Of a stretch of DNA of 64,000 nucleotides, positions 1-64,000 are shown in pieces. Under the pieces are notes generated by a model. It had not been told where the DNA came from. It saw nothing but the letters and a program-made list of their open reading frames with translations, and did no database searches. Each line of letters opens with the position of its first letter. Position 1 is the first letter of the stretch. The stretch covers positions 2,232,001 to 2,296,000 of the forward strand of contig NC_089432.1 of the NCBI RefSeq assembly GCF_026210795.1, read 5' to 3'. The translations under genes were made by a program, and so were the position numbers. The DNA is from Rhizophagus irregularis. Its lineage: Eukaryota; Glomeromycota; Glomeromycetes; Glomerales; Glomeraceae.

Positions 1-33
1 TCTGTGATACGTAACAATTAATAAAAGGCTGAA

Positions 34-44
34 AATGATCGACA
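34..44 (+). promoter_or_regulatory. Conserved upstream word AATGATCGACA (pseudogene copy)
   Basis: The 11-base word lies about 103 bases before the ATG at 147. The same word precedes the other three kinase-Sel1 paralogues at 17819, 31842/31857 and 52335. It stands out because surrounding sequence is AT-rich and diverged. A transcription-factor site or a promoter/5' UTR element is an inference; shared ancestry of the upstream region is the alternative. Confidence 0.45.
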
Positions 45-146
45 AGTGACTGTTTTGGTAATAAAAGCCAATACTGTGAATACAAAATTTTTTTCACAGA
101 TATATTGTTACTAAAGCATAAGTCTTCTAACTTCTGCAATTTCAAG

Positions 147-870
147 ATGTCTGGATCTTTTACACCTACAATAGTTACCAGAAATTCATATAATGAATAT
201 ATTAATTGGATTGAAGAAGCTATTACGAAACAATACTTTAAATACTATGAATATAATAATTTTAACAACATTGAAGAAGGAAGCTTCGGAACAGTCTACC
301 GTGAAAACTGGAAAAATGCTTCAAGTTATATAGCGTTAAATCTTTTTTTAATTTAAACAATGTTACAATTAAAGAAATTGTTAATGAGGTAATAATAACG
401 TAATATAAGTAGCTAATTTAGGAAATTGCTATTGGAATGGAGACAGAACTGATGTCGATAAAAAGAAGGCATTTGAATCATATCAAAAGGCAGCAAACTT
501 AGATGATGCTAATGGAATATTTAATTTAGGATATTGTTACCAATATGGAATTGGAACTGATGTTAATAAAAAAAGGGCATTTGAATTATTTCAAAAGGCT
601 TCAAATTTAGGAGATTCATCTGGAATATGTGGTTTAGGATATTATTATGATAATTGAATTGGAGCTGATATCAATAATAAAAGAGCATTTGAATTATATC
701 AAAATGCAGCAGATTTAGGAAATAGTATTGCTCAATATAATCTTGCTTTAATGTATGAATATGATATTGGAATTGATAAAAATAAGGATCTAACACTATA
801 TTAGCTTAAAAAATCTGCAGAGCAAGGAGACAGTATATTGCTCAGAAGAGACTAAAGAAATTTAAATAGT
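147..870 (+). pseudogene. Collapsed kinase-Sel1 gene (pseudogene)
   Basis: From the ATG at 147 the protein begins like its paralogues (MSGSFTPTIVT..., then NYIxWIEEAI). The glycine loop is damaged: the paralogues read [12 protein letters not shown] and here three residues are missing (EEGSFGTVY). The ALKSFF lysine segment is lost in a frame change near 340. Nearly the whole kinase domain (HRD and DFG exons) is deleted, because sequence matching the end of exon 1 (to about 390) runs straight into Sel1 units from about 420. These units keep the pattern [14 protein letters not shown]...GxCYxxGIGTD but carry in-frame stops near 656 and 802. An ATG at 105 is a TTG-like artefact of the upstream leader and is not preferred. 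It is a dead relic of the family intact at 17920, 32036 and 52481. Confidence 0.85.
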
Positions 871-879
871 ATGTTTATT

Positions 880-1455
880 AATTCAATTTATAAGACTTTT
901 GTAATTAATATATTGATGTCTTTTTAAGAAATAATATTTTATTTTATTTTATTTTGACTAATAAAGTTTACAGTTTATTTGATGATAATATCAAATAAAA
1001 GTAATGATTAAATAAGTTCCAAAATAATTAACATTATACTTTATACATGCAGAATTAGGAATATTAACTGTCAGTTTCAAGTTTAAAACCATGGTTTTCA
1101 ATCAAAACAAAACTGACCTCAAAACTGACTGATAAAAACTGAACTGCAAAATTGATCTACAAAACTGAATAAAAGTATAACTTTGTTTAATCATGTTCTT
1201 TGAATTTACTTGATTTTCTTTACAATGGTAATACAGATCATGTGATTTTTTGGTGATGCAACCAATCACAAAATCAACACACTTAACGACCATAAAAGCA
1301 GGATTTGTTTCCTGATTTGTGCACATGACCCGGATGATTATTTTAAACTTTTTTATTGATCTATCAAACAATCAAACAACACCACCTTTTCTTTCTTTTA
1401 CCAAATTTATATAACTAAAAAAATTTGTCTGACGTTTGGATTAGTCTCTGTATCA
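880..1455. other. AT-rich intergenic stretch
   Basis: No gene seen. It contains an interspersed AAAACTGA-like word around 1105-1170. A short match near 1319-1340 (reverse complement of ATCATCCGGGTCATGTGCA) is shared with 20885-20904, so a dispersed repeat fragment lies here. The 89-residue minus-strand reading frame at 1102-1371 has no recognisable feature. Confidence 0.4.
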
Positions 1456-2290
1456 GTAATTTGAATTGTGTAACTTGAAATAATTAAACCCCGTGACATG
1501 CCTCCGCTTGATCTATTTATTGTCAATAACTGTGTGCATTCCAATCAACTAATCCGATTTCAGTTAATAAAATATTACCTTAATCGGAATTTTTTTTTTG
1601 ATTCCCGTTAAATAATCCCTATTATTTTTTTTCGATCTTTTTTTTTAGACCGTATTGTTATTTTTCTTTAAAAAAATTTTTTTTTCACTCTTTTTGGATC
1701 GGATTATTGTCCTTTTTTTCAGAATTTTTTTTCGTACTTATTTTTTATTTTCGTACTTATTTTTTATTTTTGGATTCCTTTTTTCGGAAATTTCCCTTTT
1801 TTTTAAACTGATTTCTTTCTTTATACTTTTTCTTCCCCCAAATTTTTTTTAAATTCATTTTATTATTAAATAAAAAATAAAATATTATATTAAATATATT
1901 TACAAAATTATTATTTTTTTTTAAAAAAATCAATATAACATATGGGAAAATTGACCGACGTTGATGGAAAGATGAGTAAGATTTTTTAAATTAAATTGAA
2001 TGCTGGATAAATAGTTTTATTTTCAAATTCATAAAAATCAAAAAAAATTGATTTTTTTACATACTTTATAATTAATTAATTGAAGAATTTGTTGATTTAA
2101 TAATAGATTATTATAACCAAATCCATATCCAAAATTCTCTAAATAATCACCAAATTTTTGAATAAATATTTTAATTCAAGTGGTTTAGTTAAATTAATAA
2201 TTTTTGGGCAAAATGAGTACCAAAAGAATAATAATAAATGAAATGAATAGATTCTAATACATTTAATTATACAAATATTTTTCCTAAGTT
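1456..2290 (+). repeat. Dispersed repeat, copy 1 (inverted copy at 41690-42540)
   Basis: About 830 bases matching, in opposite orientation, the segment 41690-42540. Matching landmarks include TTTGAATTGTGTAACTTGAA, GTGCATTCCAATCAACTAATCC, the T-runs around 1640-1850 (A-runs near 42120-42300 in the other copy), and ACCAAATCCATATCCAAAATTC against GAATTTTGAATATGGATTTGAT. The copies are clearly diverged with many small indels. No open frame and no obvious terminal repeats were seen, so it may be an old solo LTR or a non-autonomous element. Confidence 0.65.
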
Positions 2291-2338
2291 GGTTATAAGT
2301 TTAAGATTGACGTAATATAAAATAAGAAATAATTATAA

Positions 2339-2359
2339 AAGGGTTTAAAATTTAAACGC
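2339..2359. mobile_element. MITE, left terminal fragment (split by the LTR element)
   Basis: AAGGGTTTAAAATTTAAACGC forms the outer half of a terminal inverted repeat. After removing the LTR element and one copy of the 4-base duplication ACGC it joins to 12851, giving about 41 bases that pair with the reverse complement of 13055-13095. The complete element would be about 265 bases. A related terminus occurs at 40400-40430. Confidence 0.7.
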
Positions 2360-3563
2360 TGAGATCCCCCGATTCCCCCTGTCATCAATTTACAAGGTTG
2401 CCACATCGAACGGGCATTCTCATGGTCGAACGAACGAATGAGAACAAACAAACGAACGAACGAACAATTAAACGAACAAGCGATTAATCAACAACATAAT
2501 TAACAAGCGACACAATCACCGAACAATACACGTCAATATACAACAACATTCTTGGTTCACAACATAAATAGCGTTAGTAATATAAAACGTTGAACGGTAT
2601 AAAATAAAATTAACTTCTCTGAATTTTCCTCAATTTATATCCACTTTTACCTTTAATTTCAAACTTCGATAGCTCTCGCTACGAATTATTACTCTTCAAA
2701 AACATATATTTAATTCATCTTAACATTTTCATTTATTTAATTAAAATTAATTAAGCGAACATTAATTAAAGTTTAGGGCGAACCTATTACCTTTAATTAA
2801 CATTAAACTTCATTAACAAATAATTAAATGAAACTTATATTTTTATTGAGTTCTGTGGATGAGAACTGTGGAATTACTTTGAATTCCGTTCTCTATATAT
2901 ACAATTTTTATGCTACTTTCTATTCTATCTATATACTATCTTTTATGTTCTTTACATATTATCTTTGAACTATCTTTCTAATATACTATCTATATTTTAA
3001 ATACGCAAATATTACATCGTAAAGAAATAATTTATAACCCATCTTTTATGGCTGTGCTATCTTTTCTTTAAAATAATCTTTCAAATATTATGTCGTAAAG
3101 ATATAATTCATCTTTTGTGGCTGTGTTATCTTTTATATATGTTCTTTTTAATATGTTATCTTTTATATTCCATCTTTATGCCATCTTTTCATATTATCTT
3201 GTATATTATTTTGTGTTCTCCAATCTTTCCGACATTATTTTATATATTCTTTTAATCCACTTTATGTGTTTCGCTCATAATCTACCTTTTGTGGCTTATA
3301 ATTATTCTTTCTTGTCGTTCTCATTGTTAAAGATCGCTAAGCCGCAAATGATCGACTCTATTTATCCTATTGGTTCTTTGTCAATCATTCAATAAATATT
3401 ACATCATGTAGATCATTACTCTTCTTAAATGTTTATCCTTTTCGGCTAATTATTTATCCATCCACGCCAATCCACGATTAATTCGTTCGTTCTTAATACT
3501 TGATAATTACATTTGGTGGTTGAATTTTATCTTCTTTTCGTACTTGATATTTGGCCGTTTACA
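2360..3563 (-). repeat. 3' LTR
   Basis: 1204 bases; in element sense it starts TGTAAACGGCC and ends GATCTCA. It matches 11643-12846 with no indel seen. A TATATATA stretch at 2894-2901 (12177-12184 in the other LTR) is a candidate TATA box on the minus strand, about 660 bases into the LTR. The plus-strand 92-residue reading frames found at the same place in both LTRs (3117 and 12400) are chance frames. Confidence 0.95.
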
Positions 3564-3578
3564 TTATCCCCCTCTTCG
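3564..3578 (-). other. Polypurine tract
   Basis: Directly before the 3' LTR in element sense is GCGAAGAGGGGGATAA. This is the expected place and composition for the plus-strand DNA primer of an LTR retrotransposon. Confidence 0.8.
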
Positions 3579-3639
3579 CTATTTGTGACCTCACAAATAA
3601 CTTTAAAAGAATCAAACTCGGGTCTCGTTCATAATAATT

Positions 3640-3870
3640 CTAATTGAATCGAACTCGGGTCTTATCGAATACCTCTTTTCCTTTGATTACTATTTTTGGT
3701 GTAAATTCCCTTCGATCATAAAATTTCTTTAACCATTCTCCATTTTGTGGTGTTTTCAATATTCTTCCGTCTAATTCTTTGAGTTTATATGCTCCATTTC
3801 CAAATTCTTCGTGAATTAAATATGGTCCTTTCCATTTGTTCTGTATTTTTAGTTCTGTGCTCTTCTCCAT
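3640..3870 (-). CDS. Integrase C-terminal domain remnant
   Basis: 76 residues starting at ATG 3870. The segment NKWKGPYLIHEEFGNGAYKL followed by a DGR, then an NGxxLKKFY tail, is the SH3-like C-terminal module characteristic of Ty3/gypsy integrases (KWxGPY...GAYxL...DG...N...LKKFY). The zinc-binding and DDE catalytic domains that normally precede it are missing. Its frame is -1 relative to the RT-kinase frame and its ATG overlaps that frame's last 22 bases. It may be reached by frameshift or reinitiation, or it may simply be a relic left when the kinase replaced the rest of integrase. Confidence 0.8.
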   Translation of the reverse strand: MEKSTELKIQNKWKGPYLIHEEFGNGAYKLKELDGRILKTPQNGEWLKKFYDRREFTPKIVIKGKEVFDKTRVRFN

Positions 3871-4475
3871 TTCTCCACCTCTTTAAATACTTTTCTCCAA
3901 CTACTATTGTCGTTTTTAACTTTTACTCGACTGTATCTTTTAGTATCTTTGTACACGCCCTGATTTTCTTCAAACATTCTAACCATGTCCAAATATTCAT
4001 CCTTCTTTAATGTTGGATATGATGATTTTTCCGTTTTCTTTGTTTCTCTTCCAATGTAATTTTTCCAACATACGTCGCCATCTTTTTCTAAAAATATCAC
4101 TATTGATTTATCTATTGTTTCTTTCAATCTGAATATTTCTTTTTCCATCTCATGATTTCCATGCGGAGTAATTAATCCTCTGTCAAAACTTTTCGTCTTT
4201 TGATAATAATATTCACAATATGGTGATTTGTCTAAAATTATTATATCTGTATCTTCATCGTATTCTACCATTCTTCTATTTATTTGTTCCACTACTTCTT
4301 TTCTGAATTTCCATTCTGTATCCATCTTCGATTCGTGAAATTCATCTTTATCTTTTCTTCTTCTTTTATAAGTATTGAATCTTACTTTTAATCCTTGTTC
4401 TTCCCATTCTTTAATTAAATTTTGTACTATACTTGTTTTTCCCAATCCGTCTACTCCATCGATTATTACTATCTC
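3849..4475 (-). other. Thymidylate-kinase-like P-loop domain (end of the RT polyprotein)
   Basis: Beginning about 10 residues after the RNase H end motif (NADALSR), the polyprotein continues in frame into a nucleotide-kinase fold. Visible features are a hydrophobic strand plus Walker A GVDGLGKTS (residues 501-509), a second strand ending LDKSPYCEYYYQ (575-586, in the place of the TMPK DR(Y/S) motif), and the strand IVIFLEKDGD (619-628). A basic stretch with R637 follows in the position expected for the LID. TMPK converts dTMP to dTDP. The P-loop IDGVDGLGKT is close to the TMPK form (EGxDxxGKST). Other deoxynucleoside or P-loop kinases cannot be excluded. It occupies the place of the integrase zinc-binding and catalytic domains. 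Confidence 0.8.
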
Positions 4476-5963
4476 TGGTTGTTCCTCCACTATCTTCAAT
4501 AATCTACTTAGTGCGTCGGCGTTCGTATTTTCTTTTCCCGACCTATGTACTACTTCGAAATTATATTGCTGTAATTCCATTACCCATCTTGCTCTTCTTC
4601 CTTTCGGTATTTTTGCGTTCATTAATCCTTTTAATGCACTGTGATCTGTTATTACTTTAAATTTTCTATCGATTAAATACTTATGAAAATGTTGAATTCC
4701 CCAAACTATTCCTAAACATTCCAATTCTGTTATCGGGTAATTTTCTTCTGCTGGTAATAAACTTCTACTTGCATATGCTATTACTACTTCTTTTCCTTTT
4801 TCATCTTTTTGACTTAATACTGCACCTAATCCTTTTCCTGATGCATCTGTTATTAATAGAAATTCTTTCTTCCAATCTGGATGTCGCAATATTGGATATT
4901 GTATTAACTTTTCTTTTAATTTTTCAAACGCTTCTTGTTGTTCTTTTCCCCAAATGAAAGGTACTCCTTTCTTTCTCAAGTCGCTTATTGGTCTTGCTAT
5001 CTTTGAAAAATTCTTCACAAATTTTCTGTAATATGAACAAAGTCCTAAAAATGATCTTACTTCTTTCACCGTTGTTGGTGCCTTCATTTCTTTTATCTTT
5101 TCTATCTTTTTATCGTCCGGCCTCAATCCATCATTTCCTACTATATGTCCTAAAAATTCTATATTTCTTTCCAAAAATCTACATTTCTTTAATTTTATTA
5201 TCAAATTATTCTCCTGTAACTTCTTTAATACTTTTTCCACATGTTCCATATGGTCTTTCAAATTTCCTGAATATATCATAATATCGTCAATATATACTAC
5301 CACAAAATCGTTTATGTATTCTTCTAATATTTCATCCATTAATCTTTGAAATGTTGCTGGTGCATTCGTTAAACCGAACGGCATTACATTATATTCAAAC
5401 AATCCTTTCGAACATACAAATGCTGTTTTTTCTTTGTCTTCTTCTTTCATCTCTACTTGATTAAATCCTGCTGCTAAATCTATACTTGAAAACCATTTTG
5501 CTTTTCTATATTTGTCTAATAATTCATCCATTCTTGGTAAAGGAAAACTATCCATTATAGTTATCTTGTTTAACTTTCTATAATCAATACAGAATCTATA
5601 TTTGCCCGTTTTCTTTCCTGCTAACGTAACCGGTGAACTCCATGGACTTTTTGATTTCCTTATCCTTCCTTGTTTTAACAATTTATCCACTTCTTCGCTT
5701 ATAAATTTTGCCTTTTCATCTGTTTCTTTGTATCTTCTTTGCTTTATTGGTTCTACCCCCTCTTTTATCTTTATTTCATGTTGTGCTGCTTTTGTTCTTC
5801 CTTCTATTTCCCCGTCATATTCCAAAATATCTTGGTATTCTAATAGTAATTTTACCATATTTTCCCAAATTGGTTCTTCTACTTTCCCTATACTTAGTTT
5901 TTGCATAAATTTTTCACTTGGTTCGAGCATCTTTTCCGTCTCTCTCTTCAGAGCCAAGACTCT
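3849..5963 (-). CDS. Reverse transcriptase - RNase H - nucleotide kinase polyprotein segment
   Basis: Open from the codon after a UAG (5966-5964) to TAA at 3849. It is in the same frame as protease and Gag; the first ATG is at 5930. Numbering from Ala-Leu-Lys at 5957 (702 residues): RT about 65-300 with RxxDYRxLN near 121-130, LPRMD, SIDLAAGFNQ, VMPFGLTNAPATFQ (191-204) and the catalytic YIDD at 222-225; RNase H about 363-485 with D371 (TDAS), E411, D438 (TDHS) and D481 (NADALS). The nucleotide kinase follows at about 495-702. All catalytic residues expected for RT and RNase H are present, so it should copy RNA to DNA. It is probably made only by readthrough of the upstream stops. Integrase is missing from its normal place. 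Confidence 0.93.
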   Translation of the reverse strand, partial: RVLALKRETEKMLEPSEKFMQKLSIGKVEEPIWENMVKLLLEYQDILEYDGEIEGRTKAAQHEIKIKEGVEPIKQRRYKETDEKAKFISEEVDKLLKQGRIRKSKSPWSSPVTLAGKKTGKYRFCIDYRKLNKITIMDSFPLPRMDELLDKYRKAKWFSSIDLAAGFNQVEMKEEDKEKTAFVCSKGLFEYNVMPFGLTNAPATFQRLMDEILEEYINDFVVVYIDDIMIYSGNLKDHMEHVEKVLKKLQENNLIIKLKKCRFLERNIEFLGHIVGNDGLRPDDKKIEKIKEMKAPTTVKEVRSFLGLCSYYRKFVKNFSKIARPISDLRKKGVPFIWGKEQQEAFEKLKEKLIQYPILRHPDWKKEFLLITDASGKGLGAVLSQKDEKGKEVVIAYASRSLLPAEENYPITELECLGIVWGIQHFHKYLIDRKFKVITDHSALKGLMNAKIPKGRRARWVMELQQYNFEVVHRSGKENTNADALSRLLKIVEEQPEIVIIDGVDGLGKTSIVQNLIKEWEEQGLKVRFNTYKRRRKDKDEFHESKMDTEWKFRKEVVEQINRRMVEYDEDTDIIILDKSPYCEYYYQKTKSFDRGLITPHGNHEMEKEIFRLKETIDKSIVIFLEKDGDVCWKNYIGRETKKTEKSSYPTLKKDEYLDMVRMFEENQGVYKDTKRYSRVKVKNDNSSWRKVFKEVEKWRRAQN

Positions 5964-5966
5964 CTA
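5961..5966 (-). promoter_or_regulatory. In-frame UAG between protease and RT (candidate readthrough stop)
   Basis: The sense reads TTT AAA TAG AGA GTC TTG GCT. Protease ends and RT resumes in the same frame three codons later, and no ATG appears until RT residue 10. A single amber codon separating two pol domains is the arrangement known from readthrough retroelements. The AGA context is not one of the best-known leaky contexts, so a chance nonsense mutation remains possible. Confidence 0.5.
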
Positions 5967-6473
5967 TTTAAAATTCTGGTGCATTTTGAATACCTCTCCT
6001 TCATCGTTGCTTTCATATTCTTCATCGTCTTCGCTCTCCTCACTTTCATATACCTCCCTTTCGTATCCTACTGGAATTGTTATTATTTCTCCCTGTTCTT
6101 CCATTCTTAAGGTATGATCTTCAAAATTTATTTTTGCATTATATAACTTCCATATATCATTTCCCAAAATTAGATCCTCTTCTTCTGAATCGATTACTTC
6201 AACTTCTCTTAGTATTTCCAATTCATCTTTGTATCTCAAAGTTATATTTGCCTTTCCTAACGCTGCTATCTTTTGCCCATTTGCTATTGTACATCTAAAT
6301 TTACTTTTTCCAAATATAGGTATATTCAATCTTCTTCTTAATTTATCTGTTATCACGCTTACTGCTGCTCCGGTATCTATTATTACGCTCACTAATTGAT
6401 CTTCAACTTCTAATTCTGTTCTCATTGCTGTAGTTTTCTTCTCTTCATTTTTCATAGTTCCCACCGAGTGTAG
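5964..6473 (-). CDS. Retropepsin-like aspartic protease segment
   Basis: Open frame continuing directly after the Gag UGA; the first internal ATG is at 6455. The catalytic motif is IIDTGAAVSVI (about residue 27-37), the flap region follows, and ILGNDIWKLY supplies the conserved (I/L)LG element near residue 110. The length, about 165 residues, suits a retroelement protease with a tail. The C-terminal 45 residues are acidic (ESEESEDDEEYESNDEGE). It would cleave the polyprotein in cytoplasmic particles. It lies between Gag and RT in one frame with both, separated by UGA before and UAG after. Confidence 0.88.
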   Translation of the reverse strand, partial: LHSVGTMKNEEKKTTAMRTELEVEDQLVSVIIDTGAAVSVITDKLRRRLNIPIFGKSKFRCTIANGQKIAALGKANITLRYKDELEILREVEVIDSEEEDLILGNDIWKLYNAKINFEDHTLRMEEQGEIITIPVGYEREVYESEESEDDEEYESNDEGEVFKMHQNFK

Positions 6474-6476
6474 TCA
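6471..6476 (-). promoter_or_regulatory. Gag stop UGA-CUA (candidate readthrough signal)
   Basis: The sense sequence is AAA AAT TGA CTA CAC. UGA followed by CUA is an established leaky-stop context in eukaryotic viral and cellular genes. The downstream protease is in the same frame and its first ATG is six codons after the stop. This supports programmed readthrough of Gag into protease. Confidence 0.65.
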
Positions 6477-8111
6477 ATTTTTTTCGTTTATACTTCTTGG
6501 TCTATATGTTCCTTCTCTCAATTGTTTATGATACTTAACATTCCCGTTTATTAATTGTCCATATGTTATATTCGCTCTACAATTTTTCACGTCTTCCACA
6601 ATATCATAAGGTGGTATTCCGTCAGTTAATCTTGGTCCATACTCTCTGGGTTTTGTTGGTCCTCCTGCTTCTCTCCATTTTCTTAGTCCTTCTGTTGGGT
6701 CGTAATAAGCTTGTCTTTTATTACTCCATCTCATTCCTTTTGGTCCTATTGGTCTACCCCCATTTTGTTCTGTGCGTTCAGGTATATAATTTGGTGCCGT
6801 TGTACCACTTGGCATTTCTCTATCATCCATTCTATTTCCTGCTTCCCTTAATTCTTCTTGTAAATTTCCCTCTTCATTATTATTTTTATATCCCACTATT
6901 GGACTCGTTCTTCTTGATTGTCTTCTTCCTTTTACTGCGTCATCTTTTGCGTATAATTCATTATGATAATTTAATTCTCCATCTTCATAATCATCGTAAT
7001 AGCCTTGTGTGTAATATATTCCGTTATATTGTGGTTCCTCGTATCCATATTCATCATAATAATATTCTTCTTGATCATCATATTCGTCTATCATATTTAC
7101 TCTTGCATTCCTTCCTTCGGGACAATTATTCTTGTAATGCCCCACTCTATTACATCCGAAACACGTTGGTACCCTATTCTGATTTGGTTGATAACTATTC
7201 CTATTACCATTATTTAATCTCCTTCCCATATTTGGTCGATACCTATTCCTATTATCGTCATTTAATCTTCTCTCCATATTTGCTACCATTCTTTCTAATT
7301 TACTAATTTTCGCCTTCTCTTTAAACATTTCAGCTAATTCGTCCTCATAATTTTCGTTCAATGGTTTTGCGAACATATTTTGTCTATTGTCATCTTTTCC
7401 GATATCTATCTTCGTACTAATTGGTATTCCTATTGCTTTTCTTAAAAATTCGTCTTTTGCACCTTCTTCTCTTACTGCTATTTCTATCGCCCCATTTAAG
7501 TTCGCTGGATTCTGTCTTCTAACTTGATATCCTATTGTTGGTTCTAATCCTTCGATGTAAAAATCTACTTGATATTCATCTGCTAATGCATGTCCTCTAG
7601 TTGCTATTCTTAATATTTGTCTAAATCTTCTTGTATATTCTTCAACACTTTCATTTGTTTCTTGTCGAGTTTTTCTTAATTCTAGCATTTTCTTTCTTCT
7701 AACATCCTCTCTGGTAAATCTTCTTTTTATTCTATGCTTTAAATCATTATCATTATCTGCATCTGCCCAATTCACTAAGTGACCTGCATTTACTTCTTTC
7801 ATTTCATTATACCATTGTGCTGCTGCTCCTCTTAAATGTGCTGCTGCGTATACCGCTTGTCTTACGCCATTAGCTCCCGCTGCTTTTCCGACTGCTGCAA
7901 ATGCTACATCGAATTGTCTAACCCAATCAGTAACATCTTCATCTTCTCTTCCATAAAAGAGTGGTATACTAATTGTTCCTCCTGCTTCATTTCCTGCATT
8001 TTCGATCCTATCTATCAAACTTCCTCCTGCTCCTACTGCTGCGTTCAAAGTATTAGCCGGATAGCCTAAAGCGTTCTCTATCAATCTCTTTACTTGATCC
8101 TCGGTTGCCAT
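6474..8111 (-). CDS. Gag (capsid-nucleocapsid) protein
   Basis: 545 residues from ATG 8111 (a TTG two codons earlier is not preferred). Residues about 48-230 resemble the Ty3/gypsy retrotransposon Gag capsid region (ISIPLFYGREDEDVTDWVRQF..., AAQWYNE, VEEYTRRFRQI, FYIEGLEP). A zinc knuckle of CX2CX4HX4C type sits at 317-330 (CFGCNRVGHYKNNC). Just before it is a 15-residue tandem duplication (RRLNxxNRNxYxPN, about 281-310). The region after the knuckle is Tyr/Asp/Glu-rich, then basic. It would form the particle and bind element RNA. It ends in UGA-CUA and continues in frame into protease; 101 bases separate it from the upstream ORF. Confidence 0.92.
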   Translation of the reverse strand: MATEDQVKRLIENALGYPANTLNAAVGAGGSLIDRIENAGNEAGGTISIPLFYGREDEDVTDWVRQFDVAFAAVGKAAGANGVRQAVYAAAHLRGAAAQWYNEMKEVNAGHLVNWADADNDNDLKHRIKRRFTREDVRRKKMLELRKTRQETNESVEEYTRRFRQILRIATRGHALADEYQVDFYIEGLEPTIGYQVRRQNPANLNGAIEIAVREEGAKDEFLRKAIGIPISTKIDIGKDDNRQNMFAKPLNENYEDELAEMFKEKAKISKLERMVANMERRLNDDNRNRYRPNMGRRLNNGNRNSYQPNQNRVPTCFGCNRVGHYKNNCPEGRNARVNMIDEYDDQEEYYYDEYGYEEPQYNGIYYTQGYYDDYEDGELNYHNELYAKDDAVKGRRQSRRTSPIVGYKNNNEEGNLQEELREAGNRMDDREMPSGTTAPNYIPERTEQNGGRPIGPKGMRWSNKRQAYYDPTEGLRKWREAGGPTKPREYGPRLTDGIPPYDIVEDVKNCRANITYGQLINGNVKYHKQLREGTYRPRSINEKN

Positions 8112-8218
8112 ATTCAATATATTCTCTTGAAATAAATCTTGTAAATTATAATCAGATAATTCACTTTCGTTGTCAGAATTTTTAATATTTAATGAACTAT
8201 TCGTATCTGAATTTTGAC

Positions 8219-10066
8219 TTAAATCGCTATCCCTCTATTTATACCATTTTCAACTTCATCTTCAAACTCTTCTTCGTTAAAATTTTCAATATCTTCATCC
8301 CATCTTTCATCCGGACTTAGTATTTCTCCAATCTTTTCTGAATCATCTGTATTATCTTCTTCTGATTCTTCATTATCGCTTCTTTCGCCACTTTCTTCAC
8401 TATCTATTATTCCCGCTTGTTCTTTCAACAACTTATCTAATTTTTTCTTCAATTCTTTTTCCAACTCATCTTTATTTTCTTGAAAGATTTCAATGAATTC
8501 TTTATCTAAAATTTCTCCATCTGTATATCCCATACTAGTTAATCTCAACAATTCTTCTTCAGTTATTATTGTTCCAATATCTTCAAAAATCTTCTGTAAT
8601 CTTTTTACCCGATCATCAATTTCATCGATATTTTCTTCTTCACAATCTTTGCATACCATTCCTCTTACTCTAGACATATCATCCATCCATCCCAATCTAA
8701 ACATATCATTCATCCATCTTATTTCACATCTTTCACACCAAGTTGTATTCTTGTTTAACCACTTATGAATTTCTTTTCTTAATTCTTTATCTTCCAAATC
8801 TATCATTTCCATATATTCTTCCACAAATTCTTTAGTTACTATTATTCGATTATTTACCCCAAAACTCTTCATTCTTTGAATTTCTGACACATCTATTTCA
8901 TATCCCAATTTTTCTAAGTTGTTTCTTAATTCTATTAGCTCATCTTGTTCATTCTTCTGCGCTTCTTTAACACATTCCCCGCATTCGCTATCCGCTTCGT
9001 CCATTTCAAACCTTCTATTACCACATTTTTCACATCTTATTGTTTCTTTTTCTAACCATTCTTTTATCCTCAATTCTTTTTCCCTTTCATCCAATTCCTC
9101 TATCTCTTGAATTTTATCCATAAATATTCTCGTTACCAATATATCCATTTCTATCATCAACTTTATTCCTATTTTCCAAATGTACCTCAGTTGATCTTCA
9201 TCCATAACATTTGACCTTCTTCTTAATTCACTAAATTTCCATGATTTATCTCCTATTATTATCTCTAATTCTTCCTCGGAATCATTTTCCAATTCGTAAC
9301 TTGCTGGACTATCTTCACTTTCTGAATCTTCTGGCTCTTTTGTAAATCCCCTAGTATCTATAAATATTCTTATTATCTTTTGCATCATATTCTTGTGATA
9401 TTCGTGAACATTTTCTATATGTATGTTCTCATATTCTATTTTGGACATTAGTTCCTTTACTTTCTCCTCATTCATAGCTATTCCTTCTTCTTCATATAGT
9501 AACTCCCTAAACGTCTCTATTGCTCCTGTCTTTACTCGTAATGGTCCAATTTCTTTTGATGTGATTCTATACCATTGCCAAAATTTCTCAAACCTTCTTT
9601 CAACATCCCAATCTTCCAAAATATATTTGTGTTCTATTAATTCAGGATTTCCAATTAATCTATCAAATACTTCATTCCCCAGATTTCTTTCAATACAGTC
9701 TCTTACAATTACTAATATAATTGTTCGTAATCCCCTTTCTTTCATTTTTGGTTGTATTCTATATCTTATTGATTCCGTTATTCTATCCATTATGTCTCTA
9801 CATTTCCCTTTATGTATTGTATCTTCCCTTTCTGAATTATTCATACTTAATAAATCTAATACTCCCTTAATCGTTACGTCATTGTATATTATTATTGCAT
9901 CTTCAAATTTAAATAACGCGTCCCAAAATTTCTTGAATACTATTGGTTCATTTACTATTGGATAACATAATTCACAATTTAAACATTCATCCAATTCTTC
10001 CGTTCCCAATTCGTGTTCCTCTTTATGTGTTCTATATTCGCTTTCCCATTGATGGTACCATTCCAT
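8219..10066 (-). CDS. Extra retrotransposon ORF with duplicated Cys-pair modules, unknown function
   Basis: 615 residues from ATG 10066; the family is not recognised. It lies upstream of Gag in element sense, in another frame, where most Ty3-like elements have no gene. Cysteines: CLNCELC at 28-34, then two tandem modules of about 100 residues. Module 1 (about 330-427) begins KELRIKEWLEKETIRCEKC and has pairs C345/C348 and C362/C365. Module 2 (about 428-532) begins KELRKEIHKWLNKNTTWCERC and has pairs C444/C447 and C472/C475. Each ends in a helical segment of the type RxxSxGxxxxxIxxKEFxE; a third copy of that segment lies at about 290-328. The last 65 residues are very acidic (ESEEDNTDDSE). Zinc-ribbon-like binding is an inference. 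It could be an accessory or Gag-like protein. Confidence 0.75.
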   Translation of the reverse strand: MEWYHQWESEYRTHKEEHELGTEELDECLNCELCYPIVNEPIVFKKFWDALFKFEDAIIIYNDVTIKGVLDLLSMNNSEREDTIHKGKCRDIMDRITESIRYRIQPKMKERGLRTIILVIVRDCIERNLGNEVFDRLIGNPELIEHKYILEDWDVERRFEKFWQWYRITSKEIGPLRVKTGAIETFRELLYEEEGIAMNEEKVKELMSKIEYENIHIENVHEYHKNMMQKIIRIFIDTRGFTKEPEDSESEDSPASYELENDSEEELEIIIGDKSWKFSELRRRSNVMDEDQLRYIWKIGIKLMIEMDILVTRIFMDKIQEIEELDEREKELRIKEWLEKETIRCEKCGNRRFEMDEADSECGECVKEAQKNEQDELIELRNNLEKLGYEIDVSEIQRMKSFGVNNRIIVTKEFVEEYMEMIDLEDKELRKEIHKWLNKNTTWCERCEIRWMNDMFRLGWMDDMSRVRGMVCKDCEEENIDEIDDRVKRLQKIFEDIGTIITEEELLRLTSMGYTDGEILDKEFIEIFQENKDELEKELKKKLDKLLKEQAGIIDSEESGERSDNEESEEDNTDDSEKIGEILSPDERWDEDIENFNEEEFEDEVENGINRGIAI

Positions 10067-11642
10067 TATATGCTTTAGTTAAATTACTATGAATATCCAT
10101 CCAGAATCTCAATCGGATTCCTCTCTCTATATATATATATTTCACTCTTATCATTTCTATTTTTGATCTTCTAAACATTCTTTCATCTTTAAATAGATTA
10201 CTTCTTTCAATCTTAGATTCCATCTTTCGGTTCTATATATTTACTACGTCATATTTTACTATTAATTTTTTTGCTGCGCCTCGAAATTTCAAAAATTTTT
10301 CTAAGTCCACGATCTCCTCAGGCTGCGGAGGTTTTTTACTGCGCCATAAAATTTATCTTTTATCACCGATTTCCCTAATTTCACATGTCACATCTTTTCG
10401 TCACCGTGATTCATAGTTTCACTTATCACCTCTTTTTGTCACATCTTTTTGTCACATCTTTTTGTCACCAAGATCCATAATTTCACATATCACAAACTTT
10501 ACGAAAATTTTGGAGTTTCAAGGTTTGCGAATTTCCAATCTTTCTTATCGTCCACATAAATCCTTCTTACTATATATTCTATATTATATAAATTAATCTA
10601 TAACACACAAAATGTCGTTCTTTTCAGATAAATGTCTTTCTTTTCAAATAAATGTTCTTTTTCAAATAAATGTCCTTCTTTTCGGATTTTACTCTATTAT
10701 TAAATACTGCACGTAATGTTCATTATACGGCTCGTTAATGTGTAAATATCCTTCTATTTTTTCTTCTTTTAACGGAACATTGTAATGAAAGCGTGAACTA
10801 GGACACTACACCAGGAACCCTCATCTGAAATGTAGCCTAGGACCTGTAACAATACAACGTATCCGTCTTTTCCTTCTTCGTTGGCCGACTTGTTTCTCAA
10901 CGGGTGAATCTAACCTTCCAAAATCCAGTTTCGAAAGTCATCTGCTATCCTCAAAACTCATCTAACCAACTTTCTTAAATTGGTGGACCTATACTGGGCT
11001 TATCTCTATCTTTTTCCCATTGGGTAAAAGCATGATAGTTTACAGGTTTGTCCCATTTTATCCATTCAATGTTTCTTGATAGTAGGTGTCTTTACAATTT
11101 TCATTTCCCGTCCCCAAAGCAATTCGCGCGTTATTGAGCTGGGTATCCAGATTTGACGTAACCCATACGTTATAATCTTTAATGTCGAAGAATAAAAATT
11201 TTCCAATCTTGAGCATTTATCTAAAATCCAAACTCAGAGGTAACCCATACCACACAGATGAACCCCGGATAATACATTGGTGTTCTCCCATTATTAATCT
11301 TTATTCCAAAATTTATCTTTCGCTTCCACATCTCCTTATGAAATTTCTCAGGTACTTTATTCCCGAAAGAAACATTCTTGTGCTTTCTATCGATTAAGTG
11401 ATTACTTGCACAACTCCAAACTCCAATCTTTCGCCTTTTCAAGTTTTTAACTCGTTAAATCCTCATTGATTTATTGGTTCCTTTTGAACTCGTCAAAACC
11501 TGAAATCTAAAAATAAATTCTAAAATAAAATATTGATTAATAATACCTATCAGTGACTTACTAACGAAATTAAATTTTCATATTCATTATAATAATAATC
11601 ATGTGATGATGATCATTTCCTTTCTTGCGAGCATGCACCATA
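10067..11642 (-). other. Retrotransposon 5' leader
   Basis: About 1.6 kb between the 5' LTR and the first ORF in element sense, unusually long. No convincing frame. Tandem words (TCACATCTTTTTGTCAC and variants on the + strand) occur at 10385-10500, and a repeated AAATGTCCTTCTTTTC-like word at 10620-10690. The leader may hold packaging or translation signals, which cannot be seen directly. Confidence 0.6.
11625..11640 (-). other. Candidate primer-binding site
   Basis: In element sense the 5' LTR ends ...GATCTCA, then TA, then TGGTGCATGCTCGCAA. TGG at this place would pair with the CCA end of a tRNA. I could not identify which tRNA would match. Confidence 0.55.
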
Positions 11643-12846
11643 TGAGATCCCCCGATTCCCCCTGTCATCAATTTACAAGGTTGCCACATCGAACGGGCAT
11701 TCTCATGGTCGAACGAACGAATGAGAACAAACAAACGAACGAACGAACAATTAAACGAACAAGCGATTAATCAACAACATAATTAACAAGCGACACAATC
11801 ACCGAACAATACACGTCAATATACAACAACATTCTTGGTTCACAACATAAATAGCGTTAGTAATATAAAACGTTGAACGGTATAAAATAAAATTAACTTC
11901 TCTGAATTTTCCTCAATTTATATCCACTTTTACCTTTAATTTCAAACTTCGATAGCTCTCGCTACGAATTATTACTCTTCAAAAACATATATTTAATTCA
12001 TCTTAACATTTTCATTTATTTAATTAAAATTAATTAAGCGAACATTAATTAAAGTTTAGGGCGAACCTATTACCTTTAATTAACATTAAACTTCATTAAC
12101 AAATAATTAAATGAAACTTATATTTTTATTGAGTTCTGTGGATGAGAACTGTGGAATTACTTTGAATTCCGTTCTCTATATATACAATTTTTATGCTACT
12201 TTCTATTCTATCTATATACTATCTTTTATGTTCTTTACATATTATCTTTGAACTATCTTTCTAATATACTATCTATATTTTAAATACGCAAATATTACAT
12301 CGTAAAGAAATAATTTATAACCCATCTTTTATGGCTGTGCTATCTTTTCTTTAAAATAATCTTTCAAATATTATGTCGTAAAGATATAATTCATCTTTTG
12401 TGGCTGTGTTATCTTTTATATATGTTCTTTTTAATATGTTATCTTTTATATTCCATCTTTATGCCATCTTTTCATATTATCTTGTATATTATTTTGTGTT
12501 CTCCAATCTTTCCGACATTATTTTATATATTCTTTTAATCCACTTTATGTGTTTCGCTCATAATCTACCTTTTGTGGCTTATAATTATTCTTTCTTGTCG
12601 TTCTCATTGTTAAAGATCGCTAAGCCGCAAATGATCGACTCTATTTATCCTATTGGTTCTTTGTCAATCATTCAATAAATATTACATCATGTAGATCATT
12701 ACTCTTCTTAAATGTTTATCCTTTTCGGCTAATTATTTATCCATCCACGCCAATCCACGATTAATTCGTTCGTTCTTAATACTTGATAATTACATTTGGT
12801 GGTTGAATTTTATCTTCTTTTCGTACTTGATATTTGGCCGTTTACA
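11643..12846 (-). repeat. 5' LTR
   Basis: 1204 bases, the upstream LTR in element sense, apparently identical to 2360-3563. It ends at TTTACA and is followed by ACGC, matching the ACGC before 2360. A five-base reading (AACGC) is possible if the last A is counted as target. Confidence 0.95.
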
Positions 12847-13095
12847 ACGCACCTGCGTTTGAATGCACACCCCATGGTATAAGTCAAAAATGAGGTTTTA
12901 ACCCTTTTTGTCACAATAAGTAAAGTTGTAGAGGAGGCAAAAATACGCATATAACGTGAGGTTTCAAGGTTTATTTATAAGTGTATAAGGTATAAACTGC
13001 GTTTTATTCAATTCTCTGGTAGCATTTTTATTATATAAAAATTTCCAAAAAGGGGGTGCGTTTAAAACGCAGGCGCGTTCAAATTTTAATCCCTT
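12847..13095. mobile_element. MITE, body and right terminus
   Basis: This continues the element begun at 2339. The left terminus, rejoined across the LTR element, reads AAGGG(T)TTAAAATTT(A)AACGCACCTGCG..., with ACACCCC at its inner end. The right terminus 13055-13095 is its reverse complement with a few changes (GGGTGCGTTTAAAACGCAGGCGCG...AATCCCTT). It is non-coding. The superfamily is not determined because flanking duplications are unclear. Confidence 0.7.
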
Positions 13096-13274
13096 CATAA
13101 TATTAAAGTTTTTTTGAAAATACTTCTAAAAATTTAATCAAAAAAATGAGGGTGAATGAAAAAATAGGGAGAGTAAAAGGGAATAAAAGAAATGAGGGGG
13201 AGTGAAGAAGGAACGAAATGGAGCAAAGGGGAATAAAAAATGAAAGGAACAAAGGGTAGTGTAAAATTGTGAAC

Positions 13275-13790
13275 ATGTCATATCAACAACAAAATAAGGC
13301 TTGCAAGGGATGTCATTGTACTAGAGAATTTTTTAATGAAAAAGGAATGATTTTGAAAAAATGTTGCAAACACTAAAATAATATTGCAAAATCACATTCA
13401 ATAAAAAATAAAAACAGTAACTTGATATGATTATTAGTTATGCAGGATATAACAGAAACAATATATAATTAATTCCTAAGTAATACTAATGAACTTTATG
13501 AAGGAGAAAATACTGAACTAAGCATGAGTTTTGATATTGAGCTATCAACGTTAGCTAATAGTGAAAGATATTGATAATTCTTGACAAAGAAAATATATCA
13601 GAGGAAAACGTGATTGATTATATTAACGAGTTAGAGTTTTGGTGTTTAAAGATCAAGACGTGATAGAAGTGGACGATCGCAACTTCTGGAATCTGTTATC
13701 AAAACAATTAACTGAATGTGAGATCGTAACAAACGATGTCATTCTGACGTATCGACAGTATTATCTTTTTTTTTTAGGGCAAGGTTTTTT
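13275..13790 (+). pseudogene. Degenerate ORF with Cys-pair N-terminus
   Basis: An ATG at 13275 opens 34 codons including KACKGCHCTREFFNEKGMI and CCKH, a compact Cys-pair layout. After the stop, protein-like stretches continue in changing frames (ENISEENVIDYINELEFWCLKI near 13580; DVIEVDDRNFWNLLSKQLTE near 13660). Together they look like one frame-broken gene. The family is not identified. Confidence 0.35.
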
Positions 13791-13795
13791 TTAGG

Positions 13796-15111
13796 ATAGT
13801 TTTCGTGTATATGGATTTTTTGCTATATATCGTAGATAGTAATTTATTTTACAAAAATGTACGTGGTGCACCACGTTGTCAATGCAACTAGCAAAATAAC
13901 CATTACAAATCTTTATTTATTTTGGAACAGTTAATTTATATTTAGAGTCCAACAGTATAAAGGGGTTAACTGTTAGTTTTTACAAGTGACTGACTAAAGG
14001 AGAAGGTTGATTAACTTTGTTTAGTGATGCGAAGAATAACAAAGGTTGGTATGGCAGAAGATTACATTTTTAATTCTAGAATTTTAAATGTAGTTATACA
14101 AACATTTTGTATAAGTTTTCTTCACCTTATTCAAATAAAATCATAACGCTCTTACCAAAAAAAAAAAGAAAATATTAATTGTAAATTGGGCGTTATATAG
14201 TATCTCTTGTATCAGAAGATGATGAGTACATATGGGTTTACCATATTAAGAACTAGAAAAAGCACACTCTTCTTTTGACATAGCATGTTTAATATTTGTA
14301 ATATATAAGAACAAACTATTTAACGAAAATCAAGTTAACAATTATAATATTCGCAAATAAAATACATAATCTGTTAGGCGAAAGTAAGTAAAATGTAATA
14401 TCTTAATAGCTTATTTTAATAAATAATAAAATTAAAAGTAATAAAATATTTTTGTTAACAGACTATACAACTTATATTTGTTATAATATGTAAATAATCA
14501 AACAGATCATGTGCGCAGATCAAGTTTAACCTATCGACAAATCCGGCTACCATTTTTTTATGGTAATGTTAGGGTTTTTTGGAATTGTACATTTCCCTAT
14601 ATCCTTTCAAGGACTATTATGATACGTAAAAACATATCCAATTTTTTTATAGGGAAAGAACTAATCATTTTTATTTCGCAATGTATTATTTCATTGATTA
14701 TAGAAATGAAAATAAATAATTAATAATTAATATTCTATTTATTCTAAAAAGTATAAATATTTTATCTACAAAATCAGTAATATATCATATTATTACTATA
14801 TCAATGTTTTAAACTGTAACCATGATAAAAAATTGATTTATTATTAATATAAATATCTATATTTTATCTTTGGAGCTGGATTATAAAGCCTTAGTTTGTA
14901 ATTTATAATGTTAGTCATTCCATTAAAATAATTTAAAAACTAATTGACATAAAATTATTGTATACAAAGTATAGATTATCTATAGCAGAGTGTTTGAACC
15001 CGCGGTAGGGATTAACATAGATTAACCAAGTGCGCAACGTAAGGTTAGTGCTTTTACACTTTATTACAATAAAAGCAATTTTAATAAGTAAATAAACAAA
15101 CATTAATTTTA
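13796..15111. other. AT-rich intergenic stretch
   Basis: No gene seen. It contains a short palindrome GTGGTGCACCAC (13863-13874). The 70-residue frame at 14511-14723 has no recognisable feature. Confidence 0.4.
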
Positions 15112-15127
15112 ATGAAATGGTTTTGCA

Positions 15128-15550
15128 ACCTCAACCGGAATGGCTCATCCTCAATGTAATTTAGCCAGAGAATATTTGGACCATTTGTGGACATGTTCTT
15201 GCACTCTTCCCTCGTTCAATCATAAAGAAACACATCAATTGCTTGTAGATGCTCTCCGCACTAATTTGCTTCAGGCACTTAAAAGTACCACATCTTTGAT
15301 ACCGCTACCTGATAATTTCGCTCATGAACTGCTGGATTGTTGGAATATGCGCCCACCTAACAACAATTGTTTATGGCTTACTAGAGGGTTGATTCCGTCT
15401 CCTTTGGCCAACTTACTTCACACTTATTTTTCTTCCAACACAATTATTAAGTGTTTGGCTCCGCTTATGTACGACTTCCATTTTAAATTGTATGTGGAAA
15501 TTTGGATGTGCAGTTGTGCCTTTTTTCACCATTGGAAGCGCTCATTGTGA
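15128..15550 (+). pseudogene. LINE ORF2 C-terminal fragment
   Basis: The open frame runs from the insertion point to TGA at 15550. It starts TSTGMAHPQCNLAREYLDHLWTC; DHLWTC corresponds to the HFWTC of the Cys/His motif near the C-terminus of the full LINE ORF2 at 29080. No RT or endonuclease domain remains. An internal ATG at 15140 gives 136 residues, but this is a truncated piece rather than a gene of its own. Confidence 0.6.
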
Positions 15551-15992
15551 CTCTCTTCAAAGAAATCGAAACCAACACAACACAAACCTTCTCCCTCTCC
15601 TTCTGCTCCTCTAAGAATAGATACATCACTTTCTAGTTTCTCCGGTGGCAGGGCATCTGGACTCCTGATGGGTTTCCTGGGTTTCCTCTTCTATAGTTCA
15701 AGGTGGATCATGGATTTCACATTTGGATTTTCTGCACCGCTTAACAGTTCAGCCTCTTGGTCTCAGGGCTTCTTTCGGATCGGATTGATTCTTTAGGATA
15801 TGCTGGATAGTTGACTCACACTGACCTTTGGATAAAGTTTGGGTATGCGATTCTGTAATTGATTACTGGTTTTAGTCTAGTTTTCTTTATTGTATGGGTC
15901 GTGAAGCTACCCTTTTATTTTTATTTTGTTAGAATGTTTAATTTCGTTTTATTTAAAATTTAATAAAAATATTGTCGATAGACTGTTTGCAC
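15128..15992 (+). mobile_element. 5'-truncated LINE copy with 16-base target duplication
   Basis: The insert is bounded by the exact direct repeat ATGAAATGGTTTTGCA at 15112-15127 and 15993-16008, the usual trace of target-primed reverse transcription. It starts in frame inside the C-terminal part of a LINE ORF and continues through about 440 bases of 3' untranslated sequence. The 3' end is not a clean poly(A); it is A/T-rich with a short unique tail. Confidence 0.75.
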
Positions 15993-16008
15993 ATGAAATG
16001 GTTTTGCA

Positions 16009-16300
16009 TAGGATAAATTCAGTGCTGACAATTTTGTCAATGTTCTAACAATTTTGTCAGCTCAGTGCTGATCTTTTTTCAGTAACGGAGGACATTTTGT
16101 CAGCGCCGAGCTGGTATATTCCATTTTTTCCGTAAAAGCCCATATTTCCGGAATTAATAACCTTATATCACGGAATTTATCGAATTATTTACATTTTCCG
16201 TGAATGGATCAAATCCAGATATCAGAACTGTGAAAACCTGTATGGTACGCCTGATCACCTATATTAGGCACGGAGTATTCAATATGGAGGTGTGTGTCAT
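16009..16300. other. Intergenic with short repeats
   Basis: The word ACAATTTTGTC/GACATTTTGTC recurs at 16027-16110 and a TTTTTCCGT/CGGAA-like word at 16120-16205. No gene seen. Confidence 0.35.
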
Positions 16301-16595
16301 TAGCCCTGTTCATTTCTAGATTGGACCGGATTGATCGCAAATTTGTACCCCAAAATAATTGGTTACTGATGCGGTCAGCGGTCGGTCAAGCCGATCTACA
16401 AAAATTGGTGTTTTTCCCTGATCAATTTTATAATAAACATAATCATAAACAACAACTACGTGTTTTTGCCCTATAAGCTATTATGGATATATAACCAATC
16501 CAATCAATCAAAAATTGTGCTCAATTGTAACTATGATCTGATTGGTTATACATTTTTTCAGTCAATCTGATATGATCTAGAAATGAACAGGGCTA
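16301..16595. mobile_element. MITE with 21-base perfect terminal inverted repeats
   Basis: TAGCCCTGTTCATTTCTAGAT at 16301 is repeated inverted at 16575-16595. If the outer TA is the target duplication, the termini start GCCCTG, as in Tc1/mariner-type insertions. About 295 bases, non-coding; the 60-residue frame inside it is incidental. Confidence 0.75.
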
Positions 16596-16602
16596 TTGTT
16601 GG

Positions 16603-16690
16603 AACTACCCCAAGAGCACCCCAAAAATTCTGCGTAAATCATGTGATCATCACATATCACATGATTTACGCAGAATTTTTTGGGGTAGTT
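16603..16690. mobile_element. Small fold-back palindrome
   Basis: AACTACCCCAA at 16603 pairs with TTGGGGTAGTT at 16680-16690. Inside, CCCCAAAAATTCTGCGTAAA pairs almost perfectly with its inverted copy ending at 16685, leaving a loop of a few bases. It could be a MITE or a strong hairpin. Confidence 0.65.
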
Positions 16691-17019
16691 GTAGTTGCTG
16701 GTTATAAATAACTTTTCTCTATATTTATTTATTTATTTATTATAATTTGTCGTTAATTCACTTAAAAGTAAATGTATATAATAATACTATATATTACTAA
16801 TATCATACTATAAAACTAACAAACTTATATAGCACCTAACTACTAATACTAACTATTTTTATTTTTCCTTTATTATACGTTGGTAATTTTTCACGATCTT
16901 CTCTAATTCTTTATCATCCTCTTCGTTAACATCGTTTTGATTATTACCTATTTCATCCTCATTTTATAATCTACTTCGAAAAGACACGTTTAAATATTCA
17001 TATTCTTGAACTTTTTATG

Positions 17020-17455
17020 TTAGAACGCCTCGTTTAACTGCTTCTTCTCATTCTTTCCTTGATATAACAATCTTGTAATTGCTGGTCTAAAACGTTTATG
17101 GAACCATCCGAAGCTCTTAATATCTTTTGGATTCCTATGAACTTTCCAAACTTTTTCAAGTCCTCCTTGTTCTATGGAATTCGTTATCTCTTCTATTCTT
17201 TCTTGATTTGTAAAAGTCGCCAAGAGTACTACTTTCCATTAAATCTTACTTTTTTATCCTTTATAGTCTTGTTTCCATAATCTCAAGCTCCTGTTTTATT
17301 CTCTCCTTTTTTTTAAGAAATTTATATTCTTGTCACTTGTATGCTTCTTTTTTGTCCTCGAGCGAATTATTTCTATTGAACCATTTAAACATATGCGGGG
17401 TCCCGTTTATATTCAATCCAATGAAACGACATTCCTTTGGCTGCGAAATCATTGT
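17020..17455 (-). pseudogene. Frame-broken unknown gene remnant
   Basis: On the minus strand from about 17455 a protein-like stretch begins MISQPKECRFIGLNINGTPH and continues with one stop to KKKERIKQELEIMETRL. After a frame change it resumes as TNQERIEEITNSIEQGGLEK to LNEAF (stop at 17020). Charged residues and codon use look like a former protein. I do not recognise the family. Confidence 0.35.
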
Positions 17456-17818
17456 TGTAATCTTTCAATGATTTCATTTCAGCTTTAACGGTTTGAAATT
17501 TATAAAATTTTTTAATCTTTAGACTTTTAAATATCCTAATGCTTTTAAACTTAAGTGGCTACAACTTGTGCCAGAATAATAAATTACGTGATTCTTTTAC
17601 TGTACATATCTTCCTTTGCTAACCAGAATAATTTCGGTAAATTATTTATGCGATTTCTTAGATTTTTAAGATTTACCGCAATCTTTTTTATGCACTCCTG
17701 AAGTTTATATTTCACAATTACGTCTTTGCTTATTTCTGTGTAACAATTCTCGTGAATTATTGCCGATCATGAAAATGAATATTTGGAAAATTTGGAAAAC
17801 AAATGTACTAATTAAATG

Positions 17819-17829
17819 AATGATCGACA
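17819..17829 (+). promoter_or_regulatory. Conserved upstream word AATGATCGACA
   Basis: It lies 91 bases before the ATG at 17920 and is identical to the words upstream of the three paralogues. Its spacing to the start codon varies between genes (about 90-195 bases), which argues for a site rather than a block of copied sequence. Confidence 0.5.
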
Positions 17830-17919
17830 CGGAGACACGCGACATCTATAAATATAATTTTTTTGTTTCACAAATACAATTTCACTAATTCTTAAGTTTC
17901 AAACTTTTGTAATTTAAAT

Positions 17920-19880
17920 ATGTCCGGATTTACTCTACCAACCGGAGATTCATATAATGAGTGTATTAATTGGATTGAAGAAGCTATTGGTAAAAAACAT
18001 ATTAAATATTATGAATACAACCAATTTAACAACATTGAAGAAATTGGTTCCGGGAGCTTTGGAACTGTCTACCGTGCGAAATGGAAAAATTCTCACAGTT
18101 ATATAGCGTTAAAATCTTTTTTTAATTTAAACAATGTTACAATTAAAGAAATTGTTAATGAGGTAATAATAAATGTAATACAGTATAATATATCATTTTC
18201 ATTTATTGTTAATTCTAATTTAAAATTATATTCATGATTTAGCTTAAACTTCAGCGTGAAGTGGATTTCCATGAGAATATTATTCATTTTTTTGGCATTA
18301 CAACACGTATGATAAATATTATATTATGTAATATCAGCTTTATAAAATTTGAACTAAAGTTAAATGATTATTTTTTTTAATAGAAAATCAAAATGATAAT
18401 TTTAAAAAATATTGGTTAGTAATGGAGTATGCTAATAATGGTACTCTTCATGAATATTTGAAGAGACATTTTGATACTCTTAATTGGAGCGATAAATTTA
18501 GTCTGGCACTTCAGTTAGCTCATGCTGTATTATGCCTTCATGATGAAGGAATCGTTCACCGTGATCTGGTAATTTATTTATATTTACTAATTTATATTAT
18601 ATTAAATTTATATATTAATTCATTTATTTAACATATTTAAATATTAAATAGCATTCTAAAAACATATTAGTCCGTCAAAATACCATCAAGTTGGCAGATT
18701 TTGGACTGTCAAAAAGGATTGATGAATCATATAGGACGCGATCAGATTTACTTGGTGTAGTTCCATATATTGATCCAAAAAAATTTAATATACAACCATA
18801 TTCTTTAGATAAAAAAAGTGATATTTATAGTATTGGTGTACTTCTGTGGGAGATATCAAGTGGTCAGCTGCCTTTTGATGAAATATCATCTTATGGTTTA
18901 ATTGTACGAATTCCACAAGGTCTTAGAGAAATACCTGTTCCCGACACACCTACTGCTTATGTTAATCTTTATACTGGTATGTGTTATTATCGAATGTTAT
19001 TAAATTATCATTATTTTGATCAGATAAAAATTAATTATTTTTTTTTTTAGAATGTTGGGATGGAGAACCAGATAATCGTCCGACTATTAGCCAAGTAGTT
19101 GCCAAGTTAAAAGTATTAAATAGTAGTAGTCAAATTAACAATGATTTTAGTAAAATTGTTGATGAGATAATTAATCTCCCTAATAAGACTGGGGATGAAG
19201 TAGAAAAACAAGAAATTCTTAATTATCTCAAAAATCATAGTGTGACTTTAAAAGAAATTTATAATTGGTTATTAAATGATCGAAATAATACGAATTCTAT
19301 TGTTCTACTTGGAGATTTTAATCTTTTTGGAATTGAAATTAATGTTGATAAAAAAAAAGCATTTGAATTATATCAAAAGGCTTCAAATTTAGGGAATACA
19401 GATGGAGTAGCTAGTTTAGGAGATTGCTATTGGAAAGGAGACGGAACTGATGTTGATAAAAAGAAGGCATTTGAATTATATCAAAAGGCGGCAGATTTAG
19501 GAAATGCAACTGGAATAAATAATCTAGGATATTGTTATGAAAATGGAATTGGAACAAACATCGATAAGAAAAAAGCATTTGAATTATATCAAAAGGCAGC
19601 AAAATTAGTACTTTCAGCTGGAATAAATAATTTGGGATATTGTTATGAAAATGGAACTGGAATCAGAATGGATAAGAAAAAGGCATTTGAGTTATTCCAA
19701 AAGGCAGCTAATTTAGGAGATAGTATAGCACAATATAATTTTGCTTTAACGTATGAATATGGAGGAAGAGTTGCTAGAAATATAGATCAAGCAATTTATT
19801 GGTATAAAAGATCTGCTGATCAAGGATATCAAAAAGCTCAAAATAAATTGAAAAAATGCTTAAAAAGAAAGAGGGAGTAA
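17920..19880 (+). CDS. Protein kinase (TKL-like) with C-terminal Sel1 repeats
   Basis: Five exons inferred from GT-AG junctions conserved in the paralogues: 17920-18162, 18243-18306, 18384-18568, 18652-18976, 19051-19880, joined in frame (phases 0,1,0,1) to 548 residues. Kinase domain about 38-300: glycine loop IGSGSFGTVY (42-51), lysine K65 (ALK), HRDL 161-164, N168, DFG 180-182, then the activation segment ending PYIDPKKF and [16 protein letters not shown]. All catalytic residues are present, so it is predicted to be an active Ser/Thr or dual-specificity kinase. Then follow a linker and about five Sel1 units ([20 protein letters not shown] pattern), a helical scaffold for protein contacts. 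There is no signal peptide or membrane segment, so it is probably cytoplasmic. Kinase-Sel1 proteins are known as expanded families in these fungi; the substrate is unknown. Confidence 0.9.
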
Positions 19881-20904
19881 TATAATTTATTTTTTTTATT
19901 AAGTTATTAATGTCATGGCCATCATGTTCGACTTTCAAATGATTATTTTACCAGTTATAATTTAATAAATAGAATCCATTTTTAATTTATCATTAGCAGT
20001 GCCACAATTTATGGAAATATTCTAGTATATAAAATAAAAGTACATATAAGTCATTTCTTACATTAAATGTTTTAACTAATACATATATAAATTTGTAAAT
20101 AACATTAACAAACTCCAAAATCGACAAGTCATGTTATTACACGCTTTTCTTTGTCCTGTTACTTGTTTAACATGTCTTTTATTAGCTAGTACATTTATAA
20201 TTTTAATTTCACCACTTTTCATTTATGACACAGTTATATACAGTATATAATGCTGCAATACAATACATATAAATTTTTTGTCCTAATATTCAGTAGTATC
20301 AGTAATAACAAATGAAAGCTACAATATTATTCCCAATACATCATTGTGTTATTCTTGGTATAGTTTTGCAATTTTTTAATGTTGTAATATCAACATTCAT
20401 TTTAATTTTCCAACAATTTGAAATTTGGCCGAATTTTCTTTAATCACCTTTTGGTTATTGCATTCGTCTTAAATAGAACAGTAAATTAAATAATTATAAA
20501 TAGAATTTAAAAATACCTTATCGTTACCCAATATTCCATCAAATAAGCTAAATCAGTTTCGCAAATACGTTATTCTCCATCATCATTTTCAATAACTAAT
20601 ATAATTATCACCACTATCGAAAACTTAATTACATATTAGTGAAAAATTTGAAGTTTTACGCTCTAGAGAATACCATATATTTTTTTATGTTATCCCAAGT
20701 ATTCCCAACATTTAAGACACTTTTGCAATACAATTCCTTTATTATTTAATGTTCTCTAATAGTATGGTACCCTTTACAAGTCTTGTTTTGTTGTTGGTAC
20801 GACAATGATTATGTTTGAAAGGAAAATGAAAAAAAGTTTACGTGGCTTGTAAACTGTAAAGTATTATATATGTTTACCAAAAATCATCATCCGGGTCATG
20901 TGCA
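19881..20904. other. AT-rich intergenic stretch
   Basis: No gene, RNA gene or clear repeat recognised. 20885-20904 (ATCATCCGGGTCATGTGCA) matches 1319-1340 inverted, and its partner word TGTGCAT recurs at 21132 on the far side of the following MITE. Confidence 0.4.
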
Positions 20905-20906
20905 TA

Positions 20907-21126
20907 GTGCTTCGATCCGTAGCGGTTTTATCCGGATTTTCATCCGGATTGAATTTCATTAAATTTCGCTGGCACTATGAGTTTGGCCAGAATTAGTATG
21001 AATTTTTGGGATAATAATACTTTAATGTTGGTTTAAATTATAGTCTGTTTAAATCTGAAATTCATAATCTTTCTCAGCCATAATCGTCACATGAAAATAT
21101 TCAAGTTTTCATCCGGATCGAAGCAC
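20907..21126. mobile_element. Tc1/mariner-type MITE with TA duplication
   Basis: GTGCTTCGATCCG at 20907-20919 is repeated inverted at 21114-21126, flanked by TA on both sides (20905-20906, 21127-21128). It is 220 bases and non-coding. Confidence 0.7.
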
Positions 21127-21190
21127 TATGATGTGCATAGATCATGCGTCCCAACAATTTATCTTTTTTCATGGGTTTGTTCCGGAATCC

Positions 21191-21258
21191 ATTTACCCAC
21201 CAAATTTCTACCCACGTGACTTTTTGCCGGCATTATGGAATTAAGATATTATCCATGT
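21191..21258. mobile_element. MITE-like element, left arm (split by the LINE)
   Basis: AAATTTCTACCCACGTGA (21203-21220) is matched inverted at 30179-30196, just beyond the LINE. Removing the LINE and one target duplication brings the arms to about 150 bases apart. Confidence 0.6.
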
Positions 21259-21456
21259 ATGTGATGAATAATTGAAAAGTTTTGCCGAAAAAACTTTTTC
21301 TGCCGATCGCTCAGACCAAAAAATTAGTGAAAGAAAATTTTGATTTTACAGTTTAACTATATTTTTAACCCATAAATTTTATTACAAAATCACACTCCTC
21401 AGCATAAAAAAGTTTTATTTTTGATATAAAAATATACATTTTAATATTTTACAATC

Positions 21457-23808
21457 ATGTCAAATATTACTACTCGTTCAAAAGCTAAAACAGCTGATAA
21501 AAGATCTTTAGACGACTCTGAAATTGTTAAAGAAGTTTATTCTGTTGATAAAGATATACAAAACAACACAATAAACGAAGAATTTAATAGGCCCAATAAG
21601 ATTAGAAACATAGAAACTCTTGATAATACAGAAGCAATGGAAATAGAATTTGAAAAAAATTCTTCTTCGTCTCAATCATCAGTATCACATGACTTAAACA
21701 AAGGATCTACAAGTGAACCAATGGAAACAGACAAAGAAAATATTACTCCTTTGAGTGATCAACACAATAACTCTAATCCCAATAAAGGAAAAGCAACGGA
21801 GACATTACAAATTGAACAAATTGACTACAACGACTCTGAAACACAAAATTCAGCCACAGAATCTTTTTCAGTTTTCATCGCAAAAGATCAATTTCCAAAT
21901 GAAGGAAATAACTTCGAGATAAGAAAAAAAATAAGGGACGCATTTTCCAACCATATTAATGATATCAATAAAATCAATTGGGAAAAACACCAATATCTCA
22001 CAGTCTTTATTATAGAATTTTCTAGAAAAGAAATTTTTGAAAAATACGTTAGTAAACGTCACCTTATTTTAAATGCTATTATACACCCATACGACTCCTC
22101 AAACATTGAGGCATATATACAAAGAGATGTAGAAAATCAAGCAAAAAATTCAGTTAAACTAATAGATGTTCCGATATTTTATGAAACTGAAGCACTCTTA
22201 AAAAACATAATTAATATAACTGGAAAAGAAATCAAAAATTTTCACTCAAATGAAAAAAAACTTATACAGAAATTTGAGTTTGAAATGAAACGATACAGAA
22301 ATAACAACCAAGGCCGTAGAAACGGCAGATTTGCCCCCAAACTACCACAATATAAGACAGTATATATTGAATTCAAAACTGCAGCAGGTGCTAAATACTT
22401 AATGGACAAAGGATGGTCCTTAGATATTGAAGATTTTAACATTAGAATCTTACCAACTAACAATAATCACGAGGCTTACTTAAAACGTACGTCAAAAGGA
22501 TATAAAATAACTGGTCTTCCTAATAATACGAACGTAAAAGATATGACTAAAATAATAACCCTCATAAATGGAGAAACTTGTTCAATTCCCAAAGCCAAGA
22601 CTAGATTTTGTTCTAAAATAGCATACGTCATGGTTGATCCCAAAAATTTTGAAGATAAAATTAAAAAAATCACCGCATTCAATACATCATTATATATTAT
22701 TCCACTTGATAATAACGTTAAAACTTGTATACAATGTGGCTCACCTGAACACATGATACAAGAATGCAACTCTGAACATACTATTTCGCCTAATGGACAA
22801 AAATTCTTCAAACCCATCAATATCCCTCGTAACACTGCTAAAATAGTGGTTAGTAAAAGCATATCCGAAAATTATGGATCTCTTATGAAGATCAATGAAG
22901 ATTTCAATAGACAAAAAATTTCAAAAACATCAACCAAACCTAATCAACCAACCAATAGAAACTCAAACCAACAACAACAATGGGCCCAACGCCAAATGAT
23001 TTATAACAATCAACCAATTTCTCCTACACGCCCTAGACAGAATATCAACAATCAACCAAATAATAATAACAATAACAACGATTGTAACTCAACTCAAATT
23101 TCTCTCGATATTGCTACCTTAAATGACAAAATGAAATGGGCTGAAAAAATGATTAAAGATTTAGAAAAACAGGTAGACGATCAAAAAAAAGAAATTGAAC
23201 AACTTAAAGTATTTGCGAAAGAAGTCTCCGCACACAATAATTACGTTAAAGAATCCATGGATAAAATGGTTAATTTCCAACAGACTATGTCTGAAAGAGA
23301 TATTGTTAAAGACGCTCAACTCAAAGAAATTTTAAATGCAGTCAGAGGACAATCACACCATCAACCTCAAGAATATCATCACCAAGAAGAGCAGTTACAA
23401 ATACAATACATCCCTGAACAAAATCTGAATCCTCAAATGCAATCGAACCAACCAAGACGAAATTCCAAAGAAGGAAGAATTTCGCCATCATACCAACAAT
23501 ACAATACGCCACAACACAAAATATACCAGTTCAATAACTACAATCAAGAACATCATGAAATGATTAATAGCGAATATTATAACGCTAATTCACAATCGAA
23601 TGAAGGATGGGACGAAAATTATGGTAGTTCATCATCCTTACATACACCTTCTTCTGCATCTTATAATAATGAAACTGAAGATATATCACAAGAAGAGCGT
23701 TTAAGTCAATACGGCAACGAATACAATAACCACGATCAAGATAATGACGTTTCATCACAAGAACAAAGCAAAGGATTTACAGGATATATAAAATCCCTTG
23801 TCCGTTAA
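21457..23808 (+). CDS. LINE ORF1 nucleic-acid-binding protein
   Basis: 783 residues from ATG 21457. An acidic/polar N-terminus begins with SNITTRSKAKTADKR. The middle, about 140-400, may hold RRM-like folds (FxIRILPTNNN, KITGLPNNTNVKDM) but this is not certain. A zinc knuckle CIQCGSPEHMIQEC (CX2CX4HX4C) lies at 424-437. An Asn/Gln-rich stretch precedes a predicted coiled coil at about 553-605 (heptads in KMIKDLEKQVDDQKKEIEQL). The C-terminus is again Gln/Asn/His-rich. It would coat LINE RNA and self-associate in the ribonucleoprotein. ORF2 starts 48 bases downstream in another frame. Confidence 0.88.
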   Translation: MSNITTRSKAKTADKRSLDDSEIVKEVYSVDKDIQNNTINEEFNRPNKIRNIETLDNTEAMEIEFEKNSSSSQSSVSHDLNKGSTSEPMETDKENITPLSDQHNNSNPNKGKATETLQIEQIDYNDSETQNSATESFSVFIAKDQFPNEGNNFEIRKKIRDAFSNHINDINKINWEKHQYLTVFIIEFSRKEIFEKYVSKRHLILNAIIHPYDSSNIEAYIQRDVENQAKNSVKLIDVPIFYETEALLKNIINITGKEIKNFHSNEKKLIQKFEFEMKRYRNNNQGRRNGRFAPKLPQYKTVYIEFKTAAGAKYLMDKGWSLDIEDFNIRILPTNNNHEAYLKRTSKGYKITGLPNNTNVKDMTKIITLINGETCSIPKAKTRFCSKIAYVMVDPKNFEDKIKKITAFNTSLYIIPLDNNVKTCIQCGSPEHMIQECNSEHTISPNGQKFFKPINIPRNTAKIVVSKSISENYGSLMKINEDFNRQKISKTSTKPNQPTNRNSNQQQQWAQRQMIYNNQPISPTRPRQNINNQPNNNNNNNDCNSTQISLDIATLNDKMKWAEKMIKDLEKQVDDQKKEIEQLKVFAKEVSAHNNYVKESMDKMVNFQQTMSERDIVKDAQLKEILNAVRGQSHHQPQEYHHQEEQLQIQYIPEQNLNPQMQSNQPRRNSKEGRISPSYQQYNTPQHKIYQFNNYNQEHHEMINSEYYNANSQSNEGWDENYGSSSSLHTPSSASYNNETEDISQEERLSQYGNEYNNHDQDNDVSSQEQSKGFTGYIKSLVR

Positions 23809-23856
23809 ATTCCATTCAGTACAAGTATATATCTCTCAAACTATCAGGGTGGACTA

Positions 23857-26800
23857 ATGATGGACAACAATATTAATAATACCGATCAGCCTCTAAACCT
23901 GATCACTGATTCAAATTCTTTATTTTCTTTATCTCCTTCTCTTCCTTATTCTCAAAATAATTCACAAAATCTAAAAAACTACAAAAAAAATTATTATAAT
24001 AATTATAAAAATCAAAAAAATAATTCTTCTTATTTTTCTTCTTTTAATTCACATTCGCACATTAATTTTGCAACTTTAAATTTACAAGGATCCTTTGAAA
24101 AGAAAAAAAGAGATTTAATTTCATATATGATTGAGGCCGACATTCATTTCTTATTTTTAACAGAAACACATCTAAAAGACTCTAAGAACAAGTCAAACAA
24201 AAAATTAAATCCTATAAAATTATCGTACCCTACAAAACACAAAGAACACAAAAATTTTTACATTGTACACAACCCTGCAATCGATCATTCTGCTAGTGGT
24301 GTTTCGTGTATAATTTCCTCCCTTTTATACAAACACATTCAAAGGATCGATCATATTCCTGGTCGATTGTTACATGTTACTTTCTTTTTCAGAAAACAAG
24401 AACAACTACATATAATAGGCTTATATTTACCGCCTATTACATCCGCTAAAGACAACGAATCAACTTTAAAAGAGATTATTTCTTATTTAAAAACTTATTT
24501 CTTTACAAAAAATAATTACAAAAAAACTATAATCATGGGAGATTTTAATATAAATCCTCATAAACCAAATTCAACTTTTACAAATGTTCAATTAGACGAC
24601 CCTATAAATTCTAATCACGTGACTTCAGCGTATTATCACAAAAGCATTTTAACCATCCTTAAAAATAATCGCTTTAAAGACATTGTCAAATTTTTTAATG
24701 ATACACCATCTTATACCTTTAGCAATACCTCTGGAAATACGTCTTATATTGATATTATTTTTGTTTCACCAAACTTTTTATCACATTGTTTATTTGGTAC
24801 TATAGCTACTGAACCAATACGTACTGATCACCGATTAATAGTGATCACTTTGAACAACAAATTTTTTTATTCCCCTAATCAAAATATTTTAAACGATTCT
24901 CTCAATGAAATTGAAATGTGTAAAAAGAATTCACTTTCTTATAATGAAAGATATAATTATAAAAAAATAACAAAAGAACAGTGGGTAGACTTTAAAAATT
25001 TTGTATGGAATAATTTTCAATCAATTTCGACACGTTCACAAACACACATTAACCCACAAAAACATGTCAACATTGTTTTTGAAAACATAGTACAAAGTAT
25101 TCACAAAGCTATAAACGCTATAGGATTTCCTATAATTAAACAAAACATGCATCAATACACTTATTCTTATTCGATTAGAATTTTAGAAAATGATCTTTAT
25201 TATATAGCATCCCTTATTAATAGATTAGAAAATTATTTTAATCCTAAAACACATCGATCACGATATTATTTCTATGATACCACTTTTTGGGAGGGACCTA
25301 AAAAATTAAATCGATTAAAAAGAATCGTTTCAAATTTAGACTTACGAAATTTATCAATTAATACACGTGATGTCGTGTGGCCAACTTCTTTGACTGCTCC
25401 TTATTATTTAACTATTTTGAATACTTTAATTAAAATCAAAACATTCATTAATAATTCATTAAATGAACAAATTAGTCATTTTCAAAAAAATAAAATAGAA
25501 AAATTTATTAATAGACGTGACGATGATCTAAGACTAAACCAGAAAAGGATGTTAACATCTTTATTAGACCGAGTGCCAGAAAAAATCAAAATGGACAAAT
25601 TAATATTTAAAGATGAATACGATATCACAACTTTTACAACAGATAAGGATGAAATAGAAGAAAAAGCAATAGACCATTTCAGCAACATTGGTAAAGTAAT
25701 ACAATCACCTTTATCTTATGATCCATCATCACCTTTACGTGAGCCCTGGAAGTCTATATATACGCCTATTAATGTGGCATCACAAGAAAATATTAACAAA
25801 TTAAATAGATTGATCACAATGGACGAGTTGCAGGAAGCAATTAAAGATTTACCGACAAAAAAGTCTGCTGGACCTAATAAGATCAGCTATGAAATTATTA
25901 AACAATTACCTTTACAAATTTTAGAAGTCATTTTATCACTTTTTAATTATATACTTATCAATGAAGTTACTCCAGAACAATTTAAACTCGCTCTCCTTTA
26001 TCCAATTCCAAAACCCACTTGGTGGAACTACGATATTAATCATACGCGTCCTATTATATTATTAGATTGTTTTCGCAAACTTTTAGTTAAAATTATTAAT
26101 TCAAGACTTAATTTATATTTAAGCACGAATAACATTCTCCAACATAATAATCAAGCAGGTGTACAAGGAGCATCTTGTAATGAAATTATTTTATACATTC
26201 AATCTATTATAGAACATCAAAAAGATACAAATAACCCGTTATATCTTTTACTCCAAGATCTTAGTAAGGCTTACGATAGAATAGATATTCCCTTGCTTTC
26301 GTTAGCTTTAAAAAGAATTAACATACCCCCTAATATAATCAAATTCATAGAAAATCTTTTTATAGGACATCACAATAGAATTATATTAGCTGATACTTTA
26401 TCTGATCCTTATGAATTAAAACAGGGTATAATTCAAGGAGAAATAATTTCACCGCTCTTATGGGTCATTTATTACGACCCAATGTTCGCCGCCATCAATG
26501 ATTCCCCATACGATGGATATAAATTACATGCAACGCTCCCGATGAATATTTATCGAAAAGATGATTATCATGAAGAAAAACTAGAGTTAAAATTGATTGG
26601 ATACCTGGACGATACCACTTGGTTTGCTAATAAAATCGATGACCTAGTAGCCAATTTAGCAATAGCAGATGATTTTTATTCATTAGCTAATATCAAAATC
26701 AATAAGGAGAAAACAAAATTATTAACGAACGATAAAACACTTTTAGCAAAAGATGACAAACATATTCCATTTTATTTTGGTAATGATCTTATTAATATAG

Positions 26801-29736
26801 AGATAGTCCCGAAAAATAGTAATGAAAGAATTTTAGGTATATATGTTAATATCAACAACTCACCAACTTTTACCTACAAAAAGATCAAAAAGATGTTACA
26901 TTATATTTGTTATAATTTACGAAAGAAAAAAATCACGCACGATCACGTGATTTACGTCATTAATAAGGTTCTTCTGCCAAGGATAGAGTATTTAACGCAA
27001 CATATTTTAGTTCCACCACATATTATTAATGAGTTTAATAGAATTATTAGGTCTATCTACAAGCATTCGTTATCCTTACCAAAATCTTTTTTTAATTCTG
27101 TTATACATAATCCTATTTACCCGAATATATTAAATATTTGGGATTCACAATTGCGCGCTCAGGCGTCTTTATTAAATGCTCAAATTAATAACCCTATAAC
27201 TTCTCCTTTAATACAATTTCTTATCCTAACATCACAAAATCGATTATGGACAAATGATATTGGTGAAACAACCAAATATTTCCATAAACCTATGAAATTA
27301 TTTAATAGATTAGAAAATCTTTTATGTATTTTCCACTATTATAATTTATCGTTCTTTCACTCAACTAAATACCATGTTACTGGTGGTGCACATCCTATAA
27401 GTTATTTTATTTCAGATCCAAAACAATATTTTAAATTTTTACGTTCTTTAAAACATAAAGATATATTCTTTTTAGACCAAATAATTAGTAATGATGGCGC
27501 TTTTTTAAAGACATGGAAAGAAATCAAGAAAACACTCAAATCGAAAAGTGGGCGGCGTCCCAAATGGTATGATTTTTTAAAGGAAAACATTGTACTCAAT
27601 AATAATACAAATAGACTACAATTTACAACAAATAATAATAACCCTTCACCATCACAAAATTTTACAAGACCTAAAATCATCAAAAGTAACAACCGTAGTT
27701 TACCATGCAAAAATCAATGGACAAGCTTTTGGTCTCCCCGTTACTCTGACATTATATATATCAAAATAATAGAAAAATCACATTTTCCTTCAGATGTTCC
27801 CAAAGTCTATGGTGAACATCATATTCCTTTTCGCGACCCTATACCACAAGATCCTAGTTTAACCCCTCATTCTATGCCTAATTTACTAATACCTTGTCCA
27901 GGTTGTGATTTACATGATTCCTTTTACATAGGAGATATACGTCCACGATGTATTATTAGTTTCCCTTCAAATAATACAATTTCAGTACACGCTAATATAT
28001 ATAGAAAAAATAATAATAGACAAAATAACATTTTTATTGTACACAAATCACACAGTGAAACACGTGCTGATGTTTTTATAGATTACAATGAATGCATTAA
28101 CCCCAATTTTAGACAAACAGAAAATATTATTCAACACTCTCCTTTGTTTAATAACATTTCACAAAAAAATTTTCAATTAATTAAAACAATTTTATTACCT
28201 TTTTCTATTCATAATTTTTTTTTCTCTTTCGCAAATTTAATTTCATCTTTTAATAGTTTAGAGTTTTACACTGATGGTTCTCTGTTAAGATATAATGATT
28301 CTTCCATCATGGGTTTTGGATGGATTTTAACTAATGATATTAATTTAGATCTAAAATTTAGTGGAAAAACAGTTGAATGGGCCAGCTCTACTAGAGCGGA
28401 AATTTTTGCAATCTTAACATGTTTAATTATCTGTCCACCTAATAGTCACGTGACCATATTTACTGATAGTCAATGTGCGATAGACACGTACTACTCACTT
28501 CAACATTATAAAATGACACCTCGAAGATTACAAAAACTCAATAATGTTCTTTTATGGCAAGCGATAAAGTGGATAATCCAATCACTTAATTTAACAATAA
28601 AACTCAACAAAGTACAAGCACATTCAGGAAACACTTATAATGATATAGCAGACACATTAGCTAAAGCAGGTTGTGAACAACCGGACATAATATCTATATC
28701 ACCAGTAGGAGTAAAACCTCAGAAAGGCTATATAAAATTTAATGAAGAGTTTATCATAGATCGTAATATAAGGAAAACATTAAAAAAACCAATCAATTTT
28801 AGAAATATCGAACGTCAAATATCGCATCGCTCTCTACATATTATCAAAACATTTACTCTAGAACACCGCATCAATTGGGAATACACACAGTATTGGATGT
28901 CTTTTAACCCATTTCACAAGGCAACATCACAAACATATAGTAAACATGTTAGTTGGCGGATGAAATGCTCTAATTACGCCTTACCCACTTTAGACGCTTT
29001 AAATAGAAATTACCCAGATATACTAAAAGGTTTTGATACCTGTTTCCTATGTTCTAATTCAACAGAAACTAATGAACATTTCTGGACTTGTTCTGAATCC
29101 ATAAAGATTTTGAAAAATATTTTTAGAAAACACGAATCAATATATAACTCGCTTATCATTAACAACATCAATTATGATAAATTTAAAAATGAAATTCCAA
29201 CAATAACCGAATCTCCAGTTTTTACTTGTTTTAATTCAAATATCTCAACTATCTTTGACGCTCCAGATCTTCATTGCATATTAATCAATATGATTCCCTT
29301 CTCTATTATTAAACCTTTCCAAGACGCAAAAATTTCAAAAAAAGAAATCAAAAAATCACTTTTAACATTCCTTTTCGACTTGCACAAAGATATTTATGAA
29401 CTTTTATGGAAAGTTCGGACCTCTAAATGGAAACAATATAAATTGGATCATGGTATTACAAAATCCACCTTCACCAAACGAATTAATACTAGACGGGAAC
29501 GTAAACGTCAAAATAATTTTGATATATCTCATAATAATCCATTGAATGACAATATACTTAATATTGGATATTCCAATCCTTTTATGACTTCTACTAGAAA
29601 CTTAGATGATTCTGTTCTTTGGATCTATTTAACTAGTTCGAATTTCAGACATAACCTTCCATGGATTAATTCATTATATTTAACGATAATAGACTCTATT
29701 CAATTTGACACCAATTTATTTTATTATAATATATAA
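23857..29736 (+). CDS. LINE ORF2: endonuclease - reverse transcriptase - RNase H
   Basis: 1959 residues from the first of two ATGs at 23857. Residues about 68-330 form an APE-like endonuclease (FATLNLQGS, TETHLKDS, MGDFNINPH, TDHRLIVI). RT spans about 650-1000: KKSAGPNKISYE, RPIILLDCFRKL, NQAGVQG, LLQDLSKAYDRID, GIIQGEIISPLLW and the catalytic YLDD at 916-919. RNase H lies at about 1465-1605: D1473 in YTDGS, TRAEIFAIL, FTDSQCAID, and AHSGNTYNDIADTLAK. Near the C-terminus a Cys/His motif starts C1729-x2-C1732 and ends HFWTC. The protein nicks target DNA and primes cDNA on it. The N-terminus is Asn/Ser/Lys-rich. No stops or frameshifts were seen over 5.9 kb. Confidence 0.93.
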   Translation: MMDNNINNTDQPLNLITDSNSLFSLSPSLPYSQNNSQNLKNYKKNYYNNYKNQKNNSSYFSSFNSHSHINFATLNLQGSFEKKKRDLISYMIEADIHFLFLTETHLKDSKNKSNKKLNPIKLSYPTKHKEHKNFYIVHNPAIDHSASGVSCIISSLLYKHIQRIDHIPGRLLHVTFFFRKQEQLHIIGLYLPPITSAKDNESTLKEIISYLKTYFFTKNNYKKTIIMGDFNINPHKPNSTFTNVQLDDPINSNHVTSAYYHKSILTILKNNRFKDIVKFFNDTPSYTFSNTSGNTSYIDIIFVSPNFLSHCLFGTIATEPIRTDHRLIVITLNNKFFYSPNQNILNDSLNEIEMCKKNSLSYNERYNYKKITKEQWVDFKNFVWNNFQSISTRSQTHINPQKHVNIVFENIVQSIHKAINAIGFPIIKQNMHQYTYSYSIRILENDLYYIASLINRLENYFNPKTHRSRYYFYDTTFWEGPKKLNRLKRIVSNLDLRNLSINTRDVVWPTSLTAPYYLTILNTLIKIKTFINNSLNEQISHFQKNKIEKFINRRDDDLRLNQKRMLTSLLDRVPEKIKMDKLIFKDEYDITTFTTDKDEIEEKAIDHFSNIGKVIQSPLSYDPSSPLREPWKSIYTPINVASQENINKLNRLITMDELQEAIKDLPTKKSAGPNKISYEIIKQLPLQILEVILSLFNYILINEVTPEQFKLALLYPIPKPTWWNYDINHTRPIILLDCFRKLLVKIINSRLNLYLSTNNILQHNNQAGVQGASCNEIILYIQSIIEHQKDTNNPLYLLLQDLSKAYDRIDIPLLSLALKRINIPPNIIKFIENLFIGHHNRIILADTLSDPYELKQGIIQGEIISPLLWVIYYDPMFAAINDSPYDGYKLHATLPMNIYRKDDYHEEKLELKLIGYLDDTTWFANKIDDLVANLAIADDFYSLANIKINKEKTKLLTNDKTLLAKDDKHIPFYFGNDLINIEIVPKNSNERILGIYVNINNSPTFTYKKIKKMLHYICYNLRKKKITHDHVIYVINKVLLPRIEYLTQHILVPPHIINEFNRIIRSIYKHSLSLPKSFFNSVIHNPIYPNILNIWDSQLRAQASLLNAQINNPITSPLIQFLILTSQNRLWTNDIGETTKYFHKPMKLFNRLENLLCIFHYYNLSFFHSTKYHVTGGAHPISYFISDPKQYFKFLRSLKHKDIFFLDQIISNDGAFLKTWKEIKKTLKSKSGRRPKWYDFLKENIVLNNNTNRLQFTTNNNNPSPSQNFTRPKIIKSNNRSLPCKNQWTSFWSPRYSDIIYIKIIEKSHFPSDVPKVYGEHHIPFRDPIPQDPSLTPHSMPNLLIPCPGCDLHDSFYIGDIRPRCIISFPSNNTISVHANIYRKNNNRQNNIFIVHKSHSETRADVFIDYNECINPNFRQTENIIQHSPLFNNISQKNFQLIKTILLPFSIHNFFFSFANLISSFNSLEFYTDGSLLRYNDSSIMGFGWILTNDINLDLKFSGKTVEWASSTRAEIFAILTCLIICPPNSHVTIFTDSQCAIDTYYSLQHYKMTPRRLQKLNNVLLWQAIKWIIQSLNLTIKLNKVQAHSGNTYNDIADTLAKAGCEQPDIISISPVGVKPQKGYIKFNEEFIIDRNIRKTLKKPINFRNIERQISHRSLHIIKTFTLEHRINWEYTQYWMSFNPFHKATSQTYSKHVSWRMKCSNYALPTLDALNRNYPDILKGFDTCFLCSNSTETNEHFWTCSESIKILKNIFRKHESIYNSLIINNINYDKFKNEIPTITESPVFTCFNSNISTIFDAPDLHCILINMIPFSIIKPFQDAKISKKEIKKSLLTFLFDLHKDIYELLWKVRTSKWKQYKLDHGITKSTFTKRINTRRERKRQNNFDISHNNPLNDNILNIGYSNPFMTSTRNLDDSVLWIYLTSSNFRHNLPWINSLYLTIIDSIQFDTNLFYYNI

Positions 29737-30084
29737 CCCCTTCGCACGTAGTTGCTTTTAATAGTCTATACTACTCTAGAACTATTGATTTTCTATATAT
29801 ATAATTTTTTTTTTATTTTTAGGTTCTCTCGTTACGGATGGGTCTTTAGGTTTTATTTTTTTCTTTTCCCCATTCGAAGTATTAGCGTAGTTCTAGTAGT
29901 TTGAATAGTATTGTTCGAAGGGTGGGGTCCCGTAGGGGATTAATTTCCAAAATTCTATACTAGCCTATTTGTACCATCATGTAAATGATGTTTTACTCTT
30001 ATTTTGTAATAGTTTTGGGAGTACTACTCTTTTAGTAATAAAATAAAATAAATAAAATAAATAAATAAATGTGATGAATAATTG

Positions 30085-30203
30085 TGACAAATAGGTTCTT
30101 TAACCACTGAAAAATTCTAAGTCCCAGAATACATATGAGAAATGGAACTTGAAGAGGGTGACAAATATTTTATTATGATCACGTGGGTAGAAATTTTGAT
30201 GGG
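30085..30203. mobile_element. MITE-like element, right arm (split by the LINE)
   Basis: TCACGTGGGTAGAAATTT at 30179-30196 pairs with 21203-21220, and the match extends a few bases outward (GATGGG against CCCACC). It is non-coding. Confidence 0.6.
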
Positions 30204-30427
30204 AAGATCAGCCTAGTCACAAATCTGGAAAATAAACAAAATAAAGTAAAAAAAAAGAATAAAAGAAAAAAAAATAACAAAAAGGAAAAGAAAGAATAGA
30301 AAGTAGATAATATTAATAATAAGAGAAAAAAAAAATAGTCAATAAAGCATTATTCTACAAAAATCGTAAAACCAGTGTTAATTTGTAAAATTTCGCTATC
30401 TCACATTTCAGTTCAGCAAAAAAAAGA

Positions 30428-30567
30428 GTATTGCTAAATATCACCGCTGGTGATTCCAGAATTAGGGTAGAATTTTGGGCAGAATTAAAAATGTCATGAA
30501 ACTCTGCCCGTTAATATTTGCTAATGCTGGTGCGGTGAAAATCACCTGCGGTGAGATTTAGTTATGC
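30428..30567. mobile_element. Short MITE with imperfect terminal inverted repeats
   Basis: GTATTGCTAAATATCACCGC at 30428 pairs with the reverse complement of 30540-30567 (about 23 of 28 bases). 140 bases, non-coding; target duplication unclear. Confidence 0.5.
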
Positions 30568-30589
30568 CCCCAAAAAAATATATTATATA

Positions 30590-31840
30590 AATACTGTTTG
30601 ATAAAGTGGGTAGTAGATGAGAATGGTTATGTTAAGTTCAATCCATTTCGTTTCAATGCGAAATATTAACGTTAACGTTAACATTAACAGCAAACGTAAG
30701 ATTAGTTTTCGATTTTTTGGCATACCCTAATCAATCTGTATCAATTTATTGATTTAAATTTCATCTTTTCTCTTTTAAATCCAAACCTTCCCATTTTAAA
30801 CAATGACCGTTCAAGTAATCTTTTATTATTGTAAACCTTCAGATTCCATCTCATTGACCTGTCTGAAATATTCAAACCAATTTATTATTTTAATTATTTG
30901 TATCGTATAATTTTTAAAAATTATTTTTAATAATTGGAAAAGAATATCATAGAGAGAGGTAAGTATATGTTACTGTACAATATAAAAGTGAGGTGCAATT
31001 ATACTAATAATTCATAGCAAATAATTTGATAATAAGCCTACTCAAAAGGCAGGTAGTTCTTAAAAAAAATAATTCAATTGTTTCTTAGTTTATTTAAACC
31101 ATTGTAAGCTTTAGATATTAGTATCATTGCTTTATTATCGAATGCTTAATTAATTATAGGACTTATTTAAAATAAATTGTTTTGCAAAATTTTCTGAATA
31201 GTCCAATCAGTTAATCAAAGCATTAACTTTCAATGTAATAAATCATTTTTTTTATCCTATAAAATAAATTAAATATGTTGCTAAAGTAATATATTGTTCT
31301 TAAAAAATTTTCGCTTTCATATTCTTGCTATTAATATCCTTTCATCTGAATTGACTTTTTAACGTCTTATAATCTTATTAATTATCAAAAAAATTTACTG
31401 TTAAAATTTCAATTATTTGAGTAATACATTTAAGGAATATAGTTAATTTACGATAAACTGAACTCTATTTATAATTACCACAATATTTAAAATTTCAATT
31501 TTATATAATTTTAGAGAAAAATTGAAAAATTACCATAAAATTAAACGAAAAGAAATATAAAATTTATTAGGCTAGTGATTTCTATTATTAAGCCAGTACT
31601 ATTATATACTTTTCCAGCTGAAACTTTGTTATTTTTATTATCACGGTGATCATATCTTCAGTAATATAGATTTTACCTTTTTTTTTTGTTAGTAATACGC
31701 ATTTCTTTATTAATTTATTATAATAAATACATGTGTAGAAATACATAGGATTAAAATATAATGTTTTAAAACTATCAACTAACACTATACTTGATTTTAA
31801 TTTTTATCTATTTTTTTTTTTCAATGATTACGAGTACCTG
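30590..31840. other. AT-rich intergenic stretch
   Basis: No gene seen. A run of GTTAAC/AACGTT words lies at 30667-30690 (TTAACGTTAACGTTAACATT). The 65-residue frame at 31588-31785 has no recognisable feature. Confidence 0.4.
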
Positions 31841-31841
31841 A

Positions 31842-31867
31842 AATGATCGACATTGAAATGATCGACA
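31842..31867 (+). promoter_or_regulatory. Two copies of AATGATCGACA
   Basis: Copies at 31842-31852 and 31857-31867, about 170-195 bases before the ATG at 32036. A second pair of related words, AATTACGTTTTAGTAAT and AATTACGTTTTAAGTAAT, follows at 31901 and 31961; gene 52481 has a related AATCACGTTTTAGTAG at 52411. Confidence 0.5.
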
Positions 31868-32035
31868 GATTACATATCATAGTACTTTAAAATGCATAAT
31901 TACGTTTTAGTAATCCCATCGTTACCTGACACGACAGATTACATACTTTAAATGCAAGAATTACGTTTTAAGTAATACCAGCTTCGGACTTAGTTGTTTA
32001 ACTTCCTCAATAATAAAAAAATTTCAAATTTAACA

Positions 32036-34029
32036 ATGTCTGAAACTACTGTTCCCATAGCAATTACTGGAGGTTCATATAATGAATATATTAATTGGAT
32101 TGAAGAAGCTATCGATAAAAAACATATTAGATATTACGAATATGAAAATTTTAATAATATTGAAGAAATTGGTTCAGGAAAATTCGGAATAGTTTATCGT
32201 GCGACTTGGAAAAATTCTCATAATTATTTAGCTTTAAAATCCTTTTTTAATTTAAACAATATCACAATTAAAGAAATTGTTAATGAGGTAATAATAATAA
32301 TAATTAATATAAGAAATGTATATATATCTTTTTTCTTTATTATAATTCTAATTTAAAAAATTATACTTATTGATATAGCTTAAACTTCAACGTGAAGTGG
32401 ATTTCCATGAGAATATTATTCATTTTTTCGGTCTTACAAGAGGTATGTTAAATATTATATTTTTTTATAATATCACATTTGTTAAATTTGAATTAAAGTT
32501 AAAATTTTTTTTTTTTTAATAGAAAATCAAAATGATAATTCAAAAAAATATTGGTTAGTAATGGAGTATGCTAATAATGGTACTCTTCAAGAGTATTTGG
32601 AGAAATATTTTAATACTCTTACCTGGAATGATAAATTCAACATGGCACTTCAGCTGGCTCATGCTGTATTATGTCTTCATGACGAAGGAATCATGCATCG
32701 TGATCTGGTAATTCATTTACATTTTATTATTTTATATAGTATCATATATGTTAATTAATTAATTTATTTGATGTAATATTAATAGCACTCTAGAAACGTA
32801 TTAGTCAATCAAAATACCATCAAATTGGCAGATCTTGGACTATCAAAAAGGATTGATGAAGCAAATAATTCACGACTAGAATTTGGTGTACTAGTTCCAT
32901 ATATTGATCCAAAAAAATTCGGGTTTCAACCATACTCTTTAAGTAAAAAGAGCGATATTTATAGTATAGGTGTACTTCTGTGGGAGATATCAAGTGGTCA
33001 GCCACCATTTAAAGACTTATCATCCTATGATTTAATTGTACAAATTTCGCAAGGCCTTAGAGAAACACCCGTTCCTGGTACACCCAACACTTATTTAGAT
33101 CTTTATACTGGTAATTATATGATTTTTTAATATTATTACGTTACTGCATCATTATATAGTCTAATGAAATAATTTTTTTTTTAGAATGTTGGAATGGAGA
33201 GCCAGATAATCGTCCAAATATTAATCAAATAGTTGCTAAATTAAAAGAATTAAAATATAATCTAACTAATGATGATTTTAGAGTAATGGTTGATGAGATA
33301 GTCGATCTTTCTAGTAAAATAAAAGATGATGATGAAGAAAAACAAAAAATACTTAGTTATCTTGATAATAAAAATGTAACATCACAAGAATTTTATAATT
33401 GGATATTAAACGATCAAGATAATACAAATTCAATTGTTTTACTTGCAGATTTTAATTATTTAGGAATTGGAATTAATTCTAATAAAAGAAAAGCATTTGA
33501 ATTATATCAAAAAGCTGCAAATTTAGGAAATATATTTGGAATAATTAGTTTAGGATATTGTTATCAATATGGAATTGGAACAATTATTGATGAAATTAAA
33601 GTATTAGAATCATATCAAAAAGTAGCAGATTTAGGAAATTTATATGGAGTAAATAGTTTAGGATATTGTTATGAAGTTGGAATTGGAACTAATGTTGATA
33701 CAAAAAAAGCATTTGAATTATATGAGTCGGCAGCAAATTTAGGAAATACAACTGGAATAAATAATTTAGGATATTGTTATCAAAATGGTATTGGAACTAA
33801 TATTGATAAAAGAAAGGCATTTGAATTATATCAACATGCAGCAAATTTAGGAGATAGTGAAGCCCAATATAATCTTGCTTCAATGTATGAAAATGGAGAA
33901 GGTATTGCGAAAGATATTTACCAAGCAATTTATTGGTATAAAAAATCTGCCAAACAGGGAACTAAGATTGCACAAGATCAATTAAATAAACTTCTGGCAT
34001 CTGAAGATATTCAATTATTTTATTCTTAG
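32036..34029 (+). CDS. Protein kinase (TKL-like) with Sel1 repeats, DLG variant
   Basis: Exons 32036-32287, 32379-32442, 32523-32707, 32786-33110, 33185-34029, in frame to 556 residues; the same introns and phases as the paralogue at 17920. Start ATG 32036 (MSETTVPI) matches the paralogues; an upstream TTG frame is ignored. Kinase: glycine loop IGSGKFGIVY, K68, HRDL about 164-167, metal-binding motif DLG (183-185) instead of DFG, activation segment to VPYIDPKKF. The Phe-to-Leu change occurs in some active kinases, so activity is plausible but unproven. The C-terminal part has about six Sel1 units ([14 protein letters not shown]...[10 protein letters not shown]). Probably a cytoplasmic signalling scaffold with kinase activity; partners unknown. 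Confidence 0.9.
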
Positions 34030-36171
34030 TTAATGAAACTTATATTAATAAACAAACTTGTGAGTATTTTATTTTTTACACTTTGTGGTAATAACTAATA
34101 AAATAGAAAATCCAAAAAATTAACTTAATGTATAATTTCAAATTTTGTAGTATATCAAGTTTAAAAATTGAGGGATTTAATGAGTGACGTTTATCTGAAT
34201 ATCAGAATATCAGAATATAGTAAATTAAATTATTTAAATGGTGCGCTTCTTAATTAGCTAAATCTCGTCCTAACGAACGGTATTTAATACACGTGTAGTA
34301 CACTCTGACTCTCACTACGTAAAAAAATTATGATAGATTTATGGTTAATAAAAAAATAAGTGTAATTGGTAATATAAATAATATAAATAAATAATAATAA
34401 AAACTAGCTTATTTTAATTGCTGTGCTAATAAAAGTTTGAGTTATTAATATTGCATAGGAGGTACGGTACGTCAGAGCTGAACTTTGTAATATCCTGGTT
34501 TTTAATAATATTGATACTGCGTTCATTTTAAATTCAAAACAATTAATCTTTCCAAATTAAACGATAAAATTGAATTATTCTAACTATTTAATAACTAAAT
34601 AAAAATTTGTTGTGTGTATCACATTATAACACTTAAATAATTAAGTATAAATCGTACTGTCATAATATTTTTTTGAATTATTTCTCTTATTTTAAATTTT
34701 ATTTTATTTAAAAAATATTTCGTTGTATAACTTTTAATGTTGCAAAAATATTAACCAAATGTTGGATACTTCGTTCTTTAATACATAAAATATCGTTGAT
34801 TTCGCAATCCAACTTCTGAATTTATTTCGGGTATATTTTAAGTGAACTATTTGACTATCAAAAAGGTTAAGGTAATTACTGTTTATAACAATATATCAAT
34901 TTAATAATTTTGATTTAGTAAATCTTGTATATATTCTTTAGTTTATTTTACAAAGAAATCGAATTGAATAACGATATGAATTTAATAATAATCTTAACTT
35001 CATGTATAAATGGTAATTTTCAGTTTATATTATGAACCTAATTTCTTTTATTTAAATGTGGAATATGTTATCAAGATTGATATTATTATTATCGAAATTT
35101 ATAAGAAATGATATTTATTGAAGCAAGATATTATCACTATTAATAATTGGTTTTATAATATTCGTATTAAATGTAGTCAATACTTATAATTTGCGTAGTA
35201 GTATAATTACATTTCCTTTGTATTTTTTTTCAAAAAATTTTTCTTATCATACTTTAAGAAATAATATATAATTTATAGAATCATCAACTATCATTCCAAT
35301 AATCAGAGGAATTTTTGAACGTTTTTCAAACGATAAATGTTTTGTTATCATAATTCAAGTAATGCCAAAATTTCCTTTGGAAATTCATAAATACTGTACC
35401 ACAAAATATGAAAAATTTTTTCTTTTTAAATGATGAATGGTGATATTAAATTATTGTTATTTAAAATTAAAATAAGACAAGATTCATTTATTAAAATAAT
35501 AATAAATTTAAATAAATAAATTATCTATCAAACTATTTAATCTGAAAACGTTATGATCGTTTGCATAGCAAGTAATTATTTGCGGATGATATTAATAACG
35601 GGACTTGCCAATAAAGGAAAAATGAGAAATATTACCTAAAACCTTTACATATAACTCAATTTATCTATCGAAAATAGTAAAATATGTTCAAATAAATTTA
35701 CATCTAAGGTTTAAATTTAAATGATATTTTTTTCAATTTTACTTGCGTCTTTAGATATTGAAAAGAAAAATAAAGTTTTGAATAAATTGAAATTGCGTAT
35801 TTTTTTTATAAGTCTATTTCCATTATTAATTGTTTATGAAATTATTTTTTCTAATATAAGTTGAAATAAAAAAACATATGCAGGTCAGAGAAATCGATAA
35901 TTTATTTAACGGATGTTCTAGAAACGTCTACATTGTAATAAATCATATTACGATATTAATAAGGTTTTTTCAAAAATAAAAAAAAAAAATTATGGAAGCC
36001 AGCTGCCAACTAGTTGCATTGGCTTTATTAATAAAATCATATTATTCATAGATTGACTAATTACATTACACATGGGATATGATACAATTACAAAAATTTT
36101 TTGAATACTTCTCATAATAGTATATTATAATAAATTATTTATCTTATCCGATAAAACAATTTTAGACAATA
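34030..36171. other. Long AT-rich intergenic stretch
   Basis: Over 2 kb without a convincing frame, RNA gene or clear repeat. ATCAGAATATCAGAAT at 34200 is a minor direct repeat. Confidence 0.4.
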
Positions 36172-36480
36172 CTAGAAGTTACCTGTTGCTCCGCACCGGG
36201 ACCAATAAGTTGTTTAAATAGAAAATTTTAGTATTATAATGTAATACTAAGTAAATTAAAGATGGTTACAGCAGTTTTTTGTTTTATAATTAGGAATTTA
36301 ATATAGGTAATATTTTTTTTTATTTTTTTTAGATTTAATTATAGTATCCCAGGTAACAAGATACTTAGAGCGGCCTGTACAAATCTAATATAGGTAATAA
36401 TTAGTTAACAAAAATTAATAGAATAATATGTATTAAATTATAATTATAATATTAGAATGATATAAATTATATTTGGAATT
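36172..36480 (-). mobile_element. Helitron 3' terminal region
   Basis: On the minus strand the sequence ends GGTCCCGGTGCGGAGCAACAGG, TAACTTCTAG, then T. A GC-rich hairpin a few bases before CTAG, inserted before T, is the Helitron 3' signature. The inner 300 bases match 41195-41541 (opposite orientation), for example TTTAATTTACTTAGTATTAC and AAATATAATTTATATCATTC. The 5' end was not found. Confidence 0.6.
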
Positions 36481-36984
36481 GGGGTCTTCGATCATGCGGC
36501 AGATTTAATATTTTTGATTGGCCAGATTGGCCACATGATCGCGCATGATTATTTATTTACCGAATCTCATTTTCATTACAGGTTAGAGGTTCGTTTCATC
36601 GGTTCATTCGGTCTTGAGGTATTTTTTCTTTTTTCTTTTTATTTTTATTTCTAACTTACATTCTTACACTTTGTTTCTTACTAACTCTATTTCATTACTT
36701 TTCCTTCCGGTTCTGCAATAAAGGCTCAGTTGTTTTCACTTTACATTTCATTTCTTATTTTTTTATTTTTTTATTTTGTTTCTGTTTCATATTTCGTTTT
36801 TCACTAATTTTATTTCATTTTTTTTAGATCTTTTAGTTCTTTCGGTTCTACAATTAATAAAGGCATGTTTTTTATTTTTATTTATTTTACTAACTTCACT
36901 TTTTTTACTTTATTTTTTACTTGATTTCCTATCATTATCTTTTGCTACCCAATCTCCTATCATGATCATTTTTTTTATTTTTTG

Positions 36985-37430
36985 TCTCTCATCATTTTTC
37001 ACCTCCTATTACTTCTCATTATTCCATTCTTTTCGTCTCCCATTATTTTCTATTACATCTTTTCATTTTCCATTATTTCTTTTTCTCTCCTGTTTACTTC
37101 CCATCATTTCTTTTTGTCTCTCATCACTCCTTTTCGTCTCCCATCACTCCTCTTCATCTTTCTATCACTCCTCTTCATGTCCTATTTCTCCTTTTTGTTT
37201 CCTATCATTCCATTACTCTTTTTTACTCCTTTCATCTTCTATTCCATTGTTATTTCATTTTTTATTAGCATCTTTTTTCTTGATTATAATAATTTACTTT
37301 TCTTTATTTGTATCACTTTGATTTTTTTCTTTAAAATCATAAATGTGTGATTTAAATTTAATATTTGCAAATAAAATATCATTAGATAAGATTATTTTGG
37401 ATAAATATGTTTGCAAAATTTTTTTTTTTT
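36985..37430 (+). repeat. Pyrimidine-rich dispersed repeat, copy 1
   Basis: TC-rich text (words such as TCTCCCATTATTTTC, TCATCACTCCT) closely matching 38205-38785 in the same orientation, including the end TTTAAAATC...ATAAGATTATTTTG. The long open frames at 36776-37350 are low-complexity Ser/Phe/Leu/His products of the repeat and not genes. Confidence 0.65.
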
Positions 37431-37745
37431 AAATAGATCTTTGCGATAAAACTTTTAATCAGCCGTTAGCCGATTAATAAATTTACTCTTAATATATTGT
37501 ACATCATGTGGCATATTTAAAAAAACCCAGGCGACAATCGTCCAGGCGACGTTTAGCAATACCCAATTATGTTTACAATAATGTAGCAATTTATATTAAT
37601 GATTTGACGTTTGAGTGTAGAATGAAATTCGGATTAATTAAGGAATTGTGAAAAATAATTATCAATAAAAATTGATTAATTTTTTAGAATTATTTTCAAA
37701 AAACTTTAATGTCATGTAAATACTACAAATATTTTTATTAATTAA

Positions 37746-38200
37746 CTAGGTGTAACCCGTCGCGCTGCGCCGGGGATAAAACTTGTCAAGAAAAGTAACA
37801 ATGGTATAGCTATATTTTAGAAATAGGCTTAGTATTTTAATAATATTATTTACAGTATGATAAAAATAATCTAATAAATTTATATAATTTACATATTTAT
37901 ACTAATAAAAGTGAATTGTGTATGAATGTTATATATAAAATATTACATATGAAATATTGTTATACATACAAAATGTTATTTTTAAATGTGAAATCTATTT
38001 ATAGAATGAAATATTTCACAGTATTCAATGTTTCTTGTCTTGCAGTTCTCACCATTATCTATAAAAACCTTAACATATAATTGCTCATGTGTAAAGACAG
38101 GTTCAGGTAGGTAAACACCAACCCTGCTCAGAGTTTGCCCTTGTGATTTATTAATTGTTATTGAGAATGCAACACATACTGGAAATTGACATTGATTCAA
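37746..38200 (-). mobile_element. Helitron 3' end with helicase fragment
   Basis: Minus-strand end: CCCGGCGCAGCGCGACGGG (hairpin), TTACACCTAG, then T. 230 bases inside lies a PIF1-like helicase C-terminus (37982-38200). It is broken off at 38200, where the pyrimidine-rich repeat begins. Confidence 0.7.
37982..38200 (-). pseudogene. Helitron helicase (PIF1-like) C-terminal fragment
   Basis: The frame contains [20 protein letters not shown] followed by [15 protein letters not shown]. This matches the conserved end of PIF1-family helicases in Helitrons ([33 protein letters not shown]). Motif VI usually continues into an SR(V/C)-type arginine, which is replaced here (KVFIDN). No Rep nuclease and none of the earlier helicase motifs remain, so it is a dead end-piece. 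Confidence 0.8.
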
Positions 38201-38204
38201 AGTA

Positions 38205-38785
38205 AAGTCTCATTATTTTTCACCTCATATTACTTCTCATTATTCGTCTCCCATTATTTTCTATTACATCTTTTCATTTTCCATTATTTCTTTTTTCCTC
38301 CTGTTTACTTCCTATCATTTCTTTTTGTCTCTCATCGCTCCTTTTCATCTCTCACCACTCCTCTTCGTTTCCCATCACTCCTTTTTGTCTCCAATCACTC
38401 TCTTCGTCTCCTTTTCGTCTCTCATCACTCCTCTTTATCTTCCCATTACTTCTTTTCATCTCTCATCACTCTTTTTCATCATCCATCATGTCCTATTTTT
38501 CCTTTTTGTTTCCTATCATTTCTCATTACTCTTTTTTACTCCCTTTCTTCTTCTATTACTTTCCATTACTCCATTGTTACTTCATTTTTTATTAGCATCT
38601 TTCTTCTTGATCATTGTAATTTACTTAACTTTTTTATTTATTGTTATTGTTTTTTTATTTGTATCACTTCATTAAAAATAAATACAGTGATTTTTTCTTT
38701 AAAATCGAAAATGTGAGGCTTAAATTTTAATATTTGCTTCATTAAATAAGATTATTTTGAATAAATATATTTACAAAAATTTTTT
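38205..38785 (+). repeat. Pyrimidine-rich dispersed repeat, copy 2
   Basis: Direct copy of 36985-37430, slightly longer. It abuts the helicase fragment at 38200. Frames inside are Ser/Phe/His low-complexity. Confidence 0.65.
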
Positions 38786-39065
38786 CTATATGTTATAATG
38801 AAAAAAAGTATAAGAAAAATTTTAAATCAACTAAAAAAAAATATATAATCTCGCAAAAATCTGTAAACTTCAATTTAACCAAATAATAATAATTGTACTG
38901 AAAAAATAACAAATGAGATAAATATTAATTGATTAAAAAAGTGAGATTAATACTAATTAGTATTAGCAAAACGCCAGTAATAGGGAACTAAAATTATTTT
39001 TTTTATACTTTAGTAATTAGCATTTGCTGATCAAATCATCTTAAAATAAAAATAAAAATAATACC

Positions 39066-40412
39066 TTGAACGCACACTGCACCCTATCACGTGATTTATA
39101 ATATTTTAAATTTGATTGGCTGATCAGTGTTATCGTTTATTTATTCATCAAATAATCTTATTCATTATTTAATTTTTTTAAATGAAAAGGCTTTTTTAAA
39201 GTTTTTTTTTGAAACAGTTAATAAACTGATATAACTATATAAGTCTTATTGTTTTCTATTACCTTTTTCTGTTGTTAAAATTTATTAATTGTTTCCAGGA
39301 GTCCATTTCATCTCCAGGTGGTGTTCCTATAAAACCATCAAAAGAATGTTAGGAAACATTCTTAAACAAAATTAGCAAAAGAATACAAAAAATCTTTTGT
39401 CTCCAAGAGTCTCTGGGAGGCATTCCTATAAAAAAATTATTAAAAGAACATTAATAGAACATTCTTGAATGAAATTAACAAAAGAAACGAAAAGAAATTT
39501 ACTTTTCGTCTCCAAGAGTTTCCAGGAGACATTTCTATAAAAAAAAAATATTGAAAGAATATTGGAAACATTCTTAAACGGAATTAACAAAAGAGACGAA
39601 AAAATAAAACTTATCTTTCATCTAGGGGATGTTCCTACAAAAAAAATTATTGAAAGAACGTTAGGAACGTCCTTGAATGAAATTAACAAAAGAAACAAAA
39701 GAAACTTACTTTTCGTCTCCAAGAGTCACCAGGGGCGTTCCTATAAAAAAAAATTATTGAAAGAACATTAGAAACATTCTTAAATGGAATTAACAAAAGA
39801 GACGAAAAAAGAAAACTTATCTTTTATCTAGGGGACGTTCCTACAAAAAAAATTATTGAAAGAATGTTAGGAACATCCTTAGTTGAATGAAATTAACAAA
39901 AGAAACAAAAAGAAACTTACTTTTCGCCTCCAAGAGTCACCAGGGGCGTTCCTATAAAAAAAATTATTCAAAGAATGTTAGGAAATGTTCTTAAATGAAA
40001 TTAATAAAAGAAACAAAAAAAGAAAACTTACCTTTCATCTCCAAGAGTCACCAGGAGGTGTTCCTATAAAAAAAATTATTGAAGAATGTTAGGAATGTTC
40101 TTAAACGAAATTAACAAATATAAATGAAAAAGAATTTTACCTTTTGTCTTTAAGAGTCTCCAGGGAGTGTTCCTATAAAAAAAAAATTACGAAAGAATGT
40201 TAGGGACGTTGTTCTTGAACGAAATGAATGGGAAAAAAAATTGAAAAAAACACACCTTTTATTTTTAGGGGTCCATTTCATCTTCAGGGTATTCCTACAA
40301 AAAAAGAGTAATTAAAAAACGTTCCTAAACAAAGTAAAAAATAAAAAATAGATTGATTATCACCAATAAAATTTTAAAATCATGTCACGTGAGTGGGTGC
40401 AGGTGCATTCAA
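39066..40412. repeat. Tandem array bounded by inverted repeats
   Basis: TTGAACGCACACTGCACCC...TATCACGTGA (39066-39094) pairs with the reverse complement of 40385-40412. The outer part of the right end (AAATTTTAAACCC) resembles the termini of the MITE at 2339/13095. The interior (about 39290-40330) is about ten degenerate units of roughly 107 bases, each with a CTCCAAGAGTC(T/A)CCAGG word, TTCCTATAAAAAAA(A)TTATT, GAAAGAA(T/C)(G/A)TTAG and ATTAACAAAAGA. No gene. Confidence 0.65.
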
Positions 40413-40430
40413 ATTTTAAACCCTTTTATC

Positions 40431-41190
40431 TATTATTTAAAAAAAATGGGTCATATTTAGATTAGTCATATAAAAAATTTTAAAATTGTATAATGATATA
40501 ATGTTTATTTGTCTGTATTATTGATTTATTATCTGTTTAAATTTTTGGATCGGTAAACCAATATCATGAATACCGATCATTACCATTTATTTATATCATC
40601 ATTTTATCATTAGTACTATGAATGCCGATCATTTTATTATATAATAAATCATTAAATCGTACTATGAATGTTAATCATTTGAAATTATCGTAACTTTATT
40701 ATCAAATTACCAAAAAAAAATATTTTAAAAAAGCTATTATAAAATTAAAATTATCTATAATATTATAATTTCGTATGATTTTACAATTTTATTTGTAATC
40801 TGTAATAAAATTAGTAGACACACATAATAAAATATATTTTTGATCTCTGTTTCATATGATATATCATATAATTTTTTCATTATATAGCACATATTAAAGT
40901 AAGTTAAATTAATATCATAAATACATAAATACTGTTCATCTATATAATTAAAAAAATTCTGTAACATTTAGATTATCTTGTATAAATAATTTGAATTGTG
41001 TAATGGATCTATATTATTATGGTTAAAATTCATTAATCAGTAAATTATAGCATTAATACAAATTGCTAATCATTGCTATTTTATTACTGAAATTAAAAAA
41101 ATTAATTAGCCCATTTATTGATTACAAATACTTATTATAACTATGTACTCTTTTCATAAGTATTCATGTCAGATATTTACTAATTACTCT
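40431..41190. other. AT-rich intergenic stretch
   Basis: No gene seen. A CCGATCATT-containing word (ATGAATACCGATCATT, ATGAATGCCGATCATT) recurs near 40565-40680. Confidence 0.4.
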
Positions 41191-41194
41191 AATG

Positions 41195-41541
41195 CACTAT
41201 AATTATATCATTCTAAATATAATTTATATCATTCTACTAATCAAAAAACTGTAACCATTTTTAATTTACTTAGTATTACATTATACAGTCTAACCTCGAT
41301 ATACCGATATTCGATATATCGATATACTATTAAAAACTTGATATACCGATAAAATTTTATTTTCCCACTATATGTGAGGACATATAAATATCGGTATACC
41401 ATTGATATAACGATATTTTCTAAAAATTTCATATATGTCCCGACATATCATTATATAAAGGTTTGACTGTAATACCAAATTGTTCTTGGCCTATTTAAAC
41501 AAACTCATTAGTCCCAGTGCGAAGCAACGGGTAACTGCTAG
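41195..41541 (+). mobile_element. Helitron 3' terminal region with inserted MITE
   Basis: It ends CCCAGTGCGAAGCAACGGG (stem-loop), TAACTG, CTAG at 41538-41541, then T. It matches the copy at 36172-36480 on the other strand, except for the 184-base MITE at 41286-41469. Confidence 0.6.
41286..41469. mobile_element. pogo/Tigger-type MITE with TA duplication
   Basis: The termini CAGTCTAACCTCGATATA and the reverse complement of TATATAAAGGTTTGACTG resemble the CAGTCGAACCTC... ends of pogo-type elements. TA flanks both ends (41284-41285, 41470-41471). The homologous Helitron copy near 36240 reads through without the insert (TTACATTATAATAC), giving an empty site. Confidence 0.8.
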
Positions 41542-41689
41542 TATATAATTAGTAGTACTGTTAGGCGCAGATGAATCATGCATTACACAATTCAAAGATG
41601 ATTTATACAGGCTAATCTAAACGTTAGAAGATCGACATGAATTTTTTTATTATATTATATAGATTATAAATTTTATAATGATTTCTTAT

Positions 41690-42540
41690 AATTTTATATT
41701 ACATCAATCTTGAATCTGATCATTTCATTTATTATTATTCTTTTGATATCCATTTTACTCATTTTACTTGATAAATTATTAATTTAACTAAACCAATTGA
41801 ATTAAAATCTTTACTCAAAAATCTGGTGATTATTTAGAGAATTTTGAATATGGATTTGATTATAATAATCTATTATTAAATAACAATTTCTTCAATTAAT
41901 TAATTATAAAATATTGTAAAAATATCAATTTTTTTTGATTTTTATGAATTTGAAAATCAAACTATTTATCCAACATTCAATTTAATTGAAAAAACCTTAA
42001 TCATCTTTCTATCAACGTCAAATAATCTTCCTATATGTTACTTGATTTTTTTTTAAAAAAATAATAATTTTGTAAATATATTTAATACAATATTTATTTC
42101 TTTATTTAATAATAATAAAAAATTAAAAAATTTGGGGAAAGAAAAAGGATAAAGAAAGAAATCGGTTTAAAAAAAGGGAAATTTCTGAAAAAAGAAATCT
42201 GAAAAAAAATAAGTACCGAAAAAAATTCCGAAATAATTCGGTCCAAAAAGTGAAAAAAATTTTTTTTTAAAAAATAACAATATGGCCTAAAAAAAAAGAT
42301 CGAAAAAAAATTAATATAAAAAAATCAGTCTTTACCTAAATGGGAAAAGAAGAGAAAAAACAAATTTTTCAAAAAATGAAAAAATTCAAACCAAAAAAAA
42401 GCTAAAAATATTTGGAAAAAAAAAATTGGATAAAAAATTAATAATCAAAAAAAAATTCTTAACTGAAATTGGATTAGTTGATTGGAATGCACATGGATCT
42501 ATGGCATGGGATTTTCAAGTTACACAATTCAAACTATTTA
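41690..42540 (-). repeat. Dispersed repeat, copy 2 (inverted relative to 1456-2290)
   Basis: Diverged reverse-complement match to 1456-2290 along its whole length, including the A-rich block 42120-42430. No coding capacity. Confidence 0.65.
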
Positions 42541-42639
42541 TACATGCTAGTCTAAACATTACGGTTACACATTATATTTTTTTTTTTTTTTTTTTTGTAA
42601 ACGCATTTAATTATTTTATTAGTAATTATAACGCATCAT

Positions 42640-43350
42640 TAGAGCTCCAAATGGTCGAGTCGAGTCGAGTTATATGTAAACTCAATTCGACTCGAGTTAA
42701 ATCGAGTCGAGTCGAGTCGAGTTAAAATTATAAAAATATAAACTCGATTTGATTCGAGTCGAGTTGGCCCGTCAAACCAAATCGAGTCGAGTCGAATTAA
42801 ATCACGTGATTTTATTCAGCTATGCCGATCATTTCCTTTTTTGGGGATAGCCATTCCACAAAATTCCATTTTTGTAATTTTAAAAAAATTCCATCTCAGA
42901 TTTTGTGTAACATAATTTCCAAAAAAGGAAATTCCATAAATTTGGCCAGAATTATGTTTAATTCGGCTTAACTCGACTTGACTCGATTTTATTAAATTAT
43001 TAACTCGACTCTAAGGTTGCTTGTCTAAACCTCTTCAAAATCCTACGATTAGTTTCGTCAAAATTTTACTATAGATTTATTATAGTTTTGGCAGAGTTTT
43101 GGCAGTTTCAGCATTTATAATAAGTTTTGGCAGTTTCGCCTTTCTCCAAAGTTTTGCCAGTTTTTTAATATAACTTTAATATAGTTTCGGCAGAATTTCG
43201 CTTTTCGGTGAAATGCCATCTTGCCTAAACCTCTAGGTTTCGGCAAGCAACCTTACTCGACTCGAATCGATTCAATTTGATTATAATTTTCAACTTGACT
43301 CGACTCGACTTGACCAACTCGCGAGTCAACTCGACTCATTTCGGAGCACT
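42640..43350. mobile_element. hAT-like non-autonomous element with 8-base duplication
   Basis: The termini TAGAGCTCC and GGAGCACTA (43342-43350) are inverted. CGCATCAT flanks exactly on both sides (42632-42639, 43351-43358). Both subterminal regions consist of clustered TCGAG/CTCGA words in opposite orientation, likely former transposase-binding sites. 711 bases, no transposase. Confidence 0.8.
43012..43255. mobile_element. Second hAT-like MITE nested in the first
   Basis: TAAGGTTGCTTG...CTAAACCT at 43012 pairs with AGGTTTCGGCAAGCAACCTTA at 43235-43255. The 8-base duplication CTCGACTC flanks it (43004-43011, 43256-43263). 244 bases, with repeated GTTTTGGCAGTTT words inside. Confidence 0.75.
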
Positions 43351-43375
43351 ACGCATCATAATACATAATAATTAT

Positions 43376-43916
43376 ATGGTGCCAGAACTCTATACTCAAA
43401 AATGTTTCAAATTTTTAATTTATCACGTGAGAAGCACAATAGCCAATAAAAACCCACAATTTTAGACAAAAAATAGAAAAAACAGATACGAGCATGTACA
43501 AAAAAGGAAAAAAAAGGAAATCGGCTAAAGAATAAAGCAGAAAATAGTATTTATTTAAGAACAATCAAGCTAAAATGGGGTTGAATTTGGACTTTTAAGT
43601 AAATTAAGGACATTTTAAGCCATTTTAAGCCTTAAAATAATTAAATGTCAATACGATTTATGTAAATTCTCATAAAATAAATGCATTTATGTGACTTTTT
43701 GTTTCAAATTTGGGCCAATCATATAAAAATAACCAAATTTCAAACGCTTATAACTTTTTATGTAGATATTTTTTTGAAAATCTGACCGGTAGTTTAATAG
43801 TACTTGTCTTGTAGAACAAAGTTACCGGTTTATTTCTTTGAAATTCTATTCTATTAAAGTGTTGAAAGATTTATAATTATCACAATTTTATTTTTGAGTA
43901 TAGAGTTCCGGCACCA
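43376..43916. mobile_element. DNA element with 27-base terminal inverted repeats
   Basis: TGGTGCCAGAACTCTATACT...CAAAAAT at 43376 is mirrored at 43890-43916 with one difference. TA flanks both ends, which suggests a Tc1/mariner-type insertion. 541 bases, non-coding. Confidence 0.7.
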
Positions 43917-44050
43917 TAACAATAATACATTGAAATTCAAAAATTATACAATCATGAATCTCTTCATACAAAAGCCTAGGGGTATCTAGTAACTAAGACG
44001 TGAATAAACATAACCAAAGTGAATTAACTAACTAATATAACCTATGATTA

Positions 44051-45598
44051 CTATGTATAAACTAAATTACTAATAACATTATTACCTATTTTATGTCTAC
44101 TAGAGCTTTCTAAATTAAACACATCATATTTCATATTATTTTCTAGATCTATTTTTATTAAATTTTTTATTTTTTTCCTGTTATTTGTTTTTCTCAATTT
44201 TACTACGCCTTCGTCTATATCGTCATCATCTGTAATAGCAGCTTCCGTACTTTTTTTCCTTTTAAGGTCTCTGAAAATCCCCATTTGTTTTTCTATTTCG
44301 ATCGCCTCGTTACATCATTCCACCCATATATGTTTTTGTATTTTAACCAAATATAAGTCAAAAATATCACGTAACACTGACTTATATGACACTTTTTTGC
44401 AACTAGTCATCCACTTTTCATTTATAATTCCTTTCGTAACCTCTCTAAGCATATTATCTAATATCATGATATTCGATTTAATAGTCACAATATCCAATAA
44501 TGTTAATCTAAAATTATTAATCTCATTATCGTCTTCATCTATCATCACATAATTTAGAATTTCCTCGATACTATCTTTGAATAATTGGAATTCGTTGTCT
44601 TTTGCATTATTTTTACCACATGTCTATAAATGATTCCATGACTCAACTTCCAATATACATCTTGGACATTTGTTATTTGAAATTCCCCAGACTTTCCTTT
44701 CATATAAAACTTCATAAGTTGGAAGTATTTTAAAAAAATTTTTAACTCTAAATGACCTAATCGAAGCATCTATGCTATTTGTTATGTTCCTATTCGTTGA
44801 TATTTCGTTATTTATAAGTTTAAGGGATTCTTTCCAATCTATTGTTACGTTCGCACCATTACATTCAATAATACAATCTTTGACGTAATCAAGTAAGACA
44901 ATATCGATCCTGTTTATGTTATTACTAATCTCCTTGAAACATTTTCTATAAGCACCTTCTATAGGATTATAATTCCATCTTAACGCGTATTCATCTATCA
45001 CTATATTGGTATATTTGATGACTACTTTTTTAATTGAATGTTTACATCTAATCAATTCTTTTTTTAGAAATGGTAATTTTACATCCCTCATCGTTACCAT
45101 GGTACTTGTTTTCTTGTTGTTGATTAGTAATTTGATGTTTTTTAGATCTAACATTGTATTAATACAATTAAGAAACATATAACATTGATCATCCAATTCA
45201 TGTCATACGCTTCCTATCTTACTATACTCTATCAACCAATTTAATATTTTAACATCAGTCCTTAAATCTACTATTGTATTATCAGGTATAATAATTAACG
45301 CTATTATTATACCTATGGCATAATTTCTTGTTTTAATAATCTTTCCCTCTACACTAAACTTTTCTATATTACTATTCTTCGCAAATATTTCGATCCCAAA
45401 AAAACCATCTAAATTTAAATCCAACCCTTTTTGTATAATACCTCCTATTTGTAATATAATTTCTTTTCCTATAAAATCAATAAAATTAGTATTCACAAAG
45501 TTTTCTAAAATAGTATATATTCCCATTTCTTCTAATATATTTTTTAACCATAATTTAGCACTTGATCGTAAGATAATATCTTCTTTATCAATAATCAT
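44051..45598 (-). pseudogene. LINE RNase H / C-terminal portion
   Basis: 45598-45203 keeps the outline of RNase H (GFFGIEIFA strand, AIGIIIALIIIP helix, VDLRTD for the TDS motif). After a TGA where Trp is likely (SV*HELDDQC) it continues to a zinc motif CPRCILEVESWNHL, then TAG where LINE ORF2 has Trp, then TC. The following text (to 44051) includes HIWVE*CNEAIEIEKQMG, again a Trp-type stop, and a basic tail. Confidence 0.75.
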
Positions 45599-45683
45599 AT
45601 CGTCTATTGGATTACTTTCATTTTGATTTATTGATTTTTTAAAATTATTATCATTTCTTTTGTCAATATTTTGAAGTGTAAAA

Positions 45684-45981
45684 AGGACCCCGGATATCTA
45701 ATATAAAGGTCATAATGGACTTTTGGCCAAAAACACCCCTTTTTGCTGAAACTCAAAAAATCGTTTTTTGTAAATATCTCAGCATCCAGTAATTCAATTT
45801 TAATGAACTTTTTTTTTATTTTGTAGCCCTCATTTAGCTCTACAATATAAAAAAAAGTTCATCAAAATTAGACCACTGGATGCCGAGATATTTACAAAAA
45901 ACGATTTTTTGAGCCCCTGAAAAATGGGCCAATCTGCCGAAAGTGTGACTTATGACCTGTTTTGGAGATATCCGGGGTCCT
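45684..45981. mobile_element. Fold-back DNA element with 8-base duplication
   Basis: AGGACCCCGGATATCT and its inverse AGATATCCGGGGTCCT form the ends. GTGTAAAA flanks both sides (45676-45683, 45982-45989). The interior is largely palindromic too (AAAAAATCGTTTTTTGTAAA... against TTTACAAAAAACGATTTTTT), so nearly the whole 298 bases can fold. Confidence 0.8.
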
Positions 45982-46780
45982 GTGTAAAATATGGTTTTAT
46001 ATATTTCATTCCATCTTCATCTTTTTCCCATCTTCCTTGTAATGTTGAAGCAATATCTTTTTCTATATATATAAAACAATATGACTTATTATTATTTTTC
46101 CTACTTATATTGTATTCACAACCTTGACAGTTAATTAAGAAAGGAGAATTATTTGAATTGTTATTATTTTGTAATTTATCATATTCTACCATATGTTTAC
46201 CGATTTCTTCATAGTAATGATGTCATGATTTCTTTGATCTTATACTATAAATACTATTTATGTCATTTTCCTTTTTCCACGTTATTACTTCTTTGTTACT
46301 TTCTTTTCTACTTTTTTGTTTTTCATCTTTACGTATATTTACTATTTTTTCTTTTTCCAATTTTTTTATCAAGATCTCATTATTTAACTCTCATTTTAAT
46401 ATACCATTAATTGTTATATGATCTTTAACAATTTTAAACCACTTTGGTTTAATTCTTAACAATAAATTATTAGTTTTCAAAAAATGTGTCCATTTCATCA
46501 TCTTATTTGTATACGGCTCTAATAATTGTTCAACAAATAAAACACCACAATTTCTAATTCTATTCTTATAAAATTTATATTCATTTTCTAATACTTCTTC
46601 TATTAAGATGTTACCACCTTTGATTCGATGATTTTTAAATAAATCATCTTGATTCTCGTGATCACATAATCTAAAACTTTTCTTCTCTAAAGTTATCAAA
46701 GCGTCTCTGATAAATCTTTTCGTTGGAAATTTAATTTGAGATACTTTTTCAGCGTAACATAATGGCGTCCACACATCTTG

Positions 46781-48356
46781 TTACAACTGTTCCATTTGTA
46801 TTTTAAATAGTTTTTTTAATGTTTCATTACCATTAGCCATATACATAATATTTTTACTTAAACTTTCTAGTTGTAAACTATATAAATCTTTCACACTGTA
46901 CAAATCTTTATCGTAAATAATACAATTTGGTAATGAGCTGGACATCTTACATTTGTGTTTAATTAACATATTAACTGGAGCCATTAAATGTTTCGCTTCC
47001 GTTTCTATAATCACTACTCCCAATAATTGATATTCCAATGCCGGTATCATATTAATATTCCACAATTTACATACTTGTTTATCTGTCACCACTTTTCTTT
47101 TCATTATCTTCACGAAACCTTCGATCATGTCTTTAATCTTTTTTATATGCACTAATCTATTATTATTATGCGTGAAAAATATTCCAAGAAATCTATTACC
47201 ATCCTTTAAGTTGATTTTCTCTATTTTTTGTCCTTCTATAATCATATTACATTTTTCTGTGTCGTTTATTCTAATGATTTCATATTTTTTGGATTTGCTT
47301 TTATATCATTTAATTTATAGAAACTATGGCATATCTCCAACATGTCCGTCATTTGATCATGTGATCTACTTATAAGTGTGGTATCGTCCATAAACGCGAT
47401 CGCGTTGATTTTAATACTATGTTTCATTATTTTGTCTTCCATTACATCTTCTTTAAATTCTACATCAATTTCATAACCATAATCTTCTCTTTTGTCATTT
47501 AATTTGCATAATAACGGGTTGTAAAAAATTCTCCAAAGTAATGGAGACCATACCTCTCCTTGGTCGATACCGTCTTCTACTTTATATTCTTCAGTTAGAT
47601 CATTATTTACTATTACTCTATTAAACCTATTGTGAGATATATCTAAAACTAAATTAATCCATTGTTCCAGTAATTTGATACGTTCCATAGCTTTCTTTAA
47701 ACTAATCGAGCTGACTGAATCATACGCTTTGCTTATATCCATCAGAACTATCCACATTTCTTTTTTGTTAATGTTTGCATCTTCAATAATAGCCTGTAAA
47801 ATTTTTATTGGTTCAAATGTACTCTCAAATTTTAACGCCGCGTAATTCTTTCCTCTTAAAACTCCATTCTTCGTAATTATATCACTGAGTCGACTAGTCA
47901 GAATTTTTATCGCAATTTTCCTCGCCGTTTCGATTAACATTATAGGACGTGTTAATTTTAGGTCCCTGTTCCATTCCATTGTTTTTTTGATCGGGTATAT
48001 AATTCCATCTTTCCATTCTTTTGGCCATATTCCTTCTTTAATTGCTACATTGATTATATCAATTAACAACTTTTTTGTACTATTTCCACTTTTTTCCAAA
48101 AATCATAAGGGATACCACTAGCTCCAGCCGCTTTATCATATTTAATACTTTTTAAAATTGTGTCATATTCTTGTACTGTTACTTCATCACACAAATGATC
48201 GTAAATATGATCGTCAATTTCTTCTATATGGTCATAATATCATTTCCAATTCCTCTCGTATTCCTCATTATCAAATTTTTTTTCACGAGTCCAATTTTTA
48301 TAATTTTCTTTGACTTCATTTTTTATTTCTTCGTGATTTGTAATCATCTTAATTCT
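46781..48356 (-). pseudogene. LINE reverse transcriptase portion
   Basis: 48356-48100 carries KFDNEEYERNWK, a TGA, and KAAGASGIPYDFW. A frame change near 48100 leads into 48099-47266 with TRPIMLIETARKIA, MDISKAYDSVSS, GIDQGEVWSPLLW and the catalytic FMDD. Another frameshift in an A-run near 47265 leads to the thumb region (RFLGIFFTHNNNR) ending at TAA 46781. All core RT motifs are recognisable despite the breaks. Confidence 0.85.
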
Positions 48357-48555
48357 CACACGTTAAATGATCAAAAATAGGCAAAAAAAATGGCGCAAAT
48401 CGCATAAACTATTCGCAAATTTGTATAAACTATTTACAAATAGTATAGGTTAATTCGTAAATAGCCAAAAACAGCCAAGAATAGCCAAGAATAGCCAAGA
48501 ATAGCCACTGCTTTTCGCGCCATTTTTTTGCCGATTTTTAGCATTTCGACCTGTG
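48357..48555. mobile_element. MITE with CACA ends and 3-base duplication
   Basis: CACACGTTAAATGATCAAAA at 48357 pairs with the reverse complement of the end GCATTTCGACCTGTG (48541-48555). The inner repeat GCAAAAAAAATGGCGC is mirrored. TCT flanks both sides. An AGCCAAGAAT word is tandemly repeated inside. The termini resemble those of 48666-49201. Confidence 0.65.
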
Positions 48556-48665
48556 TCTATCGCTGTGTTTTTGTTGGCAACTGTCTATTTTGATTTGTCC
48601 TTTCCTTTTATCCATTATTCTAATGATCATTTCTTTTAAATCTGTTGTCATCATATTTTCACGTT

Positions 48666-49201
48666 CACAGGTCAAAAAGTGAAAAATCAGGCATCAATCA
48701 GTCACCAATCGGTCACCAATCAGGTATCTGATTGGTGACCGATTGGTGCCTGATTGGCATTTTCGCCAAATACCGTCACCAATCAGGCAGTTTGCTAACA
48801 TTTGATCCAGTGATCAGAAAAAGATGAAATATAGCTCATTAGAATCGTCTCAGCAAGACGAATCTAATGGTAGTAAAATCGCATTTCTAGGATTAATACC
48901 TGATGAGAAATTAAGTAAAATATAAAAATAAAAATGTATCATTTATATTTTATTTAATTTTTATTAACTATTAATCCTAGAAATGTGATTTTACTACCAT
49001 TAGATTCGTCTTGTTGAGACGATTCCAATGAGCTATATTTCATCTTTTTCGGATCACTGGATCAAAAGTTAGCAAACTGCCTGATTGGTGATGGTATTTG
49101 GCGAAAATGCCAATCAGGCACCAATCAGTCACCAATCAGTCACCAATCAGCTACCTGATTGGTGACCGATTGGTGCCTGATTTTTCACTTTTCGACCTGT
49201 G
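48666..49201. mobile_element. Long fold-back element, same terminus family
   Basis: CACAGGTCAAAAAGTG at 48666 is mirrored by CACTTTTCGACCTGTG ending at 49201, with GTT flanking both ends. Arms of about 230 bases are nearly perfect inverse copies, full of TCACCAATC/GATTGGTGA words, around a centre near 48915-48950. The 3-base duplication and CAC ends fit CACTA/EnSpm-type or PIF-type elements; no transposase. Confidence 0.75.
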
Positions 49202-49253
49202 GTTGTTCGATATTTTTATCAATTTCTAAACTTTATTCGTGTAATTTTACATT

Positions 49254-50933
49254 TTATAAGTCACTATGTAGCCTATTTTTCTCCTTTTCCAGATAAGATT
49301 TAACTTGATCTAGTTTTTTTGTATCGTCTAAACTGTCATACAGTTTTTGTCCATCTTTAACACTAAGCGTTACTCTAGCGTTAACTATATCTGTAAATCT
49401 GTAAACTAATTTTTTGTAATTTGTTATCACTTTCCTTTCTTTTCCGCTAAATTTTATCATAAAATCTAGATCTCGTCTCATATTCGCATTGAAACTATTT
49501 TTTTCTATAACTAATTTGTCCCATGTCTTTAAACATTTTTCTAATTCTATTATTATATTTAATTTAATTTTTACACGTTCACATTCTGACATATTCTTTA
49601 TATCCGTTTCATATTTCTTTTCCCCAATCATTTGTTTATCCTTTACTTCTTTTCTTGTATTTGTTATTTCATTGACTATTATATTCTTAAGAGTTACCCA
49701 CTTCTTATCTATATCTCTTATATCTTCTTTGTTGTTGTTTTCATTTTCATCAATATTCATGTGCTTTTCAATATTGTCTTCAACCTTTTCCGCTATAAGT
49801 TCCCAATCTTTGACTGATAATTTACTTTTGAATATTCCCATATCATTATTGCCTTTGTTGTTTGTTGTGGTTGTCTCATTATCAATTTTAATCGTAATCG
49901 TTAACGCTTTGTGATCTGTCATTAATCTTTCTTCTATATTTAATACTTCATGTTCCTCGATTCTATTTAACAATTCATTATTGACAAAGATATAATCTAT
50001 TCTTGTACATATATTTCCATTTGACCACGTATCCATTGGTTCGTCATTATTAAAATATAGATGTATGTCTATCATATTATTGTCATCTAACATATCAAGA
50101 AATATATTTTTATCTTTTTTCTTGGTGGTTTATCTCCTTTCATTGAAATCTCCCATTACTAGTATTACATCTAGATCATTATGTTTTGCATTAACAATCC
50201 ATTTTTCTACCGTTGTTGTGATTTCGTTCTTACGATTTTTATTGTTTCCAATCATATATATATTTATGATTCTAATTGATCTCTTTTTTCCTTTAAGTAG
50301 TACGTCTATAGATTGCGCATAACCTTCTAATTCTTGGTAATTTATCATGCATAATTTAGTCCAAAGTTTTTGTATAAGTAATTGACTCCCTTTACTTTTA
50401 TCTTCTTCTGCGCTATTATTTCTAATTTTCATATTTTGCCAATCTCTGTATATATACTTTCCTTTTGATTTTTTAATTTTCATTTTGTTGATACCATCTA
50501 TATCCCAATTTTCTTTTTCAATAAATTCTTTTAATTTTTGTTGTTTGTTATTTTTCCCTTTTTCATCGTTTATTCCTCTAATATTTAAACACCCTATTTT
50601 TATTTTGTTGTTGATTTTTGAATTATTTTTACCTTTTTTTGAATTATTTATGTTTTTATTTTTTTTAATATATTGTGTTAAATTTTCTTCATCTTCTAAT
50701 TCGAAATCCATCTCCTCCTCCCTTATTAAAGGTAATGAAGTTGGTTCAATATCTATGTCCATAATGGATGTCGTTCCCTCTTCTTCTGTTATTACCGTAA
50801 TCTTGTCGTCTATAATTGTATCCATTTCCATTTTGTCTAAATCCGTTGGTGTCATTGTTGATGTCATCTTTATTGTATTGGTTGCTTCGTCTTGTATCGA
50901 TGTCTCTTTCGTGCGTGGTTCTATTATATCCAT
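49254..50933 (-). pseudogene. LINE endonuclease portion
   Basis: From ATG 50933 an acidic N-terminus leads to the APE-type endonuclease: IGCLNIRGINDEKGKN, VILVMGDFNERR, then a single TAA (50132-50130) in the same frame, then RIDYIFVNNE and MTDHKALTI. The frame stays open to 49254 in a basic helical region. One stop apart, the domain is complete. The fold-back element at 48666-49201 follows 50 bases later. Confidence 0.8.
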
Positions 50934-52334
50934 TACACATTGTATTTTTTTAGTTATATAGATTAGTTATATAGATAGTTGCGGTGACTGTTGCGATGTA
51001 CAGTAGTTGCTCATGTAACGTTAGGTTTTTGCAATCAAAATAAATTATAAATTTTAATTTTTAATATATCGCAGATACTGTATATTAAAATTATGATTAT
51101 ACAATGTTTTAAAAAATGATTTTTTTTTAATCATCCCAAATTGGGATTTTTTTATAATAATTTAGTTTAAATTTTATTCATATTGTAATTTTATGTTGAG
51201 TCTTACTACATTGAATTAGTATTATTCCCACTTCTAGATGGCACAGATGAGTCTTTGATTATATTATCGAAACTTTTTATTGCATTAATATCTTTGTCTT
51301 TATAGTGACGAACAAAGGCAGTTCGAACAAATTTAGTAAATTTTGCCATATTAGTATTTGTTTAAAAAGTTCTTATCTGTTGCCAGAAATCCATTGTGCT
51401 AAAACGGCAATCGTCACATTATCATTACTAATAAAGTCAATGATTTCTTGTTGATTTATGACGGTGATCAATTTGCTTTCCCTATATTTTTCTGGATCTG
51501 AATTTATATCTCAAATTTTTTTAGGCCGATCACGAGCCATTTGTAAAAATTGCAGAATAATTATTATAAAACAACACTTATTTATAATTTATTGATAAAC
51601 TTTATACTAATATATTGACATAAATTTTAAATAGTTTATTTATGTTAATAAGCTCATTTAAGGAAAATTAGACTTAAAATAATTAATTCACCGATCAACA
51701 AATTCTAAACTTTATACAATTTCTTTGAATTTTGTAGTTTTTAAAAAAAAAATAATGTCATTTATTTTTAAAAGATTTAATTGTAAGTTATATCAAATTG
51801 TTAATTAACTATAATAAAAGTCTAATAATCTAATTATTATGTTTAATATTATATTATATTTATCATATTAATTATAAAAAAAATCTATTTTCATCTAGTC
51901 ATTATTATTTTTTATCACAATAATTATGGTTTGATACTTTGAACCATTAATGCCTGTCTTCATGTCGTGCATAACTACCAATCAAATTTTAAGATCAGGT
52001 GTGTAACTATTATAACAGATAATGATAAGCTTTTATGTTACGTTACGTTACGTTACTATTATAATAAATTCATATCTTGAGACACGCTAACAATTTCTGT
52101 TTCCCTAATTTTAAACCACTTTATTCACTTCTTTCTCAGCGAAATGCTTCCAAAAAAGCAACTAATAAACATATTTTTAATTTAAGAGCTCGATACATCA
52201 ATAATAACACTCAATTACAAACTTTAATTATCAATTACTAAAAGTCTAAAATATTTATTATAAACGATCAACACTGCGGATTTCCTCCGGAATTTTTTCG
52301 GGTCGCTCTGATTTTAGAGAAATGTAGTATAATT
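50934..52334. other. AT-rich intergenic stretch
   Basis: Apart from the small coding relic at 51206-51540, nothing recognisable. It contains a tandem GTTAC word at 52037-52058. Confidence 0.4.
51206..51540 (-). pseudogene. Short broken ORF, unknown
   Basis: On the minus strand an ATG at 51540 starts MARDRPKKI then a stop, then in the same frame INSDPEKYRESKLITVINQQ and IDFISNDNVTIAVLAQWISG to another stop. A separate 47-residue frame 51349-51206 begins MAKFTKFVRTAFVRHYKDKD. Composition looks protein-like, unlike the surroundings. A small intron-bearing gene is possible, but no clear splice sites were found. Confidence 0.3.
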
Positions 52335-52345
52335 AATGATCGACA
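52335..52345 (+). promoter_or_regulatory. Conserved upstream word AATGATCGACA
   Basis: 136 bases before the ATG at 52481, on the same strand as in the three paralogues. Confidence 0.5.
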
Positions 52346-52480
52346 AAATACATTCATGCACAATAGTAATACCTGCTGTAGCACGTAACACAATTGACAT
52401 ACTTAAATGCGCAATCACGTTTTAGTAGAACCAGCCGTAATACTTTCATAAAAAAAAAAAAAACTTTAACAAATTTAACA

Positions 52481-54603
52481 ATGTCTGAACCTATTGTACC
52501 TATAACAGTTACCGGAGTTTCATACAATGAGGATATTAATTGGATTGAAGAAGCTATCGGTAAAAAACATATTAAATATTATGAATTTGAGAACTTTAAC
52601 AATATTGAAGAAATTGGTTCGGGAAGCTTCGGAAAAGTCTATCGTGCGAACTGGAAAAATTCTCATAGTTTTTTAGCTTTGAAATCCTTTTTTAATTTAA
52701 ACAATGCCACAATTAAAGAAATTGTCAATGAGGTAATAATAAACATAAAAAAGTGCATGTCTTTATTATTATAATTCTAAAATTTTAAAATTATACTCAT
52801 GATTTAGCTTAAACTTCAGCGTGAAGTGGATTTCCATGAGAATATTATTCGTTTTTTTGGTGTTACGACAGGTATGATTATTATTTTATTTGTATAATAT
52901 CACTTTGTAAAATTTATCTTAGCGTTAAATGATTTTTTTTTAACAGAAAATCAAAATAGTTATAATGGTAATTCAAAAAATTATTGGTTAGTAATGGAGT
53001 ATGCTAATAATGGTACTCTTCAAGCGTTTTTAAGAAATCATTTTAATATTCTTACTTGGAATGATAAATATAATATGTCACTTCAGTTGGCTCATGCTTT
53101 ATTATGCCTTCATGATGAAGGAATCGTTCATCGTGATCTGGTAATTCATTTACATTTTATTATTTTGTATCATATCATATATGTTAATCAATTAATTTAT
53201 TTGATGTATATTAATAGCACTCTAAAAACGTATTAGTCCATCGAAATACCATTAAGTTGGCTGATTTTGGACTATCAAAAAGAATTGATGAAACATATAA
53301 TTCACGATCAGATTTATTTGGTGTAGTTCCATATATTGATCCAAAAAAATTCGATTTTCATCCATACTCTTTAAACAAAAAAAGTGATATTTATAGTATT
53401 GGAGTGCTTCTGTGGGAGATATCAAGTGGTCAGCCACCATTTAGAGGAAAATCATCTTATAGTTTAATTGTACAAATTCCACAAGGTCTTAGAGAAACAC
53501 CTGTTCCTGATACACCCACCACTTATGTAAATCTTTATACTGGTAAATATTAATTTGAAATGTTATAAAAGTCAATGTATCATTATTCAATCTAATAAAA
53601 TCAATTTTTTTTAGAATGTTGGGATGGAGAGCCGGATAAACGTCCAATTATCAAACAGATAGTTGCTAAGTTAAAAGCATTTATCTTTAATGTGATGATT
53701 GATGAAATAATTAATCTCCCTAATAAGACAGGGGATGAAGTAGAAAAACAAGAAATTCTTAATTATCTTAACAATCATAATGTGACTTCAAATGAAATTT
53801 ATAATTGGTTATTAAATGATCAGAAGAATTCAAATTCTATTGTTCTACTTGCAGCTTTTAATTATTTTGGAATTGAAACTGATATTGATAAGAGAAAAGC
53901 ATTTGAATTATATAAAAAGGCTGCAGATTTAGGAAATGCAGATGGAATAAATGATTTAGGTTATTGTTATCATTGGGGAATTGGAACTGATATTAATAAA
54001 ACAAAGGCATTTGAATTATATCAAAAGGCAGCAGATTTAGGAAATAAATATGGAATGATTGGTTCAGGAATTTGTTATGAATGTGGAATTGAAACTGATA
54101 TTGATAAGAGAAAAGCATTTGAATTATATCAAAATGCTGCAGATTTAGGAAATTCATCTGGAATGTATTATTTAGGATATTGTTATCATTATGGAATTGG
54201 AACTGATATTGATAAGAGAAAAGCATTTGAATTATATCAAAAGGCCGCAGATTTAGGAAATGCATTTGGAATAGATTGGTTAGGATATTGTTATGAAAAT
54301 GGAATTGGAACTGATATTGATAAGAGAAAAGCATTTGAATTATATCAAAAGGCTGCAGAATTAGGAAATGCTAATGGAATAATTAATTTAGGACGTTGTT
54401 ATCAATATGGAATTGGAACTGATATTAATAAAACAAAGGCATTTGAATTATATCAAAAGGCTGCAGATTTAGGAAATGCATTTGGAATAGATTGGTTAGG
54501 ACATTGTTATGAAAATGGAATTGGAACTGATATTGATAAGAGAAAAGCATTTGAATTATATCAAAATTCTGCAGATATAAGGAATGCTAGTGGAATTTCT
54601 TGA
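52481..54603 (+). CDS. Protein kinase (TKL-like) with expanded Sel1 array
   Basis: Exons 52481-52732, 52808-52871, 52947-53140, 53218-53542, 53615-54603 join in frame to 607 residues; intron sites and phases match the paralogues, with exon 3 nine bases longer (NSYNGN). Kinase: glycine loop [11 protein letters not shown]68, HRDL about 167-170, DFG 186-188, VPYIDPKKF and [16 protein letters not shown]; all catalytic residues present. Seven and a half Sel1 units of 36 residues follow ([19 protein letters not shown]). Several are nearly identical in DNA, and one two-unit block (216 bases) is repeated at 54241 and 54457. The stop at 54603 comes inside a unit; Sel1-like text continues out of frame beyond it, so the original C-terminus is lost. 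Probably still a functional kinase. Confidence 0.88.
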
Positions 54604-54870
54604 AAAAAAGACATTTGAATCATATCAAGGACTTGAAGATTTGGGAAATGCATCTGGAATAAATAATTTATAATATTGGTGTAAAAATGATATTGATAAG
54701 CATTTCAATTATGTTAAAGGTAGTATATTTAGAAACAGATAGAATGTATAATTTAGGAAATTAATATGAAAATAGAGTCAAAAATTATATTGATAGAGAA
54801 AAAGTATTTGAATTATTTTAAGGTAGTAAATTTAGAAATTATAAATATATATAGATCAAATAATTTATTC
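54604..54870 (+). pseudogene. Degenerate Sel1 tail of the preceding gene
   Basis: In another frame just after the stop, KKTFESYQGLEDLGNASGIN continues the Sel1 pattern, then stops. Later pieces (DREKVFELF, NLGN) are recognisable to about 54860. A small indel near 54595-54605 probably caused the break. Confidence 0.65.
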
Positions 54871-55600
54871 ATTTTAAAATCTTACACAAATGAATTTGAA
54901 ATTTTAAAGACTTTGTAATATGCTATCAGTTTTGATGGATGGTGGGAAAAATTGGTTATTTTTATTTTATTTTTTTTTTGTCAAAAAATAATATATTTAT
55001 TTGTAACTATTAATCAATTTTGAACTTATTTTAAATAGGAACTTTTTTACTTTTTTTTAAAATAATTATATCTAAAAATTAGGCTAATTTAAAAGAAATA
55101 AAAAGTACCAAATGTATAAAATAAATTATGTTTTAAATATAATTTATAAGTTCTACTTAATCATAAATGTTACTGAACTTGTAAGGTAAAAATATATATG
55201 ATTTAAAAATGTAACTGGAAAGGTGGTAAAATTAAACAGTAGAAAGAAAATTTGGAGTAAGGTAAATTTACATGTAAATCTTAAATATTTTATGGTGACC
55301 TCTATTAGAAGTAAGCGGGTCCTACTCTAATATTGAAGTAAATCATTTTTATTAATATCATATAATTATTTGTAAAGTAAAAAGCTAGCTAAAATCCAGC
55401 CACCAATACGCAAGATGAAGATTTATGGATTGATTCCATATATCACTAATTATACCCTATATAAAATATCCAACTTCAATATAGCAATTTGTAATCTGTA
55501 GTTAAAAATTTAGCATATTTAAGTGGTGGTTATAAACTAAAATTTAAAATATTCATGTATTAAATCCTTCTAGTATGGTCAATATTGGTGTAGTATCCAT
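54871..55600. other. AT-rich intergenic stretch
   Basis: No gene or clear repeat recognised. Confidence 0.4.
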
Positions 55601-55604
55601 GGTA

Positions 55605-57162
55605 CTACCCTATAAAAAAATCGGGATACGTTTTTTATAAAGTTTTTATACGATTTTTTTTCCTTAGAAATAACGTATCATAATAGGATATGGAAAAATG
55701 CACAATTCCGTATCACTAAAAATATGGTTTGGATACAGAATTTGCATGGAATTCATATGGAATTTACATGATTTGATCACTGATTTTATCACGAAATTTA
55801 TACGATTTGGTCACTGAATTTACTATTTGTATTACAGTTTACTATAATATATTTACATAAATTTAATTTTACTTTATTAAATTAAATAAAAAATAAAAAA
55901 TAAACAAAATACAAATACATTATGAAAATTCCCTCCTTATTAAAACCACCTATTGCAACCAAAATTATCTATAAGTTCAAGTTCATTTGGAGTCAAACAA
56001 CCTAAAAAAAAAACAAAAAAAAGAAACATAAGAATGTCTAACTTAATTGAAAACAAAACCCCCTTCATATAGTATCTGCAATCGTCCAAGTCACCAAAGG
56101 TCAGCATTCCTACAAAAAAAGAAAGAGAACTCCAGAATGTCTGACCTACATAAATGAAAAGAATTATGAAGCATCTGATGAAAAAGAAACCAAAACAACA
56201 AAATAAATCCAAAACTGACCTACAAAAAAAGAAGACTCTGAAGCAACAAAACTGAAACAACCTACAAAAAGAAAAGAATCTGAACCCAACTTACAAAAAA
56301 AAAAAAGAAAATTTGAACTGACCTAAAAAAAGAAAAAAAATCCTAAACAATCCTACAAAAAGGAAAGGACTCCCAAACTGAATCTGCTGGCCTATGAAAT
56401 AAAAAAAGGGATATATATACAGTATATAAATAAAAAAGAAAGGGGAATAAAGAATAAATCAAAAAAAAATATTTTTTTAAAAAGAGGGTAACGAAGTTAG
56501 GAAAGTTAAAAAAAAAAATTTTTTTTTTAAAGGGAGGACGTCAAAGTTAGAAAAATAAAAAAATTTTTATAAAGAGCAGAAAGAAGAAAATTTTTTTTTT
56601 AAAAAAAAGAAGTGTGGGAATAGTGGGAATAAAAGAATAAAATCAAAAAAAAATTTTTTTTTTTAAGGGAATGACGAAAAAAAAATTTTTTTTTAAAGGA
56701 GAGTGATGAAAAAAAAAATTTTAAAGTGAGGTACGAAAAAAAAATTTTTTTTTAAAAGGAGGGTGATGAAAAAAGAAGATAAATTTAGAAAAAATAACAA
56801 AAATAAGACAAGAGAAAAGAGAAGAAAGGGAAAGACAGAAAGATCAAACTCATCAAAGTAAGGGTTTATATAAAAAACAAAAAACGTATCATAACAAAAC
56901 AATAAACAATAACGTGATCTTGTGTTATGATACGAGATTTTTGTAAAATTATTTTCTAAAAATATTAAGTTTAAAAATTCCGTATACATTCCGTATGATT
57001 AATTTTTTCCGTATACATTTCGTATATATCGGTTTTTTTAAAAAATGTTCAAAAATGAATTGCTTATTAAATATACGGAATTTGTATACGGAAACTATAG
57101 AAACGTACATAAAATGTATACAAAACATATACTTTCCATATACATATTTCTTATAGGGCTAT
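55605..57162. repeat. Possible inverted-repeat element with low-complexity interior
   Basis: CCCTATAAAAAAA near 55608 pairs weakly with TTTCTTATAGGG near 57158, and ACGTATCATAA-type words occur in opposite orientation near 55673 and 56885. The interior holds a degenerate tandem repeat based on CTACAAAAAAAGAA (about 55985-56400) and a cluster of A-run/T-run palindromes (56460-56760). The frames at 55940-56260 and 56693-56989 are low-complexity Phe-rich and not genes. Confidence 0.35.
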
Positions 57163-57486
57163 ATTATTTCAAAGCAGGCATTTTGTATAATACTCGGGAT
57201 TCTATACAGTAATTTTCATTTTATAATTGAGTCAGGTTGATAGGATTGTTTTAATTGAATATATATGATTGCGAAAGAGATTATTATAAAAGATGATCAT
57301 CAGTATATGATATACTCCATACAGTATAAATTATGTCTTTTGTTTATAATTGCACCCCATTCGGGTGATCATCAAAGGTTATAACCTTACGATTTATGTC
57401 ACAAATGCATAGGTTATAACCTTATATGGGCGGCCCATGGGCCATAATTTAATGTCACGTGACCCGATTTTTAATTCTGGCCCAAC

Positions 57487-58437
57487 ATGCGCAATTTTGG
57501 CATGTTAATTTTGGAACACATTACATACGCTAATTACTGTACATGTTACCCAAATGTAACATGCGGTGATTCAGACGCATGTTATTCATCCGTAACATGC
57601 GATAAATTGGGCGCATGTTACCCATCTGTAACATGCAGTGATTCAGACGCATGTTACGGATGGGTAATATGCGTTAATTCTGGCGCATGTTACTCATTCA
57701 TAACATGCGCTAATTTGGGCGCATGTTATGCTTCTGTAACATGCGTTAATTCTGGCGCATGTTACTTATCCTTAACATGCGTTAATTCTGGCGCATGTTA
57801 CTCATCCGTAACATGCGTTAATTCTGGCGCATGTTACTCATCCGTAACATGCGTTAATTCAGATGCATGTTACGCTTCTGTAACATGCGTTAATTCTGGC
57901 GCATGTTACTCATCCGTAATATGCATTAATTCTGGCGCATGTTACTCATCTGTAACATGCATTAATTCTGGTGCATGTTACGCATCTGTAACATGCGTTA
58001 ATTCTGACGCATGTTACTCATCCGTAATATGCGTTAATTCTGGCGCATGTTACTCATCTATAACATGCGTTAATTCTAGTGCATGTTACGCTTCTGTAAC
58101 ATGCGTTAATTCTGACGCATGTTACTCATCCGTAATATGCGTTAATTCTGGTGCATGTTACGCTTCTGTAACATGCGTTAATTCTGGCGCATGTTACTCA
58201 TCTGTAATATGCGTTAATTCTAGCGCATGTTACTCATCCGTAACATGCGTTAATTCTAGTGCATGTTACGCTTCTGTAACATGCGTTAATTCTGGCGCAT
58301 GTTACTCATCCGTAACATGCGTTAATTCTGGCGCATGTTACTCATCCGTAATATGCGTTAATTCTGGCGCATATTACTCATCCTGTAATCATGCGCTAAT
58401 TTGGGTACATGTTACTGGCGCATGTTTCCTACAGTAA
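57487..58437 (+). CDS. Cys-rich 12-residue-repeat ORF in the left arm, doubtful gene
   Basis: 316 residues from ATG 57487, starting MRNFGMLILEH, then about 25 repeats of a 12-residue unit of the type TCVNSGACYSSV with two Cys per unit. No signal peptide. The frame is open mainly because a 36-base unit without a stop repeats in phase; substitutions such as G/S/D at one position and S/A at another are also expected from DNA drift. The same protein is encoded on the other strand of the right arm. Whether it is translated is unknown. Confidence 0.25.
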   Translation: MRNFGMLILEHITYANYCTCYPNVTCGDSDACYSSVTCDKLGACYPSVTCSDSDACYGWVICVNSGACYSFITCANLGACYASVTCVNSGACYLSLTCVNSGACYSSVTCVNSGACYSSVTCVNSDACYASVTCVNSGACYSSVICINSGACYSSVTCINSGACYASVTCVNSDACYSSVICVNSGACYSSITCVNSSACYASVTCVNSDACYSSVICVNSGACYASVTCVNSGACYSSVICVNSSACYSSVTCVNSSACYASVTCVNSGACYSSVTCVNSGACYSSVICVNSGAYYSSCNHALIWVHVTGACFLQ

Positions 58438-58440
58438 CAT
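57535..58440 (+). repeat. 36-base minisatellite, left arm
   Basis: The unit is ACATGCGTTAATTCTGG then CGCATGTTACTCATCCGTA. ACATGCG and CGCATGT within each unit form a small hairpin with a 10-base loop. About 25 copies with point changes (ATGCATTAATT, TCTGACGC and TCTAGTGC variants). Confidence 0.9.
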
Positions 58441-59215
58441 GCAGTAACTCTAGTTCATATTCCTTACTGTAACATACAGTGATTTTAGTACATATTTTTA
58501 TATCCAAAATACCAAATATTTAATACTGAGTATTACCAAAATCAATGCATATTATATTATAGAATATTGCATATTATGCATTAGAAATATATATAACTTT
58601 ATTAAAGATGGCCATTTTTTTAAAATCAAAAAAATAATAAAACAATAAAAATAACAAAAAAAAAATAAACAAAAAAAAATAAACAAAAAAAAAATAAATA
58701 AACAAAAAAAAAATAAACAAAAAAAAAAATAAACAAAAAAAACAATAAAAAAAAAAAATAAACAAAATAAAATAAAAATAACAAAAAACAAATGATTTGC
58801 ATAGTATATTTTAAAATTTATAAGTAATTAATTTTATGATCATGTAAATCACTTTACTGATGCAAATATAATAATCATTTGTTTTTTCTTATTCCTATAT
58901 ATTTAATTTTTTCTTTTTCATTTTTCATTTTTTTTATTTTTTTTTTTGTTAATTTTATTTTTTTTTATTAATTTTATTTTTTTTTATAATTTTATTTTTT
59001 TTTTGTTTATTTTTTTTTTGTTTATTTTTTTTGTTATTTTTATTGTTTTATTATTTTTTTGATTTTAAAAAAATGGCCATCTTTAATAAAGTTATATATA
59101 TTTCTAATGCATAATATGCAATATTCTATAATATAATATGCATTGATTTTGGTAATACTCAGTATTAAATATTTGGTATTTTGGATATAAAAATATGTAC
59201 TAAAATCACTGTATG

Positions 59216-59947
59216 TTACAGTAAGGAATATGAACTAGAGTTACTGCATGTTACTGTAGGAAACATGCGCCAGTAACATGTACCCAAATTAGCGCATGTT
59301 ACGGATGAGTAATATGCGCCAGAATTAACGCATATTACGGATGAGTAACATGCGCCAGAATTAACGCATGTTACGGATGAGTAACATGCGCCAGAATTAA
59401 CGCATGTTACAGAAGCGTAACATGCACTAGAATTAACGCATGTTACGGATGAGTAACATGCGCTAGAATTAACGCATATTACAGATGAGTAACATGCGTC
59501 AGAATTAACGCATGTTACAGAAGCGTAACATATACCAGAATTAACGCATGTTACAGATGAGTAACATGCGCCAGAATTAACGCATATTACGGATGAGTAA
59601 CATGCGCCAGAATTAATGCATGTTACAGAAGCGTAACATGCATCAGAATTAACGCATGTTACGGATGAGTAACATGCACCAGAATTAACGCATGTTACAA
59701 AAGCGTACCATGCGTCCAAATTAGCGCATGTTATGAATGAGTAACATGTGCTAGAATTAACGCATATTACCCATCCGTAACATGCGTCTGAATCACTGCA
59801 TGTTACAGATGGGTAACATGCGCCCAATTTATCGCATGTTACGGATGAATAACATGCGTCTGAATCACCGCATGTTACATTTGGGTAACATGTACAGTAA
59901 TTAGCGCATGTAACGTGTTCCAAAATTAACATGCCAAAATTGCGCAT
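59216..59947 (-). CDS. Cys-rich 12-residue-repeat ORF in the right arm, doubtful gene
   Basis: 243 residues from ATG 59947, with the same N-terminus as the left-arm ORF (one residue differs in the first 17) and about 18 repeats of TCVNSGACYSSV type. The C-terminus differs because the frame passes the last repeat in another phase. It is shorter than its twin by about seven units. Confidence 0.25.
   Translation of the reverse strand: MRNFGMLILEHVTCANYCTCYPNVTCGDSDACYSSVTCDKLGACYPSVTCSDSDACYGWVICVNSSTCYSFITCANLDAWYAFVTCVNSGACYSSVTCVNSDACYASVTCINSGACYSSVICVNSGACYSSVTCVNSGICYASVTCVNSDACYSSVICVNSSACYSSVTCVNSSACYASVTCVNSGACYSSVTCVNSGACYSSVICVNSGAYYSSVTCANLGTCYWRMFPTVTCSNSSSYSLL
59255..59905 (-). 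repeat. 36-base minisatellite, right arm
   Basis: Inverse copy of the left-arm array with about 18 units. Order and variants partly match those of the left arm, so unit loss or gain occurred after the palindrome formed. Confidence 0.9.
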
Positions 59948-60089
59948 GTTGGGCCAGAATTAAAAAATCGGGTCACGTGACATTAAATTATGGCCCATGG
60001 GCCGCCCATATAAGGTTATAACCTATGCATTTGTGACATAAATCGTAAGGTTATAACCTTTGATGATCACCCGAATGGGGTGCATAATT

Positions 60090-62160
60090 ATCATGCACAT
60101 CTTAATAAGGTTAACTCAGGGCATACTATTGAATAACTGTGAAGCTCTATCTCTTTACAGACGAAGGTCTATCGTAAGTATGGTTGTCATACCGTAACTA
60201 CCGGCAAGTAAATGGTAAAACATGTAAAAATAATTATGAATTCCCTATACTATATAAATAAAATATTTCAGTTTATGATATACATTAATAATTCCTTGTG
60301 ATCTTTTTTTTCTTTACACTCTATCTCAAAATATTACATAGAGCCATTTCTTAATACGTTATAATTTTAGAAGAAACTTTTTCTTTTCTTTTATTGGAAG
60401 TAACAAGTTAATACCTGATACCATAATTATACCATTAAATAAATGAGCCATTTTTTAGGGATAATATTTTTGAAGATAAATACATGTTTATTTATTAATA
60501 AGTATCTTATTTATTAAAGTTACAAACTTGGTGAAACTTTGAATAATAATAATGTACCTAATACTTACCTAATTATAAGCATTGCTAATGAGTGTAAAAT
60601 TAAACTATATAATGTTGATTCCTTAATTTAATTTCTGAATATATTTGGGTATATTTTAGTTTATATTTTTACTTTATTTTTTTTATTAATTAATGCAAAG
60701 AAATATTCTTGAAACAATAAATTAATCACACAAATCAGTCAAGAACAGGTCTTTACCAAACAGGAAAATGATTTATATTTAAATCTTTTAAATCTTATTG
60801 ACCTATTTTTGAGTAAAAATATTAAAATTCAATTTAACTAATCATGTTTTCAGGACTGGAATATAATTAATAAAATTTTGAAAGATATAAAATTGATTAA
60901 AAAATATGAAATATCAAAAGTTCATAGAAAACTGACAGTTGCATTAAATTATTTTTCTGAATGATTTATATGTTAATTATTTAGTTATATCTGTTATAGC
61001 AACAGATCATGATCTTTTGATGTAAAGAAATGGACGTATTTAAATGAATTGATCTCATTTAATGTTCAATTGTTGGATTTTCATAGAATATTTTATTTTA
61101 TCATAAGTTTAATAGAAAATAAAATTTACTGAATGTTTTATTTAGTAAGTAATAACTACTTAATCATAAAATAAATTATAATGTTTTATTTAACTTTAAC
61201 TGACTGCAGTTTAATTTTATATTTATTTATGATTTAGTATTTCTTACTAGTAATTTATATTATCAAATTTATTATTTAAATTTGTTTTGCAATTAAATCT
61301 TGTGTAACTATTTTTCGAGTGCTTTTGTCTATAAGTGCTTAAACAAGATTCCTAACCAGAAGCTAAAACCTTGGTTCAAAAACTGGTTTGAAAGCTAACT
61401 TTTTAACGAAACTTATATCTGAAACCCAATCTGGATTCTGGAACGATCCGGTTATATCATGTGATGCCGACAAGCAATAAAATTTTCAATTATCAAATAT
61501 AATATATTAAAGCAATATCATTAGAGTAATTTATTATTATAAATAATACTGCAATTATCTCAATTTATTTCAATCGATGTCTATTCATACATTAGTTAAA
61601 TCATTATCCTTCAAAAATCTTAGTTCTTTAATTAACCCTGTTACGAACCAAGTTTTAAGACAAAGAGCTGCACGAACCTTGTAAACTTTGCTACATTATA
61701 CATTTGTTCACTTGGAATACTTGCTGCTTGAACTATCAGATAATCGTGTGTCATGTTGACAAGTGGAATCCATTATTGCGGATTTTACCTCCCAGTACGG
61801 AGAAAACTATTTCGACTGTTATGACCGGATACACGCCACAAGATAAGGCCAATGTTCGGGAAATAAATATGATTGTTGATCACATATAATATTCACTGGA
61901 AAAGTAAAGAATTAAAGTGCACTATTTTTTTATTTTCATGTCTCTTTCGCCGGTTTGCCCTACAGTATTTATATTCTGTTGCACCCATTCATCTTTGTGA
62001 TTTATCACAACAAAATGCCTTTAATTGTACTGATTCCTGATTTATTACTATATTTTTGTTGACATAAATTGCAAATATTAGATATCTACATTGCATGAAA
62101 GATATTACCAAGTCAGATAACATACATAACTCTTTCACTCATTCATTAATAATTATGGAA
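60090..62160. other. AT-rich intergenic stretch
   Basis: About 2 kb with no supported gene. A protein-like 61-residue frame at 61704-61889 (VDKWNPLLRILPPSTEKTIS...) is slightly less AT-rich than its surroundings but is not recognised. Confidence 0.4.
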
Positions 62161-62175
62161 TTGGGCAAAAAACGT

Positions 62176-62480
62176 GATTTAGATTAATTTCAATCCCAAG
62201 CTAATCATGATTGCAATTATATATGAATTTTCAATCTTACTCAATGAGTAAGATTGAGATTGAAATAGCTTGTCTGAGTAAAGCCTTTGCTTAGCTACTT
62301 CAAATTTCAACTGAATACAAATTATCCTAAATGAAAATTATGCATAAACGTGCATAAACTTGCGTGAATTTACCATAACCCTGATCTGAATTTCATGTGA
62401 ATTAAAGTTGAAATACTAATCCCAATCTCAAGCTGATCTCAATCTCAATCCCAATCCCAATCTCAATCATATTTTTATGA
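62176..62480. repeat. CAATCTC/CAATCCC short-word repeat region
   Basis: Imperfect runs of CAATCTCAATCCCAATC at 62430-62470, an inverted relative at 62178-62205, and the palindrome TCAATCTTACTCAATGAGTA...AGATTGA at 62231-62259. Confidence 0.5.
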
Positions 62481-62689
62481 AGACACTCATTGTTTCATTT
62501 ATATTTAAAAGCTATTTTGTGAATTATCATCAGTATTAGGAGAATAAAATAAGTGTAGATCTATAAAATATTACACGTGTGAAAAAACAATGAATCTACA
62601 CCACTCATGAGTCGTGTCAATAAACAATATACGAGTGTGAAAAATTTAGAGGAATTTTCAATAGTATAAAATAATTGTATTTTAAAATG

Positions 62690-62900
62690 GCGTAATTTTT
62701 TAAAAATAAAAAAATCGTATAATTATTTCAATTGTAGTAAAAAATCATGTAATTTATTTTAATAGTATAAAATCGTGTAACTTCAACAATAAAAAATCAT
62801 GTAATTTATTTTAATAGTATAAAATCGTGTAACTTCAACAATAAAAAATCGTGTAATTATTTCAATAGTATAAAATCGTGTAATAAATTTAATAGTAAAA
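62690..62900. repeat. Tandem repeat of about 62 bases
   Basis: Units contain AATAAAAAATC(A/G)TGTAATT, then TTAATAGTATAAAATCGTGT and AACTTCAAC. About three units. Non-coding. Confidence 0.7.
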
Positions 62901-63819
62901 TTATATTTATTTTTTAGCAATAGCATATTTTTTTAATTGTAAATAATAACGTTATTATCAATATATCAAATTTAATAAGAAAGTTCTTTTTTTTTTGTAT
63001 TGTGAAAATTCAATCTATATTATAAATACATAATTAATTACACGTTTAAAATAAAGCTAACATAAAATAAAGCTCACCATTTAATAATAACGCGTTAATT
63101 AATATAAGTGTTCTAATAAAATAAAAAATAAGATAATATGATAATAAGTGATAAGTAAAGCAGAAGTGAGCCAAAATATTTGAGCATACGAAGAAAAACG
63201 TTAATACGTTTCTCAAAATTAAGAAAAAGGTTAAGTTTTGCAAAGTTTACAAAATTTACCATTCTAAAGTCCCACGAAAAAAAGATATACACAGTGTAAT
63301 TCTATCCCAATAAAACTATCAGTAAAAAAGTTTTCAATTATCAGTTTTCTTCCCCTATGAAAAAAGTCTGTGTGATTTTTGTTGAAAAATCATTCAATTA
63401 AATTCACTACGATTTCTGTATATTTGACCATACAATAATTGTGCTAAAAATTGCAATAAATCACACAATTATTGCATGGCAATTCATTCAATAATTATCC
63501 TATTTTTGACCTGAATTTATACAATTATTGTGTGATTTTTGAGCCAAATTTTAGGCCATATTTTAGGAATTATAGGTTAAATTTTACAGTAATAACAGGC
63601 AATTTATAAAGTGAAATTATGAATTTTTATTGACTTAAAATATAAAAAATATACACAATATTTCATAAATAAAATACTAAATTTGATATAATCATAAATA
63701 TAAAAATTTGTAAGAAAATAAAATAAAATAAAGTATGTTAGTAACATGAAAGTAAATTAGTAATATCAAAGAAGAAAGTAAATTATTAGTGTGAGTAAAT
63801 TATTAGTATTAAATAAAAA

Positions 63820-64000
63820 AGTATGAAGTTAGTGAAGAAAGCAAATTAGTAGTGTTAAAAAGTAAATTATTAGTGTTAGTAATAAAAAAGTATGAAGTTA
63901 GTGAAGAAAGCAAATTAGTAGTGTTAAAAAGTAAATTATTAGTGTTAGTAATAAAAAAAAAAGTATGAAGTTAGTGAAGAAAGCAAGTTAGTAACATTAA
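63820..64000. repeat. 69-base tandem repeat at the window edge
   Basis: AGTATGAAGTTAGTGAAGAA starts at 63821, 63890 and 63962; the units are nearly identical. The array runs off the end of the window. Confidence 0.8.

What the first reader, a model, noticed from the sequence alone, without database searches (positions are those of the whole stretch)
3849..4475. Thymidylate-kinase-like domain in place of integrase in a Ty3-like retrotransposon
Seen: after the RNase H end motif NADALSR the RT polyprotein continues in frame into a P-loop kinase domain (GVDGLGKTS, LDKSPYCEYYYQ, IVIFLEKDGD) and stops. The HHCC and DDE integrase domains are absent and only an integrase C-terminal module follows. 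Known: some retroviruses carry dUTPase in pol to control dNTP pools. Inference: the element captured a nucleotide kinase that may raise dTTP for reverse transcription and now borrows integrase in trans. I know of no described element of this kind.
Basis: partly seen in the sequence, partly recalled or inferred. Interest (0 to 1): 0.92.

Follow-up and report, generated by a model that had tools for sequence, protein, structure and literature searches.

The report
Retrotransposon carrying a thymidylate-kinase-like domain
A lineage of Ty3-like jumping genes in this genome (probably an arbuscular mycorrhizal fungus) carries a nucleotide-kinase-like domain between its DNA-copying enzymes and its integrase, and may use it to make DNA building blocks; the copy in the window has lost its integrase as well.

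Summary
The window holds a 10.5-kb Ty3-like LTR retrotransposon (minus strand; identical 1,204-bp LTRs, ACGC target-site duplication). Its 702-aa RT-RNase H protein runs in frame into a P-loop kinase domain. The domain matches a phage thymidylate-kinase profile over nearly its full length (E 8e-14; 10 of 10 kinases of the lineage tested), whereas three other nucleotide kinases did not match it. It lies below Pfam's TMPK cut-off and has DK where TMPKs have DR, so I call it TMPK-like.

"In place of integrase" is wrong for the lineage. Four families (kinases 53-100% identical to the window's, 151 matches) have the order RT-RNase H-kinase-integrase. Of 58 near-full-length kinases closest to the window's, 40 have a full-length integrase match just downstream. 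The window copy belongs to a minority that lost integrase through deletions with at least four different junctions. A sister family has no kinase, with RNase H and integrase only about 200 nt apart in 10 copies measured.

A kinase match follows 85 of 87 RT hits of the kinase-bearing families (capped list). It evolves under purifying selection and has been swapped between families. Most likely it supplies dTDP/dTTP for reverse transcription, like retroviral dUTPase. Catalysis is not shown. My literature searches found no such element.

The parts
11643..12846 (-). 5' LTR (1,204 bp, TG...CA), identical to the 3' LTR
2360..3563 (-). 3' LTR
2356..2359 (.). target-site duplication ACGC, one copy
   Evidence: flanks printed
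12847..12850 (.). target-site duplication ACGC, other copy
   Evidence: flanks printed
11624..11640 (-). putative primer binding site, TGGTGCATGCTCGCAAG, 2 nt inside the 5' LTR (no tRNA matched to it)
8219..10066 (-). ORF1, 615 aa with CxxC motifs, function unknown; related sequence forms one frame with gag in copies of families A (C20), B (C16), C and D
6474..8117 (-). gag (Retrotrans_gag, Ty3_capsid; a zinc-knuckle match below cut-off); ends in TGA-CTA before the protease
5964..6464 (-). aspartic protease ORF
4494..5957 (-). reverse transcriptase-RNase H part of the 702-aa ORF, ending NADALSRLLK
3852..4490 (-). TMPK-like P-loop kinase domain (residues 490-702), in frame with RT-RNase H
3837..3850 (-). 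junction of the roughly 1.08-kb deletion that removed the integrase zinc-binding and catalytic domains (14-nt stretch that aligns to both sides, with mismatches)
3640..3870 (-). 76-aa frame keeping the integrase C-terminal (GPY-type) module
3564..3577 (-). polypurine tract GAAGAGGGGGATAA directly before the 3' LTR

Best explanation
The window copy is a young, integrase-deleted member of a Ty3-like LTR-retrotransposon lineage whose pol carries a TMPK-like P-loop kinase at the RNase H/integrase boundary (shown). In families A, B and C the kinase is in frame with RT-RNase H; in family D it is in one frame with integrase (shown). Between families the kinase shows purifying selection, and its relationships conflict with those of RT, most simply explained by exchange through recombination (shown by sequence). 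Inferred: released by the protease or left fused to RT, it phosphorylates a deoxynucleoside monophosphate, most likely dTMP to dTDP, inside or near the particle, and so raises dTTP for copying an AT-rich element in a fungus whose nuclei are often quiescent. The window copy and its like are inferred to insert with integrase supplied by related copies whose integrase frame is open.
For: One open frame RT-RH-kinase. Kinase matches throughout the genome in four main families. Integrase ORFs directly downstream, H2C2 and rve above Pfam cut-offs in 5 of 5 tested from families A-D, many more by similarity; 40 of 58 near-full-length family-A kinases have a match of at least 1,200 nt, some with internal stops. 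85 of 87 scored RT-RH hits of the kinase-bearing families have a kinase match within 1.5 kb downstream, a few of them fragments; 0 of 23 family-E copies do within 5 kb (on the 150 listed kinase rows), and 10 E copies show RH-to-IN gaps of only about 200 nt. Kinase dN/dS 0.085-0.24 between families. PHROG thymidylate kinase profile matches 10 of 10 kinases, best 1.7e-15, 7-209 of 214 in the window copy; E. coli Tmk matches it, Adk, Gmk and Udk do not at E up to 1e-3. Profile-profile match to a TMPK alignment, 96.4%, 127 columns, with LDKSPYCEYYYQ set on the DR..S..AYQ motif. Module swap: kinase of B is 84-86% like A while B's RT-RH is 64% like A and 84-85% like C2.
Against: Pfam and NCBIfam TMPK models score below their cut-offs, and in Pfam the P-loop family AAA_14 also matches 10 of 10 and AAA_28 matches 9 of 10 with a better best E (2.5e-6). 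The best solved-structure matches are FtsY P-loops, yeast TMPK only E 0.078. The DR arginine is lysine in all 10. The part behind the P-loop alone gives no significant profile match (probability 1%). No usable structure model (pLDDT 43). No expression or activity data for this element. Family E does without the kinase, so it is not essential for Ty3-type transposition here. The RT tree does not settle whether the kinase was gained once, or lost in E.
Confidence: 0.6

Rival explanations
1. The domain is an active P-loop phosphotransferase of another specificity: a broad dNMP or deoxynucleoside kinase, or a kinase acting on nucleic-acid ends, so that it serves another dNTP or end processing rather than dTTP.
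For: DK instead of DR in all 10; weak or sub-cut-off matches to many P-loop families, AAA_14 in 10 of 10 and AAA_28 in 9 of 10; single-sequence profile comparison cannot tell Tmk from Gmk (67.6 against 63.9).
Against: The only two PHROG profiles matched by 10 of 10 kinases are both thymidylate kinases, one near full length; Pfam Thymidylate_kin covers residues 11-174 of the window kinase, whereas the other Pfam matches listed for it end by residue 104.
Confidence: 0.25
2. The domain binds nucleotide but is not an enzyme: a sensor or structural spacer that couples RT or integrase activity to the nucleotide pool.
For: Fusion to RT in A-C and to integrase in D; divergence from known TMPKs and loss of the DR arginine.
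Against: Walker A lysine, the DK pair and downstream R149, K153 and K156 are invariant in 10 of 10, as expected if catalysis is kept.
Confidence: 0.12
3. Passenger gene or assembly chimera without function for the element.
For: LTR elements are known to carry captured sequence (PMC6431247, passages).
Against: 151 matches in several diverged families, dN/dS 0.085-0.24 between families, a kinase match behind 85 of 87 RT hits. Copies that lost integrase keep an open kinase frame, but these copies were found by their kinase, so this point is biased.
Confidence: 0.03

Closest known systems
Ty3/gypsy (Metaviridae) LTR retrotransposons
   Same: LTRs, PPT, gag, aspartic protease, RT-RNase H, then integrase with H2C2, rve and GPY-type end; RT-RH of sister family E matches Ty3 RT 4ol8 at E 6e-100.
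   Different: An extra TMPK-like domain between RNase H and integrase; an unknown ORF1 before gag; integrase outside the RT frame; window copy without integrase core.
dUTPase-bearing retroviruses and LTR retrotransposons (non-primate lentiviruses with dUTPase between RNase H and integrase, recalled; basidiomycete, rotifer and planarian elements with dUTPase between protease and RT, PMC5408684 and PMC6431247, passages)
   Same: A nucleotide-metabolism enzyme built into pol; PMC5408684 says retroviral dUTPase can lie between RT and IN, the same place.
   Different: A kinase, not a pyrophosphatase; would make rather than clean up dTTP; unrelated protein fold (recalled).
Thymidylate kinase (dTMP kinase), cellular and phage
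   Same: P-loop GxDGxGK, DR-like motif in register with D...YQ, near full-length match to PHROG 761.
   Different: Below Pfam and NCBIfam cut-offs, DK for DR, fused to RT-RNase H or integrase.
Bdelloid LTR retrotransposons with captured enzymatic ORF3 (DEDDy exonuclease, GDSL esterase; PMC5408684, abstract and passages)
   Same: Captured enzyme modules shared between different elements, swapped modularly.
   Different: Separate ORF3 after pol; no kinase ('kinase' occurs 0 times in that text).

Membership tests
Ty3/gypsy LTR retrotransposon | Two LTRs with TG...CA ends and a short target-site duplication | tested here: met
   1,204-bp identical LTRs, ACGC on both sides
Ty3/gypsy LTR retrotransposon | Ty3-type capsid gag, aspartic protease, RT and RNase H | tested here: met
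   Pfam matches over cut-off for each
Ty3/gypsy LTR retrotransposon | Integrase (H2C2, DDE core) after RNase H in the lineage | tested here: met
   Pfam over cut-off in ORFs of A, B, C and D; E by similarity
Ty3/gypsy LTR retrotransposon | Integrase core in the window copy itself (autonomy) | tested here: not met
   About 1.08 kb deleted; only the C-terminal module remains
Ty3/gypsy LTR retrotransposon | tRNA primer binding site and polypurine tract | tested here: inconclusive
   PPT clear; TGG-starting PBS seen, tRNA not identified
Thymidylate kinase | Curated TMPK model over its cut-off (Pfam PF02223, NCBIfam TIGR00041) | tested here: not met
   About 21 of 27 bits and 19.5 of 83.25 bits for the window kinase
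Thymidylate kinase | Near full-length homology to TMPK profiles, above other nucleotide kinases | tested here: met
   PHROG 761 10 of 10, E 8.3e-14 for the window; Adk, Gmk, Udk not matched at 1e-3
Thymidylate kinase | Walker A of TMPK type, GxDGxGK (motif recalled) | tested here: met
   Present in 10 of 10
Thymidylate kinase | DR[YH] motif with catalytic arginine (motif recalled; R invariant among the 9 TMPKs) | tested here: not met
   DK in 10 of 10, aligned on DR
Thymidylate kinase | NMP-kinase fold | tested here: inconclusive
   Single-sequence model pLDDT 43; its fold matches are not informative
Thymidylate kinase | Phosphorylates dTMP | not testable with these tools
   needs an assay

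The most novel reading that the evidence does not exclude
A retrotransposon lineage has built a working deoxynucleotide kinase into its pol polyprotein and so makes its own dTTP (or another dNTP) where reverse transcription happens. This would be the first known element that raises a dNTP precursor itself rather than hydrolysing dUTP, with the kinase acting as an exchangeable cassette between families and kept even by integrase-less copies.
Probability: 0.45. Interest if true: 0.85.

Novelty: new variant of a known kind. Interest (0 to 1): 0.74.

Why it matters
dNTP supply limits reverse transcription in non-dividing cells, and the known element-borne answers act indirectly (dUTPase; host-factor degradation; both recalled). 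An element-borne nucleotide kinase, kept in several families with a kinase-less sister in the same genome, gives a natural comparison to test whether reverse transcription is dNTP-limited in a filamentous fungus with long-lived nuclei. It also shows that the RNase H/integrase boundary accepts, keeps and exchanges such modules outside retroviruses.

Tried and rejected
Kinase as replacement of integrase: rejected, integrase follows it in related copies. Assembly chimera: rejected. Bacterial, archaeal or viral donor: pattern-based scans of viral contigs and genome contigs with the kinase alignment found no relative; phage tblastn gave only E 0.2 or weaker (an Oceanotoga phage thymidylate kinase at E 0.6) and 0.5 or weaker. 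Solved structures: P-loop-level matches, led by FtsY in the profile search; yeast TMPK at E 0.078. Structure: single-sequence AlphaFold model pLDDT 43, fold matches unrelated and not used. RT tree with Ty3 as the only outgroup (9 elements, 409 columns): 'kinase-bearing families together' and 'E with D' are equally good (AU 0.48 and 0.58), 'D outside all' is worse (AU 0.04), so the number of gains is open. Copy L037 (C15) was dropped from the RT tree because it lacks most of RT. Decoy profile comparison with single sequences did not discriminate. tRNA for the PBS not identified: no tRNA gene lies in the window, and the genome was not searched for one.

Full report
WHAT IS IN THE WINDOW. The window lies at G000:C4:2232001-2296000 of a 146.7-Mb assembly in 32 contigs. 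On the minus strand, 2360-12846 is one LTR retrotransposon of 10,487 bp. It has two LTRs of 1,204 bp that are 100% identical, ACGC on both outer sides and a polypurine tract at the 3' LTR. Between the LTRs lie ORF1 (615 aa, unknown), gag, protease, RT-RNase H-kinase (702 aa) and a 76-aa frame with the integrase C-terminus. Identical LTRs suggest a recent insertion.

THE KINASE DOMAIN. Residues 490-702 follow NADALSR in the same frame. Pfam gives Thymidylate_kin at 1.8e-4, 21.7 bits (cut-off 27), among other P-loop matches; NCBIfam gives dTMP kinase models far below cut-off. Over the 10 aligned kinases, Thymidylate_kin matches 10 of 10 in Pfam, but so does the P-loop family AAA_14, and AAA_28 matches 9. 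PHROGs settles much of the doubt: phrog_761 'thymidylate kinase' matches the window domain at 8.3e-14 over 7-209 of 214, and all 10 kinases (best 1.7e-15); phrog_2107, also thymidylate kinase, likewise matches 10 of 10. As controls, E. coli Tmk and four of four phage TMPKs tested match phrog_761, while E. coli Adk, Gmk and Udk do not at E up to 1e-3. Profile-profile comparison with nine TMPKs gives 96.4% over 127 columns and sets LDKSPYCEYYYQ on the DR..S..AYQ motif; behind the P-loop alone the match is not significant (1%), though its best spot is that motif. The arginine of DR is lysine in all 10. I therefore say TMPK-like, not TMPK. The single-sequence structure model is poor and its fold matches mean nothing.

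THE LINEAGE. One search found 151 matches to the kinase (150 of 172 candidates scored). By identity to the window most fall into families A (about 92-100%, one 87%), B (about 83-86%), C with the related C2 (about 59-65%) and D (about 53-56%); a few lie between (74-82%) and some are fragments. Ten representatives were aligned. In A, B and C the kinase is in frame with RT-RNase H. In D, RT-RNase H stops right after the RNase H motif, and kinase plus integrase form one 600-aa frame. In A, B and C an integrase ORF of about 400 aa with H2C2 and rve follows the kinase. Family E is a kinase-less sister: in L061, RT-RNase H ends NADAMSRLI, about 200 nt follow, then integrase. Comparing E copies whose RT match runs to its end have only 196-204 nt between the RT and integrase matches, too short for the kinase. 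For the kinase-bearing families, 85 of the 87 RT-RNase H hits scored have a kinase match within 1.5 kb downstream, a few of them fragments; the two misses have one further downstream (about 15 and 4 kb), not examined. Of 23 E copies, 0 have one within 5 kb (150 listed kinase rows).

SELECTION AND MODULE SWAP. Between families the kinase has dN/dS of 0.085-0.24; many dS values exceed 1 and are saturated, so the ratios are rough, but RT-RNase H (0.11-0.22) and integrase (0.085-0.36) behave alike. The kinase of B is 84-86% identical to A, whereas its RT-RNase H is 64% identical to A and 84-85% to C2, whose kinase is 80-81% like C. The RT tree groups B with C2 (support 100); the kinase tree groups C2 with C (support 95), apart from A and B. 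The simplest reading is that the kinase part has been exchanged between families by recombination. Nine elements and Ty3 alone as outgroup do not tell whether the kinase was gained once, gained twice or lost in E.

WHY THE WINDOW COPY LACKS INTEGRASE. Against C29:869642, which carries integrase and whose kinase prints as 100% identical, the window aligns at 99.6% up to the kinase end, then skips about 1,078 bases, with a 14-nt stretch that aligns, imperfectly, to both sides. Of 58 kinases with at least 200 of 214 residues at 87% or more (rows; shorter fragments were left out), 40 have an integrase match of at least 1,200 nt downstream (some with internal stops), 7 a shorter one, 11 none listed. 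Of these 11 I read 8. Seven, the window included, show deletions with four different junctions, where the two sides overlap by 2-14 nt; three of these junctions occur in two copies each (window and C18:486979; C21 and C19; C16 and C11; C20 alone). The eighth, C10, differs: its downstream stretch aligns to parts of integrase at 73-87% after an unaligned stretch of about 600 nt. The other three were not read. Copies sharing a junction differ by about 3-14% over the compared pieces, so the integrase-less forms have probably been copied or kept for some time; repeated use of the same short repeat is not excluded. Such deletions fit template switching in reverse transcription, and insertion then needs integrase from related copies (inference).

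HOW IT MOST LIKELY WORKS. Shown: a conserved TMPK-like domain sits within pol, with purifying selection between families. Inferred: it makes dTDP (then dTTP by host enzymes) near the reverse transcriptase. The element is 69% A+T (GC 0.313), so dTTP demand is high. In retroviruses dUTPase plays a related part (recalled) and may lie between RT and IN (PMC5408684, passage). Rivals are another kinase specificity, a nucleotide sensor, or a passenger; the last is poorly compatible with selection and retention.

KNOWN OR NEW. Ten literature searches in the held library showed no paper on an LTR retrotransposon with a nucleotide kinase. Five of them returned 0 papers, among them the three that pair retrotransposon with thymidylate kinase (14, 56, 99); of the rest I saw listings, only the first 15 of 159 and of 54. 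Of two R. irregularis TE papers (PMC11075540, PMC8647823) and two on captured retroelement ORFs (PMC5408684, PMC6431247) I read passages, not the whole texts: in the passages shown of the first two, 'kinase' means expanded signalling genes; in the other two the word occurs 0 times. Gypsy elements are reported as recently expanded and expressed in R. irregularis spores (PMC8647823, passages). Most subscription papers and all bioRxiv preprints are outside the library, and the large protein database was off, so relatives in other fungi remain unknown.

VERDICT. Observation confirmed; interpretation partly supported. New variant of a known kind: a Ty3-like lineage with a TMPK-like domain between RNase H and integrase; the window copy is an integrase-deleted derivative.

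Noticed in passing
gag/protease junction: window 6465-6476 (-) and copies of families A, B, C, D, E: gag ends in TGA followed by CTAC, with the protease in the same frame, in 9 of 9 copies with a stop there (families A-E); one D copy, C14, has no stop there. UGA-CUA is a known stop-readthrough context (recalled), so gag-protease may be made by readthrough.
   Followed up: partly
L061 about 3800-3920; families C, C2 and E between RNase H or kinase and integrase: A small conserved frame of about 45 aa (EIYIFIIHTNINYHCILFEDKEIKFILPFENEIE type) precedes integrase in the C, C2 and E copies read; the A copy read lacks it. Function unknown.
   Followed up: partly
L049, between RNase H and kinase: Family D has a different frame of about 75-80 aa between RNase H and kinase, so the surroundings of the kinase differ between families.
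   Followed up: no
window 8219-10066 (-): ORF1 of 615 aa with CxxC pairs and no Pfam match over cut-off lies before gag; related sequence (27-89% identical) forms one frame of 1,093-1,372 aa with gag in six copies of families A-D compared, in one of them (C14) with the protease too.
   Followed up: partly
L003 (G000:C6:4452986-4456141), about 1486-2065: A broken, diverged copy of the kinase whose first part exceeds the Pfam TMPK cut-off (27.7 bits) lies behind a coiled-coil-like frame with no RT recognised by eye on that strand of the fetched stretch: another element type or an isolated copy.
   Followed up: no
L037 (G000:C15:4387400-4397000): An internally deleted copy joins ORF1- and gag-like sequence in frame to the end of RNase H and keeps kinase and integrase (951-aa frame).
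   Followed up: partly
window 400-870 (+): Decayed gene with Sel1-like repeats (recognised by eye) next to the element, of a kind expanded in arbuscular mycorrhizal fungi.
   Followed up: no
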